A program made the translations under genes and the position numbers. From Halorussus pelagicus (GTDB lineage: Archaea > Halobacteriota > Halobacteria > Halobacteriales > Haladaptataceae), in contig NZ_CP035119.1 in assembly GCF_004087835.1 (NCBI RefSeq), forward strand, positions 2,728,001 through 2,792,000: a DNA stretch of 64,000 nt, in the 5' to 3' direction. Below the pieces are notes generated by a model. The model did not search any database, had not been told where the DNA came from, and saw nothing but the letters and a program-made list of their open reading frames with translations. The number at the start of each line of letters is the position of its first letter. Within the stretch, counting starts at the first letter, position 1. Positions 1 to 64,000 of this stretch are shown here, one piece after another.

Positions 1-2
1 CG

Positions 3-413
3 CAGGCCATCGAGTCGGCGTTCGCCCACGAGATGGAGGCGCTGAACCCCGAGCGCGACGTGCCCGCCGACGCCTCGACCGCCGCACGACCGGGCTTCCG
101 GCAGGGGTCGGAAGCGACGTGGGCGCTCGTCGGCCACTACTTCGAGAAGCAGGAGCAGTTCGATACGAGCAACGTCTTCGAGCGAACCAGAACCTTCCTC
201 GCCGACGAAACCGACCTCAACGCGGAGGCGGTCGTCGCCGACGCCGAGGAGAAGGCTCACGACGACGCGGTGCAGGCCGACCTCGCGGCCGGGAAGGAGG
301 CGGGCGTCGGTCAGACGACTCCGACCGTATTCCTGTTCCGGGGCGACGAATTCCGGACGAGCGCGAGGGGAAGCATCAGCTTTCAGGTCGTGAAGGCCGC
401 GCTCGGGGTGTGA
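3..413 (+). CDS. DsbA-family thiol-disulfide oxidoreductase-like protein, C-terminal part (cut by window edge)
   Basis: The reading frame is open from the first bases, so the N-terminus, with any CxxC active site, lies outside the window. The visible part has an alpha-helical insertion typical of DsbA/FrnE proteins, followed by a TPTVFLF segment. That segment matches the cis-proline loop and last beta strand of the thioredoxin fold. It is rich in Asp and Glu, as haloarchaeal proteins are. It ends 3 nt before the start of a membrane protein carrying its own CxxC, so the two are probably co-transcribed and may share a redox or metal-handling role (inference). The family is well supported; substrate and location cannot be judged without the N-terminus. 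Confidence 0.7.
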   Translation, partial: QAIESAFAHEMEALNPERDVPADASTAARPGFRQGSEATWALVGHYFEKQEQFDTSNVFERTRTFLADETDLNAEAVVADAEEKAHDDAVQADLAAGKEAGVGQTTPTVFLFRGDEFRTSARGSISFQVVKAALGV

Positions 414-416
414 CTC

Positions 417-1043
417 GTGAGCCTCGCAAATCTCTGGCGGCTCCGCCCGCGTCTGCCGACCCGCACTGACGACTGGCGACTGATGGGTCGGACCGCGCGC
501 CTCGTGCTTGGGGGACCTGCCTACGCCGCGCTCGCCGTCGCCGCCGCGCTCGTCGCGCTCTCGGCGTTCGTCCTCGGGCAGAACCTCGCGCTGGCGGAGT
601 TCGCGCTGACCGCCCCCATCGGACTCGGCGACCGGACGACCATCCTGCTCGGTCTCTACCCCTTCCTCGGCACGAACTACGGGCCGGTCGCGGAGCTACT
701 GCTCGTCGCTATCGCCGCGCTCGCGGGCGTGGACGTGGCGATGGTCGTCTACCACTTCCGGGAACACGGGGTCGGACTGAGCGAGGGAGACGGCGCTGGC
801 GGCGGGGCCGCAGGCGGAAGCACGGTCGGTCTCGTCCTCGGCGCGCTCGGTGCTGGCTGTGCGGCCTGCGGGTCGGCGCTGTTGGCGGGCCTCCTCTCGC
901 TGTTCGGCGTCGCGGGCGCGGCGACCCTGCTTCCCTTCGACGGACTGGAGTTTTCGGTCCTCGCGCTGGTCGCGCTCGTGTTGTCCATCTACTGGGTTGC
1001 CGACGGGATGCGCGGCGGCGAGATTCGGGGCTGTCCGGTTTAA
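417..1043 (+). CDS. polytopic membrane protein with intramembrane CxxC
   Basis: A 208-residue hydrophobic protein with about four to five membrane segments. One segment holds GCAACGS, a CxxC pair flanked by small residues, and the protein ends with another Cys (GCPV). The proposed GTG start lies just after the stop of the thioredoxin-like gene. An in-frame ATG at 483 is an alternative that removes 22 residues. Pairing with a DsbA-like protein suggests electron transfer across the membrane or metal transport, but I do not recognise the family. Codon use and GC match the core genome, unlike the AT-rich DNA that begins right after it. Confidence 0.65.
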   Translation: MSLANLWRLRPRLPTRTDDWRLMGRTARLVLGGPAYAALAVAAALVALSAFVLGQNLALAEFALTAPIGLGDRTTILLGLYPFLGTNYGPVAELLLVAIAALAGVDVAMVVYHFREHGVGLSEGDGAGGGAAGGSTVGLVLGALGAGCAACGSALLAGLLSLFGVAGAATLLPFDGLEFSVLALVALVLSIYWVADGMRGGEIRGCPV

Positions 1044-1148
1044 GATACGAACTATGCATCGTGAAGTACATGCATCAATTGTATGGATTCAAATCTAATA
1101 TTGATGGTAGAAAGTTATTTGCCGGGATAGGAATTTATTATCTGATAA

Positions 1149-2041
1149 ATGTGTGAGACATCCTCCACTGGGGAAAGAACAATTGAAGAAAGCGGAGTTG
1201 CGATTGGCGAGCTAATCCCGAAGTTACTCCATCGAAAACAATGGATGTGTTGGACTTCAATTGAAAAAGGAACGGAAACAAGGAAAATTCCGGTTGATAC
1301 TGAGCGATATGAAAACCTAATTGGAACAACAAGTCTAATTGGAAAAGTTTCGCAGATGTTTGGGAGGCCAAAGAAGAATTGTATTCAGTTAATGGAGTTG
1401 GGTTTCCTCTTACAAAACACGACCCGTTTTGCGTATTGGACATAGATTTCTGTATTGATAAAGAAAGCCAGAAGGTGGAAAGCAGAGCTTGGGAACTGGT
1501 GAAGCAATTAGATTCCTATACAGAGATTTCTCCTAGTGGAAAAGGTCTACATGTCCTTTTAGAGGCACCCATCCCTGATTACGGCCTCTCAGATGACCAA
1601 AAAATAGAATTGTATGACAAAAGGAAGTTCATTACTTTTACTGGTAGGCATGTTTCTGAAACACCGACCGTAATTAAGAGACGTCCAGCCGAAGTAAGAG
1701 ATATTTATAAAGAGTGGATTTCAGAAGAAGATCATGATTTGGAAAAAACACCGGAAAAGAAGATAGGAGACATCAAAAGCGGTGAAATAGTGAACTTCAC
1801 AGGGCGTGTTACTAATGAAGATTATTTTAAATACGGAAAAATACGCCAAAGGGGTACACTTGAGGATGAAACCGGAGAGATTCAATTCGTTATCTGGCGA
1901 GATGTACATGGTCTAAAACTCGACCTCCTTGAGGAAGGAAATACGTATTTAATACAAGAGTCACGAGCATACGAGTATGAAGGGAAATTACAAACTGAGC
2001 TACATCTCTCTGAAAACGTGATTGAAACCGATGGGATCTGA
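1149..2041 (+). pseudogene. frameshifted NrS-1-type primase-like/OB-fold protein
   Basis: Two overlapping frames form one gene. Frame 3 (from ATG 1149) gives KQWMCWTSIEKG and KIPVD, the opening of the phage/plasmid primase-polymerase family that usually reads QWVCWR..KxPV. Near 1326-1332 the homology moves to frame 2 (SNWKSFADVWEAKEEL, then VNGVGFPLTKHDPF and CVLDIDF, with the Asp pair of the catalytic fold). It continues with SPSGKGLHVLL and FITFTGRHV, both typical of the family. One base seems to be missing. After the primase-like part, about residues 210-300 form an OB-fold/RPA-like domain (GEIVNFTGRV, TLEDETGEIQFVIWRD). The helicase half found in many relatives is absent. Low GC and basic composition mark it as foreign. 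A sequencing error or programmed shift is possible. Confidence 0.6.
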
Positions 2042-2052
2042 GAGTGTGAATG

Positions 2053-2081
2053 TATTTAAGAAATAAGGAAGAAACTTCCTT
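2053..2081 (+). promoter_or_regulatory. TATA box and adjacent inverted repeat before the SLATT-like gene
   Basis: TATTTAAG at 2053-2060 is centred about 29 nt before the ATG at 2085, the standard haloarchaeal leaderless arrangement. Between box and ATG lies a perfect 7-bp inverted repeat with a 3-nt loop (AAGGAAG-aaa-CTTCCTT, 2065-2081), covering the expected transcription start. This is where a repressor would bind. Operator function is inferred. Confidence 0.5.
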
Positions 2082-2084
2082 GAT

Positions 2085-2627
2085 ATGACCGAGGAAATAA
2101 TAGAGCCAGGTACGAGGAAGCAAATTTATAGTGAGTCTATTGATTTGAAGAATAACGAACTTTGGAATTTCAAACGGTACTACTTAGCTTCTACTGGTTT
2201 TAAGTGGATATCCAACATCGCAGAATGGACTACGGTGATATTTGGAGGAGTAATGACCTATGGGCTAACGAAAGGACAATTTGGACCAAATCTACTTGCT
2301 TCATTATCTATCGGATTGTTTGTGGTTTCACTGGGAACCGCAATCGGACGCCCTCGTTCTAAGTCAAAATCATACTATAATTCTGGTCAAAAGCATCAAG
2401 ATCTGTTTGATAAAGTGGACAGTTTCATCGAATTGGATGTGAAAAGGGAAGAAGCAGATATTCCCGAACTTCGAGATCAGCTTGAGCGTCTTGAGAAAAA
2501 GAGACGGCAACTAAATCGGGATACACCACAACTTAATGGGATTTGGTACTATTATCTAAGTTGGCGTAAAGATAAAATGTTTGAACAAGCATCTACTACT
2601 GAAAAAGAAGAGAAATACTTATCCTAA
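2085..2627 (+). CDS. SLATT-like two-TM protein
   Basis: A 180-residue protein with a polar N-terminal helix (about 1-40), two close membrane helices (about 45-60 and 70-90, AEWTTVIFGGVMTYGL and LLASLSIGLFVVSLGTAIG), then a charged helical tail with a coiled coil (IPELRDQLERLEKKRRQL). This layout is that of SLATT proteins, the membrane effectors predicted to form pores in nucleotide-signal defence systems. I see no SMODS/CD-NTase partner here, so the family call is moderate. It has its own TATA box and is AT-rich like the primase remnant upstream, so both probably arrived on one mobile segment. Confidence 0.5.
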   Translation: MTEEIIEPGTRKQIYSESIDLKNNELWNFKRYYLASTGFKWISNIAEWTTVIFGGVMTYGLTKGQFGPNLLASLSIGLFVVSLGTAIGRPRSKSKSYYNSGQKHQDLFDKVDSFIELDVKREEADIPELRDQLERLEKKRRQLNRDTPQLNGIWYYYLSWRKDKMFEQASTTEKEEKYLS

Positions 2628-2634
2628 AATCCTC

Positions 2635-3600
2635 CTATTGGAACTTCGGCAGAATCTCGTCCTCGTAGAGGTCAAAGAGCTTCTCTTGCTCCGGGCCGAT
2701 TTGGTGGACGTACACGTGGTCGTATCCCGCGTCCACGAACTCCTGCACGCTCTCGACGTGGGCCTGCGGGTCGGGGTCGGTCACGATGCTGTCGGTCTCG
2801 CGCACGTCCGCTTTCTCGACCATCTGGCAGGCCTGCTCGAAGAATTTCGGCGTGGCGAGTTCCGTGGCGAGTTGCCCCGGCAGGAGGCTGTTGGGCCAGT
2901 GTTCGTGAGCGATATCGACCGCCTCGTCCTCGCTGTCGGCGTAGCAGACCGTCAGTTGACTGAACTTCGGTCCGTCGCCGCCCTCCCGTTCGAACCTCTC
3001 GACCACGTCCTGCGGGCCGACCGACCAGAACCCGTCGCCGAGTTCCGCGGCCTTCCTCGCCGTCTGCTCGCCGTAGGCCGAGACGCAAATCGGCGGCGTC
3101 TCCTCGGGGAGCGTAAACAGTTTCGCGTTCTCGACGGTGTAGTGGTCGCCGTGATGGTTGACCATCTCGCCGGTCCAGAGTTTTCGAATCACGTCGATTG
3201 CCTCTTCGAGCATGTCGAGGCGGACGTGGTGGGGCGGCCAGTGGTCCCCGAGGACGTGTTCGTTCAGGTTCTCGCCCGTGCCGACGCCGAAGTAGAACTG
3301 CTGGTCGGAGGTCTCGAACATCGAGGCTACTGTCGCGGACGCCTGCGCGAGGATGGCCGGGTGGACGCGAACGATGGGACAGGTCACGCCGACGCCAACG
3401 TCTACGTCGTCGGTCGCCGCGGCGACCCCGCCGAGCGTGGACCAAGCGAACGGTGCGTGGCCCTGCTGGCGAATCCACGGGTGGAAGTGGTCCGAAATCG
3501 AGACGAAGTCGAACCCGACCTCCTCGGCACGGACCGCGTGGGTCACGAGGTCGGTCGGAGCGTGTTCCTCGCTGGAGAGCGTGTAACCGAACTCGACCAT
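2635..3600 (-). CDS. F420-dependent LLM-class oxidoreductase
   Basis: A 321-residue luciferase-like monooxygenase-fold (TIM barrel) protein beginning MVEFGYTLSSEEHAP. Family marks include FVSISDHFHPW near residue 35, YFGVGTGENLNEH near 100 (the GTGE glycine loop) and LPEETPPICVSAYG near 195. It resembles the TIGR03557 group, in which cofactor F420 carries the hydride. Haloarchaea make F420, which fits. The physiological substrate is unknown. It ends 7 nt from the converging SLATT-like gene, at the boundary of the AT-rich insert. Confidence 0.85.
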   Translation of the reverse strand: MVEFGYTLSSEEHAPTDLVTHAVRAEEVGFDFVSISDHFHPWIRQQGHAPFAWSTLGGVAAATDDVDVGVGVTCPIVRVHPAILAQASATVASMFETSDQQFYFGVGTGENLNEHVLGDHWPPHHVRLDMLEEAIDVIRKLWTGEMVNHHGDHYTVENAKLFTLPEETPPICVSAYGEQTARKAAELGDGFWSVGPQDVVERFEREGGDGPKFSQLTVCYADSEDEAVDIAHEHWPNSLLPGQLATELATPKFFEQACQMVEKADVRETDSIVTDPDPQAHVESVQEFVDAGYDHVYVHQIGPEQEKLFDLYEDEILPKFQ

Positions 3601-3717
3601 GGCTGTGGCACGGGAGATTGCGGTAAGGGGGTTGTGGCCATCCCGATACGCCGAAGTACGAACGCTCGCTGACCCACCGAAAGGTGTTTCAGACCGCTGT
3701 GTAATGGAATACTTGAC

Positions 3718-4173
3718 ATGAATGTCCCCGACGACTCTCCCGGACCTCCGAGGCTTCTGGCCAGATTCACTCCCGATAGCCGCCGATGGCGGCGTCGCGT
3801 CGCCGGACTGGCGACGATTGGGGCCGTACTTTCGCTTTACGCGATGTTCGCGGTCGTCTCCGGAGTGAAAAGCGGATTAACCTACACCCTGCTCGCGCTT
3901 CTGTTTGCTATCCTGTCTCTACTTCTCCCGGCAGTCGCAGTGACGACGATGTTCGCTCCCACCTCCGACCCGACTCGAAGCGACGCCTCTCGGGGCGAGA
4001 GTCCGGTGGAGACGCTGAAGCGCCGGTACGCCGCCGGAGAGATCGGACAGGACGAGTTCGACCGACGACTCGACGACCTCATCGAGGCGTCCTCCGACGC
4101 CCGCGACCGGCCGGACGCCGAGTCAGTCGAGCGCCGCGGGGCGCGCGACGCAGAACTCGACTCCGTGCAGTAG
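3718..4173 (+). CDS. two-TM protein with C-terminal SHOCT domain
   Basis: A 151-residue protein with a basic N-terminus, two membrane segments (about 30-50 and 55-80) and a cytosolic tail. The tail carries a SHOCT motif at about 98-125 (ETLKRRYAAGEIGQDEF, then RRLDDL), a short helical module thought to mediate oligomerisation. Such proteins are numerous in haloarchaea and mostly uncharacterised. The gene runs tail to tail with nuoCD, 7 nt apart. Confidence 0.8.
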   Translation: MNVPDDSPGPPRLLARFTPDSRRWRRRVAGLATIGAVLSLYAMFAVVSGVKSGLTYTLLALLFAILSLLLPAVAVTTMFAPTSDPTRSDASRGESPVETLKRRYAAGEIGQDEFDRRLDDLIEASSDARDRPDAESVERRGARDAELDSVQ

Positions 4174-4180
4174 TAGCGAA

Positions 4181-5860
4181 CTACCGGTCTACCGACCCCA
4201 ACACGATGTCGAGACTCCCGAGCGCCGCCACCAAGTCGGGCACGTACTCGCCCTCGGCCATCGCTTCGAGCGCGTGGAGGTTGTTGAAACACGGACTCCG
4301 AATCTTGAACCGCGCGGGCTGGTTGGTTCCGTCCGACCGGATGTAGATGCCCATCTCGCCCTTCGCGGCCTCGACGGCCCGATAAATCTCCGTATCGGCG
4401 TCGGGCTTGAGTGTCCGGGGGACGTTGCTCTGGATGGTGCGCTCGTCCTCCGGCCAGTCTTCGAGCAGGTTGACGCACTGGCCGATTATCTTGGCCGATT
4501 CCTCGACCTCTCGGAGTCGCACCATCAGGCGCGAGAAGTTATCTCCGTAGGGTTCCGTGACGACGTTCCAGTCGAGTTCGTCGTAGTAGCCGTAGGGGTC
4601 GTCGCGCCGCACGTCGTAATCGACGCCCGACCCGCGAGCGACCGGACCCGTACACCCGTAGTCTTTCGCGGTCTCGGCGTCGATGACGCCGGTACCGACG
4701 GTTCGCTTCTGGAAGATTTCGTTGTCGGTCAGCAGGTTGTGGTACTCCTCGACGTGTCGCGGGATGGTGTCGAGGAAATCCCGAATCTTGTTGAACCACT
4801 CCTCGCGGGGTTCCGGCAAGTCCCAGACGACGCCGCCCAACCGGAAGTAGTTGAACATCATGCGCTGGCCGGTCAGGTCCTCCAAGATGTTCTGGACGAT
4901 TTCTCGGTCCCGGATGGCGTACATGAACGTCGCTGTGAAGTCGCCGTACACGTCCAGCGCGAACGTACCAACCGCGAGCATGTGACCCTTGATGCGGGCG
5001 AACTCGACCGCCATCGTCCGGATTATCTGGGCGTACTCGGGCACCTCGATGTCGTTCAAGTCCTCCGCCACGCGGGCGTAGGCCCACTCGTTGGGCATGT
5101 TCGCGGTGTAGTCCCACCGGTCGGGATATGGCATTATCTGGTACCGGTAGTTGTTGCTCTGGCACATCTCCTCCTCGCAGCGGTGCAGGTAGCCGATGTC
5201 AGGTTCCACGTTCTCGACCTGCTCGCCGTCCAGCACCGTCTTCAGGTGGAGAACGCCGTGCGTCGCGGGGTGGTGCGGCCCGATGTTGAGGAACATCGTG
5301 TCCGACTCCGACTCGGTGCCCTTCCGACTCTCGGCGATGGGGTTGACGTGCGCCTGCAGGGCGACGACTTGTGGCTTGTCCTGATCGTAGTCGAGACTCA
5401 GCGGGTGGCCCTGCCACGTCTGGGGCAGAAGGATGCGTTTGAGGTCCGGATGGCCCTCGTAGTCGATACCGACCAAATCGTACGCTTCGCGCTCGTGCCA
5501 CTCCGCGGTCTTGTAGACTGACGCGGCGCTCTCGTTCCACGGGTCGTCCTTGCTGGTCGGCACGATGACGTTGACCTCTTGGGTCCGGTCGTCGTACTTC
5601 GTCAGGTGATAGATGCTCTCGTAGCGATCCTCGTACTCTTGGGCCGTGAGCAGCGAGAGGTGGTCGAATCCGGCCTCTCGCTTGAGCGTCCGGAGGACCG
5701 ACTCGACGGCGTCCGGGCGAACGACGAACCCCTCGGCGTTCAAATGCGTCTCGCGCCCGACGACGTGGTCGCCGAGCATCGCTTCGAGTTCGTCGTAATC
5801 GACGACCCTGCGCTGTTCGGTCGTCTCTACGTCGGGGTCGGTCTCGGGCGCGTCACTCAT
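4181..5860 (-). CDS. nuoCD: NADH-quinone oxidoreductase-type subunit C/D fusion (NuoCD)
   Basis: A 559-residue fusion. The N-terminal NuoC part (about 10-190) holds HEREAYDLVGIDYEGHPDL and RILLPQTWQGHPLSLDY. The C-terminal NuoD part (about 210-559) holds NIGPHHPATHGVLH, DIGYLHRCEEEM and GSGVDYDVRRDDPYGYYDEL. These subunits form the peripheral arm next to the quinone site of complex I; haloarchaeal complexes lack the usual NADH module. Start chosen at ATG 5860 (MSDAPETDPD), which fits the NuoC N-terminus better than the upstream in-frame GTG at 5968. No other nuo gene lies on either side, which is unusual because nuoA-N normally cluster. It may be a second copy or a broken-up operon. Confidence 0.9.
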   Translation of the reverse strand: MSDAPETDPDVETTEQRRVVDYDELEAMLGDHVVGRETHLNAEGFVVRPDAVESVLRTLKREAGFDHLSLLTAQEYEDRYESIYHLTKYDDRTQEVNVIVPTSKDDPWNESAASVYKTAEWHEREAYDLVGIDYEGHPDLKRILLPQTWQGHPLSLDYDQDKPQVVALQAHVNPIAESRKGTESESDTMFLNIGPHHPATHGVLHLKTVLDGEQVENVEPDIGYLHRCEEEMCQSNNYRYQIMPYPDRWDYTANMPNEWAYARVAEDLNDIEVPEYAQIIRTMAVEFARIKGHMLAVGTFALDVYGDFTATFMYAIRDREIVQNILEDLTGQRMMFNYFRLGGVVWDLPEPREEWFNKIRDFLDTIPRHVEEYHNLLTDNEIFQKRTVGTGVIDAETAKDYGCTGPVARGSGVDYDVRRDDPYGYYDELDWNVVTEPYGDNFSRLMVRLREVEESAKIIGQCVNLLEDWPEDERTIQSNVPRTLKPDADTEIYRAVEAAKGEMGIYIRSDGTNQPARFKIRSPCFNNLHALEAMAEGEYVPDLVAALGSLDIVLGSVDR

Positions 5861-6044
5861 CGCGCACCACCGCCGGTTTCGTCCCCACTCTTGGTAGTAT
5901 GTCGCGTGAACATTCCCGTTCCCCACGGAACCTCGGTCCCGAACGGCAATAGTGGTAACGTCTCTCACCGTTGTCGAGTCCGGCGAAAAAAGTCAGAGTC
6001 GCCCGAGTCAGCGAGCACTGCGACCGCTGGTGACGTTCGTCGTC

Positions 6045-6956
6045 CTATCGACCGCCGCGGCGCTGCGACGACTCGTCGCCGCGGCTCTGCTCGCTCCGTG
6101 TCCCGTGCTGTTCCTGTCCCCGCATCATGGTTTGCTGGACGGAACTGAACCCGCTCTCGGAACTCCCGCCGTACTGGTTCTGGCCCTGCTCTCCGCGGCC
6201 GGACTGGCCGCGCTGGCCGGAGTGCTCGTACCGACCGCTCTGCTGATGCCCAGCGTGCTGACCGGACTGGCCGCGCTGGACGGACTGCTGGCCAGTTTGC
6301 TGGCCGCCCAGTTCGTGGCTGGTGTACCGGCCGCCGCTTCCGCCGCGCTGGCTCCGTTGGTGAACGTCGCTCTGGCCCTGACGGCTCTGTCCTCGGCCCT
6401 GATTCTGTCCGACCTCGTGGCGCTGACTGCTCCGGTCTCGTCCACCCTGCTGGGACTGACCGCGGTTCTTTCCGTATCGCTTGCTCTGGGGACCTCCCTG
6501 CTTGCCCCGTTTGCTCTGCTGACTCCCCGACTGCTGATGTTGTCCGGACCGCTGGTGATGTCCCTGCTCCTGAACCTCGCGGCCACCCATCTGGTTCCGG
6601 CCGGTTCGGTTCTGACCGGTCTGCTCGTATCGGCCGCTCTGGCCCTGTTGGACTGACTGTCCGTGCTGGCCGCGCTGCTGGCGGTTGCTCCCGTATCGGT
6701 TGCTCTGCCGCGCGGACTGTTGATGCTGTTGGCCGGATTGTCCCTGCTGTCCGGACTGCTGCTGTTGGCTATACTGTTGCCCGGACTGCTGACGCTGGCC
6801 GAGTACGTTCCGCTCGCCGGACTGGCGTCGCCCGGACCGTCGGTCTCGCCCGCCCGCGGAGTAGCGTCGCCGTCGCGTGCCACCCTCGCTCTGCGAACTG
6901 CGGTCGTAGCTGCTCTCCTCGTTGCCTCTCCGCTGATTGCGATTTTCTCGTGACAT
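6045..6956 (-). CDS. basic Gln/Arg/Gly/Ser-rich low-complexity protein
   Basis: A 303-residue protein starting MSRENRNQRRGNEESS and made almost entirely of Q, S, G, R, with some Y, H and N. QSGQ and QSGRYEQ-like units recur throughout, and there are many Arg-Gly pairs. It has no predicted fold, membrane segment or signal peptide. It is strongly basic where the haloarchaeal proteome is acidic. The composition resembles prion-like/RGG-type disordered RNA-binding regions. Opposite-strand frames also cover this stretch, but they show only hydrophobic runs typical of a complement of Gln/Ser codons. Start chosen at ATG 6956; upstream in-frame starts to 7046 have ordinary composition and would overlap the hisC promoter. 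Function unknown. Confidence 0.6.
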   Translation of the reverse strand: MSRENRNQRRGNEESSYDRSSQSEGGTRRRRYSAGGRDRRSGRRQSGERNVLGQRQQSGQQYSQQQQSGQQGQSGQQHQQSARQSNRYGSNRQQRGQHGQSVQQGQSGRYEQTGQNRTGRNQMGGREVQEQGHHQRSGQHQQSGSQQSKRGKQGGPQSKRYGKNRGQSQQGGRDRSSQRHEVGQNQGRGQSRQGQSDVHQRSQRGGSGGRYTSHELGGQQTGQQSVQRGQSGQHAGHQQSGRYEHSGQRGQSGRGEQGQNQYGGSSESGFSSVQQTMMRGQEQHGTRSEQSRGDESSQRRGGR

Positions 6957-7080
6957 CGTGTCTCTCCCCACCGAAGGGACCACAGGACTTTCCTTATGCA
7001 TACTGGGCGGAGTCTGACAAAAATACTGGCGGGCGTCGGGGACCATCTTCCGACGGCGACGGGTCGCCGAAGGTGAGCAC

Positions 7081-7088
7081 GCTTAAGA
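7081..7088 (+). promoter_or_regulatory. TATA box for hisC
   Basis: GCTTAAGA centred 27-28 nt before the ATG at 7112, consistent with a leaderless transcript. Confidence 0.5.
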
Positions 7089-7111
7089 CGGGTCGCCCAC
7101 ACCTCTCTCAC

Positions 7112-8185
7112 ATGGAACCACGGGATCTCTCTTCGCACACCGTGTATCAGGCCGGACGGGGCATCGAGGAGGTCGCCCGCGACCTCGGGTTGGACCCCGA
7201 CGACCTCGTGAAACTCGCGTCGAACGAGAACCCGTTCGGCCCGAGTCCGGCCGCGGTCGAAGCCATTCGGGAGACGGCCGCGTCGGCTAGCTCCTACCCC
7301 AAGGCCTCTCACGCCGACCTCACGGAGAAACTGGCCGACGAGTGGAGTGTCACGCCCGACCAAATCTGGCTTGGAAACGGCGGCGACGGCGTGCTGGACT
7401 ACCTCGCCCGCGCGATGCTCGACCCCGGCGACGAGGTACTGGTACCCGAACCGGGCTTCGCCTACTACGGGATGAGCGCTCGCTTCCACCACGGCGAGGT
7501 CGCAAACTACCACCTCTCGAAAGATGACGACTTCGCGCTGAATAGCGAGACGGTCCTCGCCGAGTACGACGGCGAGCGCATCGTTCACCTCACGAGTCCG
7601 CACAACCCGACCGGGAAGCGATTCGAACTCGACGCAATCGAGGAAATCGCCGACGAGACGGGCGATGACACGCTCGTCCTCGTGGACGAGGCCTACGGCG
7701 AGTTCCACGACGGGCCGAGCGCGGTCGAACTCGTCAAGTCGCGCGACGACGTGGCCGTCCTCAGGACCTTCTCGAAGGTGTACGGATTGGCGGGCGTCCG
7801 CCTCGGTTATGGCGTTGTTCCCGAGGGGTGGGCCGACGCGTACGCCCGAGTGAACACGCCCTTCGCCGCGAGCGAAGTCGCCTGCAGGGCGGGACTCGCC
7901 GCGCTGGACGACGACGACCACGCCGAGAAGACCGTCGAGACCGCCGCGTGGGCGCGCGAACACCTCTACGAGCATCTGGACGCGCCGACGTGGGAGAGCC
8001 ACGCGAACTTCGTCCTCGCGGAAGTCGGCGACGCCGCTGGTGTCGCCGACGAACTCCAGCGTCAGGGCGTCATCGTCCGAGACTGCACGAGTTTCGGACT
8101 GCCCGAGTGCGTCCGCATCACCTGCGGGACGAGAGACGAGACGCGCCGTGCAGTCTCGGAACTCAACGAGGTGTTGTCGTCGTGA
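7112..8185 (+). CDS. hisC: histidinol-phosphate aminotransferase
   Basis: A 357-residue fold-type I PLP aminotransferase that converts imidazole-acetol phosphate and glutamate to histidinol phosphate. Marks in order: KLASNENPFGPSP near residue 33 (HisC signature), SPHNPTG near 155, LVDEAYGEF near 190 and the PLP-lysine region RTFSKVYGLAGVRLGYG near 217. Start at ATG 7112 (MEPRDLSSHTVYQAGRG) is set by the TATA box spacing and by family length. Its stop overlaps the GTG start of the kinase gene by 4 nt (GTGA), so hisC, the kinase and the CDP-alcohol transferase form one operon. Other his genes are not adjacent, although hisF lies at about 45 kb. Confidence 0.93.
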   Translation: MEPRDLSSHTVYQAGRGIEEVARDLGLDPDDLVKLASNENPFGPSPAAVEAIRETAASASSYPKASHADLTEKLADEWSVTPDQIWLGNGGDGVLDYLARAMLDPGDEVLVPEPGFAYYGMSARFHHGEVANYHLSKDDDFALNSETVLAEYDGERIVHLTSPHNPTGKRFELDAIEEIADETGDDTLVLVDEAYGEFHDGPSAVELVKSRDDVAVLRTFSKVYGLAGVRLGYGVVPEGWADAYARVNTPFAASEVACRAGLAALDDDDHAEKTVETAAWAREHLYEHLDAPTWESHANFVLAEVGDAAGVADELQRQGVIVRDCTSFGLPECVRITCGTRDETRRAVSELNEVLSS

Positions 8186-8688
8186 GAGTCGTCGTCACCG
8201 GGACTCCCGGAACGGGAAAGACCTCGGCAGTAGACGTTCTCGACACAGAACTAGAAGTCGTCCACCTCAACGACCTCATCAAGGACGAAAACCTCTGGGC
8301 GGAGCGCGACGAGGAGCGCGACAGCCTCGTAGCGGACCTCGACGCGGTGGCCGAGCGACTGGATGGGCGCGACGACCTGCTCGTCGAGTCACACCTCGCG
8401 CATCACCTCGATGCCGACAGAGTCGTCGTCCTGCGGTGTCACCCCGAGGAACTGGAACGACGACTCACCGAGCGTGGCGAGTCCGAGACGAAAGCGGAGG
8501 AGAACGCCGAGAGCGAAGCCCTCGACGTGATTCTCTCGGAAGCGGTGAACGCCCACGGCGTCGAGAACGTCTACGAAATCGAAACGACCGACCGAGACCC
8601 CGACGAGGTGGCCGACGAGATTTCGGCCGTCGTCGAGGGCGAGCGAGAACCGAGCGCGGGCGAGGTTTCGTACATCGACTACGTATGA
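8182..8688 (+). CDS. AK6/Fap7-type adenylate kinase family protein
   Basis: A 168-residue small P-loop kinase. The GTG start overlaps the hisC stop. Walker A GTPGTGKT sits at residues 7-14, followed by a short NMP-binding part (VVHLNDLIKDENLW) and a LID-like arginine segment (CHPEELERRLTERGE). This is the archaeal relative of eukaryotic AK6/hCINAP/Fap7, which works with uS11 in small-subunit maturation and has adenylate kinase activity. The role in ribosome assembly is known for homologues and inferred here. Confidence 0.85.
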   Translation: MRVVVTGTPGTGKTSAVDVLDTELEVVHLNDLIKDENLWAERDEERDSLVADLDAVAERLDGRDDLLVESHLAHHLDADRVVVLRCHPEELERRLTERGESETKAEENAESEALDVILSEAVNAHGVENVYEIETTDRDPDEVADEISAVVEGEREPSAGEVSYIDYV

Positions 8689-9293
8689 CCCTCGACCAGT
8701 TTCGCCACGTCGCCGACCGGATGCTCGCCCCGTTCGTCTCGCTGTCGTCCAGACTCGGCCTGACGCCCGACGCCGTCAGCGTCGTCGCGTTCGCACTCGC
8801 TGGTGGCGCTGGCGCAGCGTTCTATCTGGGCGGGACCGACCCGCTCTGGTATCTGGCCGGGGCGATTCTCGTCTTCCTGAACGGGTGGCTCGACCTGCTC
8901 GACGGCGCGCTGGCCCGCGAACTCGGCACCGACTCGAAGGCGGGCGACCTGCTCGACCACGTCCTCGACCGGTACGCTGACGTGGTGGTCATCTCGGGCC
9001 TCGCGGCCGGAATCGGTCGCTACGCGCTCGGACTTGCGGCCGTGACGGGCGTACTGATGACCTCCTATCTCGGCACGCAGGCCCAAGCGGTCGGACTCGA
9101 CCGAGTGTACGGCGGCCTGCTCGGGCGGGCCGACCGTCTCGCGCTCATCGGCGTGACCGGCGCGCTCGCGGCCTTCGTGACGGCGACGCCCGCGGGTCTC
9201 TCGGTGGTCGCGTGGTTGCTCGTCGTCTTCGCAGTCGTCGGCCACTTCACCGCCCTCCAGCGATTCTACTACGCGTGGCGGGCGCTTTCTTGA
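8685..9293 (+). CDS. CDP-alcohol phosphatidyltransferase family protein
   Basis: A 202-residue membrane enzyme with about six hydrophobic segments. It has the full family motif DGxxAR-(8)-GxxxDxxxD: LLDGALARELGTDSK then GDLLDHVLD at about residues 68-92. It transfers a phosphoalcohol from, or to, a CDP-activated lipid during polar lipid synthesis. In archaea the products include archaetidylinositol phosphate, -serine and -glycerol phosphate; the acceptor cannot be told here. ATG overlaps the previous stop (ATGA). Confidence 0.85.
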   Translation: MTLDQFRHVADRMLAPFVSLSSRLGLTPDAVSVVAFALAGGAGAAFYLGGTDPLWYLAGAILVFLNGWLDLLDGALARELGTDSKAGDLLDHVLDRYADVVVISGLAAGIGRYALGLAAVTGVLMTSYLGTQAQAVGLDRVYGGLLGRADRLALIGVTGALAAFVTATPAGLSVVAWLLVVFAVVGHFTALQRFYYAWRALS

Positions 9294-9356
9294 AGACCGG
9301 CACACAGTTAACTTTTTCAGTGCTGGAAGTGTCGAAATTAGCAGAGGTACAGAGAC

Positions 9357-9608
9357 ATGACGAGTGAACGTCCGGGCGAGTCGGGTATCAGCGTCGATTT
9401 GGAGGACATTCTCCCAGCGAACAGCCACATCACGATGGACGAGTTCCTCGAAACCGCCGAGGAGGTTGACTCGCTGTTCGAGTTGAGCCGCGAGACCCGA
9501 CTCTCACGCGATAAGTGTCGGAGGATTCTCAAGTATTTCGAGCGAAGCGAGGAAGTCAAGCAGGGTTTCGGCTATCTCCGCGACCAACGCGACGAGCGCC
9601 TGCCGTAG
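9357..9608 (+). CDS. small conserved haloarchaeal-type protein, possibly DNA-binding
   Basis: An 83-residue acidic protein. Residues about 25-80 (ITMDEFLETAEEVDSLFEL and LSRDKCRRILKYFERSEEV) look like a compact helical bundle, perhaps a degenerate winged helix in which SRDKCRRILKYF would be the recognition helix. A T-rich element (AACTTTTTCAG) lies about 45 nt upstream. I do not recognise the family. The position just ahead of aMBF1 is suggestive only. Confidence 0.6.
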   Translation: MTSERPGESGISVDLEDILPANSHITMDEFLETAEEVDSLFELSRETRLSRDKCRRILKYFERSEEVKQGFGYLRDQRDERLP

Positions 9609-9637
9609 TCACGACTTCGGCGGTCCTCGCGGCGTGG

Positions 9638-9645
9638 AATTTAAG
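9638..9645 (+). promoter_or_regulatory. TATA box for aMBF1
   Basis: AATTTAAG centred 28 nt before ATG 9670; a canonical haloarchaeal TATA box with a leaderless start. Confidence 0.55.
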
Positions 9646-9669
9646 AGCGGCGACAGACTACCATTCAGT

Positions 9670-10197
9670 ATGGTTCAGTGTGAGATGTGCGGTGCCGAGA
9701 CGAGTTCCCCGAAGACCATCAAGGTCGAAGGGGCCGAGTTGGATGTCTGCGACAACTGCTCGGACTTCGGGACCGAGGTCAAGACTCAGGACGCCAGTTC
9801 TACGTCTACCAAGTACTCGACGAGTTCGTCGTCTTCCGGTAGTTCTTCGTCTTCGTCGTCGAGTACCTCTTCGAGTTCCTCCCGGTCGCGGCGCTCGGAC
9901 ATGTTTGACGACATGGACGAACTCGCCCAAGACTACGACGACCGCATCCGAAAGGCCCGCGAGAGTACCGGAATGAGTCAGGAGGACCTCGCCGACGAAC
10001 TCAACGAGAAGGCCAGTCTCATCCGGAAACTGGAACTCGGCGACGTGCTTCCGAGCGACGAGGTCCAGCAAAAGCTCGAACGCAAACTCGATATTCAACT
10101 AACTGCTGGCGGTTCCTCTGACGACGACGAGGACTGGAGCGGCGGCAACTCCACCGGCGAGTACACCCTCGGCGACGTGGTCAAGCGAAAGGATTAG
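9670..10197 (+). CDS. archaeal multiprotein bridging factor 1 (aMBF1)
   Basis: A 175-residue protein: a zinc ribbon at residues 4-37 (CEMCGAE and CDNC), a long Ser-rich linker (about 47-80), then a HTH_3/Cro-C1 domain (RKARESTGMSQEDLADELN, EKASLIRKLELGDVLPSDE) matching the conserved MBF1 fold. aMBF1 is a conserved archaeal HTH protein that binds ribosomes and perhaps the basal machinery. The poly-Ser linker is longer than in many relatives, as common in haloarchaea. Start set by TATA spacing. Confidence 0.9.
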   Translation: MVQCEMCGAETSSPKTIKVEGAELDVCDNCSDFGTEVKTQDASSTSTKYSTSSSSSGSSSSSSSSTSSSSSRSRRSDMFDDMDELAQDYDDRIRKARESTGMSQEDLADELNEKASLIRKLELGDVLPSDEVQQKLERKLDIQLTAGGSSDDDEDWSGGNSTGEYTLGDVVKRKD

Positions 10198-10618
10198 ACC
10201 GACGCGCGGTCGGTGGGTCAATAGTGTCGCCGCTCGCCCGAAAATCCGAACGCCGATTCGCCCTCCTGTCCTCTCCTGAGAGCGCGCCATTCGTAGTATT
10301 GTAATCAACCCGCCACGTAACGCGACACCGAGCGAGGACTATTTCTCTGCCTTCGTCGCTGAGAGCCGAGAATCTGCCAGAACGCGCCGACGACTTGTGA
10401 CACCGTTCAGAAGTTGGCAGTTTGGCCAAAAATACAAATGAAACGGGTCACTGGGGGATTGTCTGGGCAGTGAAAGATCAGAATTTTCTTTCGACTACTA
10501 GAGATAGCTTCTTCGTGGAAGTAATACGTCTATTCCTTGCAAATACTGACTAAATCGCCCACAAAAACAGATTGCAGTAGCTCACCATCGAGAGATGAAC
10601 ACTAATAGCCGAGACCTC
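10198..10618. other. intergenic transition from core to island
   Basis: About 420 bp. The first 200 bp are GC-rich, with no supported gene. From about 10430 the DNA becomes AT-rich and marks the start of the accessory island. No RNA gene or convincing reading frame seen. The candidate left target duplication of the IS4-type element is at 10572-10582. Confidence 0.5.
10572..10582. repeat. candidate target-site duplication, left copy
   Basis: TTGCAGTAGCT, identical and in the same orientation as 12437-12447 on the other side of the transposase gene. Confidence 0.4.
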
Positions 10619-12436
10619 TCAGTCTCCGGGATCAAACAAATAGACGCCAACCAGCTCGCTAATTTCTCCTGCCTGAATCAGAGGCTTCTCGCCAAGGTTA
10701 ACAGTCACTTCATCGCGTAACAAGAAGTTCGTTAGTCGCCAGACGTTGTACATAATCACCGCGATTACAAAATACAGAAACCGAACACGGTAATCTTTCG
10801 AGGCCGACGTTGGTAGAAAGTGTTCTTTTATTGTTTTATATTCATTCTCGATCTCCCACCGATGGCCGTACTGAGCAGTTAACCCCTGCGCCCGATCAGG
10901 AGAAACTTCCGCGTTCGTCGTGAAAATTGAGTACGTCTCTTTCTCTTCTGTCGAAGGCACGTACATGATGCTCACATCGTGAGAACGCCCGTCGCCTCCG
11001 TCAAGCCTTGCAGGTTCCACCGCGATGTCTGCAACGGAATGTTCTTTGACTTTTTCTATATTATCATAGTCTACTGTGGCGTTCATTCGTTTTGGAATCA
11101 CGTACTGAACGTCGTGACGATCAATCACGTCTCGAACTCCGATTGTATCGAAACCCCTGTCGGCGAATAATTTTTGAATATTAACATGACGGCTTGCCTG
11201 CTCTAGCAAACGATCAACAATCTTCGCCCGTGACGTCGTTTGTATCTCTTCGTCCTCCCACCACCGCTTGTCACGAACTGGTTCGATAGCGAGGACGAGA
11301 GGAGTATCCTCTGCGACAATGGTAAGTGTCGCAAATTGATAGCCACGCTTACCGTCACCCTTCAATCCACTTACCATCTCTGGATAGTCATTCCGTAGGT
11401 AACGCTCCTCACCGTCTACTGGAATGGGTTCTTTCCACTCCTCAGTATCTTCTTCGTTGCAGTACGGGGAGGGCTCAAACTCCCATGATGTAATGTCAAT
11501 AGCTGCTTTGACTGGTTCTCGGAGACCGCCTTGGTCACGCTCTGCTATTTCATTTAGCAGTTGGTCAACGCCAGCGTGGAATGGCGACAAAACCTCCTTT
11601 CGGATCCGTTCCCAGTCCGGCGGTCGTCGCCCGTCAGCAAAGTCGCTAAGATCGGTTTGTGAGTCTGGGGCAGCGATCTTTTTCATCGTTCGATTATGCG
11701 AAGAGCCGTGTGGAACCTCATCACGCCTACTCAGCCACGCGAACCGCCGACGTGGAGTAGTCGTTCCTGCATTTGTTAGGGTGAGGTAGCCTTGCCGCTC
11801 GAAATACGCCTGTAGTTCGTATTTACAGTTTGAAGCTCGGTTGGCACTAAACTCATCAAACCCAAGTTCTGTGGCCCGATTGACGGCCTCGGCAATTTGC
11901 TCTTTTCCGATACTATCTCCGGCATTGATGTCGTCAGGGTCAAATGCAGGTTCACTCGCAAAGGTCACATTTTGACGAGTGCATATTTCGCGGATATGCT
12001 TCGCTGCCGTCGTAATCCCCCGGCGTTCGTGAATGCTAAACCGATTCCGCCACATGTAGTTGATAGTCTGTTGACGGGGTGGCTGATCAAGACCCAACCG
12101 GACATGGACAAATGCTGCGCCGCTGAGACGTCGAGCGAGTCTCGAATCATTAAATCCTTGGATGTGCTGGTACAGGAACATCAAAACGACCGATTCAAGC
12201 TCGTATTTTGCCCGACCGGGCTCGTCGTAGTCGGAGAACCAGCTTTCGGTGATATTAAGATTGGAAACTACGCGGGTGATGTGGTTGTGAATGTGACACA
12301 GGTCGTCTGCCTGTTGACATAAGGCTTCAATGACGGTTCTCCAGTCACTCTCTTGATCTACTGCGAGTTGCGATTCAGTAGTGTTCTGTCGAGATTGTGA
12401 GGGCATTCCGGGGCTTTTGATCTGTCTGGCTACTCT
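10583..12436 (-). mobile_element. IS4-family insertion sequence (proposed limits)
   Basis: The transposase gene at 10619-12406 is bracketed by an 11-bp direct repeat, TTGCAGTAGCT, at 10572-10582 and 12437-12447. That leaves 30-36 bp of non-coding end on each side, the usual IS geometry, and 10-12 bp duplications are known for ISH8/IS231-type IS4 elements. Terminal inverted repeats are not convincing, so the limits are inferred from the direct repeat alone. Confidence 0.45.
10619..12406 (-). CDS. IS4-family DDE transposase
   Basis: A full-length 595-residue transposase. The catalytic triad can be placed: first Asp in AAIDITSWEFEP (about 298), second in LFADRGFD (about 420), and Glu in YGHRWEIENEYKTIKE (about 525). 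The last segment fits the Y-(2)-R-(3)-E-(6)-K signature of IS4 exactly. The N-terminal 200 residues hold a helical DNA-binding region (FNDSRLARRLSG). It has no internal stop or frameshift, so it may be active. It is longer than most ISH8-type transposases. Confidence 0.85.
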   Translation of the reverse strand: MPSQSRQNTTESQLAVDQESDWRTVIEALCQQADDLCHIHNHITRVVSNLNITESWFSDYDEPGRAKYELESVVLMFLYQHIQGFNDSRLARRLSGAAFVHVRLGLDQPPRQQTINYMWRNRFSIHERRGITTAAKHIREICTRQNVTFASEPAFDPDDINAGDSIGKEQIAEAVNRATELGFDEFSANRASNCKYELQAYFERQGYLTLTNAGTTTPRRRFAWLSRRDEVPHGSSHNRTMKKIAAPDSQTDLSDFADGRRPPDWERIRKEVLSPFHAGVDQLLNEIAERDQGGLREPVKAAIDITSWEFEPSPYCNEEDTEEWKEPIPVDGEERYLRNDYPEMVSGLKGDGKRGYQFATLTIVAEDTPLVLAIEPVRDKRWWEDEEIQTTSRAKIVDRLLEQASRHVNIQKLFADRGFDTIGVRDVIDRHDVQYVIPKRMNATVDYDNIEKVKEHSVADIAVEPARLDGGDGRSHDVSIMYVPSTEEKETYSIFTTNAEVSPDRAQGLTAQYGHRWEIENEYKTIKEHFLPTSASKDYRVRFLYFVIAVIMYNVWRLTNFLLRDEVTVNLGEKPLIQAGEISELVGVYLFDPGD

Positions 12437-12447
12437 TTGCAGTAGCT
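12437..12447. repeat. candidate target-site duplication, right copy
   Basis: TTGCAGTAGCT. The preceding GGCTACT also pairs with AGTAGC to form a short hairpin, so the repeat could instead be part of an IS end. Confidence 0.4.
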
Positions 12448-12840
12448 GTCTTCGTAATTTACGTATGATATCCTTCGGAAAGTGGCTATCGGCAACGCTG
12501 TATCGTTTACTCTTTCGCCGTATAGCTACCGCTCCTGAAGGGGAAACACTATTACGGTGGAAGTAGAGGAAACAGTTGTCTAGGCCGTTTCCTTTCTTGA
12601 TCGTTGTCCTTGCTTAGCGACAGTACCATTGTGCGCGCTATATTTAAATCCCGGCGGAAAATATAATCTTCTAGACTTAACCAATACGCTGGTTAAATGG
12701 TCTGAGAAGGCACTTAGTGAGGTAATAGATATTCACCAGAAGTAGAATGTAGAGTTTAGAGGATTATAAAGAAAACTCAGTTCCTGCCGTAGTCCGGTGG
12801 TTTTCTTATTCTATAACAGTGAGGAAAATACTATACTAAA
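12448..12840. other. AT-rich gene-free stretch with an inverted repeat
   Basis: About 390 bp with no supported gene. It contains a perfect 7-bp inverted repeat with 6-nt loop (TTAACCA-atacgc-TGGTTAA, 12677-12696), which resembles a repressor site for a lost gene. Nothing else seen. Confidence 0.4.
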
Positions 12841-13096
12841 CTAAGGAGTACCCCTAGCGACGGAAATCTCTACGGATATTTCTCTCAAAAGATACGACCT
12901 GTTGGTCCACGGGTTGCCGTCGTCTTCCAAGCGGTCGGGAAGCACAATGTTTGCTTGATGCCCGTCTACCGAGACGATTACTTGCTCTTCAACAGGCGAG
13001 TTGCCGTAGAACTCCTATAAGTAGCTGTCATTGTTCTTGTGGCTCGCGAATATTGAGGTCTTTTCTGCGTGAACACCTCTACGAGCGACCGCCTAT
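12841..13096 (-). pseudogene. decayed reading frame, family unknown
   Basis: On the minus strand a coding-like frame reads AVARRGVHAEKTSIFASHK, then a TAG (13015-13017), then EFYGNSPVEEQVIVSVDG, DRLEDDGNPWTNRSYLL and a stop at 12841. Composition (Asp/Glu-rich, sensible hydrophobic spacing) and higher GC than the surrounding DNA suggest a real gene fragment with one nonsense mutation. No start codon or homology was recognised. Confidence 0.35.
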
Positions 13097-13380
13097 GCTT
13101 AATTCGGAGTTTTCACGTCACTTTCATTGGTATTATAAGAGAGCAGATTTAAGAGAAATTGTTTTAGAATAAACCCATGCATGTTAAATATCGGTAGGAT
13201 AAAATTTAGATTTGTTTAGAATATTAAAGTAATTTATCAAAGAACAAGATAGAATAAATCCACACGTTCGAGATGTGGCACGCTACAAAATGAGGTATAT
13301 ACAATAAATCCTGACTCATTAGCTCATTCGCTGTGGATGGGAATCGGTCGACGCGGAAATATTATGGCAATTCGAATTCT
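13097..13380. other. AT-rich gene-free stretch
   Basis: About 285 bp of AT-rich DNA between the decayed frame and the IS6 element. I see no gene, repeat or RNA. Confidence 0.4.
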
Positions 13381-14079
13381 GGGCATTGTCCAAATTAGCT
13401 GATTCCATGCGAAGGCGAAGGTCTGCAACCAATTTCGGCAGAGCGGTGCGTCGCGTGGCGGAAATGATTAGCGAACTGTTGAGCTTGCCGTTTTAGTTCT
13501 TTGAAGACACGTTCGACGCCATTCCGATTTCCATAGCGAACATACTGAAATCGAAAGTTTTGCTCGAAGAGTGCGGCCTGTAACCACGGCGCACCATCGA
13601 CGAGAAACACCGCGTCGCCGACGTGGTGTTTCTCTTGCAATTCGGTAAGAAACTTCTTCGACACAACGATAGTTCGTGTCGGATAGAGCTTGACGTGCAG
13701 GAATTCGTTAGTTTTGGGATCGACGGCGGCGTACAGCCAGTAGCGCTGGTCGTTTAGTTGAATCACAGTTTCATCGACCGCAACGTGATTCGGCTCTTTC
13801 CCGTCTGTCGGCTGTAGATCGGCTTTCTGCACCCAATTATGAATAGTTGAGCGACACCGTTCGACACCGAACTGTTCGAGAACAGAAACAGTATCCGAAA
13901 GTGATAATCCGGCCGCGTGAAGATGAATACTGAGCTTCATCAGCGGCTCCGGTGTCGCTTCTCTCTCCACAAAATCTAATTCGATCCAGTCGCTACACTC
14001 GTTGAGGTGGTTGAATTCGGGCATAGAGCACCACGAATCACAACCGCCTCATCCTTCAGCCTTATCTGAACACTACCCC
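13381..14079 (-). mobile_element. IS6-family insertion sequence
   Basis: The ends are an imperfect inverted repeat: 13381-13400 (GGGCATTGTCCAAATTAGCT) and the complement of 14058-14079 (GGGTAGTGTTCAGATAAGGC after the first G), matching at about 14 of 18 positions. The resulting 0.7 kb size is normal for haloarchaeal IS6 elements. No matching 8-bp target duplication is visible, so it is an old or rearranged copy. Confidence 0.6.
13395..14024 (-). pseudogene. IS6-family transposase with C-terminal frameshift
   Basis: A DDE transposase of the IS6/IS26 type: a short HTH (GLSLSDTVSVLEQFGVE), first Asp in VAVDETVIQL (about 73), second Asp in FLVDGAPWL (about 127), and Glu in YGNRNGVERVFKELKR (about 170). 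After SAE the frame breaks. In the next frame the expected ending NWLQTFAFAWNQLI follows, so one A appears lost from a short A run at about 13431. The catalytic triad is kept but the last helix is scrambled, so activity is doubtful. Confidence 0.8.
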
Positions 14080-14257
14080 TGAAGACGGCCAAAGGCTTCT
14101 TCAGTGGTATCCACGCTCAGGGTTCCAGTAATCACGATGCGTCTATACCTGCACCCACCGTCCTCTAGCCCATCAATTCCAGGAGCGGGGACTGCCAGCA
14201 ATGCGCGACCCAGATTCAAACCTTTAAGTCAGTGTGAAAACCACGTCCTGTCATACG
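14080..14257. other. upstream region of the defence-like cassette
   Basis: About 180 bp between the IS6 end and the ATPase gene, GC-rich again. It carries the TATA box described separately. No gene supported. Confidence 0.4.
14223..14228 (+). promoter_or_regulatory. TATA box of the ATPase-methylase-helicase cassette
   Basis: TTTAAG lies 30-35 nt before ATG 14258 and is the only good box before this gene. It probably drives at least the first two overlapping genes. Confidence 0.5.
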
Positions 14258-17200
14258 ATGAGTACACAAGAGGAGGAGGTGACTTCGCTCTTCGAGGCTT
14301 GCCAGCCTCGCTCCGACGTTATCAATGGGACGTTGGAAGAAGAGCAATTCGCCGCGAACCTCGCGACCGTCGCCCACGAACCCGATGAGGCTGCCCCTGT
14401 GTATCGGGACGCCGTAGAATTTTTCGAAACCACGTACCCCACCGAGGGGTTGGCCACTCTTCTGAGCAACCTCTCAGGGCGGTTTTTGGACGCCACAGAT
14501 AGGGATACTTATGGGTATAAGAGTAGCATTCTCTGTCTAGACACGACCTTCGGCGGCGGGAAAACGCACGATCTTATCGCTTCTTACCACCTCGCGAACA
14601 GTCCGACTGATATCGGGAATCTCTCTAAGTTCGTCGATAAAGACGATCTGGCGACCGAGTATCTGGACGCTGTTTCCGATGGGCTCGAAGCAAATTCGGC
14701 CGTCTTCGTTGGAGGGCACGTCGACGCTCGAAGCGCCCGGAGTAGCCGAACCGACCCGAACGCCCCGGACACGAATACGATGTGGGGCGAAATTGCGTAC
14801 CAGCTATTCGGTCTCGACGGCTATCGCGAGATTGAGGACTACGACCGCGACCGGCAGGCACCGGGTCAGAATACATTAAAAGATCTGCTTGAACAGAGTG
14901 ACCAACCCTCGGTGGTCCTCATCGACGAAATCGCGGAATATCTTGAGGACGCCTCCACGCTCGAGGTCGGTGGGGCAACGCTTGCCAGCCAGACCGTCTC
15001 CTTCATGAAGTCACTGCTGGAGACGGCAGCTCAGGTCGACACGCTCACGGTCATTTACAGTATTGCAGACTCGGCATTCAAGGAGGAAGCCGAAGAGGTC
15101 CGCGGCCTGATTGACGAACTAGATGCCGTCGTCCAGCGCCAGCAGAAGGTAATCACCCCTACCGGGGAAACCGAAGTCGGCGCTGTTCTCCAGCACCGTC
15201 TATTCGATGAAATCGATACAGACGTCGCAACTACGGTGGCGGAACAATACTTCCACTTCTACGACGAAGCTCCGCGCCAGTTCCCGCAGGAGGTCAGCGA
15301 CGACAGCTATCGCTCTAAGCTTGAACGGGAGTATCCGTTCCACCCGACCGTCATTGAAACGCTCACCGAGAAAATCGATACGATTCCGGACTTCCAGCGA
15401 ACCCGTGGGGCACTAAAACTGCTCGGGCGAGCGATTCACTATCTCTGGAATGATCAGCCTGGTGAGTACGACCGGCACTTTCTCCGACTCTATGACCTCA
15501 CGCCAGCGGATGATGCTCCAGATGGTAGTATCCGAGCGACACTCAACGAATCGCTGTTTGAATTCGTCGATCTGGGTGCTGCGGTGACCGCTGACATTTA
15601 CACGCGTGACGGAACGGCACACGCGCAGCTTGAGGATCAGAAATGGACGGAGAAGGGGATTCCTGCGCTCGGTACCCACATCACGACCACGGTCCTCTGG
15701 AATAGTCTCGCATTTGGTGAACAGGCGTCTGGGATCGCTCGACGTGGCCTCAACGAAGCAATCGGACATCCCGATGTCTCGTTCGATCACTACGATAACG
15801 CGTTGAAGAACCTTGGCGGCGACGATATGAGCGTCGCCTGCTACTACCTCTACGACGAGGACCAGATTCGGTTCAAGGCCGAACCGAACCTGATCAGGAT
15901 TATCGACCAGCGAATTCAAAACACCTCCGAGGAGCAAGCCCGGAGTCGGTTCGAAGCGCGATTAGACCGTGAGGTCGGAAGCGGGGGCTTCAACATCGAA
16001 ATGTTCCCCGAGGAACCAGCGGACGTAACAGATGATGGTTCCACGCCCACGCTTTCGATCATGCACATGCTTACGGCACCCGTGCAAACGGAGCGAGGGA
16101 AAGAAACCGAAGTCCCTGACAAGATCCAGGAGTTGTACGAGAAGACCGCCGCGAAACACGGAGGTAAGATTCAGAACCGGAGAAATAAGAACTACGTCTT
16201 GTTCTTGGCACCCGATTCGGAACTCCTTGAGAATGCTATCGGCCAGGCGACGCGTCTCGAAGCCATCGAGGACCTACGGGGGGACTCCCAGCAGACTGCG
16301 GATCTCTCCGACGAGCAATTTCAGGAACTTCGTGACAGAGAGGACGAAGCACGTGGGCTCCTCGGTGAGAGCGTTCGAAACGTCTATCGTCACCTGTTCT
16401 ACGTCGAGGACGACGGCCTGACACACGTTACTATCACTTCCGTTGATGCCAGCGGCGGAACAAAGCTCGTCGATGCGGTCCGGACCACGCTCGAAGATAT
16501 GAACCGGATCATCCGGGACGACGACCAGCCCAAAGGAAAGGTCTGGTTCAACCAGAAGTTGTGGCAGAGTCAGAAGCAGCGGATGACGACGGCGGACCTA
16601 GAAGCACAGTTCGCACGGAAACCGGGGCTACCCTTCCTCTTAAGTACGAAGCCGTTACGAAAGACCATCGCACGAATGGTCTCAGATTACGAGTACGCCT
16701 ACTGGGATAGTGAGACGGGGACAGCATACTGGAACGCCAAGTCACAGCCTGACAACTGGCAGCACGATGCCCCTCTCCCAGATTCGCCGGACGTCACGAC
16801 TTCGATTACTGATTCGCAGGTCAAGATTGGCGACGAGTACGAACTCTTCGCGAGTATCGAGGATCTCCTCGATCAACACGGCGACGAGATTCGGCCGCCG
16901 GAGCTCTCCGGATGCGCGAACTGCGACAAGGACCTCCCTTCCCAGAGTACCCACAAGCTGTGTGAGGAATGTCGGAACAAGTCTGCCGAGTGTGACGAAT
17001 GCGGAGATCGAGTCGAAAGCAAAACAAAAGCCGATGAACCCGTTCTGTGTGAGGACTGCAAAACGGGTCCTGGTGGAACGTGGAACAAATCCACGACGGG
17101 GTCGATGAGTGCGAAGCGGGCCTTTAACGAGATCCGCGGACACGCCGTATCCCAAGCAGGTAGCAATTCGATACCAGGAATTGACTCGCTGATTGTGCAG

Positions 17201-17584
17201 ATTGAAGGCGACCAGCCGTTCAAACACGGCTCCTTCGTCGCCCAGCGCTCCCCAGTAAAATCTCGAAGTGAGTCTATCACGGTTGACCTTGACTACAAGA
17301 GTCGTGCCGAGATGGGTGACGGTGAGGCAACCTTCAATGCTAATTTCAATGGCCCGCTCGATGCCTTCACGACACTAAATCAGAGCCCAGAGGGCTTTAG
17401 CGACCGGGCAGGTGGGAATCAGAAGGTCAAGCTAAGCTTTAAGTTCCAGTTGGACAAACCCGAACCTATCGATAACGACGAAGATGACGTGCTCGCCCAG
17501 CTCGGCGATGAACTCGACGGGATGAATATCACCGTCAGAGCGCAGGCCAACGGACCGACTAATGTCGAAAGAGACGACTCATGA
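14258..17584 (+). CDS. DUF499-type AAA+ ATPase of a methylation-linked defence cassette
   Basis: An 1108-residue P-loop ATPase. Walker A is in DTTFGGGKTHDLI (about 95-107) and Walker B in PSVVLIDEIAEYL (about 218-230), followed by VSFMKSLLETA and a sensor-like IYSIADSAF. This is the arrangement of DUF499 proteins, distant relatives of BrxC/PglY-type ATPases. At about 885-935 there are two tandem zinc-ribbon-like clusters (CANC..CEEC and CDEC..CEDC). Such proteins occur next to DUF1156 methylases and helicases. The role is probably ATP-dependent remodelling on foreign DNA, by analogy. Start at ATG 14258 from TATA spacing; an upstream GTG at 14234 is possible. The ATG of the next gene overlaps its stop. 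Confidence 0.8.
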   Translation: MSTQEEEVTSLFEACQPRSDVINGTLEEEQFAANLATVAHEPDEAAPVYRDAVEFFETTYPTEGLATLLSNLSGRFLDATDRDTYGYKSSILCLDTTFGGGKTHDLIASYHLANSPTDIGNLSKFVDKDDLATEYLDAVSDGLEANSAVFVGGHVDARSARSSRTDPNAPDTNTMWGEIAYQLFGLDGYREIEDYDRDRQAPGQNTLKDLLEQSDQPSVVLIDEIAEYLEDASTLEVGGATLASQTVSFMKSLLETAAQVDTLTVIYSIADSAFKEEAEEVRGLIDELDAVVQRQQKVITPTGETEVGAVLQHRLFDEIDTDVATTVAEQYFHFYDEAPRQFPQEVSDDSYRSKLEREYPFHPTVIETLTEKIDTIPDFQRTRGALKLLGRAIHYLWNDQPGEYDRHFLRLYDLTPADDAPDGSIRATLNESLFEFVDLGAAVTADIYTRDGTAHAQLEDQKWTEKGIPALGTHITTTVLWNSLAFGEQASGIARRGLNEAIGHPDVSFDHYDNALKNLGGDDMSVACYYLYDEDQIRFKAEPNLIRIIDQRIQNTSEEQARSRFEARLDREVGSGGFNIEMFPEEPADVTDDGSTPTLSIMHMLTAPVQTERGKETEVPDKIQELYEKTAAKHGGKIQNRRNKNYVLFLAPDSELLENAIGQATRLEAIEDLRGDSQQTADLSDEQFQELRDREDEARGLLGESVRNVYRHLFYVEDDGLTHVTITSVDASGGTKLVDAVRTTLEDMNRIIRDDDQPKGKVWFNQKLWQSQKQRMTTADLEAQFARKPGLPFLLSTKPLRKTIARMVSDYEYAYWDSETGTAYWNAKSQPDNWQHDAPLPDSPDVTTSITDSQVKIGDEYELFASIEDLLDQHGDEIRPPELSGCANCDKDLPSQSTHKLCEECRNKSAECDECGDRVESKTKADEPVLCEDCKTGPGGTWNKSTTGSMSAKRAFNEIRGHAVSQAGSNSIPGIDSLIVQIEGDQPFKHGSFVAQRSPVKSRSESITVDLDYKSRAEMGDGEATFNANFNGPLDAFTTLNQSPEGFSDRAGGNQKVKLSFKFQLDKPEPIDNDEDDVLAQLGDELDGMNITVRAQANGPTNVERDDS

Positions 17585-18180
17585 GTGTATATCCCGACGA
17601 GGAACAGGCAGGATCCTTCGCCCTAGGGAGTAGTATCTATGGTGGTCGTCCCACGTTCGCCCTCGTTCGTGACGAAACGGGGAACGAAGCGACAATCACA
17701 CTCTACGAGCTGCTTCCGACCGAGCAGGCTGACGCACGGAAGCGGCGACTCGAACGACGCCGACGACAGTCGTCGAAAACGCATCCGTTCCACGAAGTGA
17801 TTGGTGAAGACGTAGCGGACACGGAGGATTGGACGTGGGACAGCTGGGTTGCTATGAAAGTGCGGCAACTCTCCGGTTCCCGCCTCCGATGTCTCCTCCA
17901 ACTCTTCGACGAAGCCTTCAGAGACACAGATATTGACCCCTCGTTGATAACCGGTACAGGTTCTGCAACCGTCCTCATTCCTGAAGAGCCAGGAGTTCGG
18001 CTCTCACTCGGATTTATCGGAGTCAAACCGTTACAGAGAGTTGATCGGATGCGAGCACTTACTCGAGGCGTAGCACGGATGAGTCTGGAAGAGTGCTACT
18101 ATTGGCACGCTAAGTGTCGTTCGCCAAATAGTCCAAATGGAGCAAAAGCCCTTCGAACGCTATTAGCAAAACACAAATAA
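17581..18180 (+). CDS. uncharacterised cassette protein between ATPase and methylase
   Basis: A 199-residue protein with no recognised domain. The first 60 residues look like beta strands (GSFALGSSIYGGRPTFALV), followed by a very basic stretch (ARKRRLERRRRQSSKTHPF) and a mixed C-terminal region (SATVLIPEEPGVRLSLGFIG). The Arg cluster would suit nucleic-acid binding. ATG overlaps the ATPase stop (ATGA), so translation is coupled, and the start of the methylase gene follows 5 nt after its stop. The tight linkage argues for a dedicated subunit. Confidence 0.75.
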   Translation: MSVYPDEEQAGSFALGSSIYGGRPTFALVRDETGNEATITLYELLPTEQADARKRRLERRRRQSSKTHPFHEVIGEDVADTEDWTWDSWVAMKVRQLSGSRLRCLLQLFDEAFRDTDIDPSLITGTGSATVLIPEEPGVRLSLGFIGVKPLQRVDRMRALTRGVARMSLEECYYWHAKCRSPNSPNGAKALRTLLAKHK

Positions 18181-18185
18181 CACAT

Positions 18186-21077
18186 ATGTCCGAAGAAAAA
18201 CCGTTAGAGTCTGCCCAGAAACTGAAAAAACTGGCAATAGAAGGAGAACTACCTCTCAAAACAATTGGTATTGAAAACCTAAAAGAATCTAATCCGAAGC
18301 ATAAACCACCTCAAATTTATCTGCACCCGTGGTTCGCCCGTCGCCCAACTCCTGTTTCGCGATTGGCGGTGCTCGCCTCAATTCTCCCTGAAAGCGTGAG
18401 TTCAGATCAATTGTTGAAATGGATGCAAATCGGGCCGAAGCATCTAGAGTCTGGAATCGCGGAACACGTTGAATCAAAGAAAGCAACTGAAGCTTCTCGG
18501 TCCGGGAATTTTGAGGAACACTACGGATACCCCCGTCCATTCAGATTGTCACCTTCCAAATCAGAAATCAGCGAACTCCATGAAGAATTGAAGGAACACT
18601 GGGATGGTGAGCTGCCGACTATTTTAGATCCTACAGCCGGTGGAGGAGTGATCCCGTTCGAGGCACTCCGGTATAATCTGCCCGTACGGGCTAACGAACT
18701 CAACCCAATACCGGCCTTAATTCTGAAGGTGATGCTGGAGTATGCGCCTGAAGTCGGTTCCCTGAGAGACGAGCTTGAACACTGGGGAGGAGAAATCAAC
18801 GAAATCGCAAAAGAGCGTATAAAACCGTATTTTCCGAAAGAGAATCCCAGTCACAAGATTCTGAATTCAGCGTGTACCTTTACTGTACCTTGTGACGATT
18901 GCGGCTGTGACATTCCTCTCGTCTCAAAATGGTGGCTGTACAAGGATAGTGCACGAGAGGGCGTAGCGGTTCGACCTTCTGTGAATCAAGAAAAAAATAC
19001 GGTGGAGTACGATGTCGTACGTCTACCAGATGATGTAACGAAAGAGGAATTTGATCCGCAGAAGGGCGTAGTCGATGGAAGTGCTACATGTCTTAACTGC
19101 AATGCTCCTATGGATGCGGACCGGTTCAAAGAGAAAATAGCTGCGGATAACTTCAATTATGAACTCTTAGGAGTAAAATATGAGAAAGCTGGAGAGTCAC
19201 AGGGTAGCTATCGGTCACCGACTACGGATGACGAAGCGGCGATGGATGCTGCCGTAGATCGGATAAATTCCGATTTGGATCTGGCCACTTTTCTTACTAC
19301 GGAAATCCCGGAAGGACAAGAAACAGACCGGCTCTTTAATTGGGGATTCACCGAGTGGCGAGATATTTACTCACCCCGTCAGCTCGTAACGCATTACGAA
19401 TATCTTCAAGCGTTCAAGGAATACAGAGAGTCCATTGAAGATCAGTACAACGAAGAAACGGCGAAAGCGATTCTAACCCTACTCTCCTTAACCGCGAGTA
19501 AATCATTAGACCGTAATTCAATTCTGTCCCCCTGGAGCACGAAAAAGGGCTATCCAGAGAACGCAATGGGAGGGAAGAATTACCCTGTTCAGCGACTTTA
19601 CGTCGAGAACAATTTATCAGAGCGAGAACAGGGGTATCTGGATATATTGGAGAGAATAACTGATTCGTATGAGGAACTAGTTGAGTTTGCAGACCAAGTT
19701 GAGGATCCAGACGTTTCGTTGTCTGTCGGTGACGCAGCCGATCTCCCCTATGAGGCTGGCGAGATTAGCGCTGCTGTTATGGATCCTCCGTATTACACCA
19801 GCATTATGTATTCTGAGTTGTCGGACTTCTTTTATGTCTGGCTAAGAGAGTACCTTGAGGAAATTTATCTGGATACGTTCAGATCCCCATTAACAAATAA
19901 GGAAGAAGAGGCCGTCGCGAACCCAAGTCGATTTGAATCTGTAGCAACTGGGGAGAAGTCAAGCAAGGATTTGGCTAACGAATACTATGAGCAGAAGATG
20001 AGTAATATCTTTTCTGAGGTCTACAGAACACTGGAGCGTGGGGGAGTAATGACTGTGATGTTCACGCACAAGGAAACTGATGCGTGGGATACTCTTACAA
20101 TGTCCTTGATAAACTCTGGCTTCACCATCACCTCAACACATCCCATAACTAGTGAGATGCCCCAGCGGTTGGATACCCGTGGTGGAGGGTCTGCAGACAG
20201 TACGTTATTATTAACAGGGAGAAAGCCCGCACAAGATCAAGACCCAGAATCGGGACAACCTACTCTATGGGATGATGTGAAAAAAGAAACTAGAGCAACT
20301 GCAAAAGACGCAGCGCGTGATCTATTAGATTCCGGCCTCAGCTTAACGAAGACGGACGTGATTATCAGTGCTTTCGGACCAACACTTGGTGTCTACGCAG
20401 ACAGTTATCCCGTTGTTGACGATAAGGGGAATGAGGTCAGACCACGGGAGGCATTGACAGAAGCCCGAGAAGCTGTAACTCAAGTCTTGGTCGATACGTA
20501 CCTTGAGGGTGAGGGAATCGATAGTCTTGATGAAGTCACTAAGTGGTATATACTCTCGTGGCTGGTGCATGAATCAGATACATTCGAATATGATGACGGC
20601 CGTCAGCTTGGCCTGGGAGTTGGTATTGATATTGACGACATCAACAGTAAAATGAAAGTTTGGCGGAAGGGGAGTGGGAGCAATACCATCCAACTCCGTT
20701 CTCACGATGACGTTCGTGTCCAAGATGTCAACAAACCTCCCGAAAGCCGTTCTAGTCGGCGACCTGTAAATCCAGATGATATGTCGTACTCTGTTGCCCT
20801 GGACGCAGTACATGCCGCGATGCATGTCTATGAAGCAAAGGGTGAAACGGAGGCTTGGAACTGGATGAACGAGCGGAATGTTCAATCAAACTCTGATTTC
20901 CGATCTGCGCTCACAGCATTACTTCAGGTATTACCTTCCGATCACAATGATTGGGAGCTCGCACGTGATCTTTCAGTTGGGAAGACTGGAGACCTACTTG
21001 ATTTGGATGTTGATGCGAGCGTATTCCAAGACGAAGAAGACGAGGGAGATCGTCAAGGAAATCTGAGCGACTTCTGA
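18186..21077 (+). CDS. DUF1156-type DNA amino-methyltransferase
   Basis: A 963-residue methylase. The N-terminus ([19 protein letters not shown], about 37-60) is the DUF1156 signature. SAM-binding motif I is [16 protein letters not shown] (about 147-162). The catalytic motif is [20 protein letters not shown] with DPPY at about 533. DPPY indicates methylation of an exocyclic amine (N6-adenine or N4-cytosine). Cys pairs at about 236 (CDDCGC) and 302 (CLNC) form an inserted zinc site. Its role is probably to mark host DNA. The gene is clearly more AT-rich than its two upstream partners, suggesting a different origin or replacement. Confidence 0.85.
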
Positions 21078-21217
21078 GATCTGTCACTATTTTGGAAAGG
21101 AGAATGGCTCAATCTCTCACGCAGTCGGGGTCCGAGAGCGGCACATCAAAGTTCTGTGCTTCTTTATCCAAATGTACCAACTATTTATGTACTGGAACAG
21201 GCATACGTCAATATCAG

Positions 21218-24200
21218 ATGGCTAGGTCCCTTCGTGACTACGAGTGGCAGTCTATCTACGAAAGCCAGCCAAGCAAAGACGGGTCTCATCTAATCAAGGA
21301 ATTCTACGTTCCTGCTCTCGAACGGAGTATCCGGTACGACCGGATCGCGGGCTATTTCGATAGTGGCTCCCTTGCTGCTGCAGCAAACGGAATTGAGGCA
21401 CTCGTCGAAAACGACGGTCGGATGCGCCTGATCGTTGGCGCACAGCTACAGCCTAAGGACCGACCTGTGCTAGAACCACTTGCCGACAATCTCGATGAGA
21501 ACCTGACGGATTTAGACGATGAAACACTAGATCAGCAGCTTCAACTGCTTGCCTGGCTTCTCCGAGAGGACCGACTTGAGCTCAAAATCGCGGTCCCTAG
21601 CAGTGGAGAGTGGGGGATCTTCCACCCCAAAGTAGGTATATTCCGAGATGAGGATGGGAATCGAATCTCGTTCGAGGGGAGTATCAACGAGACGGCTGGC
21701 GGTTGGACGCGGAACTACGAGCGGTTCAAAGTCCACCGCTCGTGGGACGACGGCCAAGCACCCTACGTCGAAGGCGACCAAGACTCGTTCAAGAAGCTGT
21801 GGCAGGACGAGCATTCCTATGTCGATGTCTACGATCTTCCAGAGGCCGTAAAAAAAGAACTCATCGACTGGAAAGCTCCGGACAACAATGTCGAGGTATC
21901 CCAGATCGTCGAGAAGATCCGCGGGCCCGAAGGACCAACTGAAGGCGATAAGGGGAGAATTTTAGCTGACGGGGCACGGGCTCCTGGTGGCCTCCAACTC
22001 GCCGAGGAAGCGAGTACAATCGATCCGTGGCCTCATCAACGGGTCGTTTCTGACACAGCAGTCAACACGTATCCGAACTCGTACCTTCTCTGTGACGAGG
22101 TCGGACTCGGCAAAACTATCGAAGTCGGGCTGACGCTCTCGCGACTCGGCCTGACTGGCGAACTCGAGAACTCGCTTGTCCTCACTCCTGCGAGTCTCGC
22201 CGTCCAGTGGCAAGAAGAGCTTTGGGAGAAGTTCAACATCAACGCCTTTCGGTACGACCGTGGGAGTGACTATGATTATGCTTTCATCGATTCATTCGGG
22301 CAGGAGCATCCAGTTCCGGGCACGAGTGACATAAACATCGATGCGGATCGACGTGACGAGGCGTGGACGAATAGCCCGCTGTGGCGGTTCGCACACGCTC
22401 GGCAGGATAACCCCATGCCGACCGTCATCATCATGTCCTGGCACACAGCGCGTCTCACAGGCCGGTGGGATCAGGTCGCTCCCGCGGACGAAGGGACCCC
22501 CCGCACGAGGGACGATATCCCGGCGAGCTGTCGAGGACGCAACGCGGACGCTCGAGAAGGCGTCTGGGATGCTGTTGTCGTCGACGAGTCACACAACGCT
22601 CGCCGAGGGAGCAACTTCTACAACCTGCTCGAACGGCTCCGCGACCACACCCACTGCTACTATCTCCTCACCGCAACGCCGATGCAACTCCACCATCGCG
22701 AGCTGTACGACCTACTAACGCTCCTTGATATCCCGGATACGTGGGACGATCGGGACCGATTTGTCGAGTTCTTCGAGACCCGGCAAGCGTTTTCAACCGT
22801 TCTCGAAGGTGGGGCAGACCTGTCGTCTCGCTCAACGTCAAGCGAACCGTCGCAAGCAACACTCGACGGAACGTATCAGGACTGCTTCGATTCGTCGATT
22901 GAATATGCGGACGTCGTCCTCGAGGGACTCGTCGACAAACTCGGGGTGGAGGATCAAGGTCGCGGTGTTGCGAAGCAACGACTGCTTCAAGCGTGTAACC
23001 TCGCACGAGGCTATGGACAACAGTACGACGACTACCGACGGAAAGTCGACGCAGCTATCGACGAGCAAATCGATCCGTTCGGAGCTGACGAAGACACGAA
23101 ACTTAAGCGGTTGCTGTATCCAGAATCGGTGCTGAACGAGGAGATGATTATCTCCTCACGGAGTGATCGGCTTGATGCGCTCGATGAGCTCAGTGAAGAC
23201 GGCTGGAACGTACTCCAGGACGTGTTCTCGTGGGCGACGCCGGTTGATGCGTGCATCCACCGGAATACCAGGGATACCCTCAAGAAATATCGTAAAGCAG
23301 GGCTACTCGAAGCGACAGTTCCGACGCGCAAGCCCGAACGCCGACGGATTGAACTCAATGAGCAGACCCGCCGAGTGTATGATCGAATCGACGAGTACAC
23401 CCGAACCTTCTACAAGAAGGCTCAACAGTCGACTGAGACGGAAGCCCGCGCCATCGGGTTCGTGATGACCACGTATCGCCAGCGGCTAACTAGCAGTGTC
23501 TACGCTATTTCCCAGAGCCTCTCCTCGCGCCTGGAGAAACTCAAGAAACAGCAGAAAGTGCTCGAACGCCGGAAGCGCATCCGGGACGAGCAGGATGAGG
23601 ATCGCCAGGCAGTGCTGGATGCGTTAAGTGACTTCGACGAAGAAGAGATCGCCGAGATGGAAGACGCCGGCGAGGACGTGCTGAACGTCGATCTGACTGA
23701 GCTGGCACCTAGCCTTACAGACGAAGGGATCAACCTCCTCAAAGAGGAGATCGAGGAACTAGAGTCGTTCATTCAGGAGGTCAAGCAGGTCGATGACGAC
23801 CCGAAGATGGATCAGCTGTACGAGGACCTCGACATGCTTGACCGGAAAGGTCGGAGTCGAATCATCGTCTTCACACAGTACAAGGACACGATGCACTTCG
23901 TCCGTCGGCAGCTCCGATGGAAGTACGGCGAGAATATTGCCTGCTACTCGGGTGATGGCGGAGAAATGTACGACGGGGATGAGGATACTTGGCGGAACGT
24001 CGGGAAGGAGCCGGTCAAGCGAGAGTTCTCCGATAACGACGGTGAGGTTGATATTCTCGTGTGTACCGACTCGGCGAGTGAGGGGTTGAACCTGCAGGAA
24101 TGTGGTGCGATGATCAACTACGACCTTCCGTGGAATCCGATGCGAGTGGAACAGCGAATCGGTCGTATCGACCGCATCGGTCAGGAATACGACGACATCT

Positions 24201-25153
24201 ACATCCTCAACTACAGCTACGAGGATACTGTCGAATCAGATATCTATGACCGACTGGATGACCGCATCGGCCTGTTCGAGTACGTCGTTGGCGATATGCA
24301 GCCGATTCTGTCCGGTGTCGGGTCGAAGATTCGGGAGGCAACAATGGTTGAGGGAGCGAAAGCGGACAGCGAGGAATACGAAGAGCTTGAGCAGGACATT
24401 GAACAAGATATCGAGGAGCAACAGAGTGAAGACGATCCAGTCGAGTTGAAAGATTCGCTCGCAGAGGTCGACAGCGACCGACCCTTGCATGAACAGGTCA
24501 TCCAAGAAGCCCGCTTAGACGCCTGGGAAACCTACTCCCATCCTGATCTCGGGAAGGTCGGGAACCTAGATGAAAATCGGGACCCAGTCTTCACCGTAAA
24601 GGCGATTAAGGGAGTTTTCATAGAGAGCGAAACCCTCAACGAGGCAGGAGTCCACTTCGATTCACTGTCGCAATTAGATACGGAGTTCGACCTTAGTGAA
24701 CCGGAAGATGCAGAATCCATTTACTGCCTCCAGCATACAGGAGACGCTCCAGTCACAGCAGAAGAAAACGGGGATACGCTTGCAGCGAGCATCGCAAATA
24801 AGCACGAGGGAATCGGTGTGACATTCGACTCCGAAACAGCAGATGAGTACCCCTCACTCAGATTCCTCGCACCAGGGAGCCCATTGTTCAACTGGTTAGC
24901 AGCGACGCTGGTCGAAGCGTCGGGTCAGATGAATCTCACTCAATCCGCCTGTACAATGAATGTTGACGGCGAAATTGTTGACACCGCAGAGGAGCCGTGG
25001 GTCGTTACCGGATGGTCCGAAGAAGATGGTGCGGACAGATCTCTCATCCACCTTACTGACGATGGCTCAATCGGTGAGCAGTCGGAGACTGTAGAGTTCC
25101 TCGATCAATGGGCACAGAAGTTCGTAAAGAATCGAACTCGCTCAAACTCATAG
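21218..25153 (+). CDS. PLD-nuclease/SNF2-type helicase fusion
   Basis: A 1311-residue protein. The N-terminal 190 residues resemble a phospholipase-D-type nuclease half-site ([14 protein letters not shown], then [13 protein letters not shown] and FEGSINET). The helicase core has Walker [15 protein letters not shown] (about 295), DESH box [10 protein letters not shown] (about 453), LLTATPMQL, and the C-terminal motifs [13 protein letters not shown] and [18 protein letters not shown] (about 950-985). A charged coiled coil lies between the lobes (about 770-880). DISARM DrmC/DrmD proteins provide the same two activities separately. Start chosen at ATG 21218 ([10 protein letters not shown]); an in-frame ATG at 21104 next to GGAG would add 38 residues of unlikely composition. 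Confidence 0.85.
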
Positions 25154-25174
25154 TTAAACAATAGAGGGCACGGT

Positions 25175-25896
25175 CTAGTTTACCTCTTCGACCGGTGTTT
25201 TTCTATCGAGTGCTTGATGCGGCCGCTGACGGTTGTAGTAATGCATGAATTGTTCAACCCACTCGCGGACGCTCGCCCGACTGCCCACCCATGAGTTGTG
25301 GAAGCGGTCGATCCGCATCTTGAGGGTGTGAAACCATTTTTCGATGAGGTTTCGGTCAGTGTAGTCGAGGTGACCGCTCAATCCGATTCGAGAGAGGGCA
25401 GTCAGATAGCCGTAGCCATCGACGAGAAACGTTGCGTCCAAGAGATCATGTTTCTCGGTGAGTCGATGCAGAACGCAACTGCTGGATCAGTGCCACGCCG
25501 CCCAAACAACGCGACATCGAGCAGCAGTTTTGTCTCGGTGTCTATTTCAGCATACACCCACGACCACTCGCCATTAATCTTGACAGCGGTCTCGTCAACC
25601 GCGAACCGCGTCGGCTGCGCCGACGGCGGGTCGCACCCGCTGTCAGCTAGCCGATGCACCCAGCCCTAAACTGCCCCATGAGACCGCCCAACGCCTGAAA
25701 CCGACAAAATTGCTGTTGTTTCTCGGAGCGAACAGCCTGTTTCGTGGAGGCGGACGGCGAACGCCCTGACGGGCGTCGCCGTCCGCTCATCCTCCCAAGC
25801 TTCTTCTAAATCTGTCTCTAAGTCCTGTTTGAGCAGGCCTGCGAGCATCTTTAGACAAGAAACTCCACGACCTGCTCGTTCCTCAAACTGCCTCAA
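25175..25896 (-). pseudogene. shattered IS6-family transposase
   Basis: Three minus-strand frames join into one IS6-type protein. First: FAVRLHETGCSLRETTAIL (25666-25896). Second: RFAVDETAVKINGEWSWVY and DVALFGRRGTDPAVAF (25402-25659). Third: DATFLVDGYGYLTALSRIG, DYTDRNLIEKWFHTLKMRI and YNRQRPHQALDRKTPVEEV (25175-25441). At least two frameshifts separate them. The DDE residues (VAVDE-like, LVDG, LIEKW) are all still present. This is a different IS6 subtype from the one at 13.4 kb and closes the cassette on its right. Confidence 0.85.
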
Positions 25897-26044
25897 CTAG
25901 ACAGTGCCCTGCATTCGAAAGTATCACTCAGCGTCTGATTTGTAGAAATCCAAACTGCCAGAGTCTGCACCGTTCGTTCGCAAATTTTCTATATCGAAAT
26001 AAGGTTTACCAGTCGCGTTCGAGACGCAAGAAGTGAAAAATACT

Positions 26045-26257
26045 CTAACTTTCTGTGTGACCCACATTCCGAAACTCCCAACCCTGTTCGTCGCTTCCCG
26101 AGGCTTCGGGAAGCGTTCCGGCAGACGCTAAGTCGCTCACGTCACTCGCTCCTCCGCGACGGCGATACTCCGCGAGCGGCCGAGCGCGTAACTCGACCTC
26201 GGCGTCGAAGCATTCACCACGTTTACATTTGAAAGCATATCGCCGTTCTGCTCGCCG
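26045..26257 (-). pseudogene. start-less reading frame with coding character
   Basis: A 70-codon open frame reading AERRYAFKCKRGECFDAEVE and later DLASAGTLPEASGSDEQGWE, ending with a stop at 26045. It begins after a TGA and has no ATG. The Cys pair spaced C-x3-C and the residue pattern suggest the end of a real haloarchaeal protein. Family not recognised. It could be a truncated small gene left by recombination near the integrase. Confidence 0.3.
26092..26115. repeat. perfect 10-bp stem, 4-nt loop inverted repeat
   Basis: CGCTTCCCGA-ggct-TCGGGAAGCG. It lies about 220 bp past the integrase stop, inside the start-less frame. It could be a processing or recombination site; function unknown. Confidence 0.45.
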
Positions 26258-26334
26258 TCATCGAACTCCCCCGAGTCCGACCTCCGAGGAGACCGACGAG
26301 GGTCACACCCTCCGGCGGGGGCTAAGTCGCCGAC

Positions 26335-27378
26335 CTACAGTAGCGAGTAGACGTGCCGGTCGTACACCTCTCGAACCCTGTCGCCCCAGTTGTGCGTGTA
26401 GGTGTCGATGATGTCCTCGGCCACGTCGCCCCGGAGGTACTTCACGATACCGCGGTCGCCGGTCCGGTCCCGGAGATGCGTCGTAAAGAAGTGCCGGAAG
26501 TAGTGGGGCGTCACGTTCTCCGCGGCGTCGCCGCCCTTTCGATGCCACCCGTTGTCGCTGGCGTGGTTCGTGACGATGTCGTGGACGATGGCCGGAGTGA
26601 CGCGCTGGCCCCAGTTCTCCCGCGTCGTCGTGAAGAGGGGGTCGGCCGGGGAGATGGGGTCTGGTCGCACCGCCAGCCACCGTTTCAGCGTCCGCTTCAG
26701 TTCGGCGTCAACGGGGACGACGGTTTCGCGCTTGCGCTTGTTGGAGGCCGACCGGCGCTCGCCGTTGTACGAGTCGCCGACGTTCGGTTCGGGCGAGACG
26801 TATATCGAGTCGGGTTTGCCGTCGAGTTGGGGGCGCGTCGCGCCCGTGTCGGCCAGCGACACGTCCCGGAAATCGAGATTGCAGAGTTCACCCGCCCGCA
26901 TCCCCGTCTTCAGGAGCGTGACGACAACGGCCCGGTCGAGCGGGTGAGTCACGTCGGCGACGAAGGCCCGCATCGCGGCGACCGAGATGTCGCGTCGCGT
27001 CGGGTTCGTGTCGATTCGCTCGTCCATCTCCTCGACCACAAGGGCCATCGGGTTCGCTTCGAACTCGCCGACCTGATTCATGTAGGCGTAGAACCGATGG
27101 AGGTACGAGGCGTAGGTCGCCACCGTACTCTCGGCGGCCCGACCTCGGAGGGCGTGAATCCACGCCATGCAGTCGCGCCGGGTCGCTTCCGCGACGGATT
27201 TCTCGACGCCCATCGGATTCTCTGCTGGCGTCTGTAGGAACGTCTCGAACTCTCGCAGGACCCGCTCGTAGGTGTCGCGCGTTCGCTCGGTCTTCCCGTG
27301 GTAAGTCATGTCCTGTAGGAAGTACCCTATCGGGTCGCCGACGCCCTCCTCGGTGCGCGCGTGCTCTTCAGTCGCCAT
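26335..27378 (-). CDS. XerC/D-type tyrosine recombinase
   Basis: A 347-residue integrase. The N-terminal core-binding (SAM-like) domain spans about 15-120 (TRDTYERVLREFETFLQ, then STVATYASYLHRFYAYM). The catalytic domain has Arg I in LLKTGMRAGELCNL (about 187), HxxR in PHYFRHFFTTHL (about 293), and a C-terminal Tyr, probably in VREVYDRHVY. The R-H-R-Y set is therefore intact. It overlaps the upstream RHH-like gene by 11 nt, a pairing seen repeatedly in haloarchaea. It may be a host-type recombinase rather than the integrase of the neighbouring island. Confidence 0.85.
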   Translation of the reverse strand: MATEEHARTEEGVGDPIGYFLQDMTYHGKTERTRDTYERVLREFETFLQTPAENPMGVEKSVAEATRRDCMAWIHALRGRAAESTVATYASYLHRFYAYMNQVGEFEANPMALVVEEMDERIDTNPTRRDISVAAMRAFVADVTHPLDRAVVVTLLKTGMRAGELCNLDFRDVSLADTGATRPQLDGKPDSIYVSPEPNVGDSYNGERRSASNKRKRETVVPVDAELKRTLKRWLAVRPDPISPADPLFTTTRENWGQRVTPAIVHDIVTNHASDNGWHRKGGDAAENVTPHYFRHFFTTHLRDRTGDRGIVKYLRGDVAEDIIDTYTHNWGDRVREVYDRHVYSLL

Positions 27379-27799
27379 CGGTCTCCCCGACGAGCGTGTA
27401 CCCGCCCCGGCGTCCGCTGTACTGGACGCGATTGTTTCGCTGGAGCTGCTGGAGCGTCTCCTCCAGTCTGTCCTCGATGCTGTTCGTGAGTTCGTCCACG
27501 AGTTCGTCCCACGCGAGATGGTCGGAAGTCGAGAGAACAGCGAGGACGTGTTCCTCTAACTCCTCGCCGTCGGCGGTATCCGGGTCGCCGCCGTTGGACT
27601 CCTCCTCCGAGTCGGACTCCGAGGACGCAATCGGCTCGATATCGAAGTCGCGCCGCCCCGCCTGCACCATCGTCCGAACGAACTCGCTCTGGCTCATGTC
27701 GAGTTCGTCGGCGTGTCGCTTCCATTCGGCTTTCTGATACGCGGGCACGAACGTCTTGACGGATTTCCGAGTGGTATCGACTTCCTCGTCGTCGGCCAT
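27368..27799 (-). CDS. ribbon-helix-helix-like DUF5805-type protein
   Basis: A 143-residue acidic protein. The start, TTRKSVKTFVPAYQKAEW and LDMSQSEFVRTMVQAGRR, looks like an RHH DNA-binding unit. A Glu/Asp/Ser linker follows, and then a C-terminal winged-helix-like part (DHLAWDELVDELTNSIEDR and VQYSGRRGGYTLV). The ATG of the recombinase lies inside its last codons, so they are co-translated. It is probably a partner or regulator of the recombinase (inference). Confidence 0.75.
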   Translation of the reverse strand: MADDEEVDTTRKSVKTFVPAYQKAEWKRHADELDMSQSEFVRTMVQAGRRDFDIEPIASSESDSEEESNGGDPDTADGEELEEHVLAVLSTSDHLAWDELVDELTNSIEDRLEETLQQLQRNNRVQYSGRRGGYTLVGETDGD

Positions 27800-28259
27800 A
27801 TTCGGGGCGACTCACCCCATCGTTATCAAACTACCCTAGACACAAGAATAAACAATCTTATTTAGGAGAGAAGGCCGCAACTTTGCCACACATATTCAGC
27901 TTATTTGTGAGTCTATGCCTATTAAATCGAAGCTGTGGTACTACACTCGCATCTCTAAAATATAGATTGCGAAACTGCCGACGGTCCATTCGACGACGAG
28001 TACGACTCGACAGCCGCTGTGGGAACTTCGTTGAAATACACCACGCTCACACGACCGTCTGTAGAGGTGTTCTGCGGTCTCCAACCCTTGGGGTCACGGT
28101 CTCGAAACGCCCATCCATTCTATCTCAAAAATGGACATTCTGATGGGGCATAAATGACGGATTGAAATAATTTTAGAGGATACAATCCCCGACCATCCAC
28201 AGTATTATTTCCGAGAATAACTGTTCACTTCTTCGACAACCGAGGCGGAGGACGAATAG
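27800..28259. other. AT-rich intergenic region
   Basis: About 460 bp. The part next to 27800 (AAACAATCTTATTTAGGAG) probably holds the promoter of the RHH-recombinase pair. On the minus strand 27955-28119 is open for 54 codons without a start and reads GRVSVVYFNEVPTAAVE, which looks like a gene fragment. No complete gene seen. Confidence 0.4.
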
Positions 28260-29159
28260 TCAGTAAATCGCCATTTCGGTCTCGGTCTCCGGGCGCTCGA
28301 ACATCTCCTTGACTCGCTCCGCAACGCCGTCGCTCTCCTCGTAGTTCTCCATCAGCACCGTCTCGCTCGGGAACAGTTCCTCGCCGACGACGAGACCGTG
28401 TTCGCGCGCGGTCGAACCGGTCACGGTCAGGTAGACCCCCGCTCCGGTGTCGGCGATGGCGGCCTCCTCTTCCTCGTCCTCGCCGGGGTAGGCAAACTCG
28501 ATGTTCTCGCTGTTTCGCGTGCCGATGACGGCCTCGACCAGTCGCTCGTAGCGCGGCGAGATGCAGAGTTCCCCTCCGTAGCCTTGCAGGAACTCGCGGG
28601 TGGGTTGGGCGCCCTGCGGAAGCGTCTCCGGCGACGCCATCAGTGTGTGGTACACCGTGTCTCCCATCCCGGCGACCACGCGAACGTCGGTGTCGTGGGG
28701 GTCGATGCGGGCGTTCACGTCGGCGATGCGCGAGACCGGGTCGGGGCGCAGTTCCACGACCTCCTCCAAAACGAGGTCGGCGCTGTCGAACCCGAGCGCG
28801 AAGTCGTGCTTGCGGAGCGACCGGAACGGCTCCTCGCGCCCGACGAGTCGGAGAGTCACGTCGCCCACGGGAACATCGACGCTGTCGAAGACGATTCGCC
28901 GGGGCTTTCCTGCCCGGTCGTCGCGCAGGAGCGTGAAATCCGGCTTCTCGGGGTCGCCGAGGTAGCTGTACTCCGTGAGACGGGCGTAGGCGTTCTTCTC
29001 GGGCGTCTGGTCGCCCTTCGTGACGGCCTTCTCGTAGCGAAGCGTCGAGATTATCTCGTCGGCGACTCCCTCGGCGTCGGCCTCCGCGGCGACCCGCTGG
29101 AGGACAGCCTCCAGCGGCCGCCCCTTGCGCGGCACTGCCACCGCAATCGTATCAGTCAT
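28260..29159 (-). CDS. HisG-like (ATP-phosphoribosyltransferase-fold) protein
   Basis: A 299-residue protein. IAVAVPRKGRPLEAVLQRV at the N-terminus mirrors the HisG opening (IAVPKGRL). LRKHDFALGFDSADLVLEE is like the HisG lobe-2 strand. AAIADTGAGVYLTVTGSTAREHGL, shortened here to its ends, corresponds to the HisG P-loop region (VxxGxTLxxNGL). It diverges strongly elsewhere, so it may be a paralogue or a periplasmic-binding-fold relative rather than the histidine enzyme. Start at ATG 29159 (MTDTIAVAVPR) rather than 29294 because the extension has no family character. Confidence 0.5.
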   Translation of the reverse strand: MTDTIAVAVPRKGRPLEAVLQRVAAEADAEGVADEIISTLRYEKAVTKGDQTPEKNAYARLTEYSYLGDPEKPDFTLLRDDRAGKPRRIVFDSVDVPVGDVTLRLVGREEPFRSLRKHDFALGFDSADLVLEEVVELRPDPVSRIADVNARIDPHDTDVRVVAGMGDTVYHTLMASPETLPQGAQPTREFLQGYGGELCISPRYERLVEAVIGTRNSENIEFAYPGEDEEEEAAIADTGAGVYLTVTGSTAREHGLVVGEELFPSETVLMENYEESDGVAERVKEMFERPETETEMAIY

Positions 29160-29253
29160 TGTTCGTTCGAAGGAGAACCGGGAGTAAACCCGTTGCGCTT
29201 CGTGCGATGCGGTGTCAGGTGGGATAGACGGCGTCTGGAAGAATCGACACCGG

Positions 29254-30303
29254 TCACTCGCTGGCGACGCCGACGAACTCGAAACGCGCACCACCCGCGT
29301 CGCTCTCGCCGACGCGGATGTGCCAGTCGTGAGCCTCAGCGATGCGCCGGACGATTGCCAGTCCGAATCCCGTGCCGTTCGCGGACGTGGAGTACCCGCC
29401 CTCGAAGACGAGTTCGCGGTCCTCCGGCGGGATGCCCGGCCCGTCGTCCCCGACGAAGAACCCGTCCTCAGTCACGTCCACGACGACCGTCTCGCCACCG
29501 TGTTCGACCGCGTTTCGGAAGAGGTTCTCGAAGAGCGCGCGGAGTCGCCGGTCGTCCGAGAGGACTCGCCGGTCGGTTTCGACCCGAAGTTCCATCTCGT
29601 TGGTCTCGACGGTGTCCCACGCCTCTCGGGCGACAGTTTGGAGACTGACGAGGGAGGGTTCGTCAACGGTCTCGCCGCGCCGCGAGAGCGCAAGCACTTC
29701 CTCTATCAGTCGCTCCATTCGGCCGTGCGAGCGCTCGATAGCGTCGAAGTGCGTCTCGTCTCCGGTCTCGCGGGCCAGTTCGAGGTGGCCCTGCGCGACG
29801 TTCATCGGGTTCCGGAGATCGTGGGAGACGATGCTGGCGAACTCGTCCAGTCGGTTGCGCTGTCGGGCCAACTCGTCGGTGCGCTGTTGGAGTTTGCTGT
29901 AGTAGACCCCGAGCAGGCCACCGCCGAGCGTGCCGACGCCGACCTTCGTCAGCACGACCGAAGCGGGTTGAAGCAGTACCCGGCCCTCCATCGAGTGGAG
30001 AACCGAAATCCAGCCCGCGAGCAAGCCCATAACGACACCCCCCGCGAGGCTCCACAGGAAGACGACGGTCACGAAGCGGGCGGGGAAGTCGGCGGTTCGA
30101 AGCCAGACGCCGAGCGCAACGACGAACAGCGAGAGTGCGATGGGAATGGCAAACTGGACGAACCTCGCGGAGGGCAGTTCGACGCCGACGGTGACGTAAC
30201 TCGCCGAGACGGCGAGAAGACCGCCGCCGAGTCCAGCCACGGACCACCGCCTAATCGGGGCGGCGTAGCGAGTTACCGACGATGCGTTCAACGGGAAGTG
30301 CAT
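29254..30303 (-). CDS. membrane sensor histidine kinase
   Basis: A 349-residue kinase: about four membrane helices (25-130), a short coiled coil, a HisKA domain with phospho-acceptor His in FASIVSHDLRNPMNVAQGHL (about 162), and a HATPase domain with N box LFENLFRNAVEHG (about 262), G1 box VGDDGPGIP (about 287) and G2 box TGFGLAIVRRIAEAH (about 315). No extracellular or PAS sensor domain is present, so the signal may be in the membrane. There is no response regulator next to it. Its start is close to the adjacent coiled-coil gene on the same strand. Confidence 0.92.
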   Translation of the reverse strand: MHFPLNASSVTRYAAPIRRWSVAGLGGGLLAVSASYVTVGVELPSARFVQFAIPIALSLFVVALGVWLRTADFPARFVTVVFLWSLAGGVVMGLLAGWISVLHSMEGRVLLQPASVVLTKVGVGTLGGGLLGVYYSKLQQRTDELARQRNRLDEFASIVSHDLRNPMNVAQGHLELARETGDETHFDAIERSHGRMERLIEEVLALSRRGETVDEPSLVSLQTVAREAWDTVETNEMELRVETDRRVLSDDRRLRALFENLFRNAVEHGGETVVVDVTEDGFFVGDDGPGIPPEDRELVFEGGYSTSANGTGFGLAIVRRIAEAHDWHIRVGESDAGGARFEFVGVASE

Positions 30304-30318
30304 ACGCGTAGTCGTAAG

Positions 30319-32388
30319 TTAGTTTCCGAACACGTCGCTGATTCGGTCGCGCCACTCCTGTATCCCTTCGATTTCGTCGCGGATGTCCCCGATATCGGCC
30401 TCGACGCTCTCGACGCGAGCCGTGAGGTTCTCCTCCAGCGCGTCGAGGTCGGCGGACAGCGAGGCGACCTCGTCGGCGACAGTCTCGACTTCATCGGTCA
30501 CGTCGCTCACGTCGTCCAGTTCCTTGCGGACGCCCCGTAGTTCGTCGGTGACAGTGTCGAGTTCGTCGCTCACGGAGGTCACGTCGTCGGTGTTCGCGCC
30601 GACGAGTTCTTCCAGTTCGCCCAGTTGGGTTTCGAGCCTCTCGACCTCCTCGTCAAAGTCACCCGCGTCTTCGAGTTCCGCTTCGAGGGCTTGGACCTCC
30701 TCGCGGAGGCCTTCGAGCGCCTCGACATCGTCTCGGAGCGCTTCGAGTTCTGCAACGTCCTCACGGAGCCTTTCGAGTCCGTTCACGTCTTCGCGCAGGC
30801 TCTCGACTTCGGCCACGTCGTCCCGAAGCGCCTCCAACTCCTCGACATCCTCGCGCAGGGTCTCGATTTCGGCCACATCGTCGCGGAGGTCGTCCAGCGC
30901 CTCGACATCGCCGCCGATTGCCTCGACATCGTCTTCGAGGTCGGATACGTCCTCGCGGAAGTCGGCCTTGAACTCTCGGAGGTCGCTTCGGAGGTCGCTC
31001 TCCACGTCTCGCAGTTCGTCTTCGACGCGGTCGAGGTCCGCCTCGAACTCGTCGAGGTCGGATTCGACAGTCGAGAGGTCCTCGCCGAGACCATCGACGC
31101 GCTCGTCGGTCGCCTTGGCATCGGTTCGGACCGCCTGTACCTCGTCTTCGAAGGCCTCCACGTCGGCCCGAATCTGGGCAATATCGTCCTCGAAGTCGCC
31201 GAAAATGTCGTCGGCAACACCGTTCTCGTCGATGAACTCCTCCAGCGCTTCGGTGTACGCCGAAAGGTCCTCGACGCGCGACTGGAGGTGGCGGATGCGG
31301 ACGTTCGTGCTCTCGGGCGTAGCAACGTCCAACTCGCGCTGGATGGCCGTCAGGTCTTCGTCGGAGACTTCACCGGCCCGAATCTCGTCGGCGAGCGCGG
31401 CCGCGACGCTCCCCGGACTCGGCGGGGAGTGCCCCGGCGATTCGGCGTCGGCAGTCGTGGTCTCGTCGGCGACTTGGGAGGGCGGCGTCGAGTCCGTGGC
31501 GTCGGCGTCGTCGCTCGCACCGTCGTCGGCGTCCTCTGCGACCGCTTCGTCGTCGGTCGTCACACCGTCGTCGCTCTCGTCGGCAACGTCCTCGGTATCG
31601 AGGTCCAGCGCTTCGTCCTCGTCGTCTCGGTCCGCGACGTTTTCGTCCGCATCGTCCGCTTCGATCTCGTCTGCGACCTCGGATTCGGCTTCGAGGAAAT
31701 CGTCGGCCGCGCCCTCGCCGTCTGCCGAATCGCCGAGAAGGTCGTCGTTCGCTTCGGCGAGTGGGTCGTCTCCGTCATCTGCCTCCGCGAGCGGGTCGTC
31801 CTCTTCGCCGACCGCAAGCGGGTCCTCGCTCTCGTCCAGTCCGAGGTCCTCCTCGCCAGCGACTACGTCGCGGACGAGTTGGCTGTCCTTCTCCGAGACG
31901 ATGTCCGTGATGGTGTTGCCGTCGGGACCGCCGACCTCGGCGTCGAGGTCCGGACCGGGCGAGTCGTCGTCGGTCTCGCCGACTGCGACGACCTCGTCGG
32001 CGTCATCCTCGCCGGAGTCGATACCGACCGGCGAGACCGACTCGATGCTCGGCGTACCGAGGAACATCGAGGGGTCGTCGTCATCGGCGAGTCGGACGCC
32101 GTAGACGGTCACTAGTTCCTCGCCGGGGTCGAGTTCGCGCTCAAACTGCACCCGGTGGTCCTTGTATGCGGTCCAGTTGTCGTTCTCGTAGTCGGGGTGG
32201 AACCCGACGTTGTCCATCGGAAACTCCTCGGGGATATCGTCCGCGAGTTGGAGGGTCGTGCGCTCGTCGCGTTCCGAGCGAACGACGAACTTGATAGCGG
32301 GGACTGCGAACTCGTCGCCCTCGAAAGACTTCTCGACGACGACGCCGCTCTCGGTCGTCGTCACCACCTCGGTCATGCTGTCGCTCAT
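30319..32388 (-). CDS. long acidic coiled-coil protein
   Basis: A 689-residue, extremely acidic protein. Residues 1-110 form a folded beta-rich domain (VVVEKSFEGDEFAVPAIKF, VRSERDERTTLQLADDIPE). A low-complexity Asp/Glu region follows (about 110-300), then a helical domain, and about 370-670 is a continuous coiled coil with recurring LREDVEELEALRDDVAE units. There is no membrane segment or Walker motif. It could be a cytoskeletal or scaffold protein. The domain order recalls haloarchaeal proteins with unknown function. ATG 32388 is chosen by TATA spacing; an internal ATG at 32376 is also possible. Confidence 0.75.
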   Translation of the reverse strand: MSDSMTEVVTTTESGVVVEKSFEGDEFAVPAIKFVVRSERDERTTLQLADDIPEEFPMDNVGFHPDYENDNWTAYKDHRVQFERELDPGEELVTVYGVRLADDDDPSMFLGTPSIESVSPVGIDSGEDDADEVVAVGETDDDSPGPDLDAEVGGPDGNTITDIVSEKDSQLVRDVVAGEEDLGLDESEDPLAVGEEDDPLAEADDGDDPLAEANDDLLGDSADGEGAADDFLEAESEVADEIEADDADENVADRDDEDEALDLDTEDVADESDDGVTTDDEAVAEDADDGASDDADATDSTPPSQVADETTTADAESPGHSPPSPGSVAAALADEIRAGEVSDEDLTAIQRELDVATPESTNVRIRHLQSRVEDLSAYTEALEEFIDENGVADDIFGDFEDDIAQIRADVEAFEDEVQAVRTDAKATDERVDGLGEDLSTVESDLDEFEADLDRVEDELRDVESDLRSDLREFKADFREDVSDLEDDVEAIGGDVEALDDLRDDVAEIETLREDVEELEALRDDVAEVESLREDVNGLERLREDVAELEALRDDVEALEGLREEVQALEAELEDAGDFDEEVERLETQLGELEELVGANTDDVTSVSDELDTVTDELRGVRKELDDVSDVTDEVETVADEVASLSADLDALEENLTARVESVEADIGDIRDEIEGIQEWRDRISDVFGN

Positions 32389-32411
32389 ACGGTTCACATC
32401 CCACAATGGCC

Positions 32412-32419
32412 ATATAAAT
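32412..32419 (-). promoter_or_regulatory. TATA box for the coiled-coil gene
   Basis: ATTTATAT on the minus strand, centred 28 nt before ATG 32388. Confidence 0.55.
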
Positions 32420-32499
32420 CACACGCCGTCGCGGGTGAAATCCCGGCGCTCGCGTGGGCGGGGTGTACCTATTTGACTACCCACGGCGTAGCCACGACC

Positions 32500-33540
32500 A
32501 TGCTACTCGCAGGAACGTACGACGGCGTCTACCGTGCCGACGGACTGCGGTTCGACTCGGTCGAGCGAGTCCTCGACTCGGACCGAGTCATGCGCGTCCG
32601 GCAGTTCGACGCTGAGTCGTCTCACGAGGGCGTTTTCGCCGCGACGAAGTCCGGACTGTATCGCTCGACGGACGGTGGCGACTCGTGGACGAATCTCGAC
32701 GTGCCCCGCGAAGAAGTGTACTCGGTCCTCGCCGCCCCGGCGGGCGGTGAGTCGTCCCGTGGCGACGACGAACACGGTCGAGGTTCGCTCGACGGAAAGC
32801 GCCTGTACGCGGGCACTCACCCGGCCCACCTGTACGTCTCCGAGAATGGCGGAGAGACGTGGCGGGAGCTATCGGGCTTTCAAGACGTGCCCTCGGGCGA
32901 CCGGTGGCATACGCCGCGCCACCGCGACGAGGCCCACGTCCGGAGTCTGGGCGCGCACCCCGACGCGCCGGAGCGGGTCGTCGCGGGCGTCGAAGTCGGC
33001 GGCGTCCACGTCAGCGACGACCGCAGCGAGACGTGGACCGAGCGGCGGTCGGGCGTCCACGACGACGTACACCACATCCTCGTGCGCGGGCCGGACCACT
33101 ACGTCGCCTCCTGCGGCGGCGGTCTCTACCGGACCCGAGACGCGGGCGAGAGTTGGGTCCGCCTCGATACCAGCGAGCAAGGCCCGACCAGCACTCGCGC
33201 GCGCGGTGACGACGGGGCGGACCACACCCACACGTACTTCCGGGAGGCGTTCGCCCACGACGGCACGCTCTACGCCGCGGCCGCGCGCTCCTCGCCGGGG
33301 ACGTGGCAGGGCGAGCGCGGCGCAGACGCCGCGCTCTTCGAGTCTGAGAACGACGGCGACACCCTCGACGCGGTGGCCTATCCGGGGCAACCGGAGGAGG
33401 TCGTCCTCTCGTGGACGGCCGACGACGAGGGCCACGTCGTCGCGGGCACGAACGACGGTAGCGTCGTCTTCCGGTCCTCCGGCGACTGGGTCGAAGGCGG
33501 CGAGATGCCCGCGGGCGTGGCGTCGCTCTGTTGGCTGTAA
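32500..33540 (+). CDS. BNR/sortilin-type beta-propeller protein
   Basis: A 346-residue cytoplasmic propeller, with no signal peptide. BNR (Asp-box) repeats: STDGGDSW (about 61), SENGGETW (about 112), SDDRSETW (about 173) and TRDAGESW (about 212), each ahead of a hydrophobic strand such as LYAGTHPAHLYVS. Similar proteins are annotated as glycosyl hydrolase or photosynthesis-assembly-like, but the catalytic residues of sialidases are not evident. Function unknown. It is divergent from the coiled-coil gene with a 111-bp shared promoter region. Confidence 0.8.
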   Translation: MLLAGTYDGVYRADGLRFDSVERVLDSDRVMRVRQFDAESSHEGVFAATKSGLYRSTDGGDSWTNLDVPREEVYSVLAAPAGGESSRGDDEHGRGSLDGKRLYAGTHPAHLYVSENGGETWRELSGFQDVPSGDRWHTPRHRDEAHVRSLGAHPDAPERVVAGVEVGGVHVSDDRSETWTERRSGVHDDVHHILVRGPDHYVASCGGGLYRTRDAGESWVRLDTSEQGPTSTRARGDDGADHTHTYFREAFAHDGTLYAAAARSSPGTWQGERGADAALFESENDGDTLDAVAYPGQPEEVVLSWTADDEGHVVAGTNDGSVVFRSSGDWVEGGEMPAGVASLCWL

Positions 33541-34023
33541 CAGCGGCTCTCGGTGGAATTGGCTCAGCCCTCTCGGGGTAGTCGGACTGGCGGTCCCCCG
33601 GCCTCGCCTCCGAGCGACCGCGCGATACGTCCGGGCCGAGTTGGTCCCGTCCTCGGGTTTAAACCTTCGTGCGCTGGCCCGGCGTCGTCGTCGCGAAATG
33701 GTTCGACCTGCCTCGGAACGACCTGTTCGCGTTCGGAATCGCCGAGCTATTGGGATTTTTTCGATACTGGCGCGTGCGGGCGCGGCGTGCAACTGCGCGC
33801 CGCGCCGTTCCGCGCGAGGGCGAGCAACGCAGGCCGGAGCGAAGCGGAGGCCGAGTAGCGCAAGCGGTTGGGGAGGCGTGAGGCCCGCGGTGGCGGTGCT
33901 GTGCGGTTGCGGTCTGTGTTGCTCACGCCTGAAGCTATCTCTAACTCGCTCCCGGACCGGCGCACTCCGCGGCCGACTACCGGAGTGACAGCTGTCGAAA
34001 ATTTCTAGAAAACGAAAACCGCG
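33541..34023. other. GC-rich intergenic region with TTTAAA box
   Basis: About 480 bp. TTTAAA at 33659-33664 looks like a promoter box. A frame from ATG 33697 to 33990 is open, but its product is Arg/Cys/Ala-rich (ACNCAPRRSARG), unlike any haloarchaeal protein, so I do not call it. The middle contains purine-rich GC repeats (GGCCGGAGCGAAGCGGAGGC) common in haloarchaeal spacers. A non-coding RNA is possible but unproven. Confidence 0.4.
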
Positions 34024-34857
34024 TCAGATATCGACTCTGTCACCGATTTCCACGACTTCCAACCGCTCGGGGGAGTCGAAGCTCCGGACGTGGTTGTGGA
34101 GCGCGGTCGGGTCCGCCGTCAGCCCCTTCCACATGTCCCAGTGGCTCGGCAGGAACCGCTCGAACTGGAGGTCGCTGGCGGCCTCGACTGCCTGATTCTC
34201 GTCGTTGTACCAGCGCGTGCGCTTCGGTTCGCGGGTCTCCTTGTCCGGAATCCGGCCGACGCTCCCGAACGCCAGCACGCCGAGGTCGATGTCGTACTGC
34301 TCGCCGACGCGGGCGAACTCGTCGCTGGGCTTGGTGTCGCCGCCGTGGAAGAACGTCCGGCCGTCGTACTCCACGACGTAGCTGACTGGGTGGGTCGCGT
34401 CGGGGTCGTGGGCCGGTTCGACCGAGACCGTGAACGCGCCGACCTCGAAGGTGTCGCCCTCCGCGACTTCTTCGAGTTGGTCCTCGCCGACGTCCCACTC
34501 GTCGGTCCAGTTCTCCTCGTCGCGGGCGACCGCGAGGCTGTCGTCGGGAGCGTAGAAGGTCGCGCCGGTGGTTTCGAGGATGGGTGCCTGACTCGGGCCG
34601 TGAACGTGGTCGGTGTGTTCGTGCGTGGCCAGCACTGCGTCGGTCTCGGACACGTCCGCGGGGTCGAACGGCACCGGCACCATCCGAACGGTGCGGGGCG
34701 GGTCGCCGGTTCCGAGGTAGGGGTCGATATAGAGCGTCGTCTCCTCGGCCTTCAGGACGAAGCCGTTACAGCCGAGATACCAGACCGCGATGCCCTCGGG
34801 GTCGGCGTCTTCGACCGCACGCGGGAGCCAGTCTCCCCAGTCGCTGTGAATTGCCAT
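34024..34857 (-). CDS. UlaG-like MBL-fold metallo-hydrolase
   Basis: A 277-residue beta-lactamase-fold hydrolase. Metal ligands: THEHTDHVHG (about 78-87, HxHxDH), AHDPDATHPVSYV (about 153) and the Asp in FFHGGDTKPSDEF (about 170), with a late His in FLPSHWDMW. It resembles the UlaG/L-ascorbate-6-P lactonase branch, but the substrate cannot be told; many such archaeal proteins have only broad phosphodiesterase or lactonase activity. Single-gene unit. Confidence 0.85.
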   Translation of the reverse strand: MAIHSDWGDWLPRAVEDADPEGIAVWYLGCNGFVLKAEETTLYIDPYLGTGDPPRTVRMVPVPFDPADVSETDAVLATHEHTDHVHGPSQAPILETTGATFYAPDDSLAVARDEENWTDEWDVGEDQLEEVAEGDTFEVGAFTVSVEPAHDPDATHPVSYVVEYDGRTFFHGGDTKPSDEFARVGEQYDIDLGVLAFGSVGRIPDKETREPKRTRWYNDENQAVEAASDLQFERFLPSHWDMWKGLTADPTALHNHVRSFDSPERLEVVEIGDRVDI

Positions 34858-34937
34858 GTCGCTCAGTGTGCCGACAAAAGGGGTAAGTGTTGTTCTTCGC
34901 GCCGACCGCTACGCGACGGGACCGGCGCCGAGTCCCG

Positions 34938-36383
34938 CTACAGGCTTCGCAGTCGAACGTGGTCGTCGTCGATGTCGTCGATTCGGTCGGGGGTGACCGA
35001 GTAGGCGTCGTCGTCGTGGCCCTCCCACCCGAGCCGCGTCTTGACGCGCTGGGCGAGTCCGGGGTTCGGGTCAACGTACAGCAGGTTCTCGTCCTCGTCA
35101 ACCTCGGTGACGACGCCGACCTTCTCGTCGTTGGCGTCCATCACGTCCTTGCCCACGTCGTGGTCGTCCAGCGTAATCATCTCCTCGCGGCCGACCGTCT
35201 CGTCGCCCATGCCCGCCACCGACTCGTCGTCGGTCGGTTCGTCGCCCATCGCGGTCCCGCTCTCGGCGGCGGTGGTCTCGTCCGTCGTGGTGCCCGCGAC
35301 GGCGGTCTCGTCGCGGTCTATCCGGACACCTTCTACGTCGAGGCGCTCGCCCTCGGCGGTCGTTTCGGTGGCGTCGGAGCCGACGAGCATGGTCTCGACG
35401 AGGATGGTGTCGATGGTCTCGCTACTCACGAGTTCCTCGTCGGCGAACTCGAAGGTGAGGCGCTTGCGGTCCACGATTTCGTCTTCGACGATGCGACGCT
35501 CGTAGAGGTGGGTCTCGATGACGCCCTCGTCGGTGAACTCGCTTTCGACGTGACCGCCCTCGATAGCGTCCTCGGTGACGATTTCGCCGCCAAGGAGGTC
35601 GCTCTGGAGGATGTTCCGCTGGACGCCTTCGAGGTCTACGCGACTTTCCATCGTGTCGGATTCGAGCGTTTCGGTCTCCTCTACGTCGTGGTCCACGACC
35701 CTGCTCTCGACGGTCATGCGCTCGACGAGTTCTCGCGTGACTCCGCGAGTCTCGTCAATGTCAACGATAACGACCTCGCGGTCGGTCACGTCCATTTCCT
35801 CGACATCGTCCTCCCACGCGGCGCTTTCTCTGTCCTCCACGATGGCGACGCCCTCCTCCTCGCCGATGTGCATGCCGACGATTTCGCGCCGAATCAACTC
35901 CCTGTCGATTACCTCGTCGTGGACCATTTCTCTCCCGATGACCTCGCTCTCGATGGTTTCGGTCTCCCGGACCGTCTTCTCGATGACCTTCGTCTCGGTG
36001 ATTTCGGTCTCGACGGTCTCGCCCTCCATCAGCGCCCGCTCGACCTCCTCGTCTTCGAGCGTGGCGCGCTCGATGGCCTCGGTCCGGTCCACGAACTCGA
36101 ACTGTTCGCCGCCCTCGCTCGACCGGTCGTGGTGCCGGACCAGCGCCAGTTCGTCGTCTTCGAGTCGGTCGAAAAACTCGTCCCACGACGTTTCCTCGAC
36201 GTTCTCCGTCGTTTCGTCGTCGGGATGGTGGACGTACGGCGCTCGCTCGCCCGCGGCGCTCGTCCGGTAGGCGGGCTTGGACCCGCTCTCTTCCATCCAC
36301 GAGCGAATCGTCTCGCGGTCAGTCGTTACGTTCGTTGCTCCGCTGCGGTCGGCGTCCGTATCGCTTGTCCTGTCGTTTGCCAT
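34938..36383 (-). CDS. stress-type protein with DUF2382-like beta repeats and PRC barrel
   Basis: A 481-residue acidic protein. The N-terminal part (about 15-100: SWMEESGSKPAYRTSAAGER, WDEFFDRLEDDELALVRHHD) is conserved-looking. About 105-350 consists of alternating short strands with Val/Ile and Glu/Arg (EIVGREMVHDEVIDREL, VESRVVDHDVEETETL), like the DUF2382/YsnF repeats of stress proteins. The C-terminal 85 residues form a PRC-barrel (GKDVMDANDEKVGVVTEVDE). Thus a repeat scaffold joined to a PRC module. It probably acts in stress or surface adaptation (inference). Start by ATG 36383, since earlier in-frame codons are Arg-rich leader. Confidence 0.75.
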   Translation of the reverse strand: MANDRTSDTDADRSGATNVTTDRETIRSWMEESGSKPAYRTSAAGERAPYVHHPDDETTENVEETSWDEFFDRLEDDELALVRHHDRSSEGGEQFEFVDRTEAIERATLEDEEVERALMEGETVETEITETKVIEKTVRETETIESEVIGREMVHDEVIDRELIRREIVGMHIGEEEGVAIVEDRESAAWEDDVEEMDVTDREVVIVDIDETRGVTRELVERMTVESRVVDHDVEETETLESDTMESRVDLEGVQRNILQSDLLGGEIVTEDAIEGGHVESEFTDEGVIETHLYERRIVEDEIVDRKRLTFEFADEELVSSETIDTILVETMLVGSDATETTAEGERLDVEGVRIDRDETAVAGTTTDETTAAESGTAMGDEPTDDESVAGMGDETVGREEMITLDDHDVGKDVMDANDEKVGVVTEVDEDENLLYVDPNPGLAQRVKTRLGWEGHDDDAYSVTPDRIDDIDDDHVRLRSL

Positions 36384-36520
36384 GTTCCCCACCGTCAACA
36401 GAGTCGTGGCCGACGAACTTAGGTCTCGTTGCCAAATTCCGTGGCCGGACGGACTAAGGACTGTTCGGCGTCGAAATCGGCGGCGTCGCTTGCCGCGGGA
36501 AACGTAGAAGAGACGCGGCC

Positions 36521-36922
36521 TCAGTCTTCGCAGCAACCGCTCGCTTGGTCGCCGAAATCGACCGCCAGCGGCTCGGAGATGGTCTCGTTAATCGTCTGCA
36601 TCTTCTCTTCGAGGTCCTCTTGGGCCTGCAGATACTCGTCCATCACCGGCATGGAGTGAAGTTCCTGCTGGGCCTCGCGTACCTTCTGGACATCCTCTTG
36701 GGTGGCCTCGCCGGTCTGGCGCGCGAGCATGAACTCTTGGCGCAGTTGCTCGAACTCTTGGACCTTCTCTTGGGCCTCGTCGTCGTCCTCGACGGCCTGC
36801 TTGGTCTCCTCGAAGCGCCGGTACTCGGGCGTCTGGGCGATGGCCTCGCCGAGTTCCCCCGCGAGTTCCTCGACGCCGGAGAGTTCCGTCGTCTCGCTGT
36901 CGGCCTCGGTTTCGATGCTCAT
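36521..36922 (-). CDS. YlbF-family protein
   Basis: A 133-residue all-helical protein of the YlbF/YmcA (com_ylbF) family: AELGEAI-like start, TPEYRRFEETKQAVEDDDEA (about 31-50), QEKVQEFEQLRQEFMLARQ and PVMDEYLQAQEDLEEKM. In Bacillus the family supports RNase Y activity and development; the archaeal role is unknown. It ends SGCCED, with two adjacent cysteines that could bind an Fe-S cluster or metal, as reported for the bacterial YlbF complex. Divergent from dph2. Confidence 0.85.
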   Translation of the reverse strand: MSIETEADSETTELSGVEELAGELGEAIAQTPEYRRFEETKQAVEDDDEAQEKVQEFEQLRQEFMLARQTGEATQEDVQKVREAQQELHSMPVMDEYLQAQEDLEEKMQTINETISEPLAVDFGDQASGCCED

Positions 36923-36999
36923 GTACGAGTGAGTTGGGACTGTGGCGTTTTAGGCCTGCCGGATAGTCCCGCATCAGGGAGTTCAGGGGAGAACATCGT

Positions 37000-37007
37000 G
37001 CTTAAAC
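37000..37007 (+). promoter_or_regulatory. TATA box for dph2
   Basis: GCTTAAAC centred 28-29 nt before ATG 37032. Confidence 0.5.
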
Positions 37008-37031
37008 GTCCTCACGAACAAAACAGTTTCA

Positions 37032-38081
37032 ATGAGCCAAGATAGCGAGTACAGCGAGGGAGACCTCCGAAACACCGGCATGTCGCTGAAGCACGACCGG
37101 GAGTGGGACTACGAACTCGACCGCATCGTGGAGGCGGTCGAGGAGCGCGACGCCACCAAGGTCGGACTTCAGTTCCCCGAGGGCCTGAAGCGCCGCGGCC
37201 CGCAGGTCGCCGACGACATCCGCGAGTTGGTCCCCGACGACGTGACCGTGATGCTGTCGGGCCAGCCCTGTTACGGGGCCTGCGACCTCGACACCTACCT
37301 GATGAAGCGCACCGACGTGTTCGTCCACTTCGGCCACTCGCCGATGAAGAACACGGACAAGGTCATCTACGTCCCGCTGTTCTCGAACGTGGACGTGTTC
37401 CCCATCATGGAGGAGTCGCTGGACGAACTCGCGGACCCCGACGACGACCCGAACGTCGGTCTCGTCACCACCGCCCAGCACATGAACCAGTTCGAGGACA
37501 TGAAGGCGTGGCTGGACGACCGAGGCTTCGACGTGAAGACTCGGCGCGGCGACGACCGACTCACCCACGAGGGACAGGTACTGGGCTGTAACTACGCCAG
37601 CGCCGACATCGACGCCGACCAAGTGCTGTACGTCGGCGGCGGGAAGTTCCACCCGCTCGGACTGGCGATGGAGCATCCCGACAAGAACGTAGTCATCGCC
37701 GACCCCGTCAACAACGTCGTCACGGTCGCAGATACGGAAAAATTCCTCAAGCAACGCTACGCCTCGGTCCACAAGGCGATGGACGCCGAGAAGTGGGGCG
37801 TCATCTTCTGCACCAAAATCGGGCAAGGTCGCTGGGAACAGGCCGAGGAGATTCTGGAGGACAACGACGACGCCTATCTCATCACGATGGACGAGGTGAC
37901 GCCCGACCGCCTGCGGAACTTCGACATGGACGCGTTCGTCAACACCGGCTGTCCGCGCATCACGACCGACGACGGCCCGCAGTTCCACAAGCCGATGCTG
38001 ACGCCCGGCGAGTACGAAATCGCCGTGGGCAACAAGCCGCTGGACGAACTCAGCTTCGACACGTTCCACGGAACGTGGTAG
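37032..38081 (+). CDS. dph2: diphthamide synthase Dph2 (3-amino-3-carboxypropyl transferase)
   Basis: A 349-residue archaeal Dph2. It carries out the first step of diphthamide synthesis on elongation factor 2, transferring the aminocarboxypropyl group of SAM to a histidine through a radical reaction. Three cysteines ligate the 4Fe-4S cluster: in GQPCYGACDLD (about 78), LGCNYASAD (about 188) and NTGCPRITTD (about 307). Other family segments: VGLQFPEGLKRRG (about 44) and HFGHSPMK. The archaeal enzyme works as a homodimer. Confidence 0.93.
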   Translation: MSQDSEYSEGDLRNTGMSLKHDREWDYELDRIVEAVEERDATKVGLQFPEGLKRRGPQVADDIRELVPDDVTVMLSGQPCYGACDLDTYLMKRTDVFVHFGHSPMKNTDKVIYVPLFSNVDVFPIMEESLDELADPDDDPNVGLVTTAQHMNQFEDMKAWLDDRGFDVKTRRGDDRLTHEGQVLGCNYASADIDADQVLYVGGGKFHPLGLAMEHPDKNVVIADPVNNVVTVADTEKFLKQRYASVHKAMDAEKWGVIFCTKIGQGRWEQAEEILEDNDDAYLITMDEVTPDRLRNFDMDAFVNTGCPRITTDDGPQFHKPMLTPGEYEIAVGNKPLDELSFDTFHGTW

Positions 38082-38223
38082 CCCTCTCCCGACACGCTTG
38101 AGACCGCTGTATCGACGCCGAGCGTTGGAGTAGCGAAGCCGGTCGCCCGGCGAAAATTTTTCGTTATCGTGTCTGTAACTCTGAATAAACTACTTGCCTA
38201 ACTAGTCAAAATCACTACGTACC

Positions 38224-39540
38224 ATGGATAGTTTGCAGTTTGACGAGGAGAACGACGCCGAGAAGACGAACGCGGAACTGTGTCGTGAGCGAGATTACTG
38301 GAAACATCTCTTCGAGTCGATGATAGACGAGTTCCCACAACCGATGTTCACGGTTGACGCCGACGGGGAGATTACGAAGTTCAACGCGAAGGCCGTCGAG
38401 ACGTACAACCTCCCCGAACAGGAGGTCATCGGCGAACACGCGGGAGTTTTCCAACCGAACAAAGACGAGACGCTCGTCGAGGAGGTCGTACGAACCGGCG
38501 AGTCGATTCGGGAAGAGTCGTTTCGAGCGCTCCCCGACGATGAGGGCGGGAAAATCTGGATACGCGCGATGGGAGCGCCGCTGACCGACTCTGATGGAAA
38601 CGTCGTCGGCGGCGTGGAGATGATGCCGTTGGTGACCGAACTCGTCGAGGAACGCGAGCGTATCGAGGAGTTGCAGACGAAAGTCAGTGAGGAAATAAAG
38701 GGGTCGGTCACGGAACTGGAGACGACGGCGAGCGACATCGCGGAAGGGTCCAGCGACATAAACGCACTCACGGACGAACAGAGCGACAAGATAGACAAGA
38801 TAGCCAGCGAGGTCTCGTCGCTCAGCGCGACGGTCGAGGAGATAGCGTCGAGCGCCGACGAGGTCTCGACCAAGAGTTCCCGTTCGGAAGAACTGGCCGA
38901 GTCCGCCCACGAGTCGGTCGCGGATGTCGTCGATTCGATGGACCACATCGAGGCGGCGGGGAAGGCAGTCGCCGAGAACACCGACGACTTGCAGGAGAAG
39001 ATAGACGAGATAGACGACCTAGTCACCGTCATCAACGACATCGCCGACCAGACCAACTTACTGGCGCTGAACGCCTCCATCGAGGCGGCCCGCGCGGGCG
39101 AGGCCGGGTCCGGGTTCGCCGTCGTCGCGGACGAGATCAAACAGCTCGCGTCGGAATCGCAGGAACAGGCCGACGAAATCGAGCGGCTGGTCGAGGAGAT
39201 ACACAGCAACACCGACGACACCGTCGAGAGCGTCGAGGAGACCAACTACCGGGTCGAAAACGGGATGGAACACGTCGAGATGGCCGCCGACAGACTCGAA
39301 CGCATCGCCGAACACGCCCGCGAGACCTCACAGGGAATCGACGAGGTGGCAAAAGCGACCGAGAGTCAAGCCACGAGCGCCGAGGAGATAGCGGCGATGA
39401 TAGACGAGACCGCCACGCAGGCCGACCAGACTGCCCGAGAGGCAGAGTCAATCGCGGCCGCGAGCGAACAGCAGGAGGCGATGGTTCGGGAAGTCCGCGG
39501 CGCCGTCGAACGACTCCAAGAGACGGAGATCGACGAGTAG
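38224..39540 (+). CDS. soluble PAS-containing chemotaxis transducer (Htr type)
   Basis: A 438-residue cytoplasmic methyl-accepting protein without membrane segments. A PAS domain (about 35-135: [20 protein letters not shown] and [18 protein letters not shown]) is followed by a long MCP helical hairpin. Its conserved tip reads [20 protein letters not shown] and [19 protein letters not shown] (about 275-315), the site that contacts CheA/CheW. Glu-Glu and Gln-Glu pairs on the flanking helices are likely methylation sites. It would sense an internal cue such as redox or energy state. Confidence 0.92.
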
Positions 39541-39543
39541 TTC

Positions 39544-40449
39544 TCAGAAGTTCGAGACGACCTCGGCCATACAGCCGTTGCCGTGTTCGTGGTACGAGAA
39601 GTGGTCGGACACGTAATCGACGTTGTGGTCGGTGTAGTTCGCGGGCGGCGTGCCCTCACAGCCCTCCTCGCCGACCGCCGAGTCGAACTCGCCCGCCGAG
39701 TAGGCCCAGTTCAATACGTCGTCGTCGGACTTCCAGTAGTTGTCCACCGACTTGGCGGCGGCCGCGATGTCGTCGCCGTACTCGCCGCCGACGGCCACCG
39801 CGTCGTTGTCCGTCGCCGCGCCGAGAAGCGTCGCCGACTCCACGAAGTCAGATTTGCCGAGATTGTTGAGCGCTCGGAGCGTCGCGGGCACGACCCGGCC
39901 GCCCATCGAGTGGCCGACGAGGCGGACTCGCGCGCCGGTCTCTGCGCGATAGTCGGTCAGGAAGTTGGCCAGTTTCTTGCCGTTGCGCTCGGCGATGTCG
40001 GTGGTGGGCCACCAGTTGTCCGTGCTGGTGTCCGAGTCGTAGCTGAACCCGATAACGGGGTGGTCGTAGCCGTTGTTCCGGAGCGACTGTTTCACGGTGG
40101 CGAAGTGGTCCGGAGCGTCGGCGGCGGCGACTCGCCAGCCGTGAACCGAGACGAGAATTTCGTCGGGGTTCGCGGACCCGTAGCCGGGAATGTCTCCGAC
40201 TGTGCTGTAGTTTCGCGCGGTGTGGCCGTCGGTCAACTGGTCGCCGTGCCACCAGTGGATGTCGAAGTGCCCGCGGGTCGTCGCGCGCGGGAAGTCCTCG
40301 GCTCCGGTGATGTTTCCGTCGTCGCCCCCGAACGCCGAGGCCGACCCCACAACGGCTCCGAGCGCGACGGTTCCGGCCGCCGCTCGGAGCACCGTTCGCC
40401 GACCGACGCGATTCGATGTTGTTGCGTCCTGTTCCGCTGATGAGTGCAT
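39544..40449 (-). CDS. Tat-exported alpha/beta hydrolase
   Basis: A 301-residue secreted protein. A twin-arginine signal (VGRRTVLRAAAGTVALGAVV) sits near residue 15, with cleavage probably after ASA. The mature part is an alpha/beta hydrolase: LVSVHGWRVAA oxyanion loop, nucleophile elbow VRLVGHSMGGRVVPATL, and a C-terminal His in VDYVSDHFSYHEHG. This is lipase- or esterase-like, related to DUF900-type hydrolases; substrate unknown. Start at ATG 40449 (MHSSAEQDA); an ATG at 40470 adds seven residues. A strongly AT-rich promoter (TTAATAATTAAATTTAAT, minus strand 40475-40492) lies upstream. Confidence 0.85.
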   Translation of the reverse strand: MHSSAEQDATTSNRVGRRTVLRAAAGTVALGAVVGSASAFGGDDGNITGAEDFPRATTRGHFDIHWWHGDQLTDGHTARNYSTVGDIPGYGSANPDEILVSVHGWRVAAADAPDHFATVKQSLRNNGYDHPVIGFSYDSDTSTDNWWPTTDIAERNGKKLANFLTDYRAETGARVRLVGHSMGGRVVPATLRALNNLGKSDFVESATLLGAATDNDAVAVGGEYGDDIAAAAKSVDNYWKSDDDVLNWAYSAGEFDSAVGEEGCEGTPPANYTDHNVDYVSDHFSYHEHGNGCMAEVVSNF

Positions 40450-40573
40450 AGTCGGATGTTCAAACGTCATATATTAAATTTAATTATTAAGGTTTTGACG
40501 GGATTCTGGGCGGCGACTGCGGCTGCGATATACGCCCAAAATATTACTATAGTGCATTACCTAACCTTTTTGT

Positions 40574-40996
40574 ATGAGTAATGGGTATGTGTTGGTAACG
40601 ATGAGTGCCACACGCTCCGCGGATGTCCGAACCGCCATCGAATGCTGTCGCGTCGAAGACGCGACCCCTGTCAGTCTCGACGCCGACGCCATCTCGACCG
40701 CGCGCGACGACCTCCGAGAACTCAAGCGCGAACTCGACGCCGACGACCTCGTGGCCGCCCGCGTCGTGGTTGACGCCTGCTTCGGGGAGGACTGCTCGTT
40801 CGCCACGCAGGAGGAGGCCGACCGCGTGCGCGAGTACGTCCGTGCCGCCGCTTTCCTCGGCGCGAGTACCGTGACCGTCGAGTTCGACAGCGTGGGCGAC
40901 GAGTCGAAGGTCCGGCCCGCGCTGGCCGCCGTCGCTGAGCGCGCCCACCGCGAGGGTGTCACCCTCGACATCGAGGGTCCCATCACACTCGACTGA
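40574..40996 (+). CDS. haloarchaeal protein of unknown function, sugar-isomerase-like C-terminus
   Basis: A 140-residue acidic protein. REYVRAAAFLGASTVTVEFD and HREGVTLDIEGPITLD resemble the last strands of xylose isomerase-like TIM barrels, where a Glu follows the Val-rich strand, but the protein is much too short for a barrel. It may be a standalone fragment-fold. The start at ATG 40574 follows an AT-rich promoter (ATTACTATAG, about 35 nt upstream). It lies 46 nt before the METTL5-type gene and is probably co-transcribed. Confidence 0.65.
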   Translation: MSNGYVLVTMSATRSADVRTAIECCRVEDATPVSLDADAISTARDDLRELKRELDADDLVAARVVVDACFGEDCSFATQEEADRVREYVRAAAFLGASTVTVEFDSVGDESKVRPALAAVAERAHREGVTLDIEGPITLD

Positions 40997-41042
40997 GAGT
41001 CGAATCCGAACGTTCTCCTTCTCTGGGCGATTTCTCCCTTTC

Positions 41043-41741
41043 ATGGACAAGGCCGCGCTGGAGCGCCGTCTCTCGCGGGTCGAAGGCTTCTCAGACCCGC
41101 GACTCGACTTGGAGCAGTATCCGACCCCCGCGGACCTCGCGGCTCATCTCGTCCACCTCGCGGGCGTACAGGGCGACCTCGCCGGGCGGACGGTCCTCGA
41201 TTTAGGGACCGGAACCGGGATGCTCGCGCTCGGGGCGGCCTACCGAGGTCCCGCGCGCGTCCTCGCGCTGGACCGCGACCCCGCGGCGCTCGCGCAGGCC
41301 CGCGAGAACGAGCGCCGGGTCGCGGACGCGGACGTGCCCGCGTCCGCGACCGACTCCGCATCTGCGACCGCAGTCGAGTGGCTTCTCGGGGATGCGACTC
41401 GCGCGCCGCTCTGCGCCGCGGGCGCGTCGCCAGATGCGCCCGCCGACGCACTCGCCGACCGCTCGTCGGTCACGGTCCTGATGAACCCGCCGTTCGGCGC
41501 GCAGTCGGGCAACGAACACGCCGACCGCGCGTTTCTGGCGACCGCGAGCGACATCGCGGCGGTCTCCTACTCGATTCACAACGCCGGGAGCAAGGAGTTC
41601 GTCGAGGCGTTCGCCGACGACGAGGGCGGCGAGGTGACCCACGCCTTCCGGGCCGATTTGGCGCTCTCCCGGCAGTTCGGCCACCAGACCAGCGAGACCG
41701 AATCCATCGACGCCGAAGTCTTCCGGATTCGGTGGGCGTAG
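41043..41741 (+). CDS. METTL5-type RNA adenine methyltransferase
   Basis: A 232-residue Rossmann-fold methylase. SAM motif I is VLDLGTGTGMLALGAAY (about 56-72); the acidic end of strand 2 is VLALDRDPAAL; the catalytic NPPF is in VTVLMNPPFGAQSG (about 145). QYPTP near residue 24 and the AVSYSIHN segment are typical of the METTL5/archaeal putative RNA methylase family, whose human member makes m6A in 18S rRNA. A similar rRNA role is inferred. An Ala-rich insert (ASPDAPADALAD) is lineage specific. Start at ATG 41043, as earlier codons overlap the preceding gene without homology. Confidence 0.87.
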   Translation: MDKAALERRLSRVEGFSDPRLDLEQYPTPADLAAHLVHLAGVQGDLAGRTVLDLGTGTGMLALGAAYRGPARVLALDRDPAALAQARENERRVADADVPASATDSASATAVEWLLGDATRAPLCAAGASPDAPADALADRSSVTVLMNPPFGAQSGNEHADRAFLATASDIAAVSYSIHNAGSKEFVEAFADDEGGEVTHAFRADLALSRQFGHQTSETESIDAEVFRIRWA

Positions 41742-41777
41742 CGCAACGTTTTCTTCCCGGCATTCGTGTCGGCGAGC

Positions 41778-41924
41778 ATGGACGAACGTCTCGTAAGCAG
41801 AGTGCGACTACTCGGTGCGGGCCTACAAACGTCGCTGCTCGGTCTCGCCGTCATGGAGTACAGTTCCGCCGGATTCGCGCTGGTCTTTTTCGGGGCAGTC
41901 GTCACGCTCTGGGGCGTCGTCTGA
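41778..41924 (+). CDS. small two-TM membrane protein (48 aa)
   Basis: MDERLVSRVRLLGAGLQTSL followed by two hydrophobic helices, LLGLAVMEYS and FALVFFGAVVTLWGVV. Haloarchaea have many such mini-membrane proteins. The third codon positions are strongly GC, as in the core genes, and it follows the METTL5 gene by 36 nt on the same strand. Function unknown. Confidence 0.6.
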   Translation: MDERLVSRVRLLGAGLQTSLLGLAVMEYSSAGFALVFFGAVVTLWGVV

Positions 41925-41940
41925 GGCGAGTCCGTAGCGG

Positions 41941-43587
41941 TCACCGATACGTCTCGCGGGCCGCGACTTGCACGCGGGTCCCGTTCACGGCCGCGAGCAG
42001 CTTTCGGTTCTCGCGCTCGAACCGGACCGGTCCGAGCGTCACCGACTCGTTGCGCTCGGGAATCGCCGCGGTCCCGACCGTGACGTTCCCGCTGGCCAGT
42101 CGGAGGTAGAACGTCCCGTTCGCCGGGACGACTTCGACCGAGTGGTTGGCGAGCGTCGCTCCCACAGTCGCCGGTTCGGAGGCGAAAGTGTGGGTCCACT
42201 CCTCGTCGTCCGGGCCGCGGAGCCACACCTGATACGCCTTCGGCCCGTTGGCCGCCGACCAGCCCCGGCGCTCGACGCGCACGTCCTCGGCCCACCCGAC
42301 GCCGCCGACCCGGACGCTCGTCCGGCCAGCGAACCCGAGGCGACCCTTCGATACCGCTTGGGACCATATCTCGCGGTCGTCGTTGACGACGACGACGCCG
42401 CTGGTCGTCACGTCGGTCGTCTCGCCGAACATCGACACGTCGATGGCCGAGACCTTCTGATTCTGGACGCCCTCGGCGTAGGTCACGTCGTAGCCCCGGA
42501 CCTCTATCGCCGGGCCGTCGCCGGGGATGCTGGCGTCCCCGACCGTGGTGAAGTTGACCGGGACCGCGACACCGACCATGACCGCCAGTGGGAGCAACAG
42601 CGCGAGCAGGCCGACCTGCTGGCGAGAGGCGTTGTCAAAGAGGGGTCCGCGGTCGGCCGTCGCCGCCACGGTCGTCAGCACCGCGAGCGCGACGACGAGG
42701 ACCACGCCCCACCCGCGATAGAGGACGTAACTGCTCTCGCCGCGGTACCACCAGACTGCCCAAAGGGTCATCGACATGCCGAGGACGACCGCGCTGGTCC
42801 AGAGTCGGAGCGCGCCGACGCGCTCGCGTCGCCGATAGAGAACCGCCACGCCGAGCAGGATGCCGAGTAGAAGGCCGAGCGTGTGGCCCTGCACGGCGGT
42901 GCCGTACCACCACGGATTGCCGAAACTCCGAGAGGCCGACCCGACGACGACGGGGTCGCGCATGGCCTGATAGGCGGTCCGGATGGCTCCCTGCGCCGAC
43001 ACCGCGACGACTGTCAGCAGGGGGTAGCGAACCAGCGCGAACCCGACGAACGCGAACGCGACGCCCGAGAAGCCGATGATTGGACCCCACGCGAAGATGC
43101 TCGTCGCCAGTCCGACCAGCGCGACGCCCGCCGGGAAGATGACGAACGCGCGAACCCACGGGTTGGTCGTCCGCGAGAAGAAGGGGTTCTCGCCGCGCTT
43201 CGACGGGAAGTGGCCGAAAAAATACTCCGCGAGGGGCGCGACGGCGAGCGTCGTGGTGAGGTTGCCGACGAGATGCCCCGGCCCGGTGTGAGAGAAGGGC
43301 GCGAGGAGCCACCCCTCGGGGTAGAGATACGACCACGACGAGAACGGGAGGGTCACGGGGTTGCGCCAGTTGCCCGCGCCCTGCTGGACGACGAGATACA
43401 CCGCCAGCACGCCCAGCACGGAGACGACGGTGCCCCACGGAACCCCCAGCAGGAACCGCGAGCGGAGTTTCCGCCCCCACTCGCCCGCCGGGGCATCGAG
43501 GTGCCGGACCAGCGCGAGCGACAGCAGGACGACGGCCGGAATCGCTACCTGCGTCGGTGCGGGCAACCACGGGGGCAACTGAACCAT
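41941..43587 (-). CDS. rhomboid-family intramembrane serine protease with extracytoplasmic tail
   Basis: A 548-residue protein. The rhomboid core has [10 protein letters not shown] (HxxxN loop, about 105), catalytic Ser in [11 protein letters not shown] (about 165), and catalytic His in [12 protein letters not shown] (about 235). Two or three further membrane segments follow (about 280-355). The C-terminal 190 residues are a predicted external beta-sandwich-like domain with Asn-x-Ser/Thr sequons ([24 protein letters not shown]). Start at ATG 43587 ([11 protein letters not shown]), with TATA box ATTTATAT 27 nt away. The reading frame runs further upstream only through the antisense of rpoL. 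Confidence 0.88.
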
Positions 43588-43610
43588 ACGGCGTGTTTTC
43601 GGCCAACAGG

Positions 43611-43618
43611 ATATAAAT
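43611..43618 (-). promoter_or_regulatory. TATA box for the rhomboid gene
   Basis: ATTTATAT on the minus strand, centred 27 nt before ATG 43587. Confidence 0.55.
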
Positions 43619-43705
43619 GGGTGGCTGGATTCGCGTCGGGGTAGCGACTCGGTGCGAACGCGTGGTTCCGTAATGTTGAAACGCACAAAGCCAGAACTGA
43701 GAGGT

Positions 43706-43990
43706 ATGGAACTACGGGTTGCCGAGAAGGCCGACGACGAAATCTCCATCGAAATCGCCGGGGAGGACCACACCTTCATGAACGTGCTGAAAGGCACCCT
43801 CCTCGAACACGAGGGCGTCGCGGCCGCGACGTACGACATGAACCCCGAGCAGTCCGGCGGACAGACCGAACCCATCCTGACCATCAAGACCGAGGACGGC
43901 ACCGAACCCCTCGACGCGCTGGAGGACGCCACGGGCGACATCAAGGACAAGACCGCGGCGTTCCGCGACGCCTACGAGAGCGCAGTCTAG
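43706..43990 (+). CDS. rpoL: DNA-directed RNA polymerase subunit L
   Basis: A 94-residue subunit equivalent to eukaryotic RPB11/AC19 that pairs with RpoD to nucleate polymerase assembly. [38 protein letters not shown] and AATYDMNP match the family (usual length 90-100). The upstream in-frame extension to 43652 is Arg-rich and unlikely. Divergent from the rhomboid gene with an overlapping promoter zone. Confidence 0.93.
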
Positions 43991-44169
43991 CTTCTTTCTC
44001 GTCGTTCACCCCGTTCGCGCCGTTCATCCTTCGGCGAGCGCCCCTTCCGAGAGAACGCCGCCAGTCGCGCTCGGACGGCGAATAAGCCGGACTTAATCGG
44101 CGTAATCCGGCACGGAACCCCGAAACAGTCGGGACCGTTTATTGGCGCAGTCGGGAAACGTTCCTCCGC

Positions 44170-44922
44170 ATGAGAACACGCGCAGTAGTCGTTGCCACGC
44201 TCGTACTGCTCGCCGGGGCGTCCTCCGCGCTCGCGGCGACGCCGAACGCGCACGACGCCGCGGCGGAGGGTACCGCACCGACGGCGAACGGCGTCGCGGT
44301 CCAAGACCAAGCGGACAACGAGAGCTACCAGTACCAGAATCTGACGATAGGGAATCTCACGATGACGAACGTCTCGGTCCAGCAGGCCGTGCTGAACGAG
44401 ACGGAACTCGACCGGGGGTCCAACGGTAGCCAGTTGCTTGGCACCGCCACCGCGTCGAACCTGACCGTGGTGAACGCCTCCTTCGAGAACGTGACGCTCC
44501 GGAACGTCACGATTCGGAACGCCACCGTCGCCGAGCAACTGTTCGGCGGCGAGACGCCCGCTGAGAGCGAGAACGCGACGATAGAGAACGCGACGCTTTC
44601 CGAGACCGGCATCCAGACGCTGTTCGTCGAGACCGGTCGCCTCGCCAGTGCGGAAGTGAACAACGTCCGCACGTCGTTCTCGCCGGGCGGCGTCGTTGAC
44701 GGTTCGCCCATCGAGGGCGAACCGACCGTCGAAATCGAGAACATGACCGTCGGGAGCGCGGTCCTCGACACCATCGAGGCCAACCGCGTCAGCATCGAGA
44801 ACGCCTCGGCGGGAATCGGCATCATCGGCGGCGGAACTGGCGGCGAGACGACGACCGAAGACGCCGCGACCGGAGACGACACAGGCAACGAGACCGGCGC
44901 GCTCGCGGTACCCGAGCGATAG
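44170..44922 (+). CDS. secreted Asn-rich repeat protein
   Basis: A 250-residue protein with a Sec-type signal peptide (RTRAVVVATLVLLAGASSAL, cleavage near ALAA). The mature part has short repeats of about five residues built on N-hydrophobic-T (NLTIGNLTMTNVSVQQAVLN, NVTLRNVTIRNATVAEQ), suggestive of a right-handed beta-helix like pentapeptide proteins. It has about a dozen potential N-glycosylation sequons, common in haloarchaeal surface proteins. A Gly/Thr/Asp-rich tail ends the chain. No anchor seen; probably secreted or loosely attached. Family unknown. Confidence 0.7.
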   Translation: MRTRAVVVATLVLLAGASSALAATPNAHDAAAEGTAPTANGVAVQDQADNESYQYQNLTIGNLTMTNVSVQQAVLNETELDRGSNGSQLLGTATASNLTVVNASFENVTLRNVTIRNATVAEQLFGGETPAESENATIENATLSETGIQTLFVETGRLASAEVNNVRTSFSPGGVVDGSPIEGEPTVEIENMTVGSAVLDTIEANRVSIENASAGIGIIGGGTGGETTTEDAATGDDTGNETGALAVPER

Positions 44923-44977
44923 CACCCACGTCTTCCGACAGCTCTCGTTTTTCTTCGCGCCGCCCGCGAGCGAGCGC

Positions 44978-45793
44978 TCAGAGCCGGACCGGCACGTCGC
45001 GCTCGTCGAGGTACTCCTTGACCTCTCGAATCGAATATTCGCCGAAGTGGAAGATGGAGGCCGCGAGTCCGGCGTCGGCGCCAGCCTCGGTGAAGACCTC
45101 GTGCATGTCTTCGGGACCGCCACAGCCCGAGGAGGCGATGACTGGCGTGTCCACGGCGTCACAGACCGCCTTGGTCAGGGGAATGTCGTAGCCGTCCTTC
45201 GTTCCGTCGGCGTCGATGGAGTTGACGAACAGTTCGCCAGCGCCGCGTGATTCGGCCTCCGCGGCCCACTCGACCACGTCGAGACCGGTTCCCTCGCGGC
45301 CACCCTTGACGGTACACTCGAACCAACAGGACTCGCCGTCCACTTCGACGTAGTGTTCGCCCTGCTCGTCGTAGCGGCGTTTTGCGTCCACGGAGATGAC
45401 GATACACTGGCTTCCGAAGGCGTCCGCGCCCTCGGTGATGAGGTCGGGGTTCGCTATCGCGCCGGAGTTGATAGAGACCTTGTCGGCCCCGGCGCGCAGG
45501 GTCTCTTTGATGTCGGCTTTCGTCCGGATGCCGCCGCCGACCGTGAGCGGGATGAATATCTCGTCGGCCACGTCCTCGACGACGCCGAGCATGGTCTCGC
45601 GCCCGTCGGCGCTCGCGGTGATGTCGAGGAAGACGAACTCGTCGGCCCCCGATTCGTTGTACGCGCGGGCCATCTCCACCGGGTCGCCGGTGTACTCTAA
45701 GTCCTCGAAGTTGACGCCGGTGTAGACCGCGGGGTTCCCGTCGTCGTCCAAGTCCACGTCGATACACGGGATGATGCGCTTGCTGAGAGTCAT
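44978..45793 (-). CDS. hisF: imidazole glycerol phosphate synthase subunit HisF
   Basis: A 271-residue TIM-barrel cyclase that closes the imidazole ring using ammonia delivered by HisH. Catalytic Asp in [13 protein letters not shown] (about 11) and the opposing Asp in [15 protein letters not shown] (about 143); phosphate loops [14 protein letters not shown] and [13 protein letters not shown]. Start at ATG 45793 (MTLSKRIIP); a long upstream open frame is antisense noise. hisH and hisG are not adjacent, fitting the scattered his genes of haloarchaea. Confidence 0.95.
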
Positions 45794-46086
45794 TTGGTTG
45801 TGTGAACGTTGGTCTGTTCGGGGTTTCACGGTTTCGACTGCGACAGGTAGTCGAACTCGAACGACCTCGTTTCGCGCGACAGGAGGTTCCGAATCGTCGC
45901 GTTCGAGTAGACATTTTTCCCGGCGCGTACGGCTCGGTGCCGTGCTGTTACGGTCCGAGTGGCGTCGCCAGTAGCTAGCTTCTAATCGACTCTCGCTACC
46001 GACACGCCTCGCCCGACCGCGTTTTACTACCACTTCCACTGCCGAATCCCCAAGTTTCACCACCGCACGCCCCGAACCGATGCAAC

Positions 46087-46413
46087 ATGACCTGCAAGAT
46101 GGTGATTCTGGCGGTGCGGGGCGACGACATCGGTCACGACGAGTGCATCGACTACATGCACGACGAACACGCGCCGCTGGTGAACGATCTGCCGAATCTC
46201 CAGCGATACACCTCCTCGCTGCCAGCCAATCCCGAGCATGTGGACTACGACTACGTGGCACAGCTCTGGTTCGAGGACTCAGAAGCGATGGACGAGGCCT
46301 TCGCGTCCGAACAGGGCCAGCAGGTGCAAGCGGACGCGCAGAACTTCCTCGATATGGGCGCGACGGAGATGATTCCGGTCGTCGGCGAGACGGTCCACTT
46401 CGACGCGGAGTGA
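46087..46413 (+). CDS. EthD-domain/dimeric alpha-beta barrel protein
   Basis: A 108-residue protein. ATG 46087 opens MTCKMVILAVRGDDIGHDEC; the DYMHDEHAPLVNDLPNLQRY motif with HxxxH-type spacing and the Trp in QLWFEDSEAMDEAFASEQG are typical of EthD-like ferredoxin-fold proteins. These act as monooxygenase-like or ligand-binding dimers; the substrate is unknown. Single gene with no obvious operon partner. Confidence 0.8.
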   Translation: MTCKMVILAVRGDDIGHDECIDYMHDEHAPLVNDLPNLQRYTSSLPANPEHVDYDYVAQLWFEDSEAMDEAFASEQGQQVQADAQNFLDMGATEMIPVVGETVHFDAE

Positions 46414-46704
46414 CCGTCGCTCGGGTTTTCGAACTCTCGTTTCTGCGGACAACCGGTCGAGAGGATGACGAGCCGACTTGACGTAGCTTCAGGCGCGAGC
46501 AACGCAGACCACCCCACACAGCACCGCGACCGCGGGCGTCGCGCCGGGAGCCAAAATCAATCGTCACGAAACGATTTCGTGATATCGGGTCAGCGTCCGT
46601 CTCGCCGAACGCCGAACTCCCCCGAGTTAGTCTCCGCTTCACGAACGGTTTCCGGCGGCTTAGGTTTGGTTGCGTTTAAGTATCCGGACGGGAAACCCAC
46701 TCGT
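46414..46704. other. intergenic region
   Basis: About 290 bp with no supported gene. The TATA box for the next small gene lies at its end. Confidence 0.4.
46675..46680 (+). promoter_or_regulatory. TATA box for the 51-aa membrane protein
   Basis: TTTAAG centred 27-28 nt before ATG 46705. Confidence 0.5.
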
Positions 46705-46860
46705 ATGGACGACCACGCAGACCACGGCCACGACGTAGAGGGCCTTGACCGAGTCACCTCGCCGATGCAGGAGTTCTCGATGTCGCAGGTCGGCATCGGC
46801 TTCGCCGTCCTCGCGGTCGGTCTCGCCGTCGCGTTCGCGCTCCCGCTTCTGGCGGCCTAA
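46705..46860 (+). CDS. small His-rich single-TM protein (51 aa)
   Basis: MDDHADHGHDVEGLDRVTSP, then MQEFSMSQVGIGFAVLAVGL and a hydrophobic end ALPLLAA. One membrane helix at about 29-49 with a cytosolic His/Asp-rich N-terminus. This composition occurs widely in haloarchaea as a family of unknown function (DUF7550-like, tentatively). It has its own TATA box. Confidence 0.75.
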   Translation: MDDHADHGHDVEGLDRVTSPMQEFSMSQVGIGFAVLAVGLAVAFALPLLAA

Positions 46861-47059
46861 GTGCGACCTCACCGCGCGTTCTTCGAAGGGCTGTCCGTTG
46901 GTTCTCGACTAGAAACGTCCGTATTCGAAGACGCTGCTCCGTTCTCGACGAACGGGAGGGTCGCGTCAGTATCGCGGCATATGATTTATTTCTGCCAAGG
47001 CGAAGAACATCTGCGCTAAATCGCGTCTCCAGCACGAAAAGCGAGGGTCCGCGCTCCCG

Positions 47060-49180
47060 TCAGTCCAATTCGCGGGCCAGCACGTTTCGGAGCGCCGCGA
47101 TGTCGTCGGCGTCGTAGCACAGCGACTCGCCCTCGACGGTCAGGTCGAGCGCGCCCGACTCGTCAGCCTCACCGAGTTCCGCGACCGGTGCGACGCCCGC
47201 GAACGCCTCGCGGACCGCCTCGGGGTCGGTCGTGGCGACGACGGCACGGCCCGGCGTCTCGGCGAAGAGGGCTTCGACCGAGTCGAGTTCGACCGTCGCG
47301 CCAGCCTCGTCGGTGACCATCTCGGCGAGCGCGACGGCGAGACCGCCGTGGCTCACGTCGTGAACCGCCACGGTCGCCTCGCGGTCGGCCACGTCCGCCA
47401 GCGTCTCTACGACCTCTCGGGGGTTCTCCGGGAGCGCGGGGAAGCGGTCGCTCCCGCCCATCTCGGCGAGGAACTGCGAACCACCGAGTCGGTCGCCTCC
47501 CGAGTCGCCGACTGCGAGGAGCGTCGCCTCGCTCGCGTCTCCGGACAGCGCGGCGGGCGAGGCGTCGTACCCTTCCTTGGTCCCCGTCATCGCCAGCGTC
47601 GGCGTCGGCGGAATCGGTCCCGAGGGAGAATCGTTGTAGAGCGAGACGTTCCCGCCGACGACCGGCGCGTCCAACTCCGCGCACATGTCGGCGAGACCGT
47701 CCACGATGCCTTTGAATCCGCCGTACACGTCGGGTTTCTCGGGGTTGCCACCGTTCAGACAGTCCACCGCGGCCAGCGGGGTCGCACCCTTTGCGGCGAG
47801 GTTCGTCGCGTTTTCGAGCGCCACGGCGCGCGCTCCTTCGTAGGGCGCGGCGTCAGTCCAGTTGGGGTCCGCGCCCGACGAGATGGCGAGACCTTTTTCT
47901 GCCTCGCGCAGGGCCAAGACCGCGGCGTCGTCGCCCGGCCCGGTCGCGGTCCGGACCTGCACCTCGTGGTCGTACTGGCGGTAGACCCACCGCTTGCTCG
48001 CGGTGTTGGGGTGGCCGACGACCGACTCGAAGGCCTCGCGGAGGTCGGCGTCCGGCAGGTCGCGCTCCGGTTGGGTCGGTTCGGTCGAATCGAGATCGTT
48101 CATCGGCGCGCCGTCGCCCAAGAACTCGGCGTCGGCGTCTACCACTGTCTCGCCCTCGAAAGTACAGACGTAGTTGCCCTCGGTTACGTCGCCGATGACC
48201 GAACAGCCCAAATCGTACTTTTCGGCGACTTCGCGGACCGCATCGACGTTCTCCGGCTCGACCTCGTAGCACATCCGTTCTTGAGACTCCGCGAGCAGGA
48301 TTTCGAGCGCGTTCATTTCGGGTTCGCGCTGGTGAACGTCCTCCAAGCGAATCTCCGCGCCGAGACCGCCCTTGGCGACCATCTCCGAGGAGGCCCCGCC
48401 GAGTCCGGCCGCGCCGAGGTCGCGGGCCGCCTCGACCAAATCGCGGTCTAGCAGGGTCTCGTTGGCCTCGATAAGCAACTTCTCGGTGTAGGGGTCGCCG
48501 ACCTGTACCGCGGGCCGGTCCTCCGTCTCGGCGTCCTCCGAGAGGTCCTCGCTGGCGAAACTCGCGCCACCGAGTCCGTCGCGCCCGGTCGCGTTCCCGA
48601 CCAGCACGAGTTTGTTTCCGGGTTCCTTCGCGTCCGCCGTGACGAGTCGGTCGTCGTCCAGCAGGCCCACGCAGGCCACGTTGACGAGGGGGTTGCCCTC
48701 GTAGTCGTCGTGGAACGCCGTGCTTCCGGCCACCGTGGGGACGCCGATAGAGTTACCGTAGTCCGAGATACCTTCCACGACGCCTTCCAGCAGGTAGCGG
48801 GAGTGTTCGCGGTCGAAATCGCCAAAGTACAGCGAGTCGGCCAGCGCGATAGGGTAGGCACCCATCGAGAGCGTGTCCCGGACGATGCCGCCGACGCCCG
48901 TGGCCGCGCCGTCGTAGGGGTCCACGAACGAGGGGTGGTTGTGGCTCTCGATACCCATCGTGATGTACGTTCCATCCGCGACTGCCACGACTGCGGCGTC
49001 GTCGCCCGGCCCGACGACGACCTGCTCGCCCTCCGACTCGAAGGCCGACAGGAGCGGTCGAGACGACCGATACGCGCAGTGTTCGCTCCAAAGGTTCTCG
49101 AACAGCACCGCCTCGGCGGGCGTGGGGTCCCGGCCGAGTTCGGCGGCGACGAGTTCGCGGTCTTGCTCGGAGAGAGTCAT
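47060..49180 (-). CDS. purL: phosphoribosylformylglycinamidine synthase, large subunit (short type)
   Basis: A 706-residue small-type PurL, the FGAM synthetase subunit that amidates FGAR using ATP. It needs separate PurQ glutaminase and PurS, not seen here. Segments: [15 protein letters not shown] (about 30), [20 protein letters not shown] (about 75-95), two AIR-synthase-like repeats ([24 protein letters not shown] and [12 protein letters not shown]), and [15 protein letters not shown] near 600. Expression is probably controlled by the palindrome just upstream. Confidence 0.95.
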
Positions 49181-49184
49181 TCAC

Positions 49185-49200
49185 CTGTCTGTACAGACAG
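49185..49200 (-). promoter_or_regulatory. 16-bp palindrome upstream of purL (candidate operator)
   Basis: CTGTCTGTACAGACAG is a perfect palindrome ending 5 nt before the ATG at 49180. The TATA-like element (CATTAATCC, minus strand 49204-49212) is 28 nt upstream of the ATG, so the palindrome covers the transcription start. A dimeric repressor site is the obvious reading, but the regulator is unknown. Confidence 0.5.
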
Positions 49201-49203
49201 GGC

Positions 49204-49212
49204 GGATTAATG
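49204..49212 (-). promoter_or_regulatory. TATA-like box for purL
   Basis: CATTAATCC on the minus strand, centred 28 nt from ATG 49180. Confidence 0.45.
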
Positions 49213-49607
49213 CCTTTCCATGTGCAGGTACGTGGATACTGAGCGGGTGGCGTCGCGGCGAGTAGGAGTTGACGGGACGAGCGTCGTCGCGGGACCGCTC
49301 CGCGCTGTCGCTCGTTCCCGATTTCGGCAGGGTGCGCTCGGAAGTGATGGAAATATGTCGTATTTTGTCACGTTCTCGCGTCCCGCACTCGACTCATAAA
49401 TTCTATATCGATATACAGAATTCTCTCGCGGCGAGGAAACTGCTCCCTTCGGAAACCGCTCGGAGAAGCACGCTACTACCGCGTTTTGGCATTTAGTCTC
49501 GCGTCGAAAAATCGAGGCGCGTGCGAAACCGCCGCGAACCGTTCGCCAGCGACCGCGAACGACGCCGTACCGAGGCGCTTTTGGGGTCCGCCTTCGAACC
49601 CCCGCCC
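49213..49607. other. intergenic region between purL and the PHP gene
   Basis: About 390 bp. AT-rich around 49370-49420 (TAAATTCTATATCGATATAC), which may carry the promoter of the PHP gene. If the PHP gene starts at GTG 49521 the gap is shorter. No RNA gene seen. Confidence 0.4.
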
Positions 49608-50291
49608 GTGCTATCGGTCGAGCTTCACGCCCACTCGTCGCTGTCGTACGACGGCCGCGACCCGGTTGACCTCATGCTGGAGCAGGCCGCCGCGGTCGGT
49701 CTGGACGCGCTGGCGGTCACCGACCACGACGAAATCGCGGCCAGCCTTGACGCCGCCGAGAAGGCCAGCGAGTACGGACTGGTCGGGATTCCGGGGATGG
49801 AGGTCAGTTCCGCCGCGGGACACGTCCTCGCGCTCGGCGTCTCCGAGCGAGTTCCCGCGGGCCTGTCGTTCTCCGAGACGCTCGACCGAATCCGCCAGCA
49901 GGGCGGCGTCGCCGTCGTTCCCCACCCGTTCCAGAAATCCCGGAGCGGCGTGATGGCCAACATCGGCGAGACCGAACTCGCCGAGGCCGACGCCATCGAG
50001 GTGTACAACTCCCGACTGCTGACCGGCCGCGGAAACCGGAAGGCGCGGCGCTTCGCCGAGCGCCACGATTTGCCCCAGACCGCGGGAAGCGACGCCCACA
50101 TCAGCGAGATGGTCGGGCAGGCGGTGACGCGAATCGACACCGACGAGCGGAGCGTCAAGGCCATCCTCGACGCAATCGCTGACGGTCGGACGAGCGTCGA
50201 GGGCAAGCGAACCCCGTGGCACGTCAGCTTTCGACAGGCCGCGGGCGGAGCCAAGCGCCGAGTGAAGAACCGACTCGGCGAATTCTTCTGA
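49608..50291 (+). CDS. PHP-domain phosphoesterase
   Basis: A 227-residue metal-dependent PHP protein. Ligands: VELHAHSSLSYDG (HxH, about 4-10), VTDHDEIAASL (about 36), PGMEVSS (Glu, about 62), VPHPF (His, about 105) and AGSDAHISEM (DxH, about 162). This matches the YciV/TrpH-like branch that cleaves nucleoside or oligonucleotide phosphates. GTG 49608 fits the domain start; an in-frame GTG at 49521 would add 29 basic residues. Its stop TGA overlaps the ATG of the next gene, so they are co-translated. Confidence 0.85.
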   Translation: MLSVELHAHSSLSYDGRDPVDLMLEQAAAVGLDALAVTDHDEIAASLDAAEKASEYGLVGIPGMEVSSAAGHVLALGVSERVPAGLSFSETLDRIRQQGGVAVVPHPFQKSRSGVMANIGETELAEADAIEVYNSRLLTGRGNRKARRFAERHDLPQTAGSDAHISEMVGQAVTRIDTDERSVKAILDAIADGRTSVEGKRTPWHVSFRQAAGGAKRRVKNRLGEFF

Positions 50292-51412
50292 TGACCGACC
50301 GGACGGACTCCGAGCCGGACGCCAAGATGCGCGGCGCGTCGGCCGAGCGCGCGGCGCGGGCCGTCGCCGACGGAGAACCGCTGTTCGACTCGCGGGGGTT
50401 CGCCGGGCGACTCCCCGACGGCCGCCTCGTCCGCGACGTGCTCGGCCGCCAGCCGATTTTTCTTGGCGAGAGAGACTGGTCGTTCGCGCCCGGCGACCTC
50501 GACGACCCCGAACCGCTCCCCGCGGGCCGAATTTTCGACCCCGAGAGCGGAGACACGGAGCCGGTTTTCTCGCTTCCGGACCCACCGACAGCGGCAGACT
50601 CCCGAGAGGCGATTCTGAACGTGGAGTCCGCGCTCCGCGAGAGTCTCGGCGCAGTCGCGCCGGACGACCTCGCGGTGGCGTTCTCCGGCGGCGTCGATTC
50701 GGCGGTGGTCGCCAGCGCCTTCGACGCGCCGCTGTACGTCGTCGGCTTTCCGGAGAGTCACGACATCGAGGCGGCGCGGCGCGCGGCCCGCCTGATGGGC
50801 CGCGAGGAGGAGTTACGGGTCGTGGAGCTATCTCCGGCGGACGTAGAGCGCGCGGTGCCCGAGGTGGCCCGCGCGACCGGGCGGACGAACGCGATGGACG
50901 TGCAAATCGCGCTGCCGCTGTATCTCGCCGCGGAGCAGGCGGCCGCGGACGGTTTCGAACGACTTGCGGTCGGACAGGGCGCGGACGAACTGTTCGGCGG
51001 GTACGCGAAGGTCGCCCGAGCGCCCGAGGACCCCCGCGTCGAGGCCGAGACGGTTCGTGGCGCGGCCCGCGAGGTAATCGGGTCGCTCCCGGACCAACTG
51101 GAACGAGACGTGCTGGCGCTCCGCGCGGCGGGCGTCGAACCGGTCGCGCCGCTGTTGGACGACCGAGTGATTCGGGCCGCGCTTGCGCTTCCGGGCGAAT
51201 TGCTGGTTGACGGCCGCGGCGAGCGCAAGAAGGCGCTCCGACTGGCGGCCCGCGAGTTCGTCCCCGACGCGGTGGCGTTCCGCGAGAAGAAGGCGGTCCA
51301 GTACGGCAGTCTGGTCGCCCGCGAGGTGGACCGACTCGCTCGACAGGCCGGGTTCAAACGCCGAATGGACGACCACGTCTCACAGTACGTCGAGTTCGTA
51401 GTCGAGCGTTAG
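50291..51412 (+). CDS. asparagine-synthase-like protein with degenerate glutaminase part
   Basis: A 373-residue protein. The ATP-pyrophosphatase domain starts around 130 with LAVAFSGGVDSAVVASAF (SGGVDS P-loop). Downstream are AVGQGADELFGGYAKVAR (asparagine synthase signature, about 230) and FREKKAVQYGSL. The N-terminal 100 residues keep only traces of the glutaminase domain (DVLGRQPIFLGERDWSFAPG) and no Cys nucleophile at the start. It would use ammonia, another nitrogen donor, or adenylate something else. Operon with the PHP gene. Calling it asnB would be too strong. Confidence 0.8.
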   Translation: MTDRTDSEPDAKMRGASAERAARAVADGEPLFDSRGFAGRLPDGRLVRDVLGRQPIFLGERDWSFAPGDLDDPEPLPAGRIFDPESGDTEPVFSLPDPPTAADSREAILNVESALRESLGAVAPDDLAVAFSGGVDSAVVASAFDAPLYVVGFPESHDIEAARRAARLMGREEELRVVELSPADVERAVPEVARATGRTNAMDVQIALPLYLAAEQAAADGFERLAVGQGADELFGGYAKVARAPEDPRVEAETVRGAAREVIGSLPDQLERDVLALRAAGVEPVAPLLDDRVIRAALALPGELLVDGRGERKKALRLAAREFVPDAVAFREKKAVQYGSLVAREVDRLARQAGFKRRMDDHVSQYVEFVVER

Positions 51413-51927
51413 TCCGCGACCAGCGCCGCGAGGTCCGACCCGACCGACTCGTCGGCCGAAAACGAGAGGCGCTGGCGCTCGTTGTCGATGACGACGGTGA
51501 CGGTCGCCTGTGGGGACCCGACCCCGACCGCGTTGCTCCCGACGAGCAGCATGACCGACAGCGCGACGAGTCCGACTCCGTTCAGCAGGTCTCGTGTGGC
51601 GACGACGACGCCGACCAGCAGGCAGAGACCGCCGCACGCGAGAAACGCCGCCGAGAGGTCCAACCCCTCGCCCGCGGGGTCGGTCTCGACCGCCCGAATG
51701 TGGTTGTAGCCGATGGAGGTGGTCCCCTCGCCGGTCGTGAAGATGACTCGCCGGTCGGTCGCGGCGAACTGAGTCGGCGCGTTAGGGAGCGTCTGCCACT
51801 GGTTGGCCCACCGGACGTTCGAGGCGGTCCACGAGCGCCGGACCTGCTCGCCCGTCTGCAGTTCGGTCTCGATGGCCGCGGGGTAGTCGCTCGCGGTGTC
51901 TTCGACGCCGACCTCGCCGACACTCAT
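51409..51927 (-). CDS. PH-like domain membrane protein
   Basis: A 172-residue protein. About 20-75 looks like a bacterial PH-like domain (ELQTGEQVRRSWTASNV, FAATDRRVIFTTGEGTTSI). Two membrane helices follow (about 88-108 and 112-132), and then a second strand-rich part (ATVTVVIDNERQRLSFSAD). Tail-to-tail with the preceding gene, overlapping by 4 nt. Function unknown. Confidence 0.65.
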   Translation of the reverse strand: MSVGEVGVEDTASDYPAAIETELQTGEQVRRSWTASNVRWANQWQTLPNAPTQFAATDRRVIFTTGEGTTSIGYNHIRAVETDPAGEGLDLSAAFLACGGLCLLVGVVVATRDLLNGVGLVALSVMLLVGSNAVGVGSPQATVTVVIDNERQRLSFSADESVGSDLAALVAD

Positions 51928-51996
51928 GTAAGCGAACCGTTCAAAACGCGCGGTAATTAACTTTCTTACTTAGAGGAGTGACATTTCCGGGCGGCG

Positions 51997-52479
51997 CTAC
52001 GCGGAGCGACGTTCGATTTCCTCGATGGCTTCGATGCTCAACTGCTCGACCTCGGTCTCCAGTTGCGAGAACGCCCGAAGTTGCTCGCGGGTGAACCACT
52101 CCCACTCGTCGGCGGCCGCCTCGTCGTCGCCTGCGGGGTTGATGGCGCGACCCTCGACTTCGCCGAAGTAGACGTGGTCGAGATGTTGGTGGCTGACCTC
52201 GCCGTTCGGGTGAACGTCCACGTCGAACAACAAGACGTGTTCTGCGGGCGGGAGTTCGCGCCCCGCCTCGGCGTCGAGATCGGTCTCGGGTTCGAGTAGG
52301 CTCACGTCGAGTCCGGTCTCTTCGCGGACCTCGCGGCGGGCCGCCTCGCGGGGGAGTTCGTCGCGGTCGAGGTGGCCGCCGGGCGCGACCCACTTACCGA
52401 GTCGGTCGTGGTAGTGCAGGGCGACCGCGCCGTCGTTGACGACGTAGACGGTCGCGGTGAAATGGCGGGTCGTCTCCAT
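51997..52479 (-). CDS. NUDIX hydrolase
   Basis: A 160-residue pyrophosphohydrolase. Nudix box GGHLDRDELPREAARREV plus REETGL (about 34-57) fits GX5EX7REUXEEXGU exactly; WVAPGG precedes it. The tail has EWFTREQLRAFSQLETEVE. Typical of the MutT/ADP-ribose-type group; substrate not predictable. No operon partner. Confidence 0.9.
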   Translation of the reverse strand: METTRHFTATVYVVNDGAVALHYHDRLGKWVAPGGHLDRDELPREAARREVREETGLDVSLLEPETDLDAEAGRELPPAEHVLLFDVDVHPNGEVSHQHLDHVYFGEVEGRAINPAGDDEAAADEWEWFTREQLRAFSQLETEVEQLSIEAIEEIERRSA

Positions 52480-52564
52480 GCCCGAGGCAACGAAATACCG
52501 GGGGTTGGGAGTTACGGTTAGCGACGACGCTCCTCACGGCGACTCGCGCGGCAAAAACATAATC

Positions 52565-53527
52565 TCAGGGCGCGATGGCGTCGTCTTTCGCTTCGAGCAG
52601 TTCGTGGTAGCGGTTTCGGATGGTGACCTCGCTGATGTCCGAGACATCGCTGACCTCGCTCTGGGTCACCTTCTCGTTGCTGAGCAGTGCGGCGGCGTAG
52701 ACGGCGGCCGCGGCGAGACCGACCGGCGACTTGCCGCTGTGGATGCCCTTCTCGGTCGCAGTGTCGAGCAGGTCGCGGGCGCGGCGCTCCACCTCGTCGC
52801 TGACGCCGAGGTCCGAGACGAACCGCGGGACGTAGCTTTTGGGGTCTGCAGGCTGGATTTCGAGGCTGAGTTCCCGGACGACGTAGCGGTAGGTGCGGGC
52901 GATTTCGTCCTTCTCGACGCGGGAGACGCCGCTGATTTCGTCGAGACTGCGCGGCGTGCCCGCCTGCCGGGCGGCGGCGTAGAGCGCGCTAGTGGCGACG
53001 CCCTCGATGGAGCGGCCGGGAAGCAGGTCCTCGTCGAGCGCGCGCCGGTAGATGACCGAGGCGGTCTCCCGGACGTTGTCCGGCAGGCCGAGCGCGGAGG
53101 CCATGCGGTCGATTTCGCCGAGCGCCTGCTTGAGGTTGCGCTCCTTCGAGTCGCGCGTGCGGAATCGCTCGTTCCACTTGCGAAGTCGCTGCATCTTCTC
53201 GCGCTGGCGCGACCCCAGCGAGTTGCCGTAGGCGTCCTTGTCCTGCCACCCGATGTTGGTCGAGAGACCCTTGTCGTGCATCGTGTTCGTCGTCGGCGCG
53301 CCGACGCGGGACTTCTGGTCTTTCTCGCTGGCGTCGAACGCGCGCCACTCCGGTCCGGGGTCGATCTGGTCCTCGTCAACGACGAGACCGCACTCGCCAC
53401 AGACCGTCTCGCCGCGCTCCTCGTCGGAGACGAGGTTCCCGCCGCATTCGGGACAGTGGTGTTCCTCGCGCTCGGTCTCGTCGGTGGTTCGCTCGTCGGT
53501 GTGGGTTCGGGTGCGTGTTTCAGTCAT
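52565..53527 (-). CDS. tfb: transcription initiation factor TFB
   Basis: A 320-residue TFIIB homologue. The zinc ribbon CPECGGNLVSDEERGETVCG (about 24-43), the B-finger-like segment (ASEKDQKSRVGAPTTNTMHD) and two cyclin repeats (about 120-310: LPDNVRETASVIYRRALDED, LDTATEKGIHSGKSPVGLAA) are all present. The recognition helix EVTIRNRYHELL is near the end. Haloarchaea carry several TFBs with different promoter choices; which one this is cannot be told. It is divergent from gatC. Confidence 0.95.
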   Translation of the reverse strand: MTETRTRTHTDERTTDETEREEHHCPECGGNLVSDEERGETVCGECGLVVDEDQIDPGPEWRAFDASEKDQKSRVGAPTTNTMHDKGLSTNIGWQDKDAYGNSLGSRQREKMQRLRKWNERFRTRDSKERNLKQALGEIDRMASALGLPDNVRETASVIYRRALDEDLLPGRSIEGVATSALYAAARQAGTPRSLDEISGVSRVEKDEIARTYRYVVRELSLEIQPADPKSYVPRFVSDLGVSDEVERRARDLLDTATEKGIHSGKSPVGLAAAAVYAAALLSNEKVTQSEVSDVSDISEVTIRNRYHELLEAKDDAIAP

Positions 53528-53813
53528 AGTGGAGTTTGAAGGGGAGAGCTATCAGTAGGTGAGGCAGTCACCGCGGGTCGGACCGTAGATAACGGGGTCA
53601 GAAGACGTGCCCTAGTTAGGACCATTCCTACTTAAATACTGTGGCGACGCGCGTTTTCTCCGATTCAGGGATTTAACCCGTCACTGCGGCTATCCGCCCT
53701 CTAAAGCCGCGTCTCCGGTTCTCTTATCGACCCCCTGATTCGGCACCCTTTAATACTACCTTCGAGGGGTCGGTATCGAAACCCTTACCGCTGGCCCGCG
53801 GGACTTGACGTGT

Positions 53814-54092
53814 ATGAGCGACACGTCTCCCGGTCCCGAGGAGGTCCGTCACGTCGCCGACCTCGCGCGCGTCGGTCTCGACGACGAGGAGGTCGAGCGG
53901 TTCACCGACCAGTTCGCGGACATCCTCGACTACTTCGAGACGCTGGAGGAGGTGCCCGAAGTCGAACGCGACGCCGACCTCGTGAACGTCATGCGCGAAG
54001 ACGAGGTGCGCGACTCCCTCACGCAGGAGGAGGCGCTGGCCAACGCGGCCGAGACCGAGGACGGCTACTTCAAGGGACCGAACGTCTCGTAA
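53814..54092 (+). CDS. gatC: Asp/Glu-tRNA amidotransferase subunit C
   Basis: A 92-residue subunit that clamps GatA and GatB. EEVRHVADLARVGLDDEEVE and FTDQFADILDYFETLEEV are the family core; LREDEV-like MREDEVRDSLTQEEALANA follows. ATG 53814 (MSDTSPGPEE) fits the family length; an in-frame ATG at 53805 is not favoured. 40 nt before gatA; gatB is not in the window. Confidence 0.92.
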   Translation: MSDTSPGPEEVRHVADLARVGLDDEEVERFTDQFADILDYFETLEEVPEVERDADLVNVMREDEVRDSLTQEEALANAAETEDGYFKGPNVS

Positions 54093-54132
54093 CTTCCGAC
54101 GACCGAGCGACCAACATCCAGACCATCCAATC

Positions 54133-55407
54133 ATGAGCGCAGATTACAACGTATTCATTACCGAGGAGACCATCGAGGGCGCGGCCGACGGTCCCCTCGC
54201 TGACAGCACCGTCGCGGTCAAGGACAACATCAGCACTGAGGGCGTGCGAACGACCTGCGGGTCGGAGATGCTGGACGACTACGTGCCGCCCTACGACGCC
54301 ACCGTGGTCGAGCGCCTGAAAGACGCGGGCGCGACCATCGTCGGCAAGGCCAATATGGACGAGTTCGGCATGGGTTCGACCACCGAAACGTCGGCGTTCG
54401 GCCCGACCGAGAACCCCGCGGCACCCGGACGCGTCCCCGGCGGGTCGTCGGGCGGAAGCGCGGCGGCGGTCGCCGCCGAAGAAGCGGACCTCGCGCTCGG
54501 GAGCGACACCGGCGGGTCGGTCCGCAACCCCGCGGCGTTCTGCGGTGTCGTCGGCATCAAGCCCACCTACGGGTTGGTCTCGCGCTACGGACTCGTCGCC
54601 TACGCCAACAGCCTCGAACAGATCGGTCCGCTCGCACCGACCGTCGAGGAGGCCGCCGCACTGCTCGACGTAATCAGCGGCCCGGACGACCACGACGCCA
54701 CCACCCGCGAGGAAGGCGAAGAGTCGGACTACGCCAGCGCCGCGACGGGCGACGTGGAGGGCACGACCATCGGCGTCCCCACGGAACTCGTGGAGGGTGC
54801 CGACGAGGGCGTCCGCGAACGCTTCGAGGAAACGCTTGACGACCTCCGCGAGCGGGGCGCGACCGTCGAAGAGGTCTCGCTCCCCTCGGTCGAACACGCC
54901 GTGGAGGCCTACTACGTCATCGCCATGTCGGAAGCCTCCTCGAACCTCGCGCGCTTCGACGGCGTGCGCTACGGCAACTCCGGCGGTTTCGACGGCAACT
55001 GGAACGAGACCTTCAGCAAGTCGCGCGAGGCCTTCGGCGAGGAGGTCAAGCGCCGCATCCTGCTGGGAACGTACGCCCTCTCGGCGGGCTACCACGACAA
55101 ATACTACAAGCAGGCCCAAGACGCCCGCGCGTGGGTCAAGCAGGACTTCGACGAGGCCTTCGAGTCGGTGGACGTGCTGGCTAGTCCGACCATGCCGACC
55201 CCGCCGTTCGAGGTCGGCGACAGTCTGGACGACCCGCTCCAGATGTACCTCGCGGACGCCAACACGGTCCCGGTGAATCTGGCGGACCTGCCCGCGATTT
55301 CGGTGCCCGCGGGCGAGGTGGACGGCGGCCCGGTCGGGATTCAGTTCATCGGCCCGGCGTTCGGTGAAGAGGAGATTATTCGGGTTGGAAGTGCGTTGGA
55401 GGAGTAG
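54133..55407 (+). CDS. gatA: Asp/Glu-tRNA amidotransferase subunit A (glutaminase)
   Basis: A 424-residue amidase-signature protein that frees ammonia from glutamine for transamidation of Glu-tRNA-Gln or Asp-tRNA-Asn. The Ser-cisSer-Lys triad is visible: Lys in VAVKDNIST (about 34), cis-Ser and Ser in GGSSGGSAAAV and LGSDTGGSVRNPAAFCG (about 100-135). Slightly shorter than bacterial GatA. Co-directional with gatC. Confidence 0.95.
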   Translation: MSADYNVFITEETIEGAADGPLADSTVAVKDNISTEGVRTTCGSEMLDDYVPPYDATVVERLKDAGATIVGKANMDEFGMGSTTETSAFGPTENPAAPGRVPGGSSGGSAAAVAAEEADLALGSDTGGSVRNPAAFCGVVGIKPTYGLVSRYGLVAYANSLEQIGPLAPTVEEAAALLDVISGPDDHDATTREEGEESDYASAATGDVEGTTIGVPTELVEGADEGVRERFEETLDDLRERGATVEEVSLPSVEHAVEAYYVIAMSEASSNLARFDGVRYGNSGGFDGNWNETFSKSREAFGEEVKRRILLGTYALSAGYHDKYYKQAQDARAWVKQDFDEAFESVDVLASPTMPTPPFEVGDSLDDPLQMYLADANTVPVNLADLPAISVPAGEVDGGPVGIQFIGPAFGEEEIIRVGSALEE

Positions 55408-55457
55408 CGACCGTCTCCACTAAATTTTTGTCTCGCTACGTAGTAGTCGAGATTGGC

Positions 55458-55604
55458 ATGACCGATACGAACTCCGATACTGCCTCACAAAGAGGCATCA
55501 TCAACCCGGAGAAAGACGGTGTCGAAGTCGAATTGGAGTTCTATGACGAGACGATGGACGGTGTCGAAGGCGTCTCGATGCCGGACCCAAACGAAGAGCA
55601 GTAG
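55458..55604 (+). CDS. small acidic protein (48 aa)
   Basis: MTDTNSDTASQRGIINPEKD then VEVELEFYDETMDGVEGVSM. Acidic, soluble, with core-like codon use. It follows gatA by 50 nt and ends 3 nt from the converging HEPN-like gene. Function unknown; it may be a genuine small protein or the last member of the gatCA transcript. Confidence 0.5.
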   Translation: MTDTNSDTASQRGIINPEKDGVEVELEFYDETMDGVEGVSMPDPNEEQ

Positions 55605-55607
55605 TCG

Positions 55608-56204
55608 TTACTCGTAGAGGGAGAGGTCGTTCGCGGCCTCTTCGAGTTGGTTCGCCGAGTGCGTCTCTTTGTATTCGTCTTCGATTTTATCTACTATCGA
55701 GTTGTACGCAATATTACTGGCTTCGATGAAAGTACGGAGATGTACTAAGTCACCCTTCGACCAGTTCGGAAAGTATCTCTCGAAGGGCGTATGTCTGCCG
55801 CCCCAATCTCCTCGTTTTTTCAGTCGCTCGACTGGAACGACGATGTCGTTTCGGTTCTTCTCGTAGTTGATCTGAACCGGGCCATTGTGTTGCATACAGT
55901 TTCGGACTGCGAGGAGTTCGGGCACGGTGTTGACCGGAGCGAACTGGGATTTCGGAAGAAACGGTTCGCAGGTCTTGGCGAACTCCCACAGAGCGTGTAT
56001 CGTGTTTACATAGGCGTAGACTTCCCACTGTGCCTCGAAGATGCGGAGGTGTTTCGTCTGGTCGGCGTTCAGAAAGTAGACCGTCTCGTCCGCACTTCTA
56101 ACACCCTTAATTGCACCGATGCACTCGCTACGCCGGGATTTTAGGCTCAACTTCAACGCTTCCAACTCCACGAGGTCCCGCGCGGCTTCCTGTACCGTTC
56201 CCAT
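55608..56204 (-). CDS. HEPN-like protein of unknown function
   Basis: A 198-residue helical protein, less acidic and less GC-rich than its neighbours. [12 protein letters not shown] contains an R-x4-H core like the catalytic motif of HEPN ribonucleases. The chain is mostly helical on both sides ([38 protein letters not shown]). Trp-rich stretches ([13 protein letters not shown]) follow. No nucleotidyltransferase antitoxin gene is adjacent on the same strand. I infer a possible RNA-cleaving or stress protein, not a confirmed toxin. Confidence 0.55.
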
Positions 56205-56366
56205 GTGCGCCAGAAATGTAATAGCTATTTAATTAGGTTCCGGAATAGAGACGCAGAATCGAGTCCCAAACTGTCGTCTCACCGTAATGAAGCTGGCGAG
56301 CACGGCTCACACTACTTCAGGCCGTACCGACCACAATCATTTGTTACTCCCCGTTGTCTATCTCCC

Positions 56367-57797
56367 ATGAGCGACCCCGCGGAACCGGCCCCGGAACCCG
56401 CGCCGACGGCGGAAGAAGGCCTCCATCCCGACGAGGGCGAAACCACCGACGAGGTCACCGTCCACGAGGACGGCGTCGAGTTGGAGCGCACCATCGGTCT
56501 CGGTGGGGGCATCTCCATCGGCGTCGGGACGATGGTGGGCGCGGGCATCTTCGTCTTCCCCGGTCTCGCGGCGGGCGAGGCCGGACCCGCCGCGGCGCTC
56601 TCCTTTGCTATCGGGGCCGTCATCGCGCTGCTGGTCGCCCTGCCAACCTCCGAGTTGGCGACCGCGATGCCTCGGAGCGGCGGGGGGTACTACTTCGTCT
56701 CGCGGGGGATGGGCGCGGCGTTCGGCGCGGTCGTCGGTTTGAGCCTCTGGTTAGGACTGGTTTTCGCGTCGGCGTTCTACCTCGTCGGCTTCGGCCAGTA
56801 CGCGGTGGCCGCGCTGACCGAGGTCGGTGTCTCCGTAGGCGGCGTCGGTCCGGTGACGCCGCTGGCACTCCTGTTCGGCGTCCTGCTGACCGCCATTAGC
56901 CTGACCGGGACGGAGAACGCAGCGAAGGTCCAGAACGCCGTGGTCGGCCTGCTCGTGGTCGTTCTCCTCGTCTTTCTGGGCTTCGGCGTCCTCGACGCCG
57001 TGGGGGTGTTCGGGAGCGAGTCGGCCCCCGAACAGTTCCTGCCCTACGGCTCGTTTCCCGTGCTGACGACCGCCGCGCTGGTGTTCACCTCGTATCTCGG
57101 CTTCGCGCAGGTGGCGACAGTCGCGGGCGAGATAAAATCGCCGTCTCGAAATCTCCCGCTGGCGATGGTCGGGTCGGTGGTGGCAGTCGGCACCCTCTAC
57201 GTCGTGACCATCTTCGTGGCGACGAGCGCGCTCGGGAGCGCCCGACTCGCCACGCTCGGCGAGACCGCAATCGTCGCCGTAGCGCGCGATTTGCTCGGGA
57301 ATGCGGGAGCCATCGCCATCCTACTCGCGGGGCTGCTGGCCACCTTGTCGAGTGCGAACGCCTCCATCTTGAGTTCGTCGCGGGCGCTCTACGCGCTGAG
57401 TCGGGACGCGCTCGTCCCGCGGCGCGCGAGCGAAATCAATCTCCGGTGGGGCACGCCCCACGTCGCGCTCGTGCTGGCTGGCGGGCCGGTTCTTCTCCTC
57501 GTCGCCTTGGGCCGGGTCGCGGTGCTGGCGGAAGTCGCGTCGTTTCTCCACCTCGTGATGTACGGGCTGACGTGCGTCGCGCTCGTCCGCTTGCGGCGCT
57601 CGCGGCCGGAGTGGTACGACCCGTCGTTTACCGTGCCGGGCTACCCCGCCGTCCCGATACTCGGCGCGCTCGCCAGCTTCGGACTGGTCGCGTTCATGCA
57701 ACCGCTCTCGCAGGTCGTCGGCGTCAGTATCATGATCGGGGCGGCCGTATGGTATCGTCTGTACGCCGACGACGTGCAGTTGCGAGGTGCGCTATGA
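56367..57797 (+). CDS. APC-superfamily amino acid permease
   Basis: A 476-residue transporter with about 12 membrane segments. The N-terminal cytosolic Asp/Glu/Pro tail ([20 protein letters not shown]) is followed by the APC motif [20 protein letters not shown] (about 48-67), [19 protein letters not shown] (about 98) and [20 protein letters not shown] near 335. Substrate not predictable. The stop overlaps the ATG of the UspA gene (ATGA), a frequent haloarchaeal pairing of permease and universal stress protein. Confidence 0.9.
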
Positions 57798-58597
57798 GAG
57801 CCACAGTCCCCGACCGACCCATGGTGCTGGTCCCGCTCGCGGTTCTCGACGGCGAGAGCCTCGCGCCCGCGCTCGTTGAAGCACTCTCGACCGTGGCGGT
57901 CGAGTTGGTCGGCTACCACGCTGTGCCTGAACAGACCCCGCCGGGGCAGGCCCGGATGCAGTTCGAAGAGCGGATGGCGACGGAACTCGCTGATCTCGCG
58001 GCGACGTTCGAGGAGATGGGCGGCACCGTCGAGACGCGCATCGTCTTCACCCACGAACCCGAGCAGACCTTCGAGCGCGTCGCGGTCGAGGAGGGCTGTG
58101 ACGCCGTTCTCCTGAACAATCCGGCGACGAAAGTCGAGGAGATACTGGTCCCGCTCCGGAGCGAGATAAACGTCGAGCGAATCGTCTCGCTGGTCGCCAG
58201 CATTCTGGACGCGACCGACGCCAGCGTCACCCTCTACAACGTCACGGTCCCCGACGACGAGACCGACCGAGATGCGGGACAGCGACTCGTGGACGCGGCG
58301 GCCGAGGCGCTGGCCGAGGCAGGCGTCGCACCCGAGCGCGTCGGCCGGGAGACGGTCGTCTCCGAGACGCCGATAAAGACGCTCGCGGCGGCGGCCGGGG
58401 AGCGCGACCTCGTAGTGATGGGCGAGAGCAAACCCTCGGTCCGGGAACTGGTCTTCGGTGAAGTGTCTGAGCAGGTCGCGTCCCAGTCGGTGACGCCCGC
58501 GCTGGTGGTGCGGCGACTGCCCGCGCTGGAGACGGACTTGGAGAAGTCGGGAGAGTCGGGAGAAACGGAGTCGGAGACCGAATCGCAGTCGGAGTGA
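57794..58597 (+). CDS. UspA-family double-domain stress protein
   Basis: A 267-residue protein with two UspA-like halves. Half one begins [20 protein letters not shown] (about 11). Half two, from about 135, ends [20 protein letters not shown] followed by [10 protein letters not shown], the G-2x-G-9x-G(S/T)-like region. It is translationally coupled to the permease and is probably its regulator or stabiliser. The tail is Glu/Ser-rich ([14 protein letters not shown]). Confidence 0.85.
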
Positions 58598-58942
58598 CTA
58601 CTCGCTGTACGCGAGGTTCATGATCCACTGCGAGAAGGCGTCGCTCTCGGCGTCCACCTCTTCCTCGCCGATGAACGGCGAGAGCATGTCGCCCGCCATG
58701 AGAAGCGAGAAATCCAAATCGCGGGCCGCGGGCGTGATGAGGTAGGTGTTGTGGCCCTCGTAGACGGTCTCCTCGCGCTGGACGAAACCCTTCTCGTACA
58801 GCGATTCGACGATGCGGCTTCCCTTCCGAGAGTCCACGTCGAGTTGCTTCCAGAAGTCGCTCTGGTGGATGCCGCCGGACTCTCGGACGAGTTCGAGTCC
58901 CGCGCGCTCCGCGTCGGTGAGGTCCTCCTCGGATACTGCCAT
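58598..58942 (-). CDS. winged-helix transcriptional regulator
   Basis: A 114-residue MarR/HTH-like protein. DLTDAERAGLELVRESGGIH then SDFWKQLDVDSRKGSRIVES is a helix-turn-helix with a recognition helix ending SRKGSRIVESLYEKG, and EETVYEGHNTYLITPA is the wing. DFSLLMAGDMLSPFIG may bind a ligand. Start ATG 58942 has TATA box TTTAAA at 58967-58972, 28 nt upstream, overlapping the end of the NRDE gene. Its stop meets that of the UspA gene exactly. Confidence 0.85.
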   Translation of the reverse strand: MAVSEEDLTDAERAGLELVRESGGIHQSDFWKQLDVDSRKGSRIVESLYEKGFVQREETVYEGHNTYLITPAARDLDFSLLMAGDMLSPFIGEEEVDAESDAFSQWIMNLAYSE

Positions 58943-58966
58943 ATGCCAAACAGGGACCCCGAGCGG

Positions 58967-58972
58967 TTTAAA
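58967..58972 (-). promoter_or_regulatory. TATA box inside the end of the NRDE gene
   Basis: TTTAAA is palindromic and overlaps the stop codon of the NRDE gene. It serves the downstream wHTH gene on the same strand. Confidence 0.5.
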
Positions 58973-59726
58973 TGTGACCGTCCGCGTCGTCGGCGTTCGC
59001 CTCGGCCTCCCTCGCGCTGGCACCGCCTTCGACCGCGACGACCTCGTAATCCGTCACGCAGGGCTTGCCGTCGGCGAACCAGTAGCGACCGTCCCCGTCG
59101 GCGTCGATGGCGACCAGCGACGACGACCGGGTGCCGTACCCATCGCCGTGGACGCAGGCGTCGAGGTCGTGGTTGCTCAGGACCGTCGTGGCGTGGTGGA
59201 ACCACGCCTCGGCCGTCGTCTCGGGGTCGGGGCGGACCGCCTCGCGGATGCCTTTGGTCTTCCGAGCGTCGTCCTCGTCGTCGTCGTGGCCCTCGTTGAC
59301 GACGACGTGGACGCCGGGGTCGAAGTGGGTCGTCCGGAGGACGCCGTCCCACTCCAGCAGTCCGGCCTCCTCGGCGTCGGCAAGGACGAGGTTGAACCCG
59401 GCGTACTGGCGGTCGGCGAGTTCGGTTCGGACGAACGACCCGGCGTCGCTCGCCGACTCGTAGGTCAGCGCGTCGCGGACGAGCAACCCCCGCGAGCGCT
59501 CGCCCTCGATGTCCGTGCGGCGGTTCGTGATGGCGACGAACAGGCCCGCGTCGTTGTAGCCAATCCACGTCCCGCCCGCTTCCTCGTCGCGCGGCGCGAC
59601 CACTCGGGGAGTCTCGTTCAGGACGCCCGGCGGCCGGGAGGGACGGCCCAGCGCCTCGTCGCGGTTCGCCGCCGCGGCGACCGGCGCGTCGTCGAACACC
59701 TGCCACGCGAGGATGAGTGTACACAC
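58968..59726 (-). CDS. NRDE/TANGO2-like protein
   Basis: A 252-residue protein named for its N-terminal motif: MCTLILAWQVFDDAPVAAAA followed by ANRDEALGRPSRPPG. Later GGTWIGYNDAGLFVAITNRR, FNLVLADAEEAGLLEWDG and STRSSSLVAI-like DGYGTRSSSLVAIDADG match the TANGO2 family, an NTN-hydrolase-like fold whose Cys2 acts after Met removal. Biochemistry unknown; eukaryotic TANGO2 is linked to lipid and haem handling. Confidence 0.88.
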   Translation of the reverse strand: MCTLILAWQVFDDAPVAAAANRDEALGRPSRPPGVLNETPRVVAPRDEEAGGTWIGYNDAGLFVAITNRRTDIEGERSRGLLVRDALTYESASDAGSFVRTELADRQYAGFNLVLADAEEAGLLEWDGVLRTTHFDPGVHVVVNEGHDDDEDDARKTKGIREAVRPDPETTAEAWFHHATTVLSNHDLDACVHGDGYGTRSSSLVAIDADGDGRYWFADGKPCVTDYEVVAVEGGASAREAEANADDADGHI

Positions 59727-59927
59727 GGCACACGCTACGGACCTGTCCGGCTAAAGTCTCGCGGCCTCGGCGATTTGTGGGTGGTACTGCTGTGGCGATA
59801 CGGGGTTGGAACGCTGTGAAGATTCATTCCGGCGCGTGCTGGCGAGAGTGACACCGAGCGCACTCCGTCGATAGCCCTGCCCCGTCGCCTCCCGTCGTCG
59901 GTGAAAATCCGCGGCGTAACCGACGCG

Positions 59928-61457
59928 CTACGACTCGTGCGGTTCCCGAAGTCGCTCCCGGACGGCCTCGCGCTCGACGGTCCCCGAGGCGGTCCGTGGC
60001 AGTTCGTCCGCGAATTCGACCGTCCGCGGGCACTTGTAGCCCGCCAGCCGGTCCCTGCAGTGGGTCGCCACGTCCGCCGCGGACAGGTCTGTGTCGGCCT
60101 CGCGCACCACCAGCGCGGCCACGCGCTCGCCCCATTCCTCGTCGTCGAGGCCGACGACCGCGGCGTCCCGGATACCGGAATGCTCGCGTAGGGCCGCGAC
60201 GACTTCGCCGGGGTGGACGTTCTCCCCGCCCGTGATGATGCGGTCCTCGCGGCGGTTCAGCACCCAGACGCGCCCGGCCTCGTCGCAGTAGCCCACGTCG
60301 CCGGTGGGGAGACCGTACTCGCCGAACGCCTCGGCGGTCGCCTCCGGGTCGCCGTAGTAGCCGGACATCACGGTCGGCCCGGCGACGACGAGTTCGCCAG
60401 TCTCGCCCGCGGGCAGGGGGTCGCCCTCGTCGCCGACCACGGTCAGGTCGGTCCAGAGGAGGGGCCGCCCGACGGTGCCGCGGTGCGCGAACGCCTCGCG
60501 GGGTCGCGCCGTGGCGATTTGGGACGTGGTCTCGGTCATGCCGTAGGTCGGGTGGACCGGCACGCCGCGCGTCTCGCACCGCGAGAGCAGTTCCTCGGAA
60601 GCGGGCGCGCCCCCGAGCAGGACGAACCGCAGGGAGTTGGCCAGCGACTCGCGGGCGTCGAGCATCCGTCGGAGCATCGTCGGCACGAGCGAGACCCCCG
60701 TGACGCCGAACTCGGCGATGGCGTCCGCGGCGTTCTCTGCGTCGAAGCCCTCCTGTAGGACGACCGTGGTCCCGTAGAGCGCCGACCGGAGGACGACCGA
60801 CAGCCCGCCCATGTGGTACATCGAGAGGCAGAGCAACCAGTTGTCGTCGGGGGTTACGCCGAGACGGAACGCCGAGGCGGTCGCGCTCGAAAGGAAGTTG
60901 CCCATGGACAACTCGACGGCTTTCGGGTCGCCGGTCGTCCCGGAGGTGAACAACATTGCTTGCGTGTCTGCGCGGGACCACGACGCCGGTTCGAAATCGG
61001 CGCGAGCGGTGTCCGAGAGCGCGGCGACCGCTTCGTCCGCGGGCGAATCGACCGAGGCGACCGGCACCCCGGAAATGGCCGCGGCGTCGCTCTCGGTCTC
61101 CCGCTCACAGACCAGCACGTTCAGGTCCGCGGTGTCGGCCTGTCGGGCGAGTTCGGTCTGGGCGAGGCGCGCATTCAGCGGGACCAGCACCGCGCCGAGT
61201 CGCATCGCGGCGTGAACCAGTCGAACGAACGCGACCCGCGTCTCCATCAGGACGCCGAGGTGGTCGCCCGCCCGCAGGCCGAGCGCGGCGAGTCGGCCCG
61301 CAGTCTCGGAGACCGCGGCGTCCAACTCGGCGTAGGTCCACTCGGTCCGGTCGTCAGTCTCCACGAGCGCCACCGACTCCGGCGAGGTCCGCGCTCGGTC
61401 GGCTAGCCAATCGCGCATCTGTCGGTCGTGCGTTCGGGTAGCGTTCTCGTCAGTCAT
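59928..61457 (-). CDS. menE: o-succinylbenzoate-CoA ligase
   Basis: A 509-residue ANL adenylating enzyme that activates o-succinylbenzoate for ring closure by MenB. AMP-binding motif MLFTSGTTGDPKAVEL (about 175), PTYGMTETTSQIA (about 303), TGDVGYCDEAGRVWV (about 380) and the catalytic Lys in RTASGTVEREAV-like tail. It overlaps menC by 8 nt, and menC, menA and menB lie next to it in the order expected for menaquinone synthesis. Confidence 0.92.
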   Translation of the reverse strand: MTDENATRTHDRQMRDWLADRARTSPESVALVETDDRTEWTYAELDAAVSETAGRLAALGLRAGDHLGVLMETRVAFVRLVHAAMRLGAVLVPLNARLAQTELARQADTADLNVLVCERETESDAAAISGVPVASVDSPADEAVAALSDTARADFEPASWSRADTQAMLFTSGTTGDPKAVELSMGNFLSSATASAFRLGVTPDDNWLLCLSMYHMGGLSVVLRSALYGTTVVLQEGFDAENAADAIAEFGVTGVSLVPTMLRRMLDARESLANSLRFVLLGGAPASEELLSRCETRGVPVHPTYGMTETTSQIATARPREAFAHRGTVGRPLLWTDLTVVGDEGDPLPAGETGELVVAGPTVMSGYYGDPEATAEAFGEYGLPTGDVGYCDEAGRVWVLNRREDRIITGGENVHPGEVVAALREHSGIRDAAVVGLDDEEWGERVAALVVREADTDLSAADVATHCRDRLAGYKCPRTVEFADELPRTASGTVEREAVRERLREPHES

Positions 61458-62481
61458 GGTGTCCCCACGTATCCGCAGTTCCGTTGCCCTCGCCCTGCGG
61501 GACGACCGCCCGGCCGTCCGCGACCGGCGCGATGTCCGGGCCGAGGTCCGAGTCGAGCAGTTTGCGTGTCGCCAATCCGCAGGCCGGAACGTGCTTGATT
61601 GCGGCCGCGACGTGGACCGCGGCGGTCCGCGCTACCGCGCCGTCGATGGTCGTCGTCACGACCGGTTCGATTCCCTCTCCACGAGCGCGCGCGGCGAGCG
61701 CGCTCGCCGCGCGCGGACCGCCCAGCGCCATCGGTTTCAGGACGACTGCGTCGGGGTTTGCGTCAAGCGCGTCCTCAAACGCGACTTCCGCGAGCGTCTC
61801 GTCCAGCGCGATTGGCCCGGAGAGCGACGCGAGACCGGCAATATCGGTCGCGGGAAGCGGTTGTTCGGCGTAGGCGAGATGGTCGCCCACCGCGTCCAGA
61901 AACTGCTGGGCCTGCTCGCGGGTCCACGCCGCGTTGGCGTCCGCGCGGAGTTCCACCTCGGGGAGCGCGTCGGCAACGGTCTCGATTCGCTCGATGTCGG
62001 CCGTCAGCGGGCGCGCGCCGACCTTGACCTTCAGGCAGTCGAAGCCAGCGTTCGCGGCGCGCTCGGCCTCGGCGACCGTCTCCTCGGTGGGCGCGTCGCC
62101 GACCGTCGCGTTGACCGGGACGCTCTTAGCAGGGTTCTCCGCGCCAAGATATCGGTAGAGCGGCACGCCCTCGTCCGAGGCGCGCAGGTCCGCGAGCGCG
62201 AGGTCGAGCGCGTGGCGCGCGGCCGGAGTCGAGTCGAGGTCCGCGAGCAGGTCGGCGGGGGTCGCTCCGGAGTCTATCGACGCGACGGCATCGGCGAGGA
62301 CCGACTCGCACTCGTCGTAGTGTTCGGTCCACCCCGGAAGCGGCGTGGCTTCGCCGACGCCAACCGCGCCGTCGTCGGCTTCCAGTCTGAAGAGCAGTCC
62401 GTCCCGGTGTTCGATGGTGCCGCGCGCGGTGTCGAGGGGGTCGGCCAGCGGGAGCGAGAAGGGGCGGACGGCGGCCCTCAT
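61450..62481 (-). CDS. menC: o-succinylbenzoate synthase
   Basis: A 343-residue enolase-superfamily dehydratase forming o-succinylbenzoate. Catalytic set visible: KxK in DCLKVKVGARPL (about 152), metal ligands Asp in ELRADANAAWTREQ (about 182), Glu in HLAYAEQPLPATD (about 207), Asp in GPIALDETLAE (about 230), and the second Lys in AVVLKPMALGGP (about 253). Overlaps menA by 4 nt, so translation is coupled. Confidence 0.93.
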   Translation of the reverse strand: MRAAVRPFSLPLADPLDTARGTIEHRDGLLFRLEADDGAVGVGEATPLPGWTEHYDECESVLADAVASIDSGATPADLLADLDSTPAARHALDLALADLRASDEGVPLYRYLGAENPAKSVPVNATVGDAPTEETVAEAERAANAGFDCLKVKVGARPLTADIERIETVADALPEVELRADANAAWTREQAQQFLDAVGDHLAYAEQPLPATDIAGLASLSGPIALDETLAEVAFEDALDANPDAVVLKPMALGGPRAASALAARARGEGIEPVVTTTIDGAVARTAAVHVAAAIKHVPACGLATRKLLDSDLGPDIAPVADGRAVVPQGEGNGTADTWGHHD

Positions 62482-63419
62482 ACTATCAGGCCCAGCGCGA
62501 ACAGGACCGAGTGGGCGGCCAGCAGTTTCCCGGTCCGCTCCAGCGCGGGGTTAAGCGCCTCACCGGAGCTTTCGGTGAGCATCGTCCGCGCGATGGAGGC
62601 GGCGTAGGGAATCGTCGCCAGCGGCAGGACGACTGCCGGAGAGTAGTCTCGCGCGAGCCAGAACCAGACCGGCACGACGTACGAGAGCGCCAGCAGGCCG
62701 ACGAACTCGGCCCGACTCGCGGTGTAGCCGATGAGAACCGCGAGGGTCTTCTTGCCAGCCTCGCGGTCGGTTTCGAGGTCACGGACGTTGTTCACGACGA
62801 GGATGTTCGTCGAGATGGCCGCGACGGGGAGGCTGGCGACGAACGCCGCGAGCGTGACGGTGCCCTCGGGGATTCCCATGGGAAACGCTCCGGCGAGTTT
62901 GCTCGCGGCCTGCACGTAGAAGGTGCCCATCACGGCGACGACGCCGAAGAAGACGAAGACGAACAGGTCGCCGAGACCGTGCGAGCCGAGTGGGTAGGGA
63001 CCCCCGGCGTAGGCGATGCCGGAGACGACGCTGGCGAGACCGATTATGAGGATGGGGAGACCGCCGACGGAGACGAGATAGACCCCGACGAGTATCGCCA
63101 GTCCGAACGTGGCGTACATCGCGCGCTTGACCGACTCCGGGGCGATGAGTCCGGACTGGGTGACGCGGGTGAATCCTTTGCGCTCGTCGGTGTCCACGCC
63201 CTTCACGGCGTCGTAGTAGTCGTTGGCGAAGTTGGTGCCGATCTGGATGAGTGCCGCGCCGACGAACGCCGCCAGCGCCGGGAGCGCGGCGAACTCGCCC
63301 TCGTGGACGGCGAGACCGACGCCCACGATTACTGGGGCCGCGGCCGCCGGGAGCGTGTGAGGCCGGGCGGCCATCAGCCACGCTTCTCGGCGTGAGTGTT
63401 CGGTAGCCATGTCGCTCAT
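62478..63419 (-). CDS. menA: 1,4-dihydroxy-2-naphthoate polyprenyltransferase
   Basis: A 313-residue UbiA-family membrane enzyme with about eight to nine helices, attaching the isoprenoid side chain. The Asp-rich sites are NFANDYYDAVKGVDTDERKG (about 62-80, NDxxD) and VNNVRDLETDREAGKKTL (about 212). First ATG (MSDMATEHSRR) accepted; an internal MATEH start is also possible. A 357-bp gap separates it from menB. Confidence 0.93.
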   Translation of the reverse strand: MSDMATEHSRREAWLMAARPHTLPAAAAPVIVGVGLAVHEGEFAALPALAAFVGAALIQIGTNFANDYYDAVKGVDTDERKGFTRVTQSGLIAPESVKRAMYATFGLAILVGVYLVSVGGLPILIIGLASVVSGIAYAGGPYPLGSHGLGDLFVFVFFGVVAVMGTFYVQAASKLAGAFPMGIPEGTVTLAAFVASLPVAAISTNILVVNNVRDLETDREAGKKTLAVLIGYTASRAEFVGLLALSYVVPVWFWLARDYSPAVVLPLATIPYAASIARTMLTESSGEALNPALERTGKLLAAHSVLFALGLIV

Positions 63420-63776
63420 TATCGGAAGTTACGGCGAGCGACCAATAGCACCTACGGTTTCGGCAGAGCGGATGCTGTCGAATCGAACCTGCTGGGAGAA
63501 GTCCTCTTCGCTCGTATCTACTCCTTGTCGCCAGAAGCACTTAAAGAAGAATCGAGTCGGTCGGTGGCGCGTCGCCGACTGCGACGGTGCGGTCGCGCAA
63601 GTATAACTGCGGTGCGGTCGGGGTAGCGAGACGACCGTGAGTGACGAGCGAGAGCGCGGCGCGAAGCGCCGCGCAACGCGAGGAGCGAGCGGCTCTTTTT
63701 TGGTCCAGATTTTTTCGAGGAGGGGGAGACCGCAGGGTATGCCCTGCGGTCTCCCGACGACGAAAAAAGGTGGGTC
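63420..63776. other. intergenic spacer between menB and menA
   Basis: About 360 bp. No gene. Contains the perfect hairpin at 63724-63755 and two T-tracts (on the minus strand), described separately. The part at 63640-63700 is GC repeat-like (GAGCGAGAGCGCGGCGCGAA). Confidence 0.45.
63724..63755 (-). terminator. strong hairpin downstream of menB
   Basis: A perfect 14-bp stem with 4-nt loop (GGGAGACCGCAGGG-tatg-CCCTGCGGTCTCCC), 21 nt beyond the menB stop. A T-tract (CCTTTTTTCG, minus strand) precedes it and AAAAAA follows. Archaeal termination mainly uses T-tracts, so the hairpin may instead stabilise the menB 3' end or act as a regulatory element between menB and menA. Confidence 0.5.
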
Positions 63777-64000
63777 CTAGTAGTGCCAGTCGAACTTGTC
63801 AAACTCGGGGTCTCGGCCCTCGACGAAGGCGTCGCGGCCCTCTTGGGCTTCGTCAGTCATGTACGCCAGTCGCGTGGCCTCGCCCGCGAACACCTGCTGG
63901 CCGACCATCCCGTCGTCGGTCGCGTTGAACGCGTACTTCAACATTCGCATCGCGGTCGGACTCTTCGAGTTCATCTCCTCGGCCCACTCCAAGGCGACTT
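63777..64000 (-). CDS. menB: 1,4-dihydroxy-2-naphthoyl-CoA synthase, C-terminal part (cut by window edge)
   Basis: The last 74 codons of a crotonase-fold enzyme: VALEWAEEMNSKSPTAMRML then KYAFNATDDGMVGQQVFAGE and EGRDAFVEGRDPEFDKFDWHY, shortened here to its main parts. The end matches MenB (EGRDAFLEKRxPDFSKF). It closes the naphthoate ring. The start and active site lie beyond the window edge. First gene of the men cluster when read on the minus strand. Confidence 0.9.
   Translation of the reverse strand, partial: VALEWAEEMNSKSPTAMRMLKYAFNATDDGMVGQQVFAGEATRLAYMTDEAQEGRDAFVEGRDPEFDKFDWHY

Follow-up and report, generated by a model that had tools for sequence, protein, structure and literature searches.

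Positions 14258-25153 of the window, the whole 64,000-nucleotide stretch of DNA that was analyzed, hold four intact, co-directional open reading frames on the forward strand. This operon is a DUF7680-marked subtype of the DUF499-centred Hma/BREX-related (BR) family, and the subtype is undescribed. Judged from its sequence, it probably forms an entire antiviral system guided by DNA modification (R-M/BREX-like). This reading is given a probability of about 0.78, and in it the methylase very likely acts as the specificity factor. The DUF499-centred family and its DUF3780 branch are already known; the DUF7680 subtype, its own ATPase clade and the exchange of methylase segments are new.

Gene content of the operon

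The four-gene set proposed in an earlier sequence-only reading is borne out by intact reading frames and profile matches:

14258..17584, + strand: DUF499 AAA+ ATPase (BrxC/HmaC-like), 1108 aa; profile matches, motifs, BrxC-rooted tree
17581..18180, + strand: DUF7680 protein, 199 aa; profile match, predicted structure
18186..21077, + strand: DUF1156 N6-adenine DNA methylase, 963 aa; profile matches, motifs
21218..25153, + strand: HKD(PLD)-SNF2 helicase, about 1311 aa from ATG 21218; profile matches, motifs, Haloglomus start
21620..21694, + strand: HKD nuclease motif; aligned helicases

The ATPase matches PF04465 DUF499 (6.6e-34) and the PADLOC models HmaC (1.2e-88) and DUF499 (1.8e-39). It carries a Walker A motif GGGKT (residues 96-104), a Walker B motif LIDE (219-229) and C-terminal cysteine pairs resembling a Zn ribbon (886-934). 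Its start at 14258 is judged better than a longer GTG frame because relatives align from that Met, and its stop is overlapped by 4 nt by the DUF7680 gene. The methylase matches DUF1156 (2.5e-7) and PADLOC HmaB (3.4e-59), with motif I LDPTAGGG at residue 147 and motif IV DPPYY at residue 533; the zinc insert claimed for it corresponds to two CxxC pairs, at residues 236-239 and 302-305 (nt 18891 and 19089).

The helicase matches SNF2 (1.4e-14), Helicase_C (1.9e-18) and PLDc_2 (2.2e-4), and its N-terminal part finds its best PADLOC match in PbeA (3.4e-67). Its open frame begins at TTG 21092; ATG 21218 is probably the true start, favoured because it matches the annotated start in Haloglomus. Aligned columns show the HKD motif and GSxN kept in 46/46 helicases having residues there, a count for which a regular expression proved too strict (31/45). 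On inspection, catalytic motifs are intact in all genes carrying them.

DUF7680 and its gene neighbourhood

A profile search assigns the 199-aa protein to PF24728 DUF7680 (1.8e-35). The protein combines an alpha+beta N-terminal part with a four-helix C-terminal part bearing an ExxYW...ARxLL motif. Neither PADLOC nor NCBIfam provides a model for DUF7680, and the literature searched does not mention it. Fold searches with the DUF7680 model against PDB and BFVD, and with a DUF3780 model against PDB, returned best E-values of 0.018 or worse and TM-scores of about 0.2. An identification as PbeD was rejected, PbeD being DndE-like (PMC10853773).

The neighbourhood of DUF7680 is constant. Each of the 51 distinct DUF7680 loci examined has the ATPase gene upstream and the methylase gene downstream of the DUF7680 gene. 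In 45 of them a helicase gene comes next; the remaining six reach the end of the contig or of the retrieved sequence. This linkage is far above chance and points to the coherent defence-type four-gene system that had been suggested, a suggestion that genes lying mostly apart would have undermined. The hosts include haloarchaea, cyanobacteria, Rhodococcus and rhizobia, and many copies reside on plasmids. Within the genus the distribution is patchy, with a close ATPase in 4 of 18 genomes. Among the sampled genomes of the phylum, DUF7680 exceeds the cut-off only in the window's order, and no sampled genome of that order yielded DUF3780.

Placement within the DUF499-centred family

The locus unites a DUF499 ATPase, a DUF1156 N6-methylase and a Swi2/Snf2 helicase, the core trio of the Hma/BR family (PMC12839542). 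Calling the system poorly described therefore understates the literature, since this trio is covered there and by PADLOC HmaABC, and NCBIfam names the DUF3780 counterpart anti-phage. For the ATPase and methylase the top-scoring models are HmaC and HmaB of Hma/Type-1 BR. Type-1 systems, however, have three genes and a helicase with an N-terminal TUDOR and a C-terminal PD-(D/E)XK domain (PMC12839542), whereas the window has an N-terminal HKD and a fourth gene, and its ATPase falls outside the clade with the HEPN-fused Type-1 members L128 and L142. Type-3 systems contain PglZ and iSTAND genes and a helicase without nuclease fusion; here the helicase is HKD-fused, and no PglZ exceeds the cut-off in the genome.

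Type-2 BR, the NCBIfam anti-phage set NF042961-NF042964, is the closest in layout: it has the same order of ATPase, small protein, DUF1156 methylase and HKD-helicase, with an HKD-endoDNase at the helicase N-terminus in both. Its small protein, however, is DUF3780, for which PF12635 finds nothing in the genome, and the window's proteins score far under the NCBIfam equivalog cut-offs (188 vs 1200, 140 vs 1000 and 341 vs 1100 bits). DUF7680 ATPases form their own clade (SH-aLRT 91-94), distinct from the remaining DUF499 systems too, and DUF3780 ATPases, the Type-2 clade, form another (100). DUF499-type and BrxC-type ATPases split at 100%, although the window's ATPase is nonetheless related to BrxC. 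Midpoint-rooted trees of the ATPase and of the helicase seemed to make the DUF7680 and DUF3780 subtypes sisters; this is not claimed because the methylase tree differs and rooting the ATPase tree on BrxC leaves the DUF3780, DUF7680 and other DUF499 clades in a fork.

The strongest alternative, at somewhat under even odds, is that the operon is simply the known Type-2 BREX-related system with a diverged DUF3780. Gene order and HKD-helicase are common to both. Predicted secondary structures are also alike (beta-beta-alpha-beta-alpha-beta, then four helices), a free profile alignment falls in the same register, and an EExxW / A[LI]R motif occurs in both. Suggestive as topology and motif are, the homology was rejected as not significant by hhalign (probability <1%) or by shuffled profile Smith-Waterman (z = 0.5). 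The two models share no PDB fold matches. The DUF3780 model is weak (pLDDT 68), and the fork in the BrxC-rooted tree also speaks against this reading.

Exchange of the methylase recognition segment

The most variable part of the operon lies within the methylase:

18708..19760, + strand: expected target-recognition region, methylase residues ~175-525, containing both CxxC pairs; catalytic motifs, published family description
17600..21130, + strand: replaced segment comprising the DUF7680 3' part, the whole methylase and the slot behind it; breakpoints approximate

No other part of the operon is as poorly conserved as residues ~175-525. BR methylases carry their TRD after core strand 2 (PMC12839542), and the segment between motifs I and IV is accordingly the expected target-recognition region, a placement based on the catalytic motifs and that family description. 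Where the remaining genes of two operons are 88-98% identical, identity in this segment usually drops to 36-59%, as in 21 of 26 pairs with ATPases at least 88% identical. Identity to the ATPase correlates at r = 0.91 for the helicase and r = 0.49 for the recognition segment. Between paired operons, DNA identity breaks off abruptly within the methylase gene, flanked on either side by stretches that are 85-94% identical.

The window's own methylase was replaced. Compared with Haloglomus, its ATPase is 92% and its helicase 89% identical, and its methylase 48%. The replaced segment shows ~52% nucleotide identity against 82-89% on both sides, and a G+C of 0.45-0.49 against 0.54-0.60. A search for a single donor of the segment found none.

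Proposed mechanism

In the proposed mechanism, the DUF1156 methylase would recognise its target motif by way of the Zn-bearing insert and mark host DNA with N6-methyladenine, as its family and motifs suggest. The DUF499 ATPase, a BrxC relative, may build an ATP-dependent complex on DNA, and DUF7680, invariably linked, could act as an indispensable small adaptor linking the ATPase to the methylase. The HKD-SNF2 helicase, with its conserved residues, would be the effector that translocates on unmarked DNA and cuts it or blocks its replication; its homologue PbeA takes part in the antiviral defence of a haloarchaeon (PMC6459918). The methylase would set the specificity of both marking and attack; it is very likely the specificity factor because its recognition segment is swapped by recombination while ATPase, DUF7680 and helicase stay near-identical. 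Such shared specificity has been demonstrated for BREX PglX (PMC11341690).

By a slight margin over even odds, DUF7680 systems can further be read as a separate, cross-domain fourth DUF499-centred lineage. One swappable methylase segment would target both marking and attack, populations would re-target by recombining ~1.0-1.9 kb, and DUF7680 would be the conserved adaptor letting one ATPase-helicase chassis serve many methylase alleles.

The effector's mode of action invites a second alternative, rated unlikely at around one chance in four: a modification-dependent replication block as in Dnd-PbeABCD, in which the helicase stalls viral replication without cutting and is harmless when the host lacks the mark. 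The PbeA match noted above favours it. PbeABCD, assayed in Natrinema with the virus SNJ1, is reported to halt viral replication while leaving the viral DNA uncut and undegraded (PMC6459918); DNA cleavage by the window's helicase is uncertain for that reason. Against it, the HKD residues are invariant, Pbe has been argued to cut DNA after all (PMC10853773), and the operon's genes include no CxC ABC ATPase (PbeC), DndE-like PbeD or Dnd genes, with methylation here in place of phosphorothioation.

Genomic setting and more distant readings

Around and within the cassette lie:

10619-12406: IS4-type transposase ORF
13395..14024, - strand: left-hand IS6/IS240-like transposase ORF beside the cassette, seemingly shortened
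21078..21217, + strand: methylase-helicase junction, empty in the window
25295..25794, - strand: decayed IS6/IS240-like transposase relic with an internal stop, right of the cassette

The supposed insertion-sequence setting is only partly right: mobile elements do flank the cassette, but the IS6/IS240-like copies are a shortened ORF and a relic, 33-38% identical in amino acids. The right flank from ~26.25 kb is common to genus relatives, and an integrase at 26335-27378 was rejected as part of the cassette, being conserved in them. No clean empty insertion site was found in these relatives because their left flank does not adjoin the shared right flank. In 18 of 44 relatives the methylase-helicase junction houses accessory genes spanning 0.5-6 kb, including DUF262/GmrSD-like, UPF1-like helicase, Nmad3 and DUF3800 genes.

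The plasmid copies and flanking transposase remnants speak for a non-defence role, either in epigenetic regulation or, as a selfish R-M-like module, in stabilising plasmids and islands. This reading is improbable, as the target-recognition region is replaced often, which suggests an arms race, and the junction genes are of kinds typical of defence islands.

The resemblance to DISARM and BREX that was first noted holds, as does the lack of DrmA/DrmB and PglZ. BREX (Types 1-3) has a BrxC-like ATPase, an N6-methylase with a nested target-recognition domain and a RapA-like helicase (BrxHII), but the window system is without PglZ, BrxA, BrxB, BrxL and a BrxC-type ATPase. DISARM shares methylase, PLD and SNF2 helicase functions, but here PLD and helicase are fused in one protein and DrmA and DrmB (DUF1998) are absent; the DUF1998-associated MZB domain has genome matches only outside the window. 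The suggested PADLOC/HMM check gave HmaC, HmaB and PbeA as best matches, with PLD_Helicase and BrxH also among the best for the helicase. Although the helicase matches DrmD and BrxH models and the ATPase is related to BrxC, membership in DISARM or BREX is extremely improbable, being contradicted by defining parts (DrmA/DrmB, PglZ) missing from the adjoining genes and from relatives' operons.

Significance

These results supply a context and a likely role for DUF7680 and add a defence subtype that current tools leave unnamed. They also bring to light naturally occurring operons that pair up as nearly identical, with the methylase recognition segment as the main difference. Such pairs make it testable whether the methylase alone sets restriction specificity in DUF499-centred systems, and whether the HKD-helicase cuts DNA or blocks replication, with haloarchaea as good hosts for such tests.

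The operon and its linkage

The four genes at 14258-25153 are chromosomal (the window covers 2728001-2792000 of contig C1 in the 3.49 Mb genome), and all are intact and co-directional on the forward strand:

DUF499 ATPase, first gene, 1108 aa
DUF7680 protein, second gene, 199 aa, its start overlapping the ATPase stop by 4 nt
DUF1156 methylase, third gene, 963 aa
HKD-SNF2 helicase, fourth gene, about 1311 aa counted from the ATG at 21218

Catalytic signatures are complete across the encoded proteins. They include a 10-residue Walker signature, the DPPYY motif and two CxxC pairs of the methylase, and two helicase signatures of 12 and 11 residues. The helicase nuclease motif is of the HKD type (FHPK...D...EGSINET), and its H, K and GSxN are invariant in 46/46 helicases having residues at those positions. 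Elsewhere in the window, at 26335-27961, lie a XerC-like integrase and a DUF5805 gene common to relatives in the genus; this segment is reversed in two of three relatives (stretches L168 and L169) and is possibly invertible.

The sequence-only reading took the four genes for a single defence-like system, and their linkage bears this out. Rather than being mostly found apart, the genes keep one arrangement: each of the 51 distinct loci examined has the ATPase upstream of DUF7680 and the methylase downstream of it, on the same strand. The helicase comes next in 45, and in the other six the contig or fetched stretch ends first. Automatic counting misses a few linked loci because of overlapping stop-to-stop frames, and intervening genes can separate the core genes in bacterial loci. 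At one locus (L109, 7630-12102), the methylase gene appears split by about 1.5 kb of other DNA.

The DUF7680 Pfam model PF24728 exceeds its cut-off in 15/394 sampled genomes of the phylum, every one from the window's order. With the window protein as query, genomes of 84,980 species yielded 25 loci, nearly all haloarchaeal and one from a metagenome-assembled genome carrying a proteobacterial label; tblastn on plasmids added loci from cyanobacteria (Nostoc, Leptolyngbya, Picosynechococcus and others), Rhodococcus, Sinorhizobium and Aminobacter. Within the genus, a close ATPase occurs in only 4/18 genomes, the patchiness expected of a mobile defence module. One DUF7680 operon (L034), from a metagenome-assembled genome labelled 'uncultured proteobacterium', branches inside the haloarchaeal clade, reflecting either transfer or a mislabelled bin.

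Placement among DUF499-centred systems

By PADLOC and Pfam, the ATPase and methylase group with HmaC and HmaB; the helicase falls in with PbeA, PLD_Helicase and BrxH. Among the DUF499-centred 'BREX-related' systems, Type-1 comprises three genes, Type-2 adds DUF3780 and an HKD-helicase, and Type-3 adds PglZ (PMC12839542). The DUF3780 version, annotated as anti-phage by NCBI, has a gene order identical to that of the window operon. The window proteins score far under the NCBI equivalog cut-offs for that set. DUF3780 occurs in 5/394 genomes of the phylum and in none of the window's order. Neither PADLOC nor NCBIfam holds a DUF7680 model, and the literature searched does not mention DUF7680 by name; its loci may already lie, unnamed, within the Type-1 or Type-2 sets of PMC12839542.

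In a BrxC-rooted ATPase tree, also built without the outgroup, archaeal and bacterial DUF7680 members group together (SH-aLRT 91), and DUF3780 ATPases (100) and other DUF499 ATPases (99) form two further groups, with no resolved branching order among the three. The DUF7680 group also holds together in the methylase tree (support 96) and, unsupported (39), in the helicase tree. The AlphaFold2 model of DUF7680 is confident (pLDDT 84.9), with a beta-beta-alpha-beta-alpha-beta topology followed by four helices. The weaker DUF3780 model (pLDDT 67.9) has the same element order, and the third C-terminal helix of both bears an ExxYW-type motif. Sequence profiles give homology no support, which leaves kinship between the two as a lead.

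A methanogen-side DUF499 operon (L108, G137:C183) encodes, at 3942-4358 between ATPase and methylase, a 139-aa protein that has an EExxFW motif and matches DUF7680 weakly (1.5e-4); it may connect different families of small proteins. Haloarchaea, the window's genus among them, also commonly carry a second family of DUF499-like proteins (L099-L106; about 1081 aa), very distant from the first (E about 1e-6), which adjoins DUF1156-like methylases without DUF7680.

Exchange of the methylase recognition segment

The methylase diverges sharply between operons that are otherwise nearly identical.

Protein identity between paired operons (%)
Pair: ATPase, DUF7680 N-half, DUF7680 C-half, methylase, helicase
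L111/L123: 97, 97, 97, 54, 98
L116/L130: 98, 96, 99, 64, 98
L020/L024: 97, 96, 93, 65, 98
L029/L031: 95, 87, 98, 71, 96
Window/Haloglomus halophilum plasmid: 92, 88, 68, 48, 89

In other pairs whose ATPases are about as far apart, methylase identity stays at 80-99%, so this divergence is allele replacement, not just fast evolution. Against Haloglomus halophilum, window nucleotide identity is about 80-89% in the ATPase, drops inside the DUF7680 gene, lies near 52% in the methylase and recovers to 84% from 21137 onwards; window G+C is 0.45-0.49 in the methylase, against 0.54-0.60 in both flanks.

In DNA alignments of relatives, 85-94% identity continues over the first 60-500 nt of the methylase gene, then breaks off, and returns past roughly codon 530-700; in L111/L123, the entire gene is replaced. 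Every case loses the segment between motif I (147) and motif IV (533), the place described for the target-recognition insert, with its Zn motifs, of this methylase family (PMC12839542). Across 393 pairs, which are not independent (at least seven share no member), correlation with ATPase identity is 0.91 for the helicase, 0.72 for the C-terminal methylase part and 0.49 for the recognition segment.

The methylase-helicase junction is also variable, holding 0.5-6 kb of other genes in 18/44 DUF7680 loci (L019-L143): UPF1/Mokosh-like SF1 helicase, Nmad3, DUF3800, DUF262, TauD-like or toxin-antitoxin genes. The window operon has no accessory genes there. In the Natrialba taiwanensis slot (L021, 13542-14399), a TauD/TfdA-type dioxygenase is possibly base-modifying or an unrelated passenger.

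Proposed mechanism and significance

Linkage is conserved, motifs are intact, and the recognition segment is replaced between alleles. Judging from the protein families, the methylase would N6-adenine-methylate a host motif, the BrxC-like ATPase would drive complex formation with ATP, the helicase would translocate and the HKD domain would attack. Replacement suggests that restriction would have to track methylase specificity, because otherwise the effector would turn on its own host after every swap; the methylase therefore probably belongs to the restriction complex, as PglX has been shown to do in BREX (PMC11341690). The end point could be either DNA cutting or a replication block: the haloarchaeal system of PbeA, a homologue of the helicase, was reported to halt SNJ1 replication with no visible cleavage (PMC6459918), an account disputed in PMC10853773.

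The operon is real, intact and probably antiviral in function. Rather than a categorically new system, it is a new variant, found across domains, of a defence family already known. What makes it most interesting is that the methylase's recognition segment is exchanged time and again while the rest of the chassis stays constant.
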